Below, piece by piece: positions 1 to 64,000 of a stretch of 64,000 nucleotides of DNA. The stretch's first letter is position 1, and each line of letters starts with the position of its first letter. The stretch is from assembly GCF_002208095.1 (NCBI RefSeq), contig NZ_CP017990.1:4712001-4776000 (forward strand). Direction: 5' to 3'. Made by a program: the position numbers and the translations under genes. The notes below the pieces were generated by a model. That model did no database searches, had not been told where the DNA came from, and saw only the letters and a program-made list of their open reading frames with translations. The DNA comes from Enterobacter cloacae complex sp. ECNIH7 (GTDB lineage: Bacteria > Pseudomonadota > Gammaproteobacteria > Enterobacterales > Enterobacteriaceae).

Positions 1-1365
1 ATTCTGGGTGCAGGACAGGTGGGCGGAACGCTGGCGGAAAACCTGGTTGGCGAAAACAACGACATCACAATTGTTGATACCAACGGCGATCGCCTGCGCG
101 TCTTGCAGGACAAGTTTGACCTGCGCGTGGTGCAGGGTCATGGTTCGCATCCACGTGTCCTTCGTGAGGCGGGCGCCGACGATGCCGACATGCTGGTTGC
201 GGTAACCAGTTCTGACGAAACCAATATGGTGGCCTGTCAGGTGGCATACTCGCTTTTCAACACGCCAAACCGAATTGCGCGTATTCGCTCTCCGGACTAT
301 GTTCGCGATGCTGAAAAACTGTTTAATTCCGAAGCGGTCCCCATTGACCACCTCATCGCGCCAGAACAGCTGGTTATCGACAATATCTATCGCCTGATTG
401 AATATCCGGGTGCCCTGCAGGTGGTGAACTTTGCCGAGGGCAAAGTGAGCCTGGCAGTGGTTAAGGCCTATTATGGCGGACCATTGATCGGCAATGCGCT
501 TTCCACCATGCGCGAGCACATGCCGCATATCGATACGCGCGTTGCAGCGATTTTCCGTCACGACAGGCCAATTCGCCCGCAAGGCTCCACGATTGTCGAA
601 GCCGGTGATGAGGTCTTCTTTATTACGGCCTCACAGCATATTCGTGCGGTGATGAGTGAACTTCAGCGTCTCGAAAAACCCTATAAACGCATTATGCTGG
701 TCGGCGGCGGCAATATCGGTGCCGGTCTGGCACATCGGCTGGAAAAAGATTACAGCGTGAAGTTGATCGAGCGCGATCAACAGCGTGCTGCTGAACTGGC
801 GGAAAAACTTCAAAATACGATTGTATTTTATGGTGATGCGTCTGATCAGGAGTTGCTGGCTGAAGAGCATATTGATCAAGTTGATCTCTTTATTGCCGTC
901 ACCAACGACGACGAGGCGAATATAATGTCCGCCATGCTCGCGAAGCGCATGGGGGCTAAAAAAGTCATGGTGCTTATTCAGCGCAAGGCGTATGTCGATC
1001 TGGTTCAGGGCAGCGTTATTGATATTGCCATTTCCCCTCAGCAGGCGACAATTTCCGCGCTCCTGAGCCATGTTCGTAAAGCGGATATTGTCGGTGTGTC
1101 ATCGCTCCGCCGTGGCGTAGCGGAAGCCATTGAAGCCGTTGCTCATGGAGATGAAACGACGTCGCGCGTCGTCGGCCGTTCGATCGACGAAATTAAACTG
1201 CCGCCAGGCACGATTATCGGCGCCGTTGTGCGCGGGAATGATGTCATGATTGCCAATGATAATTTACGAATTGAGCAAGGCGATCACGTTATTATGTTCC
1301 TTACCGATAAAAAGTTTATTACCGACGTCGAACGTTTATTCCAGCCAAGTCCATTCTTCCTTTAA
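1..1365 (+). CDS. trkA: Trk potassium uptake regulatory subunit TrkA (5' partial)
   Basis: Peripheral cytoplasmic NAD(H)-binding subunit that gates the TrkH/TrkG potassium channels. The frame is open from base 1 with ILGAGQVGG, the first Rossmann nucleotide-binding motif. In E. coli this begins at residue 5, so only four codons are missing and the full protein would have 458 residues, the usual length. A second glycine-rich motif ([12 protein letters not shown], about residues 230-241) starts the second half, giving the duplicated RCK-N/RCK-C architecture typical of TrkA. A strong hairpin follows the stop. The upstream neighbour lies outside the window. Identification rests on near-identity with E. 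coli TrkA as remembered. Confidence 0.97.
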
Positions 1366-1371
1366 AGAATT

Positions 1372-1405
1372 GGGTGCTCGAGAAAGAGCACCCTTACTTT
1401 ATCCT
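1372..1405 (+). terminator. Rho-independent terminator after trkA
   Basis: GGGTGCTC (1372-1379) and GAGCACCC (1386-1393) form a perfect 8 bp stem with loop GAGAAA, followed by the T-rich stretch TTACTTTATCCTTTT. It begins seven bases after the trkA stop. Confidence 0.8.
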
Positions 1406-1511
1406 TTTCATTTCTGTGCCTTTTGTTTTTCATAATGTTTAATTATCCCGAATGGCAATTGGCTAATGATTTGTTAAACTTAAACTCGTCAGCTGGCACA
1501 AGGAGAGAACA

Positions 1512-1922
1512 ATGAGTTTTATTAAAGAATTTCGCGAATTTGCGATGCGCGGGAACGTGGTGGATTTGGCAGTGGGTGTCATTATTGGTGCGGCATTCGG
1601 CAAGATTGTTTCATCATTAGTGGCCGACATTATCATGCCACCTTTAGGATTGTTAATCGGCGGCATTGATTTCAAACAGTTCGCTTTCACGCTGCGTGAA
1701 GCGCAGGGTGATGTTCCGGCAGTAGTAATGCACTACGGCGTATTTATTCAGAACGTATTTGATTTTGTGATTGTCGCGTTTGCCATATTTATGGCTATCA
1801 AGCTGATCAACAGGCTCAACCGTAAAAAAGAAGAGCCGGCTGCAGCACCTGCGCCAACAAAAGAAGAAGTGCTGTTAAGTGAGATCCGCGATCTGTTAAA
1901 AGAGCAGAATAATCGCGTGTAA
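1512..1922 (+). CDS. mscL: Large-conductance mechanosensitive channel MscL
   Basis: Inner-membrane homopentameric channel that opens near lytic membrane tension and releases solutes on hypo-osmotic shock. The 136-residue protein has the amphipathic N-terminus [15 protein letters not shown], a first transmembrane helix at about residues 15-45 containing the gate-lining [14 protein letters not shown], a periplasmic loop, a second helix at about 72-100, and a charged, alanine/proline-containing C-terminal helix. An AAGGAGA ribosome binding site lies just before the ATG. It is convergent with arfA: the two stop codons are adjacent, so the arfA hairpin lies immediately downstream of mscL, as in E. 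coli. Confidence 0.97.
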
Positions 1923-2138
1923 TCAATAGATAAAAGCAGGAAGGCCAGTGGTAAATAAGCGATTCGCTTGCTTGCCACTGGCCTCCCAGTTACCCCGTTT
2001 TTCATGTTTGTCTTTACGCAGATAACTTCCTTTCCCTTTTTTATTCTTCTCAACGCGCTGCCTGAATAACGGGTCGTGAAGTAACGCCTCAATGGCATTG
2101 TCCTTAATTTGTCCTTTCGTGTGCTGATAGCGGCTCAT
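1923..2138 (-). CDS. arfA: Alternative ribosome-rescue factor ArfA
   Basis: ArfA frees ribosomes stalled on non-stop mRNA by recruiting release factor 2, and backs up tmRNA. The 71-codon frame starts [20 protein letters not shown], the conserved N-terminus, followed by a Lys/Arg-rich rRNA-contacting segment ([20 protein letters not shown]). In E. coli the arfA mRNA carries a hairpin near its 3' end that is cut by RNase III or terminates transcription, so the message is non-stop and its product is tagged unless tmRNA fails. A matching hairpin lies at about codons 52-66 here (1942-1984). The active protein is therefore inferred to be truncated to about 55 residues. Formerly yhdL. Confidence 0.95.
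1942..1984 (-). promoter_or_regulatory. Intragenic hairpin that makes arfA mRNA non-stop
   Basis: AGGCCAGTGG (1942-1951) pairs perfectly with CCACTGGCCT (1975-1984). The inside continues with a weaker stem ending in AAGCG-ATT-CGCTT, so nearly all 43 bases can fold. It lies inside the arfA coding sequence just before the stop codon, where the RNase III site/terminator of E. coli arfA is found. Function is inferred from that family knowledge. Confidence 0.75.
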
Positions 2139-2195
2139 AATGTCTCCAGAGCAGGGTTTATGACGACGGGAGTCTAGACCCGGTTGAACTAAAAA

Positions 2196-2621
2196 TCAAC
2201 AGCCCTGCGTTTCTCCACTCGCTCCCTGTTCAAGGGCTTCGAGGATTGAACAATAAATGCTGCTGTGTGCCGTACCGCAGCAGGCAGCATTCAGCCTTTG
2301 CAGAGAGCGCTGCATGGTTTGCAGTTCCTGTATACGCGCTTCGACTTCATCCAGCCGGGCCTGCACGATGCTTTTAGATTCCTGGCAGGTGTGATGTTCC
2401 GGATCGATGCGGATCGATAATAACTCGCGGATCGAATCCAGCGTGAAACCGAGCTGACGCGCATAACGAATAAACCGCAGGCGCTGCAGATCGTTATCGG
2501 TATAAAGGCGAAAGCCTCCTTCAGTACGTACTTCATGATCGATCATCTGCTGCTTTTCGTAATATCGGATGGTATCCGGCGTAACGTTCGCAAGCTTCGC
2601 AAGTTCACCGATGCGGTACAT
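2196..2621 (-). CDS. zntR: Zn(II)-responsive MerR-family regulator ZntR
   Basis: Cytoplasmic dimeric activator that senses free zinc and switches on the zinc exporter gene zntA (not in this window) by untwisting its promoter. The 141-residue protein has the MerR N-terminal winged helix-turn-helix (MYRIGELAKLANVTPDTIRYYE), a long dimerisation helix at about 78-110, and a C-terminal metal loop. All known zinc ligands are present: C79, C114, C115, H119 and C124. It lies two bases downstream of yhdN and is probably co-transcribed with it. The cysteine-rich tail, together with the E. coli-like neighbours, separates it from CueR. Confidence 0.96.
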   Translation of the reverse strand: MYRIGELAKLANVTPDTIRYYEKQQMIDHEVRTEGGFRLYTDNDLQRLRFIRYARQLGFTLDSIRELLSIRIDPEHHTCQESKSIVQARLDEVEARIQELQTMQRSLQRLNAACCGTAHSSIYCSILEALEQGASGETQGC

Positions 2622-2623
2622 AA

Positions 2624-2992
2624 CTACTCCTCGCTTATTTTCTGCAGCAATCTTTCACCGTATTCACCGTGAAGAAAATTAGTGTTCATCCCAGCCTGGC
2701 GCAGCTTGAGTTCAAGCAGGGCGAGACGGCGGCTAAGTTCAGAATGTCGTGGATCGTCATGGCGGATCTCTTTGAGAAGATCGGCCAGTTCAACAGCTTC
2801 TCTGCGCTGTTCAAGCTCCGGGGGGAGACAGCCCGCATTTTTCAGCAAACGGTATCCAGCCCGAAGTTCAGGCGCGATGTGCGAATCATCGTCAAGCGCA
2901 AGGGGTTCGCCGCTTCCCGGGAGATCGTCGAATTCACCTTTTTTTTGGGCATCGCGAATATGGCGTTCTGCCCACTGGTCGAGCAACCACAT
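2624..2992 (-). CDS. yhdN: DUF1992 family protein YhdN
   Basis: A 122-residue soluble protein of unknown biochemical role, homologous to the conserved part of eukaryotic DnaJ homolog subfamily C member 28. It begins MWLLDQWAERHIRDAQKKGEFDDLPGSG; the short helix followed by the FDDLPGSGEPL motif is the hallmark of the family. No signal peptide or membrane segment is visible. It is transcribed leftward into zntR with a two-base gap, and its start lies just beyond the alpha-operon terminator. Confidence 0.9.
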   Translation of the reverse strand: MWLLDQWAERHIRDAQKKGEFDDLPGSGEPLALDDDSHIAPELRAGYRLLKNAGCLPPELEQRREAVELADLLKEIRHDDPRHSELSRRLALLELKLRQAGMNTNFLHGEYGERLLQKISEE

Positions 2993-3058
2993 TACCAGCT
3001 CCAGGGATTGAACAGAATTGATACAGACATTTTAGAGAAGTGGTGGTATCGCGGATAT

Positions 3059-3082
3059 AAAAAAACCCGCCGGAGCGGGTTT
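3059..3082 (-). terminator. Terminator of the alpha operon after rplQ
   Basis: AAACCCGC (3063-3070) and GCGGGTTT (3075-3082) form an 8 bp stem with loop CGGA. On the minus strand it is followed by a run of T residues, just past the rplQ stop. Confidence 0.88.
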
Positions 3083-3099
3083 TTTTACGTTACTGCAGA

Positions 3100-3507
<408 letters not shown>

Positions 3508-3523
3508 TTAACCTGTGATCCGG

Positions 3524-4513
3524 TTACTCGTCAGCAATGCTTGCCGGTGGCCAGTTTTCCAGGCGCATGCCCAGAGACAGACCACGTGAAGCCAGCACGT
3601 CTTTAATCTCAGTAAGAGATTTTTTACCCAGGTTCGGCGTTTTCAGCAACTCAACCTCGGTACGCTGTACCAGATCACCGATATAGTGGATAGCTTCTGC
3701 CTTGAGGCAGTTAGCAGAGCGGACAGTCAACTCGAGATCGTCAACAGGGCGCAGCAGGATCGGATCGAATTCTGGTTTCTCTTCTTTCACTTCCGGCTGA
3801 CGTACATCACGTAAGTCAACGAAAGCTTCCAGTTGTTCTGCCAGGATGGTTGCCGCACGACGAATCGCCTCTTCAGGATCGATTGTGCCGTTGGTTTCCA
3901 TTTCGATGACCAGCTTGTCCAGGTCGGTACGCTGTTCTACACGCGCTGCTTCAACATTGTAGGCAATACGCTCTACAGGGCTATAGCATGCGTCGACCAG
4001 CAGACGGCCGATTGGGCGCTCATCTTCTTCCGAATGAATTCGGGCAGAAGCCGGCACATAACCACGACCGCGCTGAACTTTGATACGCATGCTAATAGCT
4101 GCGTTCTCATCGGTCAGGTGGCAGATCACGTGCTGCGGCTTGACGATTTCAACATCACCGTCATGGGTGATGTCGGCTGCAGTCACAGGGCCAATGCCAG
4201 ATTTATTCAGAGTAAGAATAACTTCATCTTTACCCTGAACTCTCACCGCCAGCCCTTTCAGGTTGAGCAGGATTTCAAGGATATCTTCCTGAACGCCTTC
4301 TTTGGTGCTGTACTCATGAAGTACACCATCAATCTCAACCTCGGTCACCGCGCAACCCGGCATCGATGAGAGCAGAATACGGCGCAGTGCGTTACCCAGA
4401 GTATGGCCAAAGCCACGCTCTAAAGGCTCAAGGGTCACCTTGGCGTGCGTCGAACTCACTTGCTCGATATCTACCAGGCGCGGTTTTAGAAACTCTGTCA
4501 CAGAACCCTGCAT
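3524..4513 (-). CDS. rpoA: DNA-directed RNA polymerase alpha subunit
   Basis: The alpha dimer nucleates assembly of RNA polymerase, and its C-terminal domain contacts UP elements and activators such as CRP. The 329-residue length is standard. Visible parts: N-terminal dimerisation domain (about 1-235, with [20 protein letters not shown] at 33-52), a flexible acidic linker ([10 protein letters not shown]), and the C-terminal domain (about 250-329) with the helix-hairpin-helix [19 protein letters not shown]. It lies between rpsD and rplQ in the alpha operon; E. coli synthesises it largely independently of S4 feedback. Confidence 0.99.
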
Positions 4514-4538
4514 TGTGTCCTCTCTTTGGTACTAAGCT

Positions 4539-5162
<624 letters not shown>

Positions 5163-5192
5163 CTATCTCCAACTAACCTAAAAAACGGAGCG

Positions 5193-5585
<393 letters not shown>

Positions 5586-5598
5586 TCAATCACCCCGA

Positions 5599-6048
<450 letters not shown>

Positions 6049-6054
6049 CTGGCT

Positions 6055-6083
6055 AATCTAGCCAGCTCAACCCAACTTTGCAA
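6055..6083 (-). promoter_or_regulatory. Alpha-operon promoter
   Basis: On the minus strand TTGCAA (6078-6083) and TAGATT (6055-6060) are separated by 17 bases and match the E. coli alpha promoter. A perfect inverted repeat GCTGGCTA-ATC-TAGCCAGC (6048-6066) overlaps the -10 and start region. Confidence 0.8.
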
Positions 6084-6101
6084 GAAAAATATGCGAAATA
6101 A

Positions 6102-7581
<1,480 letters not shown>

Positions 7582-7588
7582 CTGCTAC

Positions 7589-8722
<1,134 letters not shown>

Positions 8723-8727
8723 CTACC

Positions 8728-10035
<1,308 letters not shown>

Positions 10036-10059
10036 TTACTCCCGTGATTCAATTGGTAA

Positions 10060-10365
<306 letters not shown>

Positions 10366-10379
10366 TCAGTAACCCTACC

Positions 10380-11642
<1,263 letters not shown>

Positions 11643-11710
11643 CTAATGTCAACTACTACCTGAGACTCTAAAATCAGAGCCGTTAAAAAGCCCCATATCG
11701 AGGGCGCGGC

Positions 11711-11739
11711 ATTATAACACCGCTTCTGCAATATGGGTA
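11711..11739 (-). promoter_or_regulatory. spc operon promoter
   Basis: On the minus strand a perfect TATAAT (11711-11716) lies 17 bases from TACCCA (11734-11739). The surrounding CTACCCATAT...GCGGTGTTATAATGCC matches the E. coli spc promoter as remembered, including its poor -35 element. Confidence 0.85.
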
Positions 11740-11774
11740 GAAAAAATAAACGGCTCATCGCTGAGCCGTTTATT
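11739..11774 (-). terminator. S10 operon terminator after rpsQ
   Basis: AATAAACGGCTCA (11745-11757) and TGAGCCGTTTATT (11762-11774) form a perfect 13 bp stem with a four-base loop. It is followed on the minus strand by more T residues (TTTTTTCT), and its end overlaps the -35 element of the spc promoter. Confidence 0.88.
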
Positions 11775-11796
11775 CGTATTGAGAAGGCGTACTGTA

Positions 11797-13725
<1,929 letters not shown>

Positions 13726-13730
13726 CTACC

Positions 13731-14012
<282 letters not shown>

Positions 14013-14025
14013 TTATCCTCTAAAA

Positions 14026-16421
<2,396 letters not shown>

Positions 16422-16441
16422 TCAATCGCTCGATGACCTGA

Positions 16442-16922
<481 letters not shown>

Positions 16923-16928
16923 CCGCGC

Positions 16929-16956
16929 ATTATACGTAAATCTGGACAAGACGCAA
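16929..16956 (-). promoter_or_regulatory. S10 operon promoter
   Basis: On the minus strand a perfect TATAAT (16929-16934) lies 16 bases from TTGCGT (16951-16956). The predicted start, about 16922, gives a leader of the length known for the E. coli S10 operon. Confidence 0.8.
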
Positions 16957-17133
16957 GTGCCGTTTAGAAATTAAGCGCCAGAGGCGCAGTATGCGTAAGG
17001 GCGCGCAACTTTTTACGCAATGTATCCCTTCTCAAGGCTTTGTCTCGAGCCCCTACGCAAGTGTCGTTTTTATAGATTGCCGACCAGGCCGATTATAGCG
17101 AGGATGCGCTCAAACCCCTTTGAGGCCTTTACC
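16957..17133 (+). other. Divergent intergenic region between rpsJ promoter and prepilin peptidase
   Basis: No convincing gene was seen. The reading frame of the following peptidase stays open upstream to 17020, but the upstream peptide has no resemblance to the family. A GAGG at 17122-17125 serves as ribosome binding site for the ATG at 17134. Confidence 0.5.
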
Positions 17134-17607
17134 ATGTTAACCACCCTCCCCTTTTTGCTGATCTATTTTTCGCTGACTGCCTTTCTTGTACATGCGGATA
17201 TTCGCTACGGACTGCTTCCCGATAAATTTCTCTGCCCGCTGCTATGGGCGGGCCTGCTCTTCCAGCTCTGTGTCCAACCTGATTTTCTGCCAAGTGCAGT
17301 GGTGGGTGCGATGGCTGGATATGTCGGCTTTGCCGTTATTTACTGGGGATATCGGTTTATCTGCCGGCGTGAAGGGATGGGATACGGCGATGTAAAATAC
17401 CTGGCGGCGCTTGGTGCGTGGCATGGCTGGTGCATACTGCCTACGCTGGCGTTACTCGCTGCGCTTATGGCTCTACTTAGCATTCTTGTGTTTTCGTTAC
17501 TCACCGGCGATAAGGGAGCATTAAAAAACCCACTGCCTTTTGGGCCATTTCTGGCAGCAGCGGGTTTATGCGTAGGCTGGAAGACGGTGGTTACTCTTCC
17601 ACTTTAA
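17134..17607 (+). CDS. Short type IV prepilin peptidase-like protein (GspO/HopD type)
   Basis: Predicted polytopic inner-membrane aspartyl protease of family A24, which cleaves leader peptides of type IV pilins and type II pseudopilins. The chosen ATG gives 157 residues and has a GAGG eight bases upstream. Both catalytic aspartates are visible: D22 in [11 protein letters not shown] and D86 in GMGYGD. It aligns with about the last two-thirds of E. coli GspO (225 residues) and lacks the N-terminal segment and the CxxC-containing methyltransferase domain of full PilD enzymes. No secretion operon accompanies it; possible substrates are the type IV pilus-like Hof proteins encoded at 55-58 kb and elsewhere. 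Its 3' end overlaps bfr by 17 bases. Confidence 0.8.
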
Positions 17608-18067
17608 TCTGCGACTGAAGGTAGTTCTGCAGACCGATTTTAGCAATCAGATCCAGCTCCGTTTCCAGCCAGTCAATATGGCCTTCTTCATCGGCCAGGA
17701 TCTGGATCATCATATCGCGACTGACGTAGTCATGTACGCTGTCAGCATAGGCAATGGCTTCACGGAGATCTTTGGCGCCTTCAAGCTCCAGCCTGAGGTC
17801 GGAACGCAGCATCTCTTCGACATCTTCTCCGATGCCCAGCTTTCCGAGATCCTGCAGGTTTGGAATACCTTCAAGGAATAAAATACGCTCGATATATTTA
17901 TCAGCGTGCTTCATTTCATCGATCGATTCATGGTACTCAACGTCGTTCAGACGTTTAAGCCCCCAGTTTTTGAACATTCTCGCGTGAAGAAAGTACTGGT
18001 TAATTGCGACAAGCTCATTTCCCAATAATTTATTGAGATAACTTATGATTTTAACATCACCTTTCAT
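17591..18067 (-). CDS. bfr: Bacterioferritin
   Basis: 24-subunit haem-containing iron store that oxidises Fe(II) and deposits a mineral core in the cytoplasm. The 158-residue protein keeps the complete ferroxidase centre (E18, E51, H54, E94, E127, H130) and the haem-ligand M52. It lies downstream of bfd in the same direction, the usual pairing: Bfd reduces Bfr to release iron. The gene overlaps the convergent prepilin peptidase gene by 17 bases, as expected from the E. coli gspO-bfr order. Confidence 0.98.
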
Positions 18068-18139
18068 TATATAGTCCCTCCGCTTCCACTCATTGAAGCG
18101 TAGATCGGGCTACAGGGATGTCAAAAAAAAGATGGGCGC

Positions 18140-18334
18140 TTACGCGATCTCTTTGTATTCCGGGATCTGCATCAATTCGTCCTGCATGATCTCTCGCGCA
18201 GCACGTACACATTTACCGCATTGATTTCCCACCGGAACAAATTTGCGTAGCTGCTGAAATGACTGAGGCTGAAACTGACGAACGGCCTGACGTATTTTCT
18301 TGTCGCTTACACCATTACATAAACAAACGTACAT
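18140..18334 (-). CDS. bfd: Bacterioferritin-associated ferredoxin Bfd
   Basis: [2Fe-2S] ferredoxin that donates electrons to bacterioferritin haem to mobilise stored iron. The 64-residue protein begins MYVCLCNGVSDKKIRQAVRQ. The four cluster cysteines are C4, C6, C39 and C42, in the CxC...CxxC pattern specific to the family. It precedes bfr by 72 bases. A Fur-like operator is visible upstream, fitting induction under iron limitation. Confidence 0.97.
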   Translation of the reverse strand: MYVCLCNGVSDKKIRQAVRQFQPQSFQQLRKFVPVGNQCGKCVRAAREIMQDELMQIPEYKEIA

Positions 18335-18370
18335 AGAGACTCCCGTTCAAATTATGCGCAAAGTGTAAGT

Positions 18371-18389
18371 GAGAATGGTTATGATTACA
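18371..18389 (-). promoter_or_regulatory. Candidate Fur box upstream of bfd
   Basis: GAGAATGGTTATGATTACA matches 13 of 19 positions of the Fur consensus GATAATGATAATCATTATC. It lies about 40 bases upstream of the bfd start codon, in the expected promoter region. bfd is Fur-repressed in E. coli. Confidence 0.55.
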
Positions 18390-18468
18390 ATAGCACAAAC
18401 GCCACAATACGGGGCGGGAGCAGGCAAAAAATGCGAAATTTTGTGACAGTGCCTGGGCGGCAGAAAAC

Positions 18469-18497
18469 AAAAAAGGACGCCGAAGCGTCCTTTTTTT
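18469..18497 (-). terminator. str operon terminator after tufA
   Basis: AAAAGGACGC and GCGTCCTTTT (18471-18480, 18485-18494) form a 10 bp stem with loop CGAA and A/T runs on both sides. It ends tufA transcription and could also work from the other strand. Confidence 0.88.
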
Positions 18498-18513
18498 ATT
18501 CAGGGATAATTAA

Positions 18514-21894
<3,381 letters not shown>

Positions 21895-21978
21895 TTATAT
21901 CTTTAGGCGTTCAGTTAAGTTACCCAGAGCGGGCGGCTTCTCTGAAGCGCCCGCCTGGTGACTAATACTCCGAAGGGA

Positions 21979-23023
<1,045 letters not shown>

Positions 23024-23044
23024 GAAATATACAGCGATCTCAAA

Positions 23045-23332
23045 TCACCAGTTCATTTGACTGGCGTGCGTCACAGTAAGATTGACGAAATCAGTATAGC
23101 CAACCACGTCAATTTTGGTTGAAATTTGACCAGAAAGACCCCGCGCATCCAGATCGTCCTTCAGCGCAGAGACTGTTATGGGGGCATTCGTGAGAATTTC
23201 AACGAAACGACTGCCTTCCAGTGCGGCAAGCACGCCATCCTGAATCAGCAGCAGATCATCACCTTCGCGCAGCATACTCAGTAATGCGTCGATATCACAT
23301 TGCCACGGTGAATGGCTCAGAGTATGGAGCAT
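23045..23332 (-). CDS. tusB: Sulfur relay protein TusB (DsrH-like)
   Basis: Subunit of the TusBCD complex that carries persulfide sulfur from TusA to TusE for MnmA-dependent 2-thiolation of the tRNA wobble uridine. The 95-residue protein begins [20 protein letters not shown] and has the small DsrE/H fold. It lacks the catalytic cysteine that TusD carries. Last of the yheO-tusD-tusC-tusB run, seven bases after tusC. Confidence 0.93.
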
Positions 23333-23339
23333 GTCAGCC

Positions 23340-23699
23340 TCAGAAAGTCAGAACGGTGTCGTAGTGGGAAAGGTGTTCGCGCAATGCAGCAGAAGACATG
23401 ACTGTCACATCCAGCACGAAAGGCGTTGCCTCGTTTAAACCGCGCGCGGCCAGGGAGTCGGCACAGACATAGAAGGTTTCGATATCGTAAAGCGGTAACA
23501 CTTTGAACGTTGCGATGTAATCACGCGCCAGAATGGCCTGAGGCTGTTGCCCCGCCAGAAGCTGAAATACGCCGTCGCCCAAAAAGAAGACACCGATATC
23601 TTCGGTCAATGCTGAGGTCGCGAGCAGCGCATCCAGCCCTTCTCTGCCTGACGCATTGCCGTGCGGTGCGGAGGCAAAAACAAACGCGACACGCTTCAT
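23340..23699 (-). CDS. tusC: Sulfur relay protein TusC (DsrF-like)
   Basis: Middle subunit of the TusBCD heterohexamer for tRNA 2-thiouridine synthesis. The 119-residue sequence [20 protein letters not shown]... has the DsrE/F fold, with the glycine-rich first loop and the segment [10 protein letters not shown]. Its start overlaps the tusD stop by one base and its stop lies seven bases before tusB, so the three are coupled. Confidence 0.93.
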
Positions 23700-24085
23700 C
23701 AGAATTGCACCACTCTGTCGCAGGTCAATGCCGCCTGTGCCAGTGCACCCAGGCCACTCAACGAAAAGCCGGGCTGCAGGTTAGAACCCGATAAACCAAG
23801 ACGCGCGGCTTCGGTTGCATCGGTCACGCCGCGGCGCAGTGCCGCCGCCACGCAGATGTGCAGTTCTACGCCCTGCTTTTCGTTTAATGCCTGCCAGGAA
23901 CGCACCAGATCGAACTCGTCGCTCGCCGGTGACGTAAACTGATTCGCGTTATACACCCCTTCCCGATAGAAGAAGACGCTCGCCAGCTCGTGTCCGGCCG
24001 CCAGTAGCGCATGCGCAAACTGCAGCGCGCTGCTGGCCTGCTGAGTGCCGTACGCCGGGCCTGTCACCATTAACGCAAAACGCAT
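23699..24085 (-). CDS. tusD: Sulfurtransferase subunit TusD
   Basis: Catalytic subunit of TusBCD that accepts sulfur from TusA as a persulfide. The 128-residue protein begins [20 protein letters not shown]. The active-site cysteine C78 is present in [15 protein letters not shown]. Overlaps yheO and tusC by one base each, consistent with a tightly coupled yheO-tusDCB transcript. Confidence 0.95.
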
Positions 24086-24807
24086 TACTTGTCTTGTCCC
24101 AGGAAATCGCCGCTTTTGAACTGGCGAATGTAGAGGTAGACCGTGTGCTTGGAGATGTTCAGACGATCGGCCACCTGGTTGATGGCGTCTTTAATATCAA
24201 AAATCCCTTTTTCATAAAGATTGAGCACGATCTGACGATTCTTGGCGTTGTTCGAGACGTTGCGATCGGCATTCACCTCTTCAATCGTAAACTCAAGCGT
24301 CTGCGTCACCAGATCTTCAACAGAGGAGGCAAAGTTAACAGAAGAGCCAACATCCGGCGTTTCTGGTGGAATAAAGGTGCTCATGATTTGCGAGAATGGC
24401 ACATCAAGGTTCATGTTGATGCACAGCAGCCCAATAACACGATGCTCGCGGTTTCGAATCGCGATGGTTTCTGATTTCATCAGCACGCCGCTTTTGGCGC
24501 GGGTGAAATAGCATTTGGAGACGCTGCTGTCCGCGCCGGTCATGTCATGCAGCATACGCAATGCAAGGTCGGTAATTGGCGAACCAATTTTACGGCCAGT
24601 ATGCTCACCATTCGCAATGCGGATGGCGGAACACTTCAGATCTTGCAGGGAGTGCAATACGATTTCGCAGTGGGAGCCAATGAGCATCGCTAACCCGTCC
24701 ACTACCGCTTCGTAGGATTTCAGAATATCGAAGTCGGTCTGATCGAAAGGACGTTGATCCAGCAAATCAAGTTCACTGGTTTCGTTGGTTAAAAGCGACC
24801 TGGACAT
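24085..24807 (-). CDS. yheO: PAS-like helix-turn-helix transcriptional regulator YheO
   Basis: Predicted DNA-binding regulator. The 240-residue protein has an N-terminal YheO-type PAS-like sensor domain (about 25-135, with [20 protein letters not shown]). Its C-terminal helix-turn-helix is at about 190-232 ([20 protein letters not shown]...TVYLYIRQF). It leads the tusDCB genes, overlapping tusD by one base. I cannot state its target or ligand from the sequence; the fkpA terminator lies between it and fkpA. Confidence 0.88.
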
Positions 24808-24933
24808 GAAAAAAACACTCCTTTTCAGGAGCCTGTCGTTAGGTTTTCAGGGCAGGCTCATTATCTACACGGACAACTAAATTAATACAGCGTGCGTAGC
24901 GCTTTCCAGTGTTAATTATATCTGCCCCACAAT

Positions 24934-24967
24934 AAAAAAACCGCCGCCTGAAAGGCGGCGGTTTTTT
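24934..24967 (-). terminator. Terminator after fkpA
   Basis: AAACCGCCGCC and GGCGGCGGTTT form an 11 bp GC-rich stem with loop TGAAA, flanked by runs of A and T (24934-24967). It starts six bases beyond the fkpA stop. Confidence 0.9.
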
Positions 24968-24973
24968 TCAACA

Positions 24974-25792
24974 TTACTTCTTAGCAGCAGCTGCTTTATC
25001 GTCAGCCGGTGCGTCTGCTTTCGCATCCGCTTTCGGTGCCGGTTTGATATCCAGCAGCTCTACGTCAAAGACCAGCGTAGAATTAGCAGGGATACCCGGA
25101 ACGCCGGTTTTGCCATAGGCCAGATCCGGTGGGATAACCAACTTGATCTTGCCGCCTTTCTTGATGTTTTTCAGGCCTTCAGTCCAGCCCGGGATCACAC
25201 CATCCAGACGGAAGGAGAGCGGCTCACCGCGGGTGTAAGAGTTATCGAACTCTTTACCGTCGATCAGCGTACCTTTGTAGTTCACAACAACGGTGTCGCT
25301 GTCTTTAGGCGCATCGCCGGTGCCTTCTTTCTCAACTTTGTACACCAGGCCAGTAGAAGAGGTTTTCACACCCTTCTCTTTGGCAAAAGTATCGCGGTAG
25401 GCTTTGCCTTTCGCTTCGTTGTCTTTAGCGTCCGCGTCCATCTTGGTCTGCGCGGCACCCTTCACGCGCGCTTCGAACGCCTGCAGAGTCTGTTCAATTT
25501 CCTGGTCAGACAGCTTGCTCTTATCTGCAAATGCGTCCTGAACGCCCGCGATCAGCTGAGCTTTATCCAGTTTGATGCCCAGTTTCTCTTGTTCTTTCAG
25601 AGAGTTTTCCATGTAGCGACCCAGAGATGCGCCCAGTGCATAGGCGGATTTCTGGTCGTCATTTTTGAACGCCGCTTTGCTGTCTGCAGTGGCAGCAGGC
25701 TTCGCAGCAGTATCAGCAGCGAATGACAGCGGCGCGTTCAGCGCAACAGCCATCGTCGTCGCCAGCAGCGTTACTTTAAACAGTGATTTCAT
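24974..25792 (-). CDS. fkpA: Periplasmic FKBP-type peptidyl-prolyl isomerase FkpA
   Basis: Periplasmic chaperone and proline isomerase. The 272-residue precursor has a signal peptide (MKSLFKVTLLATTMAVALNA...SFAA, cleavage near residue 25). An N-terminal helical dimerisation/chaperone domain spans about 30-140. A C-terminal FKBP domain follows (about 150-255), containing KGTLIDGKEFDNSY, VIPGWTEGLKNIKKGGKIKL and PANSTLVFDVELL. It ends with an alanine/lysine-rich tail. A sigma-E type promoter lies upstream, consistent with induction by envelope stress. Confidence 0.97.
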   Translation of the reverse strand: MKSLFKVTLLATTMAVALNAPLSFAADTAAKPAATADSKAAFKNDDQKSAYALGASLGRYMENSLKEQEKLGIKLDKAQLIAGVQDAFADKSKLSDQEIEQTLQAFEARVKGAAQTKMDADAKDNEAKGKAYRDTFAKEKGVKTSSTGLVYKVEKEGTGDAPKDSDTVVVNYKGTLIDGKEFDNSYTRGEPLSFRLDGVIPGWTEGLKNIKKGGKIKLVIPPDLAYGKTGVPGIPANSTLVFDVELLDIKPAPKADAKADAPADDKAAAAKK

Positions 25793-25906
25793 CCATATCT
25801 CCAGGGCCTGGGGACTCTCACCCCAGCGTTAAACGTAAATGAGTTACGTACTATAAAACGTTGCGGAAGAAATCTACAGACAGACACTTCCAATTCTCGC
25901 CACTTT

Positions 25907-25935
25907 TCAGACTATTTTTGTTTAAATAAGTTTCC
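25907..25935 (-). promoter_or_regulatory. Sigma-E type promoter of fkpA
   Basis: On the minus strand GGAAACTT (25928-25935) and GTCTGA (25907-25912) match the sigma-E consensus GGAACTT / TCTGA, with 16 bases between AACTT and TCTGA and an A/T-rich spacer. fkpA is a known sigma-E gene in E. coli. Confidence 0.75.
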
Positions 25936-26030
25936 TGCCAAAGGGATGCAGACTGTACTTAAGGATAAACTCAGTTAAACTGCGCCGCCGCAGGGCCATT
26001 ATGGCGAATCTGAAACAAACGAGGTGAATG

Positions 26031-26249
26031 ATGAAGGATACAGCAATAGAAGCGAGAATGGCTGAGCTGGAAAGCCGCCTGGCTTTTCAGGACATCACCA
26101 TCGAAGAGCTAAACCAGACCGTGACCGCACATGAGCTCGAAATGGCAAAACTGCGGGATCATATGCGCCTGCTGACGGAAAAGCTGAAGGCTACACAGCC
26201 GTCAAACATTGCCTCTCAGTCAGAAGAGACGCCACCTCCTCATTATTGA
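26031..26249 (+). CDS. slyX: SlyX family coiled-coil protein
   Basis: Small protein of unknown function encoded next to slyD in enterobacteria. The 72-residue sequence has a heptad-like helix ([20 protein letters not shown]...) predicted to form a coiled coil, and ends ETPPPHY, as in E. coli SlyX. Two adjacent ATG codons (26028 and 26031) are possible starts; the second is six bases from GAGG (26021-26024) and is preferred. It is convergent with slyD. Confidence 0.92.
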
Positions 26250-26253
26250 GGCG

Positions 26254-26283
26254 TAAAAAAAGCGGGATAATCCCGCTTTTTTT
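26254..26283 (+). terminator. Terminator after slyX
   Basis: AAAAAAAGCGGGA and TCCCGCTTTTTTT form a stem of at least 7 GC-rich base pairs plus an A/T extension, three-base loop TAA, starting four bases after the slyX stop. Confidence 0.88.
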
Positions 26284-26285
26284 GT

Positions 26286-26315
26286 GCCCGGTGGCGCGAA
26301 GCTTACCGGGCCTAC
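26286..26315. repeat. REP-like palindromic element
   Basis: GCCCGGT and ACCGGGC (26286-26292 and 26305-26311) flank GGCGCGAAGCTT, and the element ends with CCTAC. This is the layout of enterobacterial REP/PU sequences, of the Klebsiella/Enterobacter type. One unit, located between the slyX terminator and the ERIC element. Confidence 0.7.
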
Positions 26316-26322
26316 ATACCAA

Positions 26323-26447
26323 ATACCCTATGGATTTCGAGTCGCAGGAAGGCGGCAAGCTTGAAAATCCCCGGGAGCATAGATAACTATGTGACAGGGG
26401 TTTGAAAGCGCAGCCAACGCACCTGCGGCTTGAAAGACGACGGGTAT
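26323..26447. repeat. ERIC (IRU) element
   Basis: A 125 bp imperfect palindrome with ends ATACCC and GGGTAT. The centre AATCCCCGGGAGCATAGATA...CTATGTGACAGGGGT corresponds to the classic ERIC core (AATCCCCAGGAGCTTACATA...AAGTAAGTGACTGGGGTGAG). The flanks GCAGGAAGGCGGCAAG and GCAGCCAACGCACCTGCGGC are also typical. ERIC elements are about 127 bp and lie in transcribed intergenic DNA. The right end touches the slyD stop codon (TAA, 26447-26449). Confidence 0.92.
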
Positions 26448-27037
26448 TAGTGGCAGCCGCAGCCGCCGTTACCGCAACCACCTTTACCGTGGTCGTGACC
26501 ATGGTCGTGATCGTGGCCGTGACCACCGCAGCAGCCGTCGTGGCCGTGATCGTGGTCATGGTCGTGACCGTGTGCACCGTGAACGTGGCCATGAGCCAGC
26601 TCTTCTTCGGTCGCTTCACGGATCGCAACAACTTCTACGTTGAACTTCAGGTTCTGGCCAGCCAGCATGTGGTTACCGTCAACCACGACGTGGTCATCTT
26701 CCACTTCGGTGATTTCAACAGGAACCGGACCCTGGTCAGTTTCAGCCAGGAAGCGCATGCCAACCTGCAGTTCGTCAACGCCCATGAACACGTCTTTAGG
26801 AACGCGCTGAACCAGATTGTCGTCATACTGACCGTAAGCGTCGTTCGCGCCTACAGCAACGTCAAATTTGTCGCCAACTTCATGACCTTCCAGCGCGTTT
26901 TCCAGGCCAGAAATCAGGGAACCGTGACCATGCAGGTAGTCAAGCGGCGCACTCACCGGAGACTCATCAACCAACACACCGTCTTCTGTACGTACCTGAT
27001 AGGCCAGGCTGACCACCAGGTCTTTTGCTACTTTCAT
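26447..27037 (-). CDS. slyD: FKBP-type peptidyl-prolyl isomerase and nickel chaperone SlyD
   Basis: Cytoplasmic chaperone and prolyl isomerase that also binds Ni(II) and helps hydrogenase maturation; required for phage phiX174 lysis in E. coli. The 196-residue protein has an FKBP domain (about 1-69 and 130-146) interrupted by an insert-in-flap domain (about 70-128). Its metal-binding tail, from about 148, is rich in histidine and cysteine (repeats of HGHDHDH, GCCGGHG, CGCH). The mRNA 3' end carries an ERIC element directly after the stop. Confidence 0.97.
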   Translation of the reverse strand: MKVAKDLVVSLAYQVRTEDGVLVDESPVSAPLDYLHGHGSLISGLENALEGHEVGDKFDVAVGANDAYGQYDDNLVQRVPKDVFMGVDELQVGMRFLAETDQGPVPVEITEVEDDHVVVDGNHMLAGQNLKFNVEVVAIREATEEELAHGHVHGAHGHDHDHDHGHDGCCGGHGHDHDHGHDHGKGGCGNGGCGCH

Positions 27038-27131
27038 GATATCTCCTGAGCGTGGGAAAATTGCTGGCGCAGATTGTAGCGGAAATCTGCACCCGTGTAC
27101 CCTTTAGCTTAAAAAAACTCAGGGCATATCG

Positions 27132-27332
27132 CTAGTCCGGATGAAAAATCCCGATAACTTGCTCTTCTTTGCGAACGTGATCGCGGGCCTCTTTATCGGC
27201 CTCACGCATCTGGTGACCGCACTTAACACACTCAACAACATCAACATTATTTTCCCGCCACATCGCCAGGGTATCTTGCGCCTGGCAGGTCGGGCATTTT
27301 GCACCCGCGATAAAGCGTTTACGTACAGCCAT
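27132..27332 (-). CDS. yheV: YheV family putative zinc ribbon protein
   Basis: A 66-residue protein with a C4 zinc ribbon: C13xxC16 (AKCPTC) and C35xxC38 (ECVKCGHQMREAD). The family's function is not known. It lies 13 bases downstream of kefB and is probably the last gene of kefG-kefB-yheV. It starts MAVRKRFIAGAKCPTCQAQD at an ATG preceded by a purine-rich AAAGGGTAAAG. Confidence 0.92.
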   Translation of the reverse strand: MAVRKRFIAGAKCPTCQAQDTLAMWRENNVDVVECVKCGHQMREADKEARDHVRKEEQVIGIFHPD

Positions 27333-27345
27333 CTTTCTTTACCCT

Positions 27346-29151
27346 TTATTCAAATTCATCCCAGCCATCAAGCTGGCGCCGTTCCTGTTGCATCTCTCGC
27401 TGGAAGATCTCCTCCAGCTCGCGACGCGCTTCCCGCACGCGGGAGATCTGCGCCGTATCGGTATGTACAGGCATCAGCTCGCGCAACATCCGCATATCCA
27501 GCCGGCGGAAGTGCATCTGGGCGCGCTGCGCCTGATGCGGATGCATGCCGAGCGAGATCAGCGCCTTACGGCCCAGCTCCAGCGCACTGGAGAACGTCTC
27601 ACGGGAGAAGTGTTTCACACCCGCCTGCAACAATTCGTGAGCTTCAACACGTCCCCGCGCACGCGCCAGAATATGCAGATGCGGGAAATGCTGCTGGCAC
27701 AGATCCACCAGCTTCATCGTGTCTTCCGGATCGTTACAGGTAATCACGATGGACTCTGCCGCTTCGGCCCCCGCCGAGCGCAGCAGCTCGAGCTGGGTCG
27801 CATCGCCGTAGTAAACCTTATAGCCATATTTGCGCATCAGGTTGACCGCGCTGATATCCCGCTCCAGTACCGTAATGCGCATTTTGTTCGCCATCAGCAA
27901 ACGCCCGATAACCTGTCCGAAACGGCCAAAGCCCACCACAATCACCTGCGGCTTGTCGTCTTCCACCCACGGCGCTTCGTCTTCATCGTCTGCCGGGTTC
28001 AGGCGACGCGACAGCAGTTTATCCACCAGCTTCATCAGCAGCGGCGTGGTCATCATAGACAGCGTGACCGTCACCAGCAAAAGCGCCATCTGATCGTCTT
28101 TAAACAGCTTCTGGGAGGATGCGGTGGAGAACAGCACAAACGCGAACTCGCCTCCCTGGCTCAACACGCTGGCAAACTGCATGCGTTCCGAACTGCGCAG
28201 CCCGTAGATACGTGACATCACGTACAGCACCAGCATCTTCACCGCCACCAGGATGGCGACGCTCACGACCACCCACAGCAGATGGGTATAGAGCACACCG
28301 AGGTTAAGCGCCATCCCCACCGAAATAAAGAACAGGCCTAATAGCAGCCCTTTGAAGGGATCGATGGCAATTTCCAGCTCGTGACGATACTCGCTCTCCG
28401 CCAGCAGCACCCCGGCGATAAAGGTCCCGAGCGCCATCGACAGCCCCAGCGCGTCCATAAACAACGCCGATCCCAGCACCAGCAGCAGCGTCGCGGCGGT
28501 AAACACCTCGCGAACGCCCGACGCGGCAATAAAGCGGAACACGGGACGTAACAGGAAACGACCGCCAATCAGCATGCCCGCGAAGGCCAGCACCTTCATG
28601 GCGATTTTAGCCCAGTCGAAGTGATCGTCCCCGGACCCCGCCAGCAGCGGCACCAGCGCCAGCGCCGGGATGACCGCCAAATCCTGGAACAGCAGCACCG
28701 AAAAGCCCAGCTGACCGGCTTCGTTGCGATTCATCCCCTTATCGCGCATCAGCTGCAGCGCCATCGCCGTCGACGACATCGCAAGGCCTATCCCGCCAAT
28801 CACCGCCGCCTGCCATGAAAAGTTGGTCAGCATTAACAGGCCACCCAGGATCGCGGCGCTGAACAACACCTGCGCGGCGCCCACGCCAAAGATAGAGCGT
28901 CTAAGCTGCCACAATTTCGAAGGATTCAGCTCCAGGCCGATGATGAACATCAGGAACACCACGCCCAGCTCGGAGAAATGGAGAATCTCATCGACATCGC
29001 TGATGAATCCCAGCCCCCAGGGGCCAATCGCGATCCCCGCCAGCAGATACCCCAGCACCGCGCCGATACCAATACGGGCTGCAAGCGGCACCGCAACGAC
29101 GGCCGCAAATAAAAACAGCACCCCGGCGAGGAGTAAATTCGATCCTTCCAT
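27346..29151 (-). CDS. kefB: Glutathione-gated potassium/proton antiporter KefB
   Basis: Inner-membrane antiporter held closed by glutathione and opened by glutathione adducts, acidifying the cytoplasm to protect against electrophiles. The start giving [17 protein letters not shown] is chosen (601 residues, the E. coli length); upstream codons have no similarity. About 12 transmembrane helices fill residues 5-380 (CPA2 fold, with [12 protein letters not shown]). A cytoplasmic RCK/TrkA-N domain follows at about 400-520, with [15 protein letters not shown] and an [13 protein letters not shown] segment. The ATG overlaps the kefG stop by one base. Confidence 0.97.
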
Positions 29152-29705
29152 TAACGACCTCCTGCCGGAATGGGTGACGCCAGCCATTCACCATAGGCTC
29201 TGGCGTGGCTTGCCAGCTCTTTCGGATCCTGACGCCGCGCCCAGTAGACAATAATCGGGCTCATCCAGTGCATACGGCACATGGCCGCCGTCAGCTCGAA
29301 TGGCCGCAGGATGTCGCTCATCGGATAACGGTTCAGCCCGTCGTGACGGTAAGCGCTTTCGGGTTCACCGGTCGTAATCACACTACGCCAGTACTTTCCC
29401 GCCAGCTGGTTGCCCCCCACCCCGCTGGAGAAGCCCCGGCTCAGCACGCGGTCCAGCCACTCTTTCAGCAGCGCCGGACAGCTATAGGTATAAAGCGGAT
29501 GCTGGAACACAATCACGTCATGCTGACGCAGCAGTTCCTGCTCGTAAGGGATATCAATAAAGAAATCAGGATAGTGCGCGTAGAGATCGTGCACCGTTAC
29601 GTTACTAAGCTGTGTGGCCGGCTTAAGCAGCACCCGGTTTGCCACCGAGTCCTGAGATTCCGGATGGGCATACAGCAGCAGCACTTTTGCTGTCTGAGAC
29701 ATCAT
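29151..29705 (-). CDS. kefG: KefB ancillary flavoprotein KefG
   Basis: Flavodoxin-fold, quinone oxidoreductase-like protein that binds and activates KefB. The 184-residue protein begins [20 protein letters not shown], with a flavin phosphate-binding first loop ([12 protein letters not shown]) and a second motif [20 protein letters not shown]. Its stop overlaps the kefB start (TAATG), so expression is coupled. Divergent from yheS. Confidence 0.95.
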
Positions 29706-29840
29706 TCCCCTCCCGGTCTTGTTTCTGTTTTTGTGTATCGTCGCTGTTTTGGGCTACCATGGCGGCCCGGTGCGGAAAATGGCCCACACCTTACATTATC
29801 ATAATGACAAATTAACATAGTCGGAACATACGGCGCTTCT

Positions 29841-31745
29841 ATGATTGTTTTCTCCTCGTTACAAATTCGTCGCGGCGTGCGCGTCCTGCTGGATAACGCC
29901 ACTGCTACCATCAACCCGGGCCAAAAAGTGGGTCTGGTCGGTAAAAACGGCTGCGGTAAATCCACCCTGCTGGCGCTGCTGAAAAACGAGATTAGCGCGG
30001 ATGGCGGTAACTTCACCTTCCCGGGAAACTGGCAGCTCGCCTGGGTAAACCAGGAGACGCCGGCGCTGAGCGAACCGGCACTCGACTATGTTATCGACGG
30101 CGACCGTGAATACCGCAAGCTCGAAGCGGAACTTCATGCTGCTAACGAGCGCAACGACGGCCACGCCATCGCCACCGTTCACGGCAAGCTGGACGCCATC
30201 GACGCGTGGACCATTCGCTCCCGCGCCTCCAGCCTGCTGCACGGCCTGGGCTTCAGCAACGAACAGCTGGAACGCCCGGTCAGCGACTTCTCCGGCGGCT
30301 GGCGTATGCGTCTTAACCTGGCGCAGGCGCTGATCTGCCGCTCTGACCTGCTGTTGCTTGACGAACCGACCAACCACCTCGATCTCGATGCGGTTATTTG
30401 GCTGGAGAAGTGGCTCAAGAGCTATCAGGGCACTCTGATTCTGATCTCCCACGACCGCGACTTCCTTGACCCGGTAGTGGATAAAATCATTCATATCGAA
30501 CAGCAAACGATGTTCGAGTACACCGGCAACTACAGCTCCTTCGAGCGCCAGCGCGCGACGCGTCTCGCCCAGCAGCAGTCCATGTACGAAAGCCAGCAGC
30601 AGCGCGTGGCGCACCTGCAGAGCTTTGTGGATCGCTTTAAGGCCAAAGCCTCAAAAGCCAAGCAGGCCCAGAGCCGCATCAAGATGCTGGAACGCATGGA
30701 GATGATTGCCCCGGCGCACGTGGATAACCCGTTCCACTTCAGCTTCCGCGAGCCGGAAAGCCTGCCTAACCCGCTGCTGAAGATGGAGAAAGTCAGCGCG
30801 GGCTATGCCGACCGCATTATTCTCGATTCCATCAAGCTCAACCTGGTGCCGGGTTCACGCATTGGCCTGCTGGGGCGTAACGGCGCCGGTAAATCGACGC
30901 TGATCAAACTGCTGGCGGGCGAGCTTAACCCGGTCAGCGGCGAAATCGGCCTCGCGAAGGGCATCAAGCTGGGTTACTTCGCCCAGCATCAGCTGGAATT
31001 TTTACGCGCGGATGAATCACCGATTCAGCACCTCGCGCGTCTGGCGCCGCAGGAGATGGAGCAGAAGCTGCGCGACTATCTCGGCGGCTTTGGCTTCCAG
31101 GGCGATAAGGTGACTGAAAACACCGAGCGCTTCTCCGGCGGCGAAAAGGCCCGCCTGGTGCTGGCGCTGATCGTCTGGCAGCGCCCGAACCTGCTGCTGC
31201 TCGATGAACCGACCAACCACCTGGATCTCGACATGCGCCAGGCGCTGACCGAAGCGCTGATTGAGTTCGAAGGCGCGCTGGTGGTGGTTTCGCACGACCG
31301 TCACCTGATCCGCTCCACCACGGACGATCTGTATTTAGTGCACGGCGGCAAAGTTGAACCGTTCGACGGCGATCTGGAAGACTACCAGCAGTGGCTGACG
31401 GACGTGCAGAAGCAGGAAAACCAGCCGGAAGAGTCAGCGAAAGACAACGCCAACAGCGCGCAGGCGCGTAAAGACCAGAAGCGTCGTGAAGCGGAGCTTC
31501 GCACCCAGACGCAGCCGCTGCGTAAAGAGATTACCCGTCTCGAAAAAGAGATGGAAAAACTCAACGCCACGCTGGCTATCGTTGAAGAGAAGCTCGGCGA
31601 TAGCGGCCTGTATGACCAGAGCCGCAAGGCTGAGCTGACCGACTGCCTGCAAACCCAGGCGAAGACCAAATCCAGTCTCGAAGAGTGCGAGATGGCGTGG
31701 CTCGACGCGCAGGAACAGCTGGAAGCGATGCTGCAGGCTGACTGA
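29841..31745 (+). CDS. yheS: ABC-F family ATPase YheS
   Basis: Soluble ABC-F protein with two ATPase domains and no membrane part; members act on ribosomes, and YheS is implicated in resolving stalled translation. The 634-residue protein shows Walker A motifs GKNGCGKST (about 34-42) and GRNGAGKST (about 345-353), and signature motifs SGGWRMRLNLA (about 152) and SGGEKARLVLA (about 431). Two Walker B motifs LLLDEPTNHLDLD follow. The linker (P-site tRNA interaction motif) lies at about 240-300, and a long charged coiled-coil tail begins near 520. Confidence 0.96.
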   Translation: MIVFSSLQIRRGVRVLLDNATATINPGQKVGLVGKNGCGKSTLLALLKNEISADGGNFTFPGNWQLAWVNQETPALSEPALDYVIDGDREYRKLEAELHAANERNDGHAIATVHGKLDAIDAWTIRSRASSLLHGLGFSNEQLERPVSDFSGGWRMRLNLAQALICRSDLLLLDEPTNHLDLDAVIWLEKWLKSYQGTLILISHDRDFLDPVVDKIIHIEQQTMFEYTGNYSSFERQRATRLAQQQSMYESQQQRVAHLQSFVDRFKAKASKAKQAQSRIKMLERMEMIAPAHVDNPFHFSFREPESLPNPLLKMEKVSAGYADRIILDSIKLNLVPGSRIGLLGRNGAGKSTLIKLLAGELNPVSGEIGLAKGIKLGYFAQHQLEFLRADESPIQHLARLAPQEMEQKLRDYLGGFGFQGDKVTENTERFSGGEKARLVLALIVWQRPNLLLLDEPTNHLDLDMRQALTEALIEFEGALVVVSHDRHLIRSTTDDLYLVHGGKVEPFDGDLEDYQQWLTDVQKQENQPEESAKDNANSAQARKDQKRREAELRTQTQPLRKEITRLEKEMEKLNATLAIVEEKLGDSGLYDQSRKAELTDCLQTQAKTKSSLEECEMAWLDAQEQLEAMLQAD

Positions 31746-31751
31746 CCTGTT

Positions 31752-31809
31752 TACCCCGTTTGAAGAACAGAATCCGTACCGGGTTCGGAAATCCAGCTTA
31801 AACGGGGTA
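31752..31809. repeat. Inverted repeat between yheS and yheT
   Basis: TACCCCGTTT (31752-31761) and AAACGGGGTA (31800-31809) are perfect 10-base inverted arms, 38 bases apart, enclosing a smaller CCGTACC-GGGTTCGG hairpin-like segment. Could act as a weak terminator or processing structure; function unknown. Confidence 0.5.
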
Positions 31810-31857
31810 CAATTCGGAAAGTATCGTAAATTTCCGACAAGAATCAGCATCGCGCTT

Positions 31858-32880
31858 ATGACCCAAATCATTCCATCAGACTTCGACATTGCGGCCGAAG
31901 ACAGCACTGAGTTCGTGCCTATGCGCGGCGTGGCCAATCCCCATTTGCAGACCATGCTGCCGCGACTGATCCGCCGCAAGGTTCAGTTCACCCCGCACTG
32001 GCAACGGCTTGACCTGCCAGACGGTGACTTTCTGGATCTCGCCTGGAGCGAAGCGCCTGAACAGGCTCGCCATAAGCCGCGTCTGGTGGTTTTCCACGGT
32101 CTGGAAGGCAGCCTGCACAGCCCGTATGCGCATGGGCTAATTGAGGCGGCAAAAGCGCGCGGCTGGCTCGGCGTGGTGATGCATTTTCGCGGCTGCAGCG
32201 GCGAACCGAATCGTCAGAAACGCATTTATCACTCGGGTGAAACCGAAGACGGGACGTGGTTTTTACACTGGCTGCGGGAAAATTATGGCACCGTGCCAAC
32301 GGCCGCCGTGGGCTACTCGCTGGGCGGCAACATGCTGGCCTGTCTGCTGGCCAAAGAGGGTGAAAGCGTCCCGCTGGATGCCGCCGTCATTGTCTCCGCG
32401 CCGTTTATGCTCGAGCAGTGCAGCTACCACATGGATAAGGGCTTTTCCCGCGTCTATCAGCGCTACCTGCTCAACCTTTTGAAGGCCAACGCGGCGCGTA
32501 AGCTGAAGGCCTACCCGGATACCCTGCCGGTCAGCCTGCGCCAGCTGAAAAAGGTGCGCCGCATTCGCGAATTCGACGACCTGATCACCGCGAAAATCCA
32601 CGGCTTCGCCGATGCGATTGACTATTATCGTCAGTGCAGCGCCATGCCGCTGCTCAGCAAGATCACGCAGCCGACGCTGATTATTCATGCCAAAGATGAC
32701 CCGTTTATGGATCATCACTCGATCCCCGCTCAGGAATTCCTGCCCGACAACGTTCACTATCAGTTGACCGAGCATGGCGGCCACGTCGGGTTTATCGGCG
32801 GCACGCTGCGCCGCCCGAAAATGTGGCTTGAGGCGCGTATTCCTGACTGGCTGACCCCTTATCTGGACGGTGCAAAATGA
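31858..32880 (+). CDS. yheT: Alpha/beta hydrolase YheT
   Basis: Predicted soluble hydrolase of the UPF0017/ABHD1-like family; substrate unknown. The 340-residue protein has the nucleophile elbow GYSLGG with S154, the oxyanion-region motif [11 protein letters not shown] (about 80-90), an aspartate in [14 protein letters not shown], and a histidine in [11 protein letters not shown], completing a Ser-Asp-His triad. Its stop overlaps yheU (ATGA), so yheT, yheU and prkB form an operon. Confidence 0.92.
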
Positions 32881-33095
32881 TTATTCCCTGGCAGGATCTG
32901 GCGCCCATTACGCTCGATAATCTGATTGAAAGCTTTGTATTACGCGAAGGCACCGATTATGGTGAACAGGAACGCTCGCTTGAGCAAAAGGTCAACGATG
33001 TTAAGCGCCAGCTGAAAAGCGGCGACGTGGTGCTGGTGTGGTCAGAACTGCATGAGACGGTCAATATCATGCCCCGCAACGCGTTTCACGGCTGA
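32877..33095 (+). CDS. yheU: UPF0270 family protein YheU
   Basis: A 72-residue protein of unknown function, similar to E. coli Yhe[21 protein letters not shown]..., with the conserved [19 protein letters not shown] segment and a C-terminal [13 protein letters not shown]. Overlaps yheT by four bases (ATGA) and lies 30 bases before prkB. No membrane segment or cysteine motif. Confidence 0.92.
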
Positions 33096-33125
33096 TCTTC
33101 CACCCTTTTCAGTCAGGGAGTTGCT

Positions 33126-33995
33126 ATGTCTGCCAGACATCCGGTTATTGCCGTTACGGGGTCGAGTGGTGCAGGAACCACCACCACCAGCCTCGCATTT
33201 CGCAAGATTTTCGCCCAGCTGAATCTCCGTGCGGCGGAGGTCGAAGGCGACAGCTTTCACCGCTACACGCGTCCGGAGATGGACATGGCCATTCGTAAGG
33301 CGCGCGATTCGGGTAAACACATCAGCTACTTCGGCCCGGAAGCCAATGACTTCGGCCTGCTGGAACAAACCTTTATAGAGTATGGCAAGAGCGGCAAAGG
33401 GCAGTCCCGCAAGTATCTGCACACCTATGATGAAGCCGTACCCTGGAATCAGGTGCCGGGAACCTTTACCCCGTGGCAGCCGCTGCCGGAACCCACCGAC
33501 GTCCTGTTTTACGAAGGATTGCACGGCGGCGTGGTCACCCCTCAACACGACGTGGCGCGCCACGTGGATCTGCTGGTCGGCGTGGTCCCTATCGTTAACC
33601 TGGAGTGGATCCAGAAGCTGACGCGTGACATGAGCGAGCGCGGCCATTCGCGAGAGGCTGTGATGGACTCGGTGGTGCGCTCCATGGAGGATTACATCAA
33701 CTTCCTGACGCCGCAGTTCTCCCGCACCCATATCAACTTCCAGCGCGTGCCGACGGTGGACACCTCCAACCCGTTTGCCGCTAAAAGCATCCCGTCGCTG
33801 GATGAGAGCTTTGTGGTGATCCATTTCCGCAATCTCGAAGGCATTGACTATCCCTGGCTGCTGGCGATGCTGCAGGGCTCGTTTATTTCGCACATGAATA
33901 CGTTAGTCGTGCCGGGCGGGAAAATGGGGCTGGCGATGGAGCTCATCATGACGCCGCTGGTGGAGCGACTGATGGAAGGGAAGCAGATCGCGTGA
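33126..33995 (+). CDS. prkB: Phosphoribulokinase-family protein PrkB
   Basis: Predicted P-loop kinase homologous to Calvin-cycle phosphoribulokinase, although enterobacteria have no RuBisCO; the physiological substrate is unknown. The 289-residue protein has a Walker A-like loop GSSGAGTTT (12-20) and the motif VEGDSFHRY (about 39-47). DVLFYEGLHGG (about 125-135) corresponds to the catalytic acidic strand. Last gene of the yheT-yheU-prkB operon. One of the dispersed palindromic repeats follows it closely. Confidence 0.92.
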   Translation: MSARHPVIAVTGSSGAGTTTTSLAFRKIFAQLNLRAAEVEGDSFHRYTRPEMDMAIRKARDSGKHISYFGPEANDFGLLEQTFIEYGKSGKGQSRKYLHTYDEAVPWNQVPGTFTPWQPLPEPTDVLFYEGLHGGVVTPQHDVARHVDLLVGVVPIVNLEWIQKLTRDMSERGHSREAVMDSVVRSMEDYINFLTPQFSRTHINFQRVPTVDTSNPFAAKSIPSLDESFVVIHFRNLEGIDYPWLLAMLQGSFISHMNTLVVPGGKMGLAMELIMTPLVERLMEGKQIA

Positions 33996-34002
33996 GCATG
34001 TT

Positions 34003-34036
34003 CCCTCTCCCAGTGGGAGAGGGTTAGGGTGAGGGC
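34003..34036 (+). repeat. Dispersed palindromic repeat, copy 1
   Basis: CCCTCTCCC-AGT-GGGAGAGGG forms a perfect 9 bp hairpin, followed by TTAGGGTGAGGGC. Located between the convergent prkB and yhfA genes. Two further copies are at 48496-48529 (inverted) and 61257-61290. Confidence 0.8.
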
Positions 34037-34061
34037 ATCAACACGCACGATGCCCCATCAA

Positions 34062-34466
34062 TCACGCCTCGATCACTTCATACGAATGGGTGATTTTTAC
34101 CGCTTTCTCCAGCATTAACGCCACAGAGCAGTACTTCTCCGCAGACAGGTCCACCGCACGTGAGACCGCCGCGTCTTTCAGTTCTTTACCGGTGACCACA
34201 AAGTGCAGGTTAATATGGGTGAACAGGCGTGGCGCCTCATCGCGACGCTCTGATGTGAGTTTAACCTCACAATCCGTCACGTCATGACGTCCTTTTTGCA
34301 GAATCGACACCACGTCAATGGCGCTGCAACCCCCTGCCGCCATCAGCACCATTTCCATTGGGCTTGGCGCTTTATCGCCGGAGTTACCGTCCATCAAAAT
34401 CTGGTGTCCTGATGCGGATTCGCCCAGGAACGTTAAACCTTCAACCCACTTCACGCGCGCTTGCAT
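34062..34466 (-). CDS. yhfA: OsmC-family protein YhfA
   Basis: OsmC/Ohr-like protein; members detoxify organic peroxides with a reactive cysteine pair, but the YhfA substrate is not established. The start at MQARVKWVEGLTFLGESASG gives 134 residues, as in E. coli; a GGAG lies nine bases upstream. The two cysteines are C47 (AAGGCSAIDV) and C113 (EKYCSVALM). Divergent from crp, with which it shares a control region. Confidence 0.93.
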   Translation of the reverse strand: MQARVKWVEGLTFLGESASGHQILMDGNSGDKAPSPMEMVLMAAGGCSAIDVVSILQKGRHDVTDCEVKLTSERRDEAPRLFTHINLHFVVTGKELKDAAVSRAVDLSAEKYCSVALMLEKAVKITHSYEVIEA

Positions 34467-34777
34467 ATTCATTAACTCCAACGTTGCATTTTTGGTGACA
34501 GATTACGCGTGCGTTACATTTCTCGCAATGGAAGGCGACCTGCATCATGCTGAAGCGAGACACCAGGAGACACGCGGCGAAAGCTATGCTAAAACACTCA
34601 GGATGCTACAGTAATACATTGACGTTACACGTGTATGCAGAGGACATCAAACTTTACTGGCTGCGAAACGTTACGGTAGCCGACTTCCCAGGGTATGGGT
34701 AAGAATTCGATTGCAACCCCAGAGTCCGGATGCATCTGATGACTCTGGTGACAGCTTATAACAGAGGATAACAGCGC
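34467..34777 (+). promoter_or_regulatory. crp control region
   Basis: The 311-base gap between yhfA and crp is strongly conserved with E. coli as remembered. It includes ATGCTGAAGCGAGACACCAG and GGATGCTACAGTAATACATT, the latter covering the crp promoter. A candidate CRP half-symmetric site TGCAGAGGACATCAAA lies at 34636-34651, where E. coli has TGCAAAGGACGTCACA. Autoregulation by CRP is expected but not proven by sequence. Confidence 0.5.
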
Positions 34778-35410
34778 ATGGTGCTTGGCAAACCGCAAAC
34801 AGACCCGACTCTCGAATGGTTCTTGTCTCATTGCCACATTCATAAGTACCCATCGAAGAGCACGCTGATTCACCAGGGTGAAAAAGCGGAAACGTTGTAT
34901 TACATCGTTAAAGGCTCGGTGGCAGTGCTGATCAAAGATGAAGAAGGGAAAGAGATGATCCTTTCTTATCTGAACCAGGGCGATTTCATCGGTGAACTGG
35001 GCCTGTTTGAAGAGGGCCAGGAACGTAGCGCCTGGGTTCGTGCAAAGACAGCATGTGAAGTGGCTGAAATTTCTTACAAGAAGTTCCGTCAGCTGATTCA
35101 GGTTAACCCTGACATCCTGATGCGTCTTTCTTCCCAGATGGCGCGCCGTCTGCAGGTCACGTCAGAGAAAGTGGGTAACCTCGCCTTCCTGGACGTTACC
35201 GGCCGTATCGCACAAACCCTGTTGAACCTGGCGAAACAGCCAGACGCAATGACCCACCCGGACGGCATGCAAATTAAAATTACCCGTCAGGAAATTGGTC
35301 AGATCGTCGGTTGCTCCCGTGAAACAGTGGGCCGTATCCTGAAAATGCTGGAAGATCAAAACCTGATCTCCGCCCACGGTAAAACCATCGTGGTCTACGG
35401 AACGCGTTAA
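34778..35410 (+). CDS. crp: cAMP receptor protein (catabolite activator)
   Basis: Global transcription factor; the cAMP-bound dimer binds TGTGA-N6-TCACA and contacts RNA polymerase alpha. The 210-residue protein has the cyclic-nucleotide domain (about 1-135, with [20 protein letters not shown]), a long dimerisation helix, and the helix-turn-helix at about 168-191 ([20 protein letters not shown]). It begins [20 protein letters not shown] and is nearly identical to E. coli CRP. A terminator follows directly. Confidence 0.99.
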
Positions 35411-35418
35411 TTCCGCTC

Positions 35419-35454
35419 AAACGGCGTGTCACCGCAGGGTGTCACGCCGTTTTT
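35419..35454 (+). terminator. Terminator after crp
   Basis: AAACGGCGTG and CACGCCGTTT, with inner TCACC/GGGTG pairing, form a long hairpin (35419-35451) ending in a run of T, nine bases after the crp stop. Confidence 0.85.
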
Positions 35455-35467
35455 GTCTCTACTCCCC

Positions 35468-38843
<3,376 letters not shown>

Positions 38844-38859
38844 GCAAGGCAACAGATAT

Positions 38860-39423
38860 TCAGCGATTGAGGAAATTTGCCAGCAGCGCGTGCCCCTGCT
38901 CGCTGAGGATGCTTTCCGGGTGGAACTGCACGCCTTCGAGGTCCCATTCGCGGTGACGAATCCCCATGATCTCCTGCGCATCGCTCCAGGCGGTCACCTC
39001 AAAGCAGTCGGGCAGCGTCGGCGGGTCAATCACCAGGGAATGGTAGCGCGTCACGGTTAACGGATTATTGAGCCCCGTGAATACCCCTGTGCCGGCGTGG
39101 GTGACCGGAGAGGTTTTACCGTGCATCACTTTCTCGGCGCGCACGATGGTGGCACCAAACGCCTGGGCAATCGCCTGATGGCCCAGACAGACGCCCAGGA
39201 TCGGCAGCTTGCCGGCATAGTACTGGATAGCATCCAGAGAAATACCCGATTCCGACGGCGTACACGGCCCAGGAGAAATCACGATTTTCTGCGGAGCCAG
39301 CGTCCCGATATCGGCCAGTCCAACCTCGTCGTTACGGCGGACAACCACCTCTGCACCCAGTTCACAAAAATACTGGTAAAGGTTCCAGGTGAAGGAATCG
39401 TAGTTATCAATCAGCAGAATCAT
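38860..39423 (-). CDS. pabA: Aminodeoxychorismate synthase glutaminase subunit PabA
   Basis: Glutamine amidotransferase that supplies ammonia to PabB for 4-amino-4-deoxychorismate in folate synthesis. The 187-residue protein has the class I triad: nucleophile C79 in [10 protein letters not shown], and His and Glu in VQFHPESIL near residue 168. The oxyanion motif [11 protein letters not shown] is at 50-60. Lies 30 bases after fic, the conserved fic-pabA order. Confidence 0.96.
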
Positions 39424-39453
39424 GGCGGCTCCCGAAAAAAATGCCGCCCTATT

Positions 39454-40038
39454 CTACTCAGATTCCCGCGCTTCGCTCACTACTTTGGCAAAGATAGCGT
39501 TTAGCGCGGTTAAATCTCCCGTTGCGCCGCTTCGGTTAGCCGCCACCCACTGGTCGGGATCGATATCGCGCCAGTCCAGCGAGTAGCCCGCGTGGAGCGC
39601 CAGCTGCTCGAAGAAAACGCGTTGGGCAATACCGTTGCCGCGCATAAACGGATGCAGCATGTTGATTTCGCAGTAATAGTGGCTAACCCGGTCAACAAAC
39701 GCCGCTTTCTCAAGACCCACGAGATACTTTTCGCTTTCCAGCGCCGCCATCAGCTCGTTACCCATCTTCTCGATGTATTCGAAATGGCAGAAAGGAATGT
39801 CACCCTTAAAAATATCGTCAGTGCGTAACTCGCCTGCCCGCTTCATCTCGCTGCGGTACAAATGACGATGAATAAGGCACAGATGGGGCAACCCGGGCGC
39901 GGAAGGCCCAAGCTCCAGCGTCTCAATATGGGGCTCTGAGGGACCATTACCTTTTTCAAGGAGACAACTGGCCTGTAAATTGACGTTACGCTGCTGTTCC
40001 CAGAGACGGGATTTTTGCTTGTCGGTGAGCTTTTTCAC
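39454..40038 (-). CDS. fic: YhfG-Fic fusion: antitoxin N-terminus joined to Fic AMP-transferase core
   Basis: One 194-codon frame starting at GTG with AGGGAGG six bases upstream. Residues 1-28 (MKKLTDKQKSRLWEQQRNVN..., LQASCLLE) match the N-terminus of YhfG, the antitoxin normally encoded just before fic. From about residue 39 the sequence matches E. coli Fic from about residue 45 on (ETLELGPSAPGLPHL, PFCHFEYIEK, YYCEINMLHP, GATGDLTALN). The first ~45 Fic residues and the second half of YhfG are missing. The Fic motif is HPFMRGNGIAQR (129-140), with arginine at the usual Asp/Glu position. The YhfG inhibitory motif SxxxE(G/N) reads S24-CLL-E28-K29. It may be a self-inhibited Fic or an inactive remnant. 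Followed 30 bases later by pabA. Confidence 0.85.
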   Translation of the reverse strand: MKKLTDKQKSRLWEQQRNVNLQASCLLEKGNGPSEPHIETLELGPSAPGLPHLCLIHRHLYRSEMKRAGELRTDDIFKGDIPFCHFEYIEKMGNELMAALESEKYLVGLEKAAFVDRVSHYYCEINMLHPFMRGNGIAQRVFFEQLALHAGYSLDWRDIDPDQWVAANRSGATGDLTALNAIFAKVVSEARESE

Positions 40039-40110
40039 TTAACGCCTCCCTGAATAGTCCGTTTGCCACAAGTATAAGCAGCAAAACGCGCTTTCGCAGG
40101 GAGGGTTACA

Positions 40111-40137
40111 GAATGCGGGCAGGAGAAGCCCGCGTTC
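40111..40137 (-). terminator. Hairpin downstream of ppiA
   Basis: GAATGCGGGC and GCCCGCGTTC (40111-40120, 40128-40137) form a 10 bp stem with one G-U pair and a seven-base loop, eight bases past the ppiA stop. The minus-strand tail lacks a strong T run, so termination is uncertain. Confidence 0.45.
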
Positions 40138-40144
40138 AGAAGAA

Positions 40145-40726
<582 letters not shown>

Positions 40727-40859
40727 TTAACAAAGCGCAGTATAAAAAGCGAATGGCTTGATTCTAAAGAGCAGTATGAACGGAGACCAGCCTTTTACCT
40801 AATTTTACGAAATTGAAACAGTTGTAACCGCGCAAACGGTTGGCTTTGGCGCCATTTTG

Positions 40860-40875
40860 TGTGATATAGATCACA
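40860..40875. promoter_or_regulatory. CRP binding site between ppiA and tsgA
   Basis: TGTGATATAGATCACA is a perfect palindrome matching the CRP consensus TGTGA-N6-TCACA in all ten fixed positions. It may control ppiA, tsgA or both. Confidence 0.85.
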
Positions 40876-40954
40876 CAAAAACATGCAATGAAGTTCTAAT
40901 TTCTCTTAAAAGATATGAATAGATCACTTTAATGTCTAAAATCTGCCCGCTCTC

Positions 40955-40981
40955 AGCGCCCTCCTGGGCGCTTTTCTTTTT
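40955..40981 (+). terminator. Terminator-like hairpin in the tsgA leader
   Basis: AGCGCCC (40955-40961) and GGGCGCT (40966-40972) form a 7 bp stem with loop TCCT, followed by TTTCTTTTTC. It ends only 15 bases before the tsgA start codon, so it could attenuate tsgA or end a short RNA that starts near the CRP site. Confidence 0.65.
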
Positions 40982-40996
40982 CTGAACAGGCCAGAC

Positions 40997-42181
40997 ATGA
41001 CTAACAGCAATCGCATCAAGCTCACATGGATCAGCTTCTTCTCCTACGCTCTGACCGGCGCGTTGGTGATCGTCACCGGGATGGTGATGGGGAATATCGC
41101 AGACTACTTCCAGCTGCCCGTTTCCAGCATGAGTAACACCTTCACCTTCCTCAACGCGGGGATCCTGATCTCTATCTTCCTGAATGCCTGGCTGATGGAA
41201 ATCGTCCCGCTGAAAACCCAGCTGCGTTTTGGCTTTGTGCTGATGGTCGCCGCCGTGGCGGGCCTGATGCTGAGCCACAGCATCGCCCTGTTCTCCGCCG
41301 CCATGTTCGTGCTCGGTCTGGTGAGCGGGATCACCATGTCGATCGGTACGTTCCTCATTACCCACATGTATGAAGGCCGCCAGCGCGGCGCGCGTCTGCT
41401 GTTTACCGACTCCTTCTTCAGCATGGCCGGAATGATTTTCCCGATGGTCGCGGCCGTTCTGCTGGCGCGCAGCATCGAGTGGTACTGGGTCTATGCCTGC
41501 ATCGGCCTGGTCTACGTGGCGATCTTTATTCTGACCTTCGGCTGTGAATTCCCGGTGCTGGGCAAGAAAGCGCAAACCACCGCCGAGCCCGTTGCGAAAG
41601 AAAAATGGGGCATCGGCGTGCTGTTCCTCTCCGTTGCCGCCCTGTGCTACATCCTGGGCCAGCTGGGCTTTATCTCCTGGGTACCGGAGTACGCCAAAGG
41701 TCTGGGCATGAGCCTGAACGACGCGGGTAAACTGGTGAGCGATTTCTGGATGTCTTACATGTTTGGCATGTGGGCGTTTAGCTTCATCCTGCGCTTCTTC
41801 GACCTTCAGCGCATTCTGACCGTGCTGGCCGGGCTGGCGACCGTGCTGATGTACCTGTTCATCAACGGTTCACCGGAGCATATGCCGTGGTTCATTCTGA
41901 CCCTGGGCTTCTTCTCCAGCGCCATTTATACCTCGATCATCACCCTGGGCTCTCTGCAGACCAAAGTGGCCTCGCCGAAGCTGGTTAACTTCGTCCTGAC
42001 CTGCGGCACCATCGGCACCATGCTGACCTTCGTAGTCACCGGCCCGATCGTCGCCCACAGCGGCCCGCTGGCGGCGCTGCACACCGCCAACGGTCTGTAT
42101 GCCGTGGTGTTCATCATGTGCTTCATCCTGGGCTTCGTGACCCGCCACCGCCAGCACAACGCGGCAGCAGCGTCTCACTAA
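40997..42181 (+). CDS. tsgA: Major facilitator superfamily transporter TsgA
   Basis: Twelve-helix inner-membrane transporter of unknown substrate. The 394-residue protein begins [20 protein letters not shown] and has two six-helix halves joined by a loop near residues 190-205 ([17 protein letters not shown]). In E. coli tsgA lies between ppiA and nirB and responds to selenite in Salmonella; here codA intervenes. The leader contains a terminator-like hairpin. Its stop is three bases from the convergent codA stop. Confidence 0.93.
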
Positions 42182-42184
42182 CCC

Positions 42185-43501
42185 CTACGCCCCTTTGCGC
42201 TCGGCAGAGGGGCTGTTTCTGGCAAAGCTTACCTCTTCTCCCCCGACGTCCGTCTGGATCCACGTCTGCGCCAGCTGCGTCGTGGCGATCACCCGTCCCT
42301 GACGAATCGACCAGCGCACCGGCACCTGGCAGCGCACCGCTTCAAACCCGCTCTCGGCAGGCAGAATAATCAGGTTCGCCGGGTTACCTGTCTTAATGCC
42401 GTAATCGCTCAGGCCGAAGGTACGGGCGCTGTTATGGGTGATGAGATTCAGGCCGCTGTCGATTTGCGGATAGCCCATCATCTGACAGACGTGCAGCCCC
42501 ATATGCAGCACCTGCAGCATGTTGCCGGTGCCGAGCGGGTACCACGGGTCGAAGACGTCGTCATGACCGAAGCAGACGTTAATGCCCGCTTCCTGCAGCT
42601 CTTTCACCCGGGTGATGCCGCGGCGCTTCGGATAGTCATCAAAGCGCCCCTGCAGGTGGATATTGACCAGCGGGTTCGCGACGAAGTTAATCCCCGACAT
42701 CTTCAGCAGACGGAAGAGCCGCGAGGTGTAAGCGCCGTTGTAGGAGTGCATGGCGGTGGTGTGGCTGGCCGTCACGCGCGGGCCGATGCCAGCCTCATAC
42801 GCCAGCGCGGCCACCGTCTCGACAAACCGCGACTGTTCGTCGTCAATTTCATCGCAGTGGATATCCAGCGGTCGGTCATACTTCTTCGCCAGTTCAAAAG
42901 CGATGTGCAGCGACTGCACGCCATATTCCCGGGTAAATTCGAAGTGCGGGATCGCCCCGACCACGTCGGCCCCCAGTTTTAACGCCTCTTCCAGCAGCGC
43001 CGCGCCGTTCGGGTAAGAGAGAATACCTTCCTGCGGAAACGCGACGATTTGCAGCGTTACCCACGGCGCCACCTCCTGTTTCACCTCCAGCATCGCCTTC
43101 AGGGCGGTGAGCGTCGGGTCAGAGACATCCACATGGGTACGAACAAACTGGATGCCGTTGGCAATTTGCCACTTCAGCGTTTTCCAGGCGCGTGATTTCA
43201 CATCCTCATGGCTGAGCATCGCCTTGCGCTCCGCCCAGCGTTCAATGCCTTCGAACAGCGTGCCGGACTGGTTCCAGTTCGGCTCCCCTGCCGTCTGGGT
43301 GGTATCAAGATGAATATGCGGCTCGATGAACGGCGGGAGAGCAAGCCCACCGCGCGCGTTCAATACTTCATAACTTTCGGCGTGGGTGTCGTCCATCGGG
43401 GTGATGTCACCAAATCGCCCGTTCTCGATGGCAAGTTGCCACAGCCCATCCCGACCCGGTAAACGTACATTCTGAACAAGCCATAACGGTGATGTAGACA
43501 T
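42185..43501 (-). CDS. codA: Cytosine deaminase
   Basis: Metal-dependent amidohydrolase converting cytosine to uracil and ammonia. The 438-residue protein aligns closely with E. coli CodA over its length (about 427 residues there). Metal and catalytic residues are all present: H62 and H64 (PHIHLDTT), Q157, H215, E218, H247 and D314 ([10 protein letters not shown]). The extra C-terminal residues encode a GC-rich hairpin. No cytosine permease gene (codB) is adjacent, unlike the E. coli codBA operon, and the gene lies between tsgA and nirB where E. coli has none. Confidence 0.93.
42189..42213. terminator. Hairpin in the codA 3' end, possible tsgA terminator
   Basis: GCCCCTTTGC and GCAGAGGGGC (42189-42198, 42204-42213) form a 10 bp stem with one G-U pair and loop GCTCG, followed on the plus strand by TGTTTCT. 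It begins eight bases after the tsgA stop and lies within the last codons of codA. Confidence 0.5.
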
Positions 43502-43639
43502 ACCTTTCCCCTAAAAAATGCCGCTGATATTCAGGCGTATCGATTTTGGCAAAACTGCCCCTGATTTGTACACAAATTCAACGAGCGGGAAAAGCCTGCG
43601 ATTTCCGCTACTTATAAAAATCCTGACAAATCAGTCATA

Positions 43640-43655
43640 TACCACCTAAGGAGTA
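43640..43655 (+). promoter_or_regulatory. NarL/NarP 7-2-7 site of nirB
   Basis: TACCACC (43640-43646), two bases, then AGGAGTA (43649-43655) is an inverted heptamer pair. Its centre lies 28 bases upstream of the FNR box centre, which corresponds to -69.5 at the E. coli nirB promoter. Confidence 0.7.
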
Positions 43656-43668
43656 GGCGAAGACGTAT

Positions 43669-43682
43669 TTGATTTGCATCAA
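43669..43682 (+). promoter_or_regulatory. FNR box of nirB
   Basis: TTGATTTGCATCAA matches the FNR consensus TTGAT-N4-ATCAA perfectly. With the site at -41.5, as in E. coli, transcription would begin near 43717. Indicates anaerobic induction of nirBD. Confidence 0.88.
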
Positions 43683-43740
43683 TAAGCGCCCCTGCTGAAT
43701 CGTTAAGGTAGGCAATAATAGAAAAGAAATCGAGGCAATA

Positions 43741-46284
43741 ATGAGCAAAGTCAGACTCGCTATCATCGGAAACGGCATGGTCGGCCACCGCTTTATTGAG
43801 GATCTTCTCGATAAGGCCGATGCTGAGCAGTTCGATATTACCGTGTTCTGTGAAGAACCCCGCAAGGCGTACGACCGTGTGCACCTGTCTTCCTACTTCT
43901 CCCATCATACCGCCGAAGAGCTCTCTCTGGTGCGCGAAGGTTTCTACGAGAAGCATGGTGTAAAAGTGCTGGTGGGCGAACGCGCTATCACCATCAATCG
44001 TCAGGAAAAAGTGATCCACTCCAGCGCCGGGCGTACGGTTTTTTACGACAAGCTGATCATGGCGACGGGCTCCTATCCGTGGATCCCGCCGATCAAAGGC
44101 TCGGAAACTCAGGATTGCTTCGTCTATCGTACCATTGAAGACCTCAACGCCATCGAATCCTGCGCCCGTCGCAGCCGTCGCGGCGCGGTGGTCGGCGGCG
44201 GTCTGCTGGGTCTGGAAGCGGCAGGCGCGCTGAAAAACCTCGGCGTTGAAACCCACGTCATCGAATTTGCCCCGATGCTGATGGCCGAACAGCTCGACCA
44301 CATGGGCGGTGACCAGCTGCGTCGTAAAATCGAAAGCATGGGCGTGAAGGTTCACACCAGCAAGAACACCAAAGAGATCGTTCAGGAAGGGACTGAAGCG
44401 CGCAAAACCATGCGCTTTGCCGACGGCAGCGAGCTGGAAGTGGACTTCATCGTCTTCTCCACCGGTATTCGTCCGCGCGACAAGCTGGCGACCCAGTGCG
44501 GTCTGGCCGTGGCGCAGCGCGGCGGGATCATGATCAACGACACCTGCCAGACCTCCGATCCGGATATCTACGCCATCGGCGAATGCGCCAGCTGGAACAA
44601 CCGCGTCTACGGTCTGGTGGCACCGGGCTACAAAATGGCGCAGGTCGCCGTGGACCATATCCTCGGCAGCGAAAACGCGTTTACCGGTGCAGACATGAGC
44701 GCCAAGCTGAAGCTGCTGGGCGTGGACGTGGGAGGCATTGGCGATGCGCATGGCCGCACGCCCGGCGCTCGCAGCTATGTCTATCTCGACGAAAGCAAAG
44801 AAGTCTACAAACGCCTCATCGTTAGCCAGGACAACAAAACTCTGCTCGGTGCGGTGCTGGTGGGCGACACCAGCGACTTCGGCAACCTGCTGCAGCTGGT
44901 GCTGAACGCCATCGAGCTGCCGGAAAACCCGGACGCGCTGATCCTCCCGGCGCACGCGTCCAGCGGCAAGCCGTCTATCGGCGTGGATAAACTGCCGGAC
45001 AGCGCGCAAATTTGCTCCTGCTTCGACGTCACCAAAGGCATGCTGATCTCCGCCATCAACAAAGGCTGCCACACCGTGGCGGCGCTGAAAGCGGAAACCA
45101 AAGCCGGTACCGGCTGCGGCGGCTGTATTCCGCTGGTCACTCAGGTGCTGAACGCCGAGCTGGCAAAACAGGGCATCGAAGTGAACAACAACCTGTGCGA
45201 GCACTTCGCGTATTCTCGCCAGGAGCTGTACCACCTGATCCGCGTGGAGGGCATTAAGTCCTTTGACGAGCTGCTGGCGAAGCACGGTCAGGGCTACGGC
45301 TGCGAAGTGTGTAAACCGACCGTCGGCTCCCTGCTGGCCTCCTGCTGGAACGAGTACGTGCTCAAGCCCGAGCATACGCCGCTGCAGGACACCAACGATA
45401 ACTTCCTGGCGAACATCCAGAAAGACGGTACCTACTCCGTGATCCCGCGTTCCGCTGGGGGCGAAATCACGCCGGAAGGGCTGGTGGCCGTGGGCCGTAT
45501 CGCCCGTGAATTTAACCTGTACACTAAAATCACCGGCTCCCAGCGTATCGGCCTGTTTGGCGCGCAGAAAGACGATCTGCCGGAAATCTGGCGTCAGCTG
45601 ATTGAAGCCGGCTTCGAAACCGGTCACGCGTACGCCAAAGCGCTGCGTATGGCGAAAACCTGCGTGGGGAGCACCTGGTGCCGCTACGGCGTGGGCGACA
45701 GCGTGGGCTTTGGCGTGGAGCTGGAAAACCGCTACAAAGGCATCCGCACCCCGCACAAAATGAAGTTTGGCGTCTCCGGCTGTACCCGCGAATGTGCGGA
45801 AGCGCAGGGTAAAGACGTGGGTATCATCGCCACCGAGAAAGGCTGGAACCTGTACGTCTGCGGCAACGGCGGGATGAAGCCACGCCACGCGGACCTGCTG
45901 GCAGCGGATCTCGATCGCGACACGCTGATTCAGTATCTCGACCGCTTCATGATGTTCTATATCCGCACCGCCGATAAGCTGACCCGTACCGCCTCCTGGC
46001 TCGATAACCTGGAAGGCGGTATCGACTACCTGAAATCGGTGATCATCGACGACAAGCTGGGTCTGAACGAACATCTGGAAGCGGAGATGGCGCGCCTGCG
46101 CGAGGCGGTGATCTGCGAGTGGACTGAAACCGTCAACACCCCGGCGGCGCAGACGCGCTTCAAACACTTTATCAATAGCACCCAGCGCGACCCGAACGTA
46201 CAGGTTGTGCCGGAGCGCGAACAGCATCGTCCGGCGACACCGTATGAACGAATTCCGGTCACGCTGGTGGAGGAAAACGCATGA
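43741..46284 (+). CDS. nirB: NADH-dependent nitrite reductase large subunit
   Basis: Cytoplasmic siroheme enzyme that reduces nitrite to ammonia with NADH during anaerobic growth. The 847-residue protein has FAD- and NAD-binding domains (LAIIGNGMVGHRF at 6-18; GAVVGGGLLGLEAAG near 152-165), a Bfd-like [2Fe-2S] domain with C425, C427, C459 and C462, and a sulfite/nitrite reductase half whose [4Fe-4S]-siroheme ligands are C641, C647, C681 and C685. Overlaps nirD by four bases. FNR and NarL/NarP sites lie upstream. Confidence 0.98.
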   Translation: MSKVRLAIIGNGMVGHRFIEDLLDKADAEQFDITVFCEEPRKAYDRVHLSSYFSHHTAEELSLVREGFYEKHGVKVLVGERAITINRQEKVIHSSAGRTVFYDKLIMATGSYPWIPPIKGSETQDCFVYRTIEDLNAIESCARRSRRGAVVGGGLLGLEAAGALKNLGVETHVIEFAPMLMAEQLDHMGGDQLRRKIESMGVKVHTSKNTKEIVQEGTEARKTMRFADGSELEVDFIVFSTGIRPRDKLATQCGLAVAQRGGIMINDTCQTSDPDIYAIGECASWNNRVYGLVAPGYKMAQVAVDHILGSENAFTGADMSAKLKLLGVDVGGIGDAHGRTPGARSYVYLDESKEVYKRLIVSQDNKTLLGAVLVGDTSDFGNLLQLVLNAIELPENPDALILPAHASSGKPSIGVDKLPDSAQICSCFDVTKGMLISAINKGCHTVAALKAETKAGTGCGGCIPLVTQVLNAELAKQGIEVNNNLCEHFAYSRQELYHLIRVEGIKSFDELLAKHGQGYGCEVCKPTVGSLLASCWNEYVLKPEHTPLQDTNDNFLANIQKDGTYSVIPRSAGGEITPEGLVAVGRIAREFNLYTKITGSQRIGLFGAQKDDLPEIWRQLIEAGFETGHAYAKALRMAKTCVGSTWCRYGVGDSVGFGVELENRYKGIRTPHKMKFGVSGCTRECAEAQGKDVGIIATEKGWNLYVCGNGGMKPRHADLLAADLDRDTLIQYLDRFMMFYIRTADKLTRTASWLDNLEGGIDYLKSVIIDDKLGLNEHLEAEMARLREAVICEWTETVNTPAAQTRFKHFINSTQRDPNVQVVPEREQHRPATPYERIPVTLVEENA

Positions 46285-46607
46285 GCCAGTGGATAAACAT
46301 TTGCGATATTAACGACATCATCCCGTCCACCGGCGTATGCGCGCTGCTGGGCAGCGAGCAGGTTGCGATTTTCCGCCCTCGCCACGATGAACAGGTCTTT
46401 GCCATCAGCAATATCGACCCGTTCTTCGAGGCCAGCGTGCTCTCCCGCGGACTGATTGCCGAGCATCAGGGCGAACTGTGGGTCGCCAGCCCGCTGAAAA
46501 AGCAGCGTTTCCGCTTAAGCGACGGATACTGCATGGAAGATGAGAGTCATTCAGTGAAGCACTATGATGTCCGCGTGAAGGACGGCAAGGTGCAGCTGAA
46601 AGGCTAA
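46281..46607 (+). CDS. nirD: Nitrite reductase small subunit
   Basis: Partner of NirB. The 108-residue protein has a Rieske-like fold (MSQWINICDINDIIPSTGVC...) but, as in other NirD proteins, lacks the CxH...CxxH ligands for a Rieske cluster. Its ATG overlaps the nirB stop (ATGA). In E. coli nirC (nitrite channel) follows directly; here there is only a 135-base gap before cysG. Confidence 0.96.
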   Translation: MSQWINICDINDIIPSTGVCALLGSEQVAIFRPRHDEQVFAISNIDPFFEASVLSRGLIAEHQGELWVASPLKKQRFRLSDGYCMEDESHSVKHYDVRVKDGKVQLKG

Positions 46608-46742
46608 TCCTCCGCCTTTTCAATACGAAAAGCTTATGACCCCTTATGGGTAACGGCAGGAAAAACCGTATGTTTTGTACGATTCCTGCTGTTATCCTGA
46701 CGTCAATTCTTACCCCCTCCATGAAAGCTGCGAGGTAACGTC
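46608..46742 (+). other. nirD-cysG gap (position of nirC in E. coli)
   Basis: These 135 bases hold no nirC-like frame. GCAGGAA (46656-46662) and TTCCTGC (46683-46689) can pair, with inner ACCGTA/TACG partial pairing. A cysG promoter is likely here but was not assigned. Confidence 0.6.
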
Positions 46743-48116
46743 GTGGATCACCTGCCGATTTTCTGTCAATTACGCAACCGCGACTGCCTGCTCGTGGGCG
46801 GCGGCGACGTGGCTGAACGCAAAGCGCGCCTGCTGTTAGAGGCTGGCGCCCGGCTCACCGTCAACGCCCTCACCTTCGCCCCACAGTTTGAGGTCTGGGC
46901 CCAGGAAGGGATGCTCACGCTGGAACAGGGTGAGTTTAATGAATCTCTGCTCGATACCTGCTGGCTGACGATTGCCGCGACGGATGATGATGAAGTGAAC
47001 CAGCGCGTCAGCGACGCCTGCGAAGTGCGCCGAATCTTCTGCAACGTGGTGGATGCGCCGAAAGAGGCCAGCTTTATCATGCCGTCGATTATCGACCGCT
47101 CGCCGCTGATGATTGCGGTATCGTCCGGCGGACGCTCGCCGGTTCTCGCCCGCCTGCTGCGGGAAAAGCTGGAGGCCGTGCTGCCGCAGCACCTTGGTCA
47201 GATTGCCCATTACGCCGGGCAGCTCCGCTCCCGCGTGAAGCAAACCTTCTCGACCGTTGGCGAGCGCCGTCGCTTCTGGGAAAAATTCTTTGTGAACGAC
47301 AGGCTGGCGCAGTCTCTGGCGAATCAGGACACCAAAGCCGTTGAAGAGACGACCGAACAGCTGCTGAGCGAGCCGCTGGACCATCGCGGCGAAGTGGTGC
47401 TGGTGGGCGCAGGCCCCGGCGATGCAGGCTTGCTGACGCTGAAAGGGCTACAGCAGATCCAGCAGGCCGATACCGTGGTTTACGATCGCCTGGTCTCCGA
47501 TGACATCATGAACCTGGTACGCCGCGATGCCGACCGCGTCTTCGTGGGCAAACGGGCGGGCTATCACTGCGTGCCGCAGGAGGAGATTAACCAGATCCTG
47601 CTGCGCGAGGCGCAGAAAGGTAAGCGCGTGGTGCGCCTTAAGGGTGGCGATCCTTTTATCTTTGGTCGCGGCGGCGAGGAGCTGGAAACCCTGTGTGACG
47701 CGGGCATTCCGTTCTCCGTGGTGCCGGGCATTACGGCTGCATCCGGCTGCTCAGCTTACTCTGGCATTCCGCTGACCCACCGTGACTATGCCCAGAGCGT
47801 GCGTCTGGTAACGGGCCATCTGAAAACCGGCTGCGAGCTGGACTGGCATAACCTGGCCGCGGAAAAGCAGACGCTGGTCTTCTACATGGGGCTAAACCAG
47901 GCCGCTACGATTCAGGCGAAGCTGCTGGAGCACGGCATGGAGGCTGATATGCCGGTTGCGCTGGTGGAAAACGGTACGTCCATCAGGCAACGCGTGGTGG
48001 ATGGCGTACTGACGCAGCTCGGTGAACTGGCGCAGCAGGTCGAAAGCCCGGCGCTGATTGTGGTGGGTCGCGTGGTTGAGCTGCGCGAGAAGCTGAACTG
48101 GTTCTCAAATCACTAA
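46743..48116 (+). CDS. cysG: Siroheme synthase CysG
   Basis: Trifunctional cytoplasmic enzyme making siroheme for nitrite and sulfite reductases: SAM-dependent uroporphyrinogen III methyltransferase, precorrin-2 dehydrogenase and sirohydrochlorin ferrochelatase. The 457-residue protein starts at GTG, as in E. coli. The N-terminal half has an NAD motif [11 protein letters not shown] (18-28), D104 and S128 (the phosphorylated serine in Salmonella). The C-terminal half has [14 protein letters not shown] and [18 protein letters not shown] of the methyltransferase. Residue 131 is arginine where I recall threonine in E. coli. Confidence 0.97.
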
Positions 48117-48259
48117 CGCATATTCTTCCTTTGCGGAGTAGTCCTTATGTGGACTACTCCCCTCTTACCGCTGTCGATAACATACCGCCCCGAAGTGGAA
48201 TTTCTCCCTTTATTCCCTTGAGTTACATCCAACTTTCGTTTTTAAGACAAGGAATGCGT

Positions 48260-48430
48260 ATGTTCAAACTGGCAAAAGCCGCCGTTCTGGTTGGTCTGTT
48301 ATCGACTCTGACTGCCTGCACCGGTCATGTACAGAACACCAAAAATAACTGCAGCTACGATTACCTGCTGCATCCGGCGATCTCCATTTCGAAGATCATC
48401 GGCGGTTGCGGCCCGGCGGCTGAGCAGTAA
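48260..48430 (+). CDS. yhfL: Small lipoprotein YhfL
   Basis: A 56-residue lipoprotein of unknown function, similar to E. coli YhfL. The start MFKLAKAAVLVGLLSTLTAC has AAGG seven bases upstream; a frame open further upstream has no similarity. Lipobox LTAC with C20 as the lipidated residue, then TGHVQNTKNNCSYDYLLHPA and GGCGP near the end. Convergent with trpS. Confidence 0.9.
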   Translation: MFKLAKAAVLVGLLSTLTACTGHVQNTKNNCSYDYLLHPAISISKIIGGCGPAAEQ

Positions 48431-48445
48431 GCGATTTTCAGGCGT

Positions 48446-48473
48446 AAAAAAACCGGGATATCCCGGTTTTTTA
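48446..48473 (+). terminator. Terminator after yhfL
   Basis: AAAACCGGGATATCCCGGTTTT (48449-48470) is a perfect palindrome with A and T runs on both sides, usable from either strand. Confidence 0.88.
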
Positions 48474-48495
48474 GTTTAGGGAAGTGCGGCCTGAT

Positions 48496-48529
48496 GCCCT
48501 CACCCTGACCCTCTCCCACCGGGAGAGGG
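48496..48529 (-). repeat. Dispersed palindromic repeat, copy 2 (inverted)
   Basis: On the minus strand CCCTCTCCC-GGT-GGGAGAGGG, followed by TCAGGGTGAGGGC, a close match to copies at 34003 and 61257. Located between the convergent yhfL and trpS genes. Confidence 0.8.
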
Positions 48530-48540
48530 AACAAACCCTA

Positions 48541-48565
48541 AAAACGGTAATGTGATTACCGTTTT
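48541..48565 (-). terminator. Terminator after trpS
   Basis: AAAACGGTAAT (48541-48551) and ATTACCGTTTT (48555-48565) form a perfect 11 bp stem with loop GTG, nine bases past the trpS stop, with a T run on the minus strand. Confidence 0.85.
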
Positions 48566-48573
48566 GCTTTTAC

Positions 48574-49578
48574 CTACGGTTTACCCACAAACCCAATCGC
48601 TTCGTACACCGCTTTCAGGGTTTCGGACGCACGCGCGCTGGCTTTTTCCGCGCCGTCTTTCATCACCTTCTGCAGGAAAGCTTCGTCGTTACGGTAGCGG
48701 TGATAACGCTCCTGCAGCTCGGTCAGCATGCCGGAAACGGCGTCTGCCACTTCACCTTTCAGGTGGCCGTACATCTTGCCTTCGAAGTGTTTTTCCAGTT
48801 CAGGAATGCTCTGGCCAGTCACGCCGGAGAGGATATCCAGCAGGTTGGAAACACCCGCTTTGTTCTGCACGTCGTAGCGCACCACAGGCGGCTCGTCAGA
48901 GTCGGTGACCGCGCGCTTGAGCTTTTTGACGACGGATTTCGGATCTTCCAGCAGGCCGATAACGTTGTTGCGGTTATCGTCAGACTTGGACATCTTTTTG
49001 GTCGGCTCCAGCAGCGACATCACGCGCGCGCCGGACTTCGGAATAAACGGCTCTGGCACTTTGAACACATCGCCGTAAATCGCGTTAAAGCGCTGGGCGA
49101 TATCGCGGCTCAGCTCCAGATGCTGCTTCTGGTCTTCACCCACCGGCACCTGGTTGGTTTGATACAGCAGGATGTCTGCCGCCATCAGCACCGGATAGTC
49201 GAACAGGCCGGCGTTGATGTTTTCAGAGTAGCGTGCGGATTTATCCTTGAACTGCGTCATGCGGCTCAGCTCGCCGAAATAGGTGTAGCAGTTCAGCGCC
49301 CAGCCCAGCTGCGCGTGCTCCGGCACGTGAGACTGAACGAAAATGGTGCTCTTCTCAGGATCGATGCCGCAGGCCAGGTACAGCGCCAGCGTATCCAGGG
49401 TGGCTTTACGCAGCTTCTCAGGATCCTGACGCGCGGTAATCGCGTGGAGATCGACGATGCAGTAAATGCAATGGTACTCATCCTGCATGCTGACCCACTG
49501 ACGTAACGCACCCATGTAGTTACCAATGGTCAATTCACCTGAAGGCTGTGCGCCACTAAAAACGATGGGCTTAGTCAT
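48574..49578 (-). CDS. trpS: Tryptophanyl-tRNA synthetase
   Basis: Class I aminoacyl-tRNA synthetase charging tRNA-Trp. The 334-residue protein has the HIGH-equivalent TIGN (17-20, in [15 protein letters not shown]) and the KMSKS motif at about 195-199 ([13 protein letters not shown]). Standard length for E. coli TrpS. Its start overlaps the gph stop by eight bases; last gene of the long damX-dam-rpe-gph-trpS series. Confidence 0.98.
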
Positions 49579-50332
49579 TATTCAATTCCTGATGTTCACT
49601 GTGCGAAAGCCCGAGTGCGGGCAACAAATCTTTGAAGTGGTCGAAGACCACATCCGGCTCACTTAGCGTGATGGCTTCACCGTAGTTGTAGCCATAGGTT
49701 AATCCGACGGAAGGACACCCTGCCGCTCGGGCAGCCAGAATATCATTGCGCGAATCCCCAACAAAGAGCAGCTCCGCAGGGGTTAAGGATAATTTTCCTG
49801 CCACCAGCAACAGCGGTTCCGGATGCGGCTTTTTGTTCTGCACGTCGTCGCCGCCCACAATCACGGAGAAATACTTAGCGATATCCAGCGCTTCCAGCAG
49901 AGGCGCAACAAACGGGGTCGGTTTGTTGGTCACCAGCCCCAGCGGAATGCCCTTCGCGTGCAGCGCGCTCAGCGTTTCCTGAACGTCCGGGAACAGGAAG
50001 CTGCCCTCCTCGACGGTCTCTTCGTAGAAACGATCGAACAGTTTGCGCAGAATCCGCAGCTGCTCATCCTTAGGGATGTCAGCGTGGTCAACGCTCGGTT
50101 TACCCTGCGCGGAACGCTGCGACGCGCGCTCCTGACGCGCCCACGTCAACGCGCGCTCCATCAGAACATCGGCACCGTTGCCAATCCACGTTACCACGCG
50201 CTCTTCCCCCGCAACGGGGAGTTCAAGGGCGTACAGCGCCTGGTCTACGGCGCTCGTTAAGCCCGGCGCGCTGTCGACCAGCGTGCCGTCGAGGTCAAAT
50301 GCGATACCCCGAATTGCCTGCAATTTATCCAT
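49571..50332 (-). CDS. gph: Phosphoglycolate phosphatase
   Basis: HAD-superfamily phosphatase removing 2-phosphoglycolate, which arises during repair of 3'-phosphoglycolate DNA ends. The 253-residue protein has the DxDGT motif at 13-17 (FDLDGTLVD), a cap domain (about 20-95), VTNKPTPF as the second motif, and [14 protein letters not shown] as the metal-binding fourth motif. Overlaps both rpe and trpS by eight bases, implying translational coupling. Confidence 0.97.
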
Positions 50333-51002
50333 GACTTACCTTCGCCAGCTCGCGGCGCATTTCATCAATGACTTTTTTGTAATCCGGTTGGTCGAAAATG
50401 GCTGAACCGGCAACAAACATATCCGCACCGGCTGCCGCAATTTCACCAATGTTATTCACTTTCACACCGCCGTCCACTTCCAGGCGAATATCGTAGCCTG
50501 ACTCGTCAATACGACGGCGCACCTCACGCAGCTTATCCAGCGTGTGGGGGATAAACGACTGACCGCCAAAGCCCGGGTTAACGGACATCAGCAGAATCAC
50601 ATCCAGCTTGTCCATGACATAGTCGAGATAGCTCAGCGGCGTGGCCGGATTAAACACCAGGCCCGCCTTGCAGCCGTTCTCTTTGATCAGCTGCAGCGTG
50701 CGGTCCACGTGTTCAGAGGCTTCCGGATGGAAAGTGATGATGCTGGCACCCGCTGCGGCGAAGTCAGGCACGATGCGATCGACAGGCTTCACCATCAGGT
50801 GAACGTCGATCGGCGCGGTAATGCCATAGTTGCGTAATGCCTTGAGCACCATTGGGCCAATGGTCAGGTTAGGGACGTAGTGGTTATCCATCACGTCGAA
50901 ATGGACAACATCTGCGCCAGCCGCGAGAGCTTTGGCGGTGTCTTCACCCAGGCGGGCAAAATCGGCCGACAGAATTGAGGGAGCAATCAAAAACTGTTTC
51001 AT
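50325..51002 (-). CDS. rpe: Ribulose-phosphate 3-epimerase
   Basis: TIM-barrel enzyme interconverting ribulose 5-phosphate and xylulose 5-phosphate in the pentose phosphate pathway. The 225-residue protein has metal ligands H34 and D36 ([14 protein letters not shown]), H68 (DVHLM), and the aspartate in [11 protein letters not shown] near residue 177, plus the SVNPGFGGQ phosphate loop. Overlaps gph by eight bases and lies 41 bases after dam. Confidence 0.97.
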
Positions 51003-51043
51003 CCGCTTCTCCTTGAAATGTGTTTACCGGCGGGCAAAACGGC

Positions 51044-51856
51044 TCAGGGGCGATAAAGAGCCAGAAGTTCGTCCACCTTTTTACGTGTGCCGCCGTTGCT
51101 GCTAATGCTACGCCGCACTTTGACCTGAAAATGCTTCGCGGCTTTGTACCATTCGCGCGTATCAGGCGTGTCGTGATTCGAAATTAACACCGGAATTCTT
51201 TTGCTGACTAGCTTTTCCGCCATCTCCGCCAGACGAGCCTGTTCGGCCGGGCTGAAGCTGTTGGTGTGATAAGCGGTGAAATTCGCCGTTGCAGACAGTG
51301 GTGCGTAAGGCGGGTCACAGTAAACCACCGAGTTTACGCCTGCCAGTTCCATACACTCTTCATATGAGAGGCAATGAAACTCTGCGTTCTGCGCTTTTTC
51401 GGCAAAGTGGTACAGCTCGTCCTGCGGGAAATACGGGCGCTTATAGCGACCAAACGGCACGTTAAATTCCCCGCGCAGGTTATAGCGGCACAGGCCGTTG
51501 TAACCATGACGGTTGAGATAGAGGAACAGCAACGCTCTGCGGAACGGATCCTGGCTCTGATTAAACTCAGTGCGGAACTGGTAGTAAACGTCCGGGTGAT
51601 TATTCTCCGGCGTAAACAGTTTGCGCGCCTCTGCGACATACTCTTCGGTACGCAGCTTAACAATGTTATAGAGGCTGATAAGGTCGTTGTTGATATCCGC
51701 CAGGATATAACGAGAAAAATCGGTGTTGAGGAACACCGATCCCGCACCTACGAAAGGCTCGATTAGACACTCGCCTTTTGGCAGGTGCTTTTTAATATCA
51801 TCGAGCAGGGGGTATTTCCCCCCTGCCCATTTCAGAAAAGCGCGATTTTTTTTCAT
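51044..51856 (-). CDS. dam: DNA adenine methyltransferase Dam
   Basis: Methylates adenine in GATC, marking the parental strand for mismatch repair and timing replication. The 270-residue protein has the N-terminal motif FLKWAGGKYPLL (7-18), the SAM-binding FVGAGSVF (35-42), and the catalytic DPPY at 181-184. It is slightly shorter than E. coli Dam (278), mainly at the C-terminus. The core chromosomal position between damX and rpe identifies it as the housekeeping enzyme and not a restriction or phage methylase. Confidence 0.97.
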   Translation of the reverse strand: MKKNRAFLKWAGGKYPLLDDIKKHLPKGECLIEPFVGAGSVFLNTDFSRYILADINNDLISLYNIVKLRTEEYVAEARKLFTPENNHPDVYYQFRTEFNQSQDPFRRALLFLYLNRHGYNGLCRYNLRGEFNVPFGRYKRPYFPQDELYHFAEKAQNAEFHCLSYEECMELAGVNSVVYCDPPYAPLSATANFTAYHTNSFSPAEQARLAEMAEKLVSKRIPVLISNHDTPDTREWYKAAKHFQVKVRRSISSNGGTRKKVDELLALYRP

Positions 51857-51923
51857 GCTGACTAACTGATTACACCTTCTCCGGCTGTGGAGAAAGCTCC
51901 GACAGCATCCTGCGCTTTAAACA

Positions 51924-53222
51924 TTACTTCAGATCGGCCTGAACCTGATGAATCGGCTTCGCCCATGGGTTTTTCGCCTGAACATCAGCTGGCAGTGCCG
52001 CTACGGCACGTTTCGCTTCATCTTTGGACGAATAAACGCCGCTGACCAGCACATACCACGGCTGACCGTTGCGGGTCGTCTGATAAACAACGTAGTTTTT
52101 CAGATTTGATTTCTTCGCCCAACCGTTGAGGTTGTCATAGTTAGACGAACTGCTCAGCTGCAGCGTGTAGTTGCTGGATGGCGCAGACTTCAGCGAGCCA
52201 ACGTTACCTGCCGTTTTGCCTGCTGCGGCGCTGGAGGCTGCTGCCGTGGCTGCCGGAGCTGTTGCTGCAGGTGCAGCTGTGGTCGCCGTTGCTTTCGGCG
52301 CGGTCTGCGTGACTGGCGCTTTAGCAGGCTCGCTCACCGCAGCCGTTTCGGTGTGTTTCGGCTGTGCCGGTGCAGCTTTCACTTCAGGCGCTTTCACGAC
52401 TGCCTGAGGTTTGGTTTCACGCTTAGGCTCAATCACCGCCTGCTTACGTTCAGGACGCGTCGCAGCCTGCGTCTGGCGCGGTTTGGTTTCCGTCGCAGCC
52501 GTTTGTGGCTGAGCGTTACCACCGCGAATCGGGGCAACGGTTGCCGGCTCAGTTGGCAGCGTAGAGTTAACCACGACGTTATCAACCTGCTGCTGGTTCT
52601 GCGGCTGCGTCAGCGCATTGTTCAGATCTCCCTGAACTTCTACGCGCTGCTGGCCTTCAGGCGTAGCAGGTGCCTGACCCTGAGCAGGGGTTGAAGAAAC
52701 GGGCGGTAGAGAAACATCCTGCGGCGCTGTGGTGTTACCTGCGGTCTGCTCTGCGGAAGTCGCACCCGGCGCAGGCTGTGCGCCATTCGCCTGATTAGTC
52801 GCATCGTTACCGGACAGGTTGATGCTCTTCTCAGCGGAAGCAGTTTGCTCGGTTGAGTTCGTTGACGGTGCTTTAAGCGCGGAGCCAATGCCGACAATCA
52901 GCAGCACAAGCACCAGAACGCCAAGGCCCATCATAATGTACTGGCGGGAAGCCGGTTTCGGCGCAGCGGCTTTTTTACGTTTACGCGGGCGACGCTCTAC
53001 AGGCTGTTCGTCCATTGAATCTTCTTCGGACTCATAATCCTCTTCTGCTCGCTCTTCGTGCGCGTTGCGGCTGCGCGAAGGGCGACGATCGTCTGCATCC
53101 AGATCAACATCGTCAAAGTTGATCTGCGGCTCGTTATCACGTTCTGAAGATTGACGAGAACGACCAGTACGACGATCGCTGGGATCGGGTTTCAGCTCGT
53201 CTTCTGGTTTGAATTCATCCAT
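51924..53222 (-). CDS. damX: Cell division protein DamX (SPOR domain)
   Basis: Bitopic inner-membrane divisome protein that binds denuded septal peptidoglycan. The 432-residue protein has an acidic/arginine-rich cytoplasmic part (1-93), one transmembrane helix (about 95-115), and a long low-complexity periplasmic linker rich in Ala, Pro, Thr and Gln (about 120-345). The C-terminal SPOR domain is at about 350-428 ([39 protein letters not shown]). Linker length and sequence vary between species. Confidence 0.95.
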
Positions 53223-53314
53223 TTAACACCCCACTCAAAGGCTTATGCTAACGACTTTGCATTTCGCCTGAAGCTAAACGACCACCTGCGACAGTGGCCT
53301 GACCTTTCTAGTTG

Positions 53315-54403
53315 TTACGCCTGCTGACAATCAGCGATAGCGCCAAGAACGACATCGTGCGGCACTCCGCCGCGCACTTCACTCTTCCCTATTGCAAGCG
53401 GGAGTACAAGACGCATCTCACCTGCCAATACTTTTTTATCGCGCATCATGTGGGGTAAATACGCTTGCGCCGACATCTCCTGCGGCCCGGTTACCGGCAA
53501 ACCTGCACGTTCAAGCAGCGCAATGATGCGCGCCGTCTCTTCAGGTTTAAACTGCCCCAGACGTTCAGAGGTGCGGGCTGCCATGACCATACCGGCCGCG
53601 ACGGCTTCACCGTGCAGCCAGTTGCCATAACCCATCTCGGCTTCAATGGCATGGCCAAACGTATGCCCAAGATTCAGTAAAGCACGTAAGCCCGTTTCAC
53701 GCTCGTCTGCTGCAACAACTTCTGCTTTCAGTTCACAACAACGACGAATGCAGTATGCCAGTTTAGCCTCATCCAGGCACAGCAGCGCATCCATATTCTC
53801 TTCAAGCCAGCTAAAGAACTCGCCATCAAGAATAATGCCGTATTTGATCACTTCCGCCAGACCCGAAGCCAGCTCGCGCTTCGGCAGCGTTTTCAGACAG
53901 TCGAGATCCACCACCACCGATGCGGGCTGGTAGAACGCGCCAATCATGTTTTTGCCGAGCGGATGGTTGACTGCCGTTTTGCCACCCACAGAGGAGTCGA
54001 CCTGGGACAGCAACGTGGTCGGGATTTGAATAAAACGGACGCCACGTTGATAGCTTGCGGCCGCAAAGCCGGTCAGATCGCCCACAACACCGCCGCCCAG
54101 GGCAAGCAGTGTTGTATCGCGACCGTGCGGTTTTTGCAGCAATGCGGTAAAGACGGTATCCAGTACCGTCAGGCTTTTATACTGCTCGCCATCGGGGAGA
54201 ATCACACTGTCGACTTTTACGCCCGCCTGCTCAAGCAGGTGGCGTACGCGGTCGAGATAAAGCGGAGCCAGCGTCTCATTGGTGACCAGCATCGCCTGAT
54301 CACCCGCTTTCAGTGGTAAAAAGGAAGCTGGGTCGTTAAACAAACCAGCCGCGATGGTGATAGGGTAACTACGTTCCCCGAGAGTAACTGTAATCCTCTC
54401 CAT
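53315..54403 (-). CDS. aroB: 3-dehydroquinate synthase
   Basis: Second enzyme of the shikimate pathway: NAD- and Zn/Co-dependent cyclisation of DAHP to 3-dehydroquinate. The 362-residue protein has the NAD-binding [20 protein letters not shown] (about 105-124) and metal ligands in the conserved E...HTFGHAIE and H positions ([30 protein letters not shown]). Lies 57 bases after aroK; aroKB-damX-dam is the conserved operon. Confidence 0.97.
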
Positions 54404-54460
54404 GACGCGACATCCACCTTTAATGCTTTTACCCGCAGGCGAGTGTATATAAAGCCAGAA

Positions 54461-54982
54461 TCAGTTGCTTTCCAGCATATGAATAATCTGGTTTGCAACC
54501 ACTTTAGCGCTCTGGTCGTCAGTACGAATGGTCACGTCGGCAATCTCTTCATACAGCGGATTGCGTTCATCGGCCAACGCTTCCAGAACTTCGCGTGGTG
54601 GCGTTTCAACCTGCAGCAGCGGGCGCTTTTTATCGCGCTGCGTACGTGCCAGCTGTTTCTCGATGGTCGTCTCAAGATAGACCACTACGCCACGGGCGGA
54701 GAGACGGTTACGGGTTTCGCGAGATTTCACAGAACCGCCGCCTGTTGCCAGAACGATGCCCTGTTTTTCCGTGAGTTCGTTGATCACTTTTTCTTCTCGG
54801 TCACGGAAACCTTCTTCGCCTTCTACATCGAAAACCCAGCCCACATCAGCTCCGGTTCGTTTCTCAATCTCTTGATCAGAATCGTAAAATTCCATATTGA
54901 GTTGTTGAGCTAACTGACGCCCAATAGTGCTTTTGCCGGCACCCATAGGCCCAACCAGAAAGATATTGCGTTTCTCTGCCAT
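54461..54982 (-). CDS. aroK: Shikimate kinase I
   Basis: Phosphorylates shikimate at the 3-OH. The start [20 protein letters not shown] is chosen (173 residues, the E. coli AroK length); the open frame extends 18 codons upstream. P-loop GPMGAGKST at 11-19, shikimate-binding [11 protein letters not shown] (about 32-42), GGGSV, and the lid arginines in RDKKRPLL. First gene of the aroKB operon. Confidence 0.96.
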
Positions 54983-55268
54983 TTTATCGGTACTACTAAG
55001 ACTATTCGTTAATGGTAATCCCCGCTTCGCAGACACCCAGCGTAGCAGGACATGAACTGAAACCTCATATGCAATAGAGCGAGAGTCAGACTAAAAATTA
55101 TCTCAATACTCCGGCTTGTTTGGCAACTGATTAAATCACCGCGTCGGGCGCATAAGGTAATAAGACGTAAGTCCAACTCAAATCGGTACTCCTTGTATGC
55201 TAATTCATGCCCCACGTCAAACATCTGCAACAAACTGAATGCAAAATCATTGCGGGGATCGTTACCCG

Positions 55269-56507
55269 TCAGCGAATACCGACCAGACGTGGTGTAATAA
55301 ACACCACTAGCTCGCGCCGTTCATTATCCTTACCATCGTGGCGAAAAAGCTGTCCAAGCCAGGGGATTTTCCCCAGCCCAGGCACGCTGTCGCTGCCGGT
55401 TTTGTTCTTCTGCGAAAAAATTCCGCCCAACGCCAGCGTTTCTCCACTTTTTACCTCCACCTGGGTTTCTATCTCCTGTTTGTCGATCGCCAGCGTTTCG
55501 CCGTCAGCCTGCTGCAGAACCTGTCCCGGCATATTTTCGCTGATGTGCAATTTCAGGCGCACGCGCCCACCCGGTAAGACCACCGGTGTGACCTCCATTC
55601 CTAATACGGCCTCTTTAAACTCAACGGAGGTTGCCCCGCTTTCACCGCTTGAGACCTGATACGGGATTTCACTCCCCTGCTTGATGCTGGCCGGCTGCAT
55701 ATGCGAGGCCAGCAGCCGCGGGCTGGCGATGATATCGACCTGCTGTTTTTGCTCCAGCGCAGAGAGCTCCAGATCCAGCAGCCGACCATTGATCCGTCCG
55801 ATGTTAAAACCCACGTGGCTGGTGGCGCTGGCGACGGATAGATCGCTGCCAAGCGTGGTGAGCTGGCCAACCTTGCCCGCGTCGGCGGCGTCGGCGAGAT
55901 TCCACTTCACCCCCAGCTCACGCAGGCTTTTTTCATTAATGGTCACAATATGCGCCGCCAGCTCGACCTGTTCGACGGGAATATCCATCTGAGCGGCCCA
56001 GCGCTGCAGCGTCTCCACCACCGTCTGGTTATCCCGAATCAGCAGCCGGTTGGTGCGTTTGTCGAGAGACAAACTTCCCTTTGGGCTCAGGAGCTTTTCC
56101 GCGTCTTTTTGCAGCTCTCCGGCATCGGCATAGGACAAAGCGATGCTGTGAGACACCAGCGGCGCATCAAGCTGTCGACGCGTTCGCTCCTGTTCTGAAC
56201 GTTCCTGCTGCTCACGCTGCCAGGCCGCGGTATGCACATAAAAAATGCCGCCCTCCTCTCGCAAAACAAGGCCAGCGCTGGTGGCAACCGTCTGTAACGC
56301 TTGACGCCAGGGGACGCGCGTCAGGTTGAGCGAAAGCGTGCCGCCGACGTCAGGCGATATCACCAGATTTCGGTTCTCCTGTGCAACCAGGCTCTGCAGC
56401 ACCTGGACTACAGGCACGTCATCCACCACCAGCGTGACCGGTTTTGGCGCGGCGGCCCACAGCGGATGGCTGAACGCCAGCAGCCACAGCATTATCCGTA
56501 AATTCAT
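55269..56507 (-). CDS. hofQ: Secretin-like DNA utilisation protein HofQ
   Basis: Outer-membrane secretin homologue of PilQ/ComE; in E. coli needed for using extracellular DNA as a nutrient. The chosen start MNLRIMLWLLAFSHPLWAAA gives 412 residues, the E. coli HofQ length, with a signal peptide cleaved near residue 19. Domains: N-terminal secretin-TonB and N0/N1 modules (about 25-180), then the secretin beta barrel (about 230-410, with SPRLLASHMQPASIKQGSEI and RELVVFITPRLV). Its 5' end overlaps hofP by 89 bases. Confidence 0.93.
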   Translation of the reverse strand: MNLRIMLWLLAFSHPLWAAAPKPVTLVVDDVPVVQVLQSLVAQENRNLVISPDVGGTLSLNLTRVPWRQALQTVATSAGLVLREEGGIFYVHTAAWQREQQERSEQERTRRQLDAPLVSHSIALSYADAGELQKDAEKLLSPKGSLSLDKRTNRLLIRDNQTVVETLQRWAAQMDIPVEQVELAAHIVTINEKSLRELGVKWNLADAADAGKVGQLTTLGSDLSVASATSHVGFNIGRINGRLLDLELSALEQKQQVDIIASPRLLASHMQPASIKQGSEIPYQVSSGESGATSVEFKEAVLGMEVTPVVLPGGRVRLKLHISENMPGQVLQQADGETLAIDKQEIETQVEVKSGETLALGGIFSQKNKTGSDSVPGLGKIPWLGQLFRHDGKDNERRELVVFITPRLVGIR

Positions 56508-56823
56508 TCTTATTCGTTCCTTCTCGTTGCCACGTCCATGTTCCTGGTTCACATGTGTCACCCACATCAACAACCAGTTCCGTTTCATTGATGGCTGTTA
56601 TCGTCCAGCCTGCCGGGAAGCGCTCATGCATCTTCAGGCGGTACCAGCGCTTTTGCCCATCCTGTAAAATGCCGATAGCCTGCTGTCCTCCCACCATGCC
56701 GCGGTAGCGCCACTGCGCCAGCTCGCCTATGGCGCAGGGATCGTCCGGCGGGCGAAACGGATCGCGCATGCCGGTCAATAGCAGCGCTGAGCAAACCAGC
56801 AAATATCGCGCGCTATTTCGCAT
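56419..56823 (-). CDS. hofP: DNA utilisation protein HofP
   Basis: Small PilP-like protein, 134 residues from MRNSARYLLVCSALLLTGMR, with a hydrophobic N-terminus (probable signal anchor or lipoprotein-like signal, C12), the motif TGMRDPFRPP, and the PilP-type core GELAQWRYRGMVGGQQAIGI. It overlaps hofO by 11 bases and hofQ by 89 bases in another frame; the last ~29 codons are double coding. E. coli HofP has the same length. Confidence 0.87.
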   Translation of the reverse strand: MRNSARYLLVCSALLLTGMRDPFRPPDDPCAIGELAQWRYRGMVGGQQAIGILQDGQKRWYRLKMHERFPAGWTITAINETELVVDVGDTCEPGTWTWQREGTNKNEFTDNAVAAGVQPSAVGRRAKTGHAGGG

Positions 56824-57268
56824 GTTCCAGCTCCAGCCGCAGGCGCAACGCTGTACCTTGTGGTGCAATCGCGAAAGCGGCTATCTGCACATCCCGCTGC
56901 GCCAGCCGGGAAAAAAGCACCGGGAGAGCCTGCCACTCCACCTCCAGCATCAGTTCCCCTCCGTTCTGCAGCGGCTTCCAGTGAACCAGCGTCGCGTTAT
57001 CGCCCTGAAAATCGAGCGGGGAAAACGCCGTCAGCGCCAGTGTGTCCGTTGTTTCCGGACGAAACGGCACCTTTCTGACGGCAGGCCATAACGCCGCGTT
57101 CGTCCTTGCGTCCTGAATCATCTGTCGCTGTCGTTCAGCACACTGCCTGTCTAGCGGTCTGAGCAAGGTGCCCCACGCGGCCAGTCCTGCCAGGAGACTC
57201 CCCAGACACCAAAAAAGCACCCGATACCAGGGACGGCTTTCGCACCAGCGTTCTAACAGGGTGCCCAT
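56813..57268 (-). CDS. hofO: DNA utilisation protein HofO
   Basis: A 151-residue inner-membrane protein in the PilO position. One transmembrane helix at about residues 15-35 (YRVLFWCLGSLLAGLAAWGT) is followed by a periplasmic helical and ferredoxin-like domain ending ALRLRLELEHAK. Three bases after hofN and overlapping hofP by 11. Assignment rests mostly on position and E. coli-like length. Confidence 0.87.
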   Translation of the reverse strand: MGTLLERWCESRPWYRVLFWCLGSLLAGLAAWGTLLRPLDRQCAERQRQMIQDARTNAALWPAVRKVPFRPETTDTLALTAFSPLDFQGDNATLVHWKPLQNGGELMLEVEWQALPVLFSRLAQRDVQIAAFAIAPQGTALRLRLELEHAK

Positions 57269-57271
57269 GCG

Positions 57272-57766
57272 TTACCCCTCGCTTTTAAGATGGAGGGTGA
57301 ACATCCACCGCCCCTGGCTGTCCTGCCGAAGCTCACCCGCCGTTCCGGGCGTAAAACCCGCTATTTGGCCCAGCGCATCGCGCAGAGCAGACAGGGCTGA
57401 CAGGGTTATGGCATACCCGCTCAGCGTCAGAGCAGGAGGCTGATAGCGAAGCTCTGTCAGCCAGACCTGTGAAGGAGTGGCGCGGGAAAGGGACTCCAGC
57501 ACCGGTTGCCATGCGCGTCGTTGAAGGGTCTGCGCTGGCTTCTGCGCCTGTGAGGCGAGTTTCTGCCGGGAGGCAAGCGCGTGCTGCACGGTCTGCGTTC
57601 CCGTCAGCTCCGTTTGCAGCGCGTGCAGCCTCATAAGAGGGTTTATCCGCAGGCAGAAAATGATCGCGAACATTAACAGCACGGTGCCGACACACATTCC
57701 GCCCCAGAAGTGCAGGCATCGCGCGCGTCTCTGCTGTCGCCAGGGCAGAAAGTTCATGATGCTCAT
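57272..57766 (-). CDS. hofN: DNA utilisation protein HofN
   Basis: A 164-residue PilN-like inner-membrane protein. It begins MSIMNFLPWRQQRRARCLHF: the NFLPWR motif is the PilN segment that binds PilM (HofM). A transmembrane helix follows at about 22-42, then a helical region and a periplasmic PilN fold (SQVWLTELRYQPPALTLSGY). It overlaps hofM by four bases (ATGA). Confidence 0.9.
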   Translation of the reverse strand: MSIMNFLPWRQQRRARCLHFWGGMCVGTVLLMFAIIFCLRINPLMRLHALQTELTGTQTVQHALASRQKLASQAQKPAQTLQRRAWQPVLESLSRATPSQVWLTELRYQPPALTLSGYAITLSALSALRDALGQIAGFTPGTAGELRQDSQGRWMFTLHLKSEG

Positions 57767-58539
57767 CCGGGCACCTCGCTCATGGCCAACGCCAGCGCAA
57801 CGGTATAATCAGCGCCGCAGTCCGGTAGCGGGGCATGGCAGCGTTCCAGGATTTCCCACGGATCACGTCGGGTATCAAACAGCGCGATGTCATCCGAACC
57901 AAGCCCCAGCAGCGCTGAAAGCTCAGACAGGTTTTCGGCTTCTGTGGTAATGCGGCGTCCCCACTGGTGGCGCATCGCCCACAGCCACTGCCGATCGTCC
58001 CGCCAGGCGACGCACGTCGCTGGCGCCACCGCGGGAAGAAGATTCGCCAGCGCGCTGGCATCCGGCGTAATGGCCACCAGCCGCAAACGCAGCGTTTTCG
58101 CCAGCGCCAGTAGGGTGTCGATCTCGTTGTTTTGCGCGGCGGTCACGTGAAAGGTATTGCTGAAGGTATCCTGCGCGTAATCGAAACAGAGCGTATCAGC
58201 AGACATCTCCAGTTCGCGCGCGAGCGCCGCACCAAGCCATGAGAGCTGCTCGCTGTCGCGCAGCGCAACGGTCGGGCGGGGGAGCGCCCGTTGCAGAGTG
58301 CGTGCTGCCGGGAAAGAGAGGAATACCCGATGGTAGTGCGGCAGCGTTTTGCGCCAGTCGCGTAACGCATCAACCAGCTGTTCTGGCTGACAAATTTTGC
58401 CGTCACGAATGATGCCCTCGTCCAGAGGAATCGCCCACCAGCGGCGCATGCACCAGCCCAACTTCTCCCGGGCCAGGGCGACGATCAGCACCCTATCCTG
58501 TTGAATATGAACGCCCGTTTGCCATATTTTGAAAGCCAT
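57763..58539 (-). CDS. hofM: DNA utilisation protein HofM
   Basis: Cytoplasmic PilM-like protein of the actin-ATPase fold, 258 residues (MAFKIWQTGVHIQQDRVLIV...). In E. coli hofMNOPQ are needed to catabolise extracellular DNA, as in the DNA-uptake part of competence systems. First gene of the operon, divergent from mrcA. Catalytic ATPase residues could not be assigned with confidence. Confidence 0.9.
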   Translation of the reverse strand: MAFKIWQTGVHIQQDRVLIVALAREKLGWCMRRWWAIPLDEGIIRDGKICQPEQLVDALRDWRKTLPHYHRVFLSFPAARTLQRALPRPTVALRDSEQLSWLGAALARELEMSADTLCFDYAQDTFSNTFHVTAAQNNEIDTLLALAKTLRLRLVAITPDASALANLLPAVAPATCVAWRDDRQWLWAMRHQWGRRITTEAENLSELSALLGLGSDDIALFDTRRDPWEILERCHAPLPDCGADYTVALALAMSEVPG

Positions 58540-58659
58540 GCTTCACGATCTCCTTATCGCCCGTCGGGTTGACGGCTATATCAATGAATCAGGCTTGCCT
58601 TTATACTACCGCGCGATTGTTTAGAAACTGCCCAAGTGAAACCAAATGGGAAATCTCCG

Positions 58660-61212
58660 GTGAAGTTCGTAAAGTATTTATTCATCCTTGCAGTCTGTTG
58701 CATTCTGCTGGGAGCAGGCTCGATTTACGGTTTGTACAAATATATTGAGCCACAGCTACCTGATGTCGCCACGCTTCGCGATGTGCGCCTCCAGATCCCG
58801 ATGCAAGTCTATAGCGCCGATGGCGAGCTGATGGCGCAGTATGGCGAGAAGCGTCGTATTCCGCTGACCTTAAACCAAATTCCACCCGTGATGGTGAAAG
58901 CCTTTATCGCCACGGAGGACAGCCGTTTTTACGAGCACCACGGTGTCGATCCGGTGGGGATTTTCCGTGCCGCGAGCATTGCGTTATTCTCTGGTCACGC
59001 CTCTCAGGGGGCGAGTACCATTACGCAGCAGCTGGCGCGTAACTTCTTCCTCAGCCCTGAAAAGACGCTGATACGTAAGATCAAAGAGGTGTTCCTCGCG
59101 ATCCGTATTGAGCAGCTGCTGAGCAAAGACGAAATCCTTGAGCTGTACCTCAACAAAATCTACCTGGGTTACCGAGCCTATGGCGTGGGGGCTGCCGCAC
59201 AGGTGTACTTCGGTAAGCCCGTTGAGCAACTCACCTTAAGCGAAATGGCAACCATTGCTGGTCTGCCGAAAGCGCCGTCCACGTTTAACCCGCTCTACTC
59301 GCTCGATCGCGCCACCGCGCGCCGTAACGTCGTCCTGTCACGCATGCTGAGCGAAGGCTACATCAGCCAGAGCGAGTACGACCAGGCGCGTAACGATGTG
59401 ATTGACGCAAACTACCACGCCCCTGAGATCGCTTTCGCGTCCCCTTACCTGACCGAAATGGTTCGTCAGGAGATGGTGAATCGCTATGGTGACAAGGCCT
59501 ACGAAGATGGCTATCGCGTGTACACCACCGTCACCCGTAAGGTCCAGCAGGCGGCTCAGGAAGCGGTGCGGAACAACGTGATGGACTACGATATGCGTCA
59601 CGGCTATCGCGGCCCGTCAAACGTGCTCTGGAAAGTGGGCGAAAGCGCGTGGGACAGTAAAAAAATCACCAGTACGCTGAAGGCGCTGCCAACCTATGGT
59701 CCGCTCCTTCCTGCCGTGGTGACGCAGGCCGATCCTCAGGAAGCCGTTGCGACGCTCGCGGACGGTACTTCCGTCTCGCTGCGTATGGACGGTATCCGCT
59801 GGGCGCGTCCTTACCGCTCGGATACCCTGCAGGGCGCAACGCCGCGTAAAGTGACCGATGCCGTGCAGACCGGGCAGCAAATCTGGGTGCGGAAGGTAGG
59901 CGAATCCTGGTGGCTGGCACAGGTGCCGGACGTCAACTCGGCCCTGGTCTCTATCAATCCACAGAACGGTGCCATCCTGGCCCTGGTCGGCGGGTTTGAT
60001 TTCAACCAGAGCAAATTTAACCGCGCCACCCAGGCGCTGCGTCAGGTCGGTTCCAATATCAAACCGTTCCTCTACACGGCAGCGATGGATAAAGGCTTGA
60101 CCCTCGCCAGCATCCTTAACGACGTGCCAATCTCCCGCTGGGATGCCGGTGCCGGTTCCGACTGGCAGCCGAACAACTCCCCTGCGGAGTATGCCGGCCC
60201 AATTCGTCTCCGTCAGGGCCTGGGACAGTCGAAAAACGTGGTGATGGTGCGCGCCATGCGCGCGATGGGCGTCGACTATGCCGCAGAGTATCTGCAGCGC
60301 TTCGGTTTCCCGGCGCAGAACATCGTTCGCACCGAGTCGCTGGCGTTAGGCTCCGCCTCGTTTACGCCGCTTCAGGTCGCACGCGGGTACTCGGTGATGG
60401 CCAACGGCGGCTTCCTGATTGATCCGTACTTCATCAGCAAGATTGAAAACGATCAGGGCGGCGTGCTGTTCGAAGCGAAGCCGAAGATTGCCTGCCCTGA
60501 CTGCGATATTCCGGTCATTTATGGCAATACGCCGAAATCCGACGTGCTTGAAAACAAGGACATGGAAGACCCTGCCGTGTCTCAGGAGCAGCAGAACGGC
60601 GTCGTGCCGCAGCCGCAGCTCGAGCAGGCTAACCAGTCTCTGGTGGCACAGACCGGCGCGCCGGAGTATGCCCCGCATGTGATCAACACGCCGCTGTCCT
60701 TCCTGATCAAAAGCGCGCTGAACACCAACATCTTCGGTGAACCGGGCTGGCAGGGCACAGGCTGGCGCGCAGGGCGTGATTTGCAGCGCCATGATATCGG
60801 CGGTAAAACGGGGACAACCAACAGCTCGAAAGACGCGTGGTTCTCCGGCTACGGCCCGGGCGTGGTGACATCGGTTTGGATCGGTTTCGACGATCACCGC
60901 CGTGACTTAGGTCGTACAACGGCCTCCGGCGCGATTAAGGATCAGATCTCCGGCTACGAAGGCGGTGCGAAGAGCGCGCAGCCGGCCTGGGACGCCTACA
61001 TGAAGTCCGTTCTTGAAGGCGTGCCGGAGCAGCCGTTAACGCCACCGCCAGGCGTGGTGACGGTTAATATCGACCGCAGCACCGGTCAGCTCGCCAACGG
61101 CGGTAATAGTCGCGAAGAGTATTTCATCGAGGGCACGCAGCCAACCACGCAGGCGGTGCACGAGGTGGGGACAGAGATTATTGATAACGGCGAGACGCAC
61201 GAGCTGTTCTGA
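58660..61212 (+). CDS. mrcA: Penicillin-binding protein 1A
   Basis: Bifunctional peptidoglycan synthase. The GTG giving MKFVKYLFILAVCCILLGAG (850 residues, the E. coli length) is chosen; an in-frame GTG at 58636 would add eight residues, but GGGA lies eight bases before 58660. Transmembrane anchor at 5-27; glycosyltransferase domain with E86 (ATEDSRFYEHHGVD); OB insert; transpeptidase domain with active serine S465 in SNIKPF, and K716-T-G (GGKTGTTNSS). Divergent from hofM. A strong terminator follows. Confidence 0.97.
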   Translation: MKFVKYLFILAVCCILLGAGSIYGLYKYIEPQLPDVATLRDVRLQIPMQVYSADGELMAQYGEKRRIPLTLNQIPPVMVKAFIATEDSRFYEHHGVDPVGIFRAASIALFSGHASQGASTITQQLARNFFLSPEKTLIRKIKEVFLAIRIEQLLSKDEILELYLNKIYLGYRAYGVGAAAQVYFGKPVEQLTLSEMATIAGLPKAPSTFNPLYSLDRATARRNVVLSRMLSEGYISQSEYDQARNDVIDANYHAPEIAFASPYLTEMVRQEMVNRYGDKAYEDGYRVYTTVTRKVQQAAQEAVRNNVMDYDMRHGYRGPSNVLWKVGESAWDSKKITSTLKALPTYGPLLPAVVTQADPQEAVATLADGTSVSLRMDGIRWARPYRSDTLQGATPRKVTDAVQTGQQIWVRKVGESWWLAQVPDVNSALVSINPQNGAILALVGGFDFNQSKFNRATQALRQVGSNIKPFLYTAAMDKGLTLASILNDVPISRWDAGAGSDWQPNNSPAEYAGPIRLRQGLGQSKNVVMVRAMRAMGVDYAAEYLQRFGFPAQNIVRTESLALGSASFTPLQVARGYSVMANGGFLIDPYFISKIENDQGGVLFEAKPKIACPDCDIPVIYGNTPKSDVLENKDMEDPAVSQEQQNGVVPQPQLEQANQSLVAQTGAPEYAPHVINTPLSFLIKSALNTNIFGEPGWQGTGWRAGRDLQRHDIGGKTGTTNSSKDAWFSGYGPGVVTSVWIGFDDHRRDLGRTTASGAIKDQISGYEGGAKSAQPAWDAYMKSVLEGVPEQPLTPPPGVVTVNIDRSTGQLANGGNSREEYFIEGTQPTTQAVHEVGTEIIDNGETHELF

Positions 61213-61221
61213 CAACAAAGC

Positions 61222-61256
61222 AAAACGGCAACCTCTGGTTGCCGTTTTTGTGTTTG
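61222..61256 (+). terminator. Terminator after mrcA
   Basis: AAAACGGCAACC (61222-61233) and GGTTGCCGTTTT (61237-61248) form a perfect 12 bp stem with loop TCT, followed by TGTGTTT. Confidence 0.88.
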
Positions 61257-61290
61257 CTCTCTCTCCCGTGGGAGAGGGTTGGGGTGAGGC
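61257..61290 (+). repeat. Dispersed palindromic repeat, copy 3
   Basis: CTCTCCC-GT-GGGAGAG hairpin followed by GGTTGGGGTGAGGC, matching copies 1 and 2. It starts immediately after the mrcA terminator, between the convergent mrcA and nudE genes. Confidence 0.75.
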
Positions 61291-61299
61291 ATCAGGCCA

Positions 61300-61860
61300 C
61301 TACAGTCGCCCCTGCCCCTTCAACCATTCCCGTACCAGGAACAGCGCGCTCACGTTGCGAGCCTCATTAAAGTCAGGGTCTTCCAGCAGATCCATCAGGT
61401 GCGCTAGCGGCCAGCGAACCTGCGGCAGCGGCTCCGGCTCATCCCCTTCCAGCGATTCAGGATAGAGGTCTTCAGCCACCACGATATTCATTTTGCTGGA
61501 AAAATAGGACGGCGCCATGCTCAGCTTTTTCAGGAATGAAAGCTCATTCGCACCAAAGCCCACCTCTTCTTTTAGCTCGCGGTTTGCCGCTTCAAAGACG
61601 GTTTCACCCGGGTCGATAAGCCCTTTCGAGAACCCAAGCTCGTAAGATTCCGTTCCCACAGCGTATTCGCGGATCAAAATCAGATGATCGTCGACAATGG
61701 GAACAATCATCACCGCTTCGCGCGAAGAGGGGCGCATACGTTCATAAACGCGACGCACACCGTTGCTGAACTCCAGGTCCACACTTTCGACATTAAACAG
61801 GCGCGATTTGGCGACAGTTTCTACATTCAGAATGGTGGGTTTTTGTAGTGGTTTGCTCAT
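61300..61860 (-). CDS. nudE: ADP compounds hydrolase NudE
   Basis: Nudix hydrolase acting on ADP-ribose, NADH and diadenosine triphosphate. The 186-residue protein has a complete Nudix box at about 80-102 (GLIDPGETVFEAANRELKEE followed by VGF). Convergent with mrcA, divergent from igaA, as in E. coli. Confidence 0.95.
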   Translation of the reverse strand: MSKPLQKPTILNVETVAKSRLFNVESVDLEFSNGVRRVYERMRPSSREAVMIVPIVDDHLILIREYAVGTESYELGFSKGLIDPGETVFEAANRELKEEVGFGANELSFLKKLSMAPSYFSSKMNIVVAEDLYPESLEGDEPEPLPQVRWPLAHLMDLLEDPDFNEARNVSALFLVREWLKGQGRL

Positions 61861-62184
61861 CTTGATGGGTCTTAGCAGTGAGAACTGGCGTTATTGTGCG
61901 ATATGCCGCACGGTTTCGGCAATGTCAATCGCTCTTTATTTACATTTATGCAACGTAACTGGGATCAATCCTCAATTCAAAACAAATGTCAAGAGGTTGA
62001 AATGTTTCCAGGAATTTGCTGATATCGCGCCATAACAGGCTTTGCTATCATCACCGGTCACTGGGATGCGCTTCAGAATGCTCAAGTTCGACTCCATACT
62101 TGCCGATAGCCAGCCACAGACTCTCATTCAATGTAAAGGTGCTACTGACTACACCTGTAAGAAGATAAGTAAGATGGGGAAAGC
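61861..62184 (+). other. nudE-igaA divergent intergenic region
   Basis: 324 bases without a gene. It must hold promoters for nudE and igaA, but no element good enough to name was found; TATCAT at about 62046 is a weak -10 candidate. AAGATGGGGAAAGC before 62185 is purine rich and probably contains the igaA ribosome binding site. Confidence 0.45.
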
Positions 62185-64000
62185 ATGAGCACCATTTTGA
62201 TTGTTCTCGCTGCTATGCTGGCCGGCGCGTTTGTTGCAGGATGGTTGTACAGGCGCCGCGTACAGCGCCGTTATCGTCTGCCCTTTTTAAATGCATTTGC
62301 GGGTGCGAGCACGCGTAAACTCACGCAGGACGAGCGCGATGCGGTTGAAAACTATCTCGAAATCCTGAACCGTACCCAGTTAACGCCTGGCCCAACGGGA
62401 GCCACTGCTGCGCCCGTCGCGCTAAAGCTTAATGCGCAAAGTGATACCGTGCTCTGCGTGACGCGCTCCATCACGCGCTATGGCATCACCACTGATGACC
62501 CCAACAAATGGCGTTATTACCTTGATTCCGTCGAAGTGCATCTGCCCCCGTCCTGGGAGCAGTACATTAATGACGAAAACAGCGTTGAGCTGATTCACAC
62601 CGATTCATTGCCTCTGGTTATCACGCTTAACGGCCATACGCTGAATGAATACCTTCAGGAAGCCCCGCGTTTTGCGCTGGAACGCGCAAGTTCAACGCAG
62701 GCGTCCATTCGTGGCGAAGAGACAGAGCAGATCGAACTGCTGAACATTCGCCAGGAAACGCATGAAGAGTACGCCCTGAGCCGCCCGGACGGCATCCGTG
62801 AAGCCATTCTGATCGTTGCTGCCTTCCTGCTCTTTTTTATCTGCCTGCTCACGCCGGATGTGTTTGTCCCCTGGCTGGCTGGCGGCGCGGTGCTGCTGCT
62901 GGCCGGCGGGCTTTGGGGTCTCTTTGCCCCCCCGGCCAAAACCTCGTTGCGCGAGATCCACTGCCTGCGTGGGACGCCAAAGCGCTGGGGCCTGTTCGGT
63001 GAAAACGATCAGGAACATCTCAACAATATTTCGCTCGGTATTATCGACCTGATCTACCCGCGCCACTGGCAGCCGTGGATCGCGCAGGACTTAGGGCAGA
63101 AAACCGATATTGATATCTACCTTGACCGCCACGTTGTGCGCCAGGGGCGTTTCTTATCCCTGCATGATGAAGTGAAAAATTTCCCGCTTCAGCACTGGCT
63201 ACGCAGTACGGTCATTGCCGGCGGCGCCGCGCTGGTCTTAGCCATGCTGCTGCTTTTCGTGCCGCTGGATATGCCCATTAAATTCACCCTGTCGTGGATC
63301 AAAGGGGCGCAAACCATTGAAGCGAGCAGCGTCAATAAACTGGATGAAGCCGGTGTACGCGTGGGGGACACGCTGCGCCTGAAGGGGACCGGGATGTGTA
63401 ATATTCACACGCCGGGGGCGTGGAACACGCGTCAGAACTCGCCGTTCATGCCGTTCGACTGTTCGCAAATTATCTGGAACGACGCGCCGCCGCTGCCGCT
63501 GCCGGAATCCGAAGTGGTGAACAAGGCCACGGCGCTCACCCAGACGGTTAACCGCCAGCTGCACCCGAAACCGGACGATGATTCGCGCGTCAGCCCCGCG
63601 CTGCGCTCGGCCATTCAGAAATCAGGCATGGTTCTGCTGGATGATTTTGGTGACATCGTCCTGAAAACGCAGGATTTATGCTCCTCTCAGGATGAGTGCA
63701 TACGCCTTAAAAACGCCCTGGTAAACCTGGGGAACAGCAAAGACTGGGACTCGCTGGTGAAACGCGCCGAAGCGGGACGACTGGATGGCGTTAATGTCCT
63801 GCTGCGTCCGGTGAGCGCTGAATCGCTGGATAACCTGGTCGCCACCTCGACGTCGCCGTTCATGATGCGCGAGACCACCCGCGCGGCTCAGGCGCTGAAC
63901 AGCCCGGCGCCGGGCGGCTTTGTGATAGCAAGCGATGAAGGCAGCGACCTGGTCGATCAGCCCTACCCGCAGGTCGCGCTTTATGACTACCCGGCTCAGG
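62185..64000 (+). CDS. igaA: Rcs phosphorelay attenuator IgaA (3' partial)
   Basis: Essential inner-membrane protein (YrfF/MucM) that restrains the RcsCDB stress phosphorelay. The frame is open from ATG 62185 to the end of the window, 605 codons of about 711. It begins MSTILIVLAAMLAGAFVAGW (first transmembrane helix), followed by a cytoplasmic domain. Further helices occur near residues 205-250 (LFFICLLTPDVFVPWLAGGA) and 340-360. A periplasmic domain with paired cysteines (GTGMCNIHT, PFDCSQIIW, LCSSQDECIRL) comes next. The last transmembrane segment lies outside the window. Confidence 0.95.
   Translation, partial: MSTILIVLAAMLAGAFVAGWLYRRRVQRRYRLPFLNAFAGASTRKLTQDERDAVENYLEILNRTQLTPGPTGATAAPVALKLNAQSDTVLCVTRSITRYGITTDDPNKWRYYLDSVEVHLPPSWEQYINDENSVELIHTDSLPLVITLNGHTLNEYLQEAPRFALERASSTQASIRGEETEQIELLNIRQETHEEYALSRPDGIREAILIVAAFLLFFICLLTPDVFVPWLAGGAVLLLAGGLWGLFAPPAKTSLREIHCLRGTPKRWGLFGENDQEHLNNISLGIIDLIYPRHWQPWIAQDLGQKTDIDIYLDRHVVRQGRFLSLHDEVKNFPLQHWLRSTVIAGGAALVLAMLLLFVPLDMPIKFTLSWIKGAQTIEASSVNKLDEAGVRVGDTLRLKGTGMCNIHTPGAWNTRQNSPFMPFDCSQIIWNDAPPLPLPESEVVNKATALTQTVNRQLHPKPDDDSRVSPALRSAIQKSGMVLLDDFGDIVLKTQDLCSSQDECIRLKNALVNLGNSKDWDSLVKRAEAGRLDGVNVLLRPVSAESLDNLVATSTSPFMMRETTRAAQALNSPAPGGFVIASDEGSDLVDQPYPQVALYDYPAQ

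Follow-up and report, generated by a model that had tools for sequence, protein, structure and literature searches.

In many Enterobacter species, the two-gene toxin-antitoxin pair yhfG-fic has become one gene. In the window, the 64,000-nucleotide stretch of the Enterobacter cloacae complex sp. ECNIH7 genome analysed here (contig NZ_CP017990.1, positions 4,712,001 to 4,776,000), a frame on the minus strand (39454..40038; GTG start, stop codon at 39454-39456, no internal stop) encodes a single-chain YhfG-Fic protein of 194 aa. It is probable that this naturally fused and selectively maintained protein holds a class II-like inhibitory helix, most likely docked in cis, and that its activity is likely other than AMP transfer. 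Similar YhfG-Fic fusions with other joints occur in other genera, and the best tree presents them as separate events.

The fused gene, its locus and its spread in Enterobacter

Residues 1-28 (39955..40038, minus strand) derive from YhfG and comprise the inhibitory helix of the antitoxin. They match the Pfam YhfG family (PF10832) at residues 2-28 with 34.8 bits against a cut-off of 22.6, over positions 1-27 only of the 54-position profile; E. coli YhfG (5JFF chain B) aligns with residues 1-30, and a helix is predicted at residues 6-27. S24 (codon 39967-39969, minus strand) and E28 (39955-39957) lie within this part. The Fic core, residues 38-194 (39457..39927, minus strand), is equivalent to residues 44-200 of E. 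coli FicT and was placed by Pfam, NCBI model and structure-chain alignments: Pfam Fic/DOC (PF02661) matches residues 52-146 (45.9 bits, cut-off 24), positions 44-200 of the NCBI E. coli-type Fic model match residues 38-194, and the nearest solved chains, those of E. coli FicT (5JFZ/5JFF chain A), align from query residue 37. The core carries the Fic signature HPFMRGNGIAQR at residues 129-140 (39619..39654, minus strand), including the catalytic H129 and the last arginine, R140. Between the two parts, a nine-residue linker (residues 29-37; 39928..39954, minus strand) occupies the place of the missing C-terminal half of YhfG and about 43 N-terminal residues of Fic, including the DPY segment. An earlier note on this DNA had claimed that one 194-codon frame replaces the yhfG-fic pair, that residues 1-28 are YhfG with its inhibitory helix, that Fic is matched from about residue 39 on, and that the C-terminal half of YhfG and about 45 residues of Fic are gone. 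It named no strand for the gene. Its coordinates were right, both Pfam domains exceed their cut-offs in one chain, and the assignments agree with ours apart from a core start at residue 38 and a loss of about 43 residues.

A ribosome-binding site, AGGGAGG, was read from the sequence at 40045..40051 (minus strand), so that the strong site and intact frame described earlier are both present. The same motif stands 5' of all 20 genes with this joint (hereafter type A) and of all 13 same-genus split yhfG starts; judged by this comparison, the ribosome-binding site of the fused gene is inherited from yhfG. The gene is flanked by pabA (38860..39423) and ppiA (40145..40717), both on the minus strand and named by similarity to the E. 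coli annotation, and each of these was matched inside the 16-kb locus in 75 of 75 loci. The sole YhfG match sits inside the fused frame and no second one was found elsewhere in the genome, which lacks the separate antitoxin gene of a class I Fic pair; two further Fic-domain matches lie elsewhere in the same genome. Also in the window, a gene at 42185-43501 (minus strand), between tsgA-like and nirB-like genes, has a product that by eye resembles cytosine deaminase.

Among 35 other genomes of the same genus, 20 carry the fused protein (73-99% identity, aligned over residues 1-193 or 1-194), 14 have a split pair and one has no match. The fused protein is also found in records named Enterobacter vonholyi, E. 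asburiae, E. mori, E. cloacae and E. hormaechei. The protein search returned 359 matches, of which the best 120 were listed; among the matches listed, one 194-residue database cluster holds 2108 member sequences. Matches at 97-98% make an origin of the window in the E. asburiae group probable. The presence of this frame in 20 of the 35 genomes and in the named records rejects a lone assembly artefact and shows the fusion to be conserved among relatives, a condition set in the earlier note. In the E. coli collection, a similar stretch is present in 5375 of 5426 genomes, and ten listed E. coli records annotate fic and yhfG separately, between pabA and ppiA. In Enterobacter sp. EA-1 (L085), Fic matches are scattered over several frames beside the yhfG match, and for that reason its fic looks broken or badly sequenced.

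The joint did not arise by the single in-frame deletion that had been proposed. The distance from the yhfG start to the Fic core is 111 bases in the fused gene vs 286 in same-genus split loci, where the yhfG stop lies 121 bases before the Fic core (13 of 13 split rows) and fic is in a different frame. The net shortening in type A is thus 175 bases, which is no multiple of three, and two differently framed genes are therefore now in one frame. The residues gone from type A are YhfG 29-55 and about 43 of Fic, among them the DPY segment; in E. coli FicT, that segment holds R138 and the flap according to the available text of PMC5033356.

Other joints in the family and the number of origins

When family genomes were scanned and their loci read, five joints were found at the same locus, types A to E, with start-to-core lengths of 111, 126-129, 120, 165 and 84 bases, respectively, and 286-301 in split rows. 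Type A belongs to Enterobacter and type B to Buttiauxella and neighbours, while types C, D and E occur in one genome each (G294, G086 and G229). Genus g66, with seven genomes, includes three of type B (one with a stop), one of type A and three split. Type C was found in one of the six genomes of its genus (four split, one without a match), type D in the sole genome of its genus, and type E in one of two, the other without a match. Both Pfam matches exceed their cut-offs in one representative each of types B, C, D and E, in P0033 (type A) and in P0048. An even draw of 392 family genomes gave 187 with some match and at least 17 single-chain by range; the frames of all 17 single-chain rows were read. 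In the Buttiauxella-like genus g90, G395 and G447 appear split, as judged by range only.

Several single records deserve mention. P0048, a metagenome protein of 195 aa with YhfG and Fic above cut-off, has Asp at the inhibitory position and reads HPFRSGNGLALR; from its sequence it looks like a sixth joint, and no genome carrying it was among the matches listed in the 392-genome draw. P0041 (233 aa) and P0044 (252 aa), two E. coli-like fused proteins, are probably strain-level frame events; YhfG is largely retained in them, and the Fic N-terminus largely or completely. G307 (L189, G307:C2:403401-404051) has a type B fusion with one internal stop. The genome matching the record Chryseobacterium sp. 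18061 (L050, L190), G311, groups in the Enterobacteriaceae genus g66, and the record is probably mislabelled.

Trees were built for 75 chosen loci (31 fused and 44 split; fused G015 and split G032, on short contigs, were left out), the species tree from six flanking genes and the Fic-core tree from 157 columns. In the species tree, type A falls mostly in one Enterobacter clade, with the split G013 inside it and the fused G235 in g66. In the Fic-core tree, type A forms one group (100/100) and type B another (100/97), type C groups with its own genus (100/99 and 97/88), and types D and E stand on long branches among split rows; the split rows that neighbour type D differ from those in the species tree. 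All five types are apart in the Fic-core tree, whose starred branches force at least four changes between fused and split.

A single origin for all five types was rejected by the AU test (p 0.0164), as was one clade of A+B+C (p 0.0084). It is unlikely, though arguable, that there were one or two ancient fusions only and that the scatter reflects recombination among relatives together with a return of the split pair. This account draws on the clades A+B (p 0.287) and B+D (p 0.443), neither of which was rejected, on the split G013 within the fused species clade, on the residues QR that types B, C and D mostly read immediately ahead of the core, and on the reality of recombination, as seen in G235 with its type A middle. 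However, the Fic-core tree separates A to E with the forced changes given above, the start-to-core lengths are unequal, and the clades of all five types and of A+B+C are rejected, with the reservation that groupings smaller than all five were picked after the tree had been seen and that the branches of C, D and E are long. Because the all-five clade is rejected and A+B and B+D are not, more than one origin is established, and five is the number on the best tree.

G235 (L187, G235:C3:1591237-1591872) is a mosaic allele in genus g66. Its YhfG part has a similarity of 0.89-0.93 to its own genus vs a mean of 0.75 to type A, and its core is like type A at residues 38-141 and like its own genus at 142-193. 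Such a mosaic points to transfer of the fused allele between genera through homologous recombination.

The long stem of type A in the Fic-core tree (0.41) is in favour of its arrival in Enterobacter from a distant donor rather than its formation there. However, the core synonymous difference between type A and the four nearest split species (0.65) is similar to that among the split species of the genus (0.58-0.66), while at the protein level the core differs two to three times more (0.206 vs 0.070-0.091 among split species), as would be expected if change in place was fast. With synonymous sites close to saturation, this test is a weak one and disfavours the donor weakly; taken together, we consider a distant donor quite unlikely. 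The similar synonymous and raised protein differences rather indicate that the fusion came with fast protein change and that the protein is now constrained, though less so than split cores.

Constraint, predicted fold and likely activity

The fused protein is kept under purifying selection. Over 20 type A species, dN/dS (pooled pairwise Nei-Gojobori, with G235 left out, and G307 left out of the type B set for its internal stop) was 0.105 in the YhfG part, 0.104 in the core and 0.23 in the linker, the least constrained part; that of 13 same-genus split cores was 0.066, below the type A core. Across 21 type A rows, 101 of 194 columns are invariant, among them S24, E28, H129, the motif residues P, F, G, N and G, Q139 and R140. 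The occurrence of an internal stop in one type B genome, the loss of the catalytic His in type E and the faster protein change than in split relatives might be taken as signs of a decaying pseudogene, in which remnants of toxin and antitoxin stand in frame by chance. For type A this reading was rejected and is highly improbable, since none of the 21 rows has an internal stop, dN/dS is near 0.1 across 20 species and the ribosome site is conserved.

Predicted models reached a mean pLDDT of 83 for type A and 79 for type B; two of the five models were poor (59 and 45), and model residues 71-83 are under 50. The structure alignments were made for fused proteins only, with 49 (A1) and 31 (A2) of 120 listed matches, fragments and split Fic proteins being left out. 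For both the A and the B model, the alignment with FICD, C. elegans Fic-1, C. difficile Fic and BT_2513 starts at residue 1-4, and S. oneidensis Fic is also among the matches listed for the type A model only; the Z scores to class II chains are 11.9-14.1, near the level where a common helical arrangement may suffice. We take SoFic, C. difficile Fic, C. elegans Fic-1 and BT_2513 to be class II. Class I chains align with both models only from residue 29-31. The alignment with EfFic starts only at residue 30-32 of the A model and 30-31 of the B model; EfFic is placed in class II in the available text of PMC13327609 but in class III in that of PMC8401265.

The resemblance to class II Fic proteins that the earlier note had drawn therefore holds in part. 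The prediction does place an inhibitory helix ahead of the core within a single chain (helix 6-27, with FICD and four other chains aligned from residue 1-4), but the class II motif [S/T]xxxE[G/N] is kept only in its first half: SxxxE occurs in 21 of 21 type A rows and is followed by Lys in 20 and Glu in one. Because this residue is not Gly or Asn, we use the label class II-like, not class II. The helix Glu and the last motif Arg, which would form a pair, are both invariant, and the alignment yields range ends only, not the helix register.

The best reading is a cis-docked, class II-like enzyme. The former antitoxin helix, at the N-terminus of the Fic core, would most likely be kept docked over the active site, where S24 and E28 would face R140. 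As such an inhibitor could no longer be removed by degrading a separate antitoxin, the fused protein would no longer be a releasable toxin-antitoxin pair and may have lost its toxicity.

AMP transfer, named in the earlier note as the activity to be assayed, is doubtful. The AMP transferase motif HxFx(D/E)GNGRxxR differs from HPFMRGNGIAQR, which, like E. coli FicT and the close split relatives, lacks the Mg-binding acid and the first Arg; in 21 of 21 type A rows, the acid position is S or R and the first-Arg position I or V. None of the 31 fused rows has the acid, against 9 of the 44 split rows. The four split relatives of type C all read HPFREGNGR, while C reads HPFFAGNGL, and type B retains the first motif Arg. 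As split relatives of type A already lack both residues, their loss in type A did not follow from the fusion. According to the available text of PMC13327609, the His and antitoxin E28 of Fic-1-AntF are needed for deAMPylation, and the acid and first Arg for AMPylation only; that protein has a canonical motif, and its R146A variant still AMPylates yet R146 is listed as required. For E. coli FicT, the available text of PMC5033356 reports no known activity. Since type A keeps the His and Glu that deAMPylation needs and lacks the acid and Arg that AMPylation needs, we propose a non-AMPylating activity, most likely constitutive removal of a modification or constitutive hydrolysis, or else a transfer that uses the same substrate as the E. 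coli FicT subgroup.

Types B and C have Asp at position 28, and type E has Thr. In type E (L204/G229), the catalytic His is lost as well (SPF) and the branch length is 2.85; with both residues gone and so long a branch, it may be a pseudoenzyme. Not all fusion types need act alike, given these changes, and inhibition may not be the thing that has been kept. The YhfG helix could instead be a structural stand-in for the deleted first helix of Fic, in a scaffold or pseudoenzyme to which inhibition is irrelevant. The replacements at position 28, the type A motif without acid and first Arg, a residue 29 other than Gly or Asn and the altered near-invariant Fic positions all speak for such a role, which we nevertheless consider somewhat unlikely, since all 21 type A rows share S24, E28, the catalytic His and the last Arg and dN/dS in the YhfG part is low.

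Of the core columns, 62 are conserved in at least 42 of 44 split rows, and 9 of these are changed in type A, 2 in B, 9 in C, 7 in D and 16 in E. At the flap Tyr (E. coli Y83), every one of the five types shows a change; in type A this site holds Phe in 13 rows, Ser in 7 and Ala in 1, partly a conservative change. Every type but B has changes at Q68, D69 and W73, D69 having become Glu in D and E; R138 is altered in A, B and C and retained in D and E. In the available text of PMC5033356, R138 is connected with the DPY lock, and Y83 is proposed to contact a target. A random-draw check gave 0.0012 for one column changed in all five types; its assumptions, exchangeability among the 62 near-invariant columns and independence of the types, make it only indicative. 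A broader scenario is possible and is put forward tentatively: the class I pair in Enterobacteriaceae may have turned into a single-chain, class II-like protein at least twice (five times on the best tree), with the antitoxin as a fixed part of the active site of a constitutive de-modifier and with parallel changes at Y83 in five types, at Q68, D69 and W73 in four, and at R138, the holder of the deleted lock, in three.

Known systems and evolutionary meaning

The fusion shares with the E. coli pair EcFicT-EcFicA (Fic-YhfG; 5JFF/5JFZ) its homologous parts, its locus, an inhibitory helix with S24 and E28 and a motif that is non-canonical at the acid and first-Arg positions. In contrast, the E. 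coli system consists of two proteins, and its DPY lock N-terminus and second YhfG helix are absent from the fusion. Stanger et al. (2016; PMC5033356) described, in the available text, an Enterobacter FicT 'subgroup 2' whose N-terminus is distinctive, with five residues deleted and DPY lacking, and whose R0 is not Arg. Type A agrees with it in genus, in the lack of DPY, in the non-Arg R0 and in shortening (five residues there, six here), and subgroup 2 is most likely the type A fusion, an identity that we infer from the description in that text. That text neither explains the N-terminus of the subgroup nor calls it an antitoxin, and a FicA homologue is stated to lie upstream of all ecFicT except in one E. 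albertii; a word search of PMC5033356 did not find 'fusion'. The fusion thus probably explains an Enterobacter FicT subgroup left unexplained in 2016. No published description of a YhfG-Fic fusion was found in the literature searched, most subscription papers being outside its reach.

Class II Fic proteins (FICD, SoFic, C. difficile Fic, C. elegans Fic-1 and BT_2513) likewise carry the inhibitory helix ahead of the core on a single polypeptide, whereas the fusion shows apparent recent descent from a class I pair, a degenerate motif and loss of the second half of [S/T]xxxE[G/N]. Fic-1-AntF of Pseudomonas bijieensis 2P24 (8WT0) is a class I relative whose complex with antitoxin Glu28 is a deAMPylase, but it consists of two proteins and has a canonical motif. 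Bartonella Bep3/1, Bep3/2 and Bep4, as described in the available text of PMC8401265, also carry antitoxin sequence fused ahead of a FicT-derived core, although they are secreted effectors of another lineage. EzeT, in the available text of PMC4826407, is a zeta toxin with an N-terminal antitoxin domain in one self-regulated chain, its toxin family being unrelated to Fic.

Class I Fic pairs arose from class II according to a phylogenetic analysis cited in PMC13327609, the available text of which points to gene fission. The fusion is the reverse step, from class I pair to single chain, in living species, and offers the founding Fic protein in the form of a single gene. Because a single genus has both the split and the fused form at the same locus, both the cause and the consequence of the fusion are testable. 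The fusion of antitoxin and toxin is a real, repeated step in the evolution of such enzymes.
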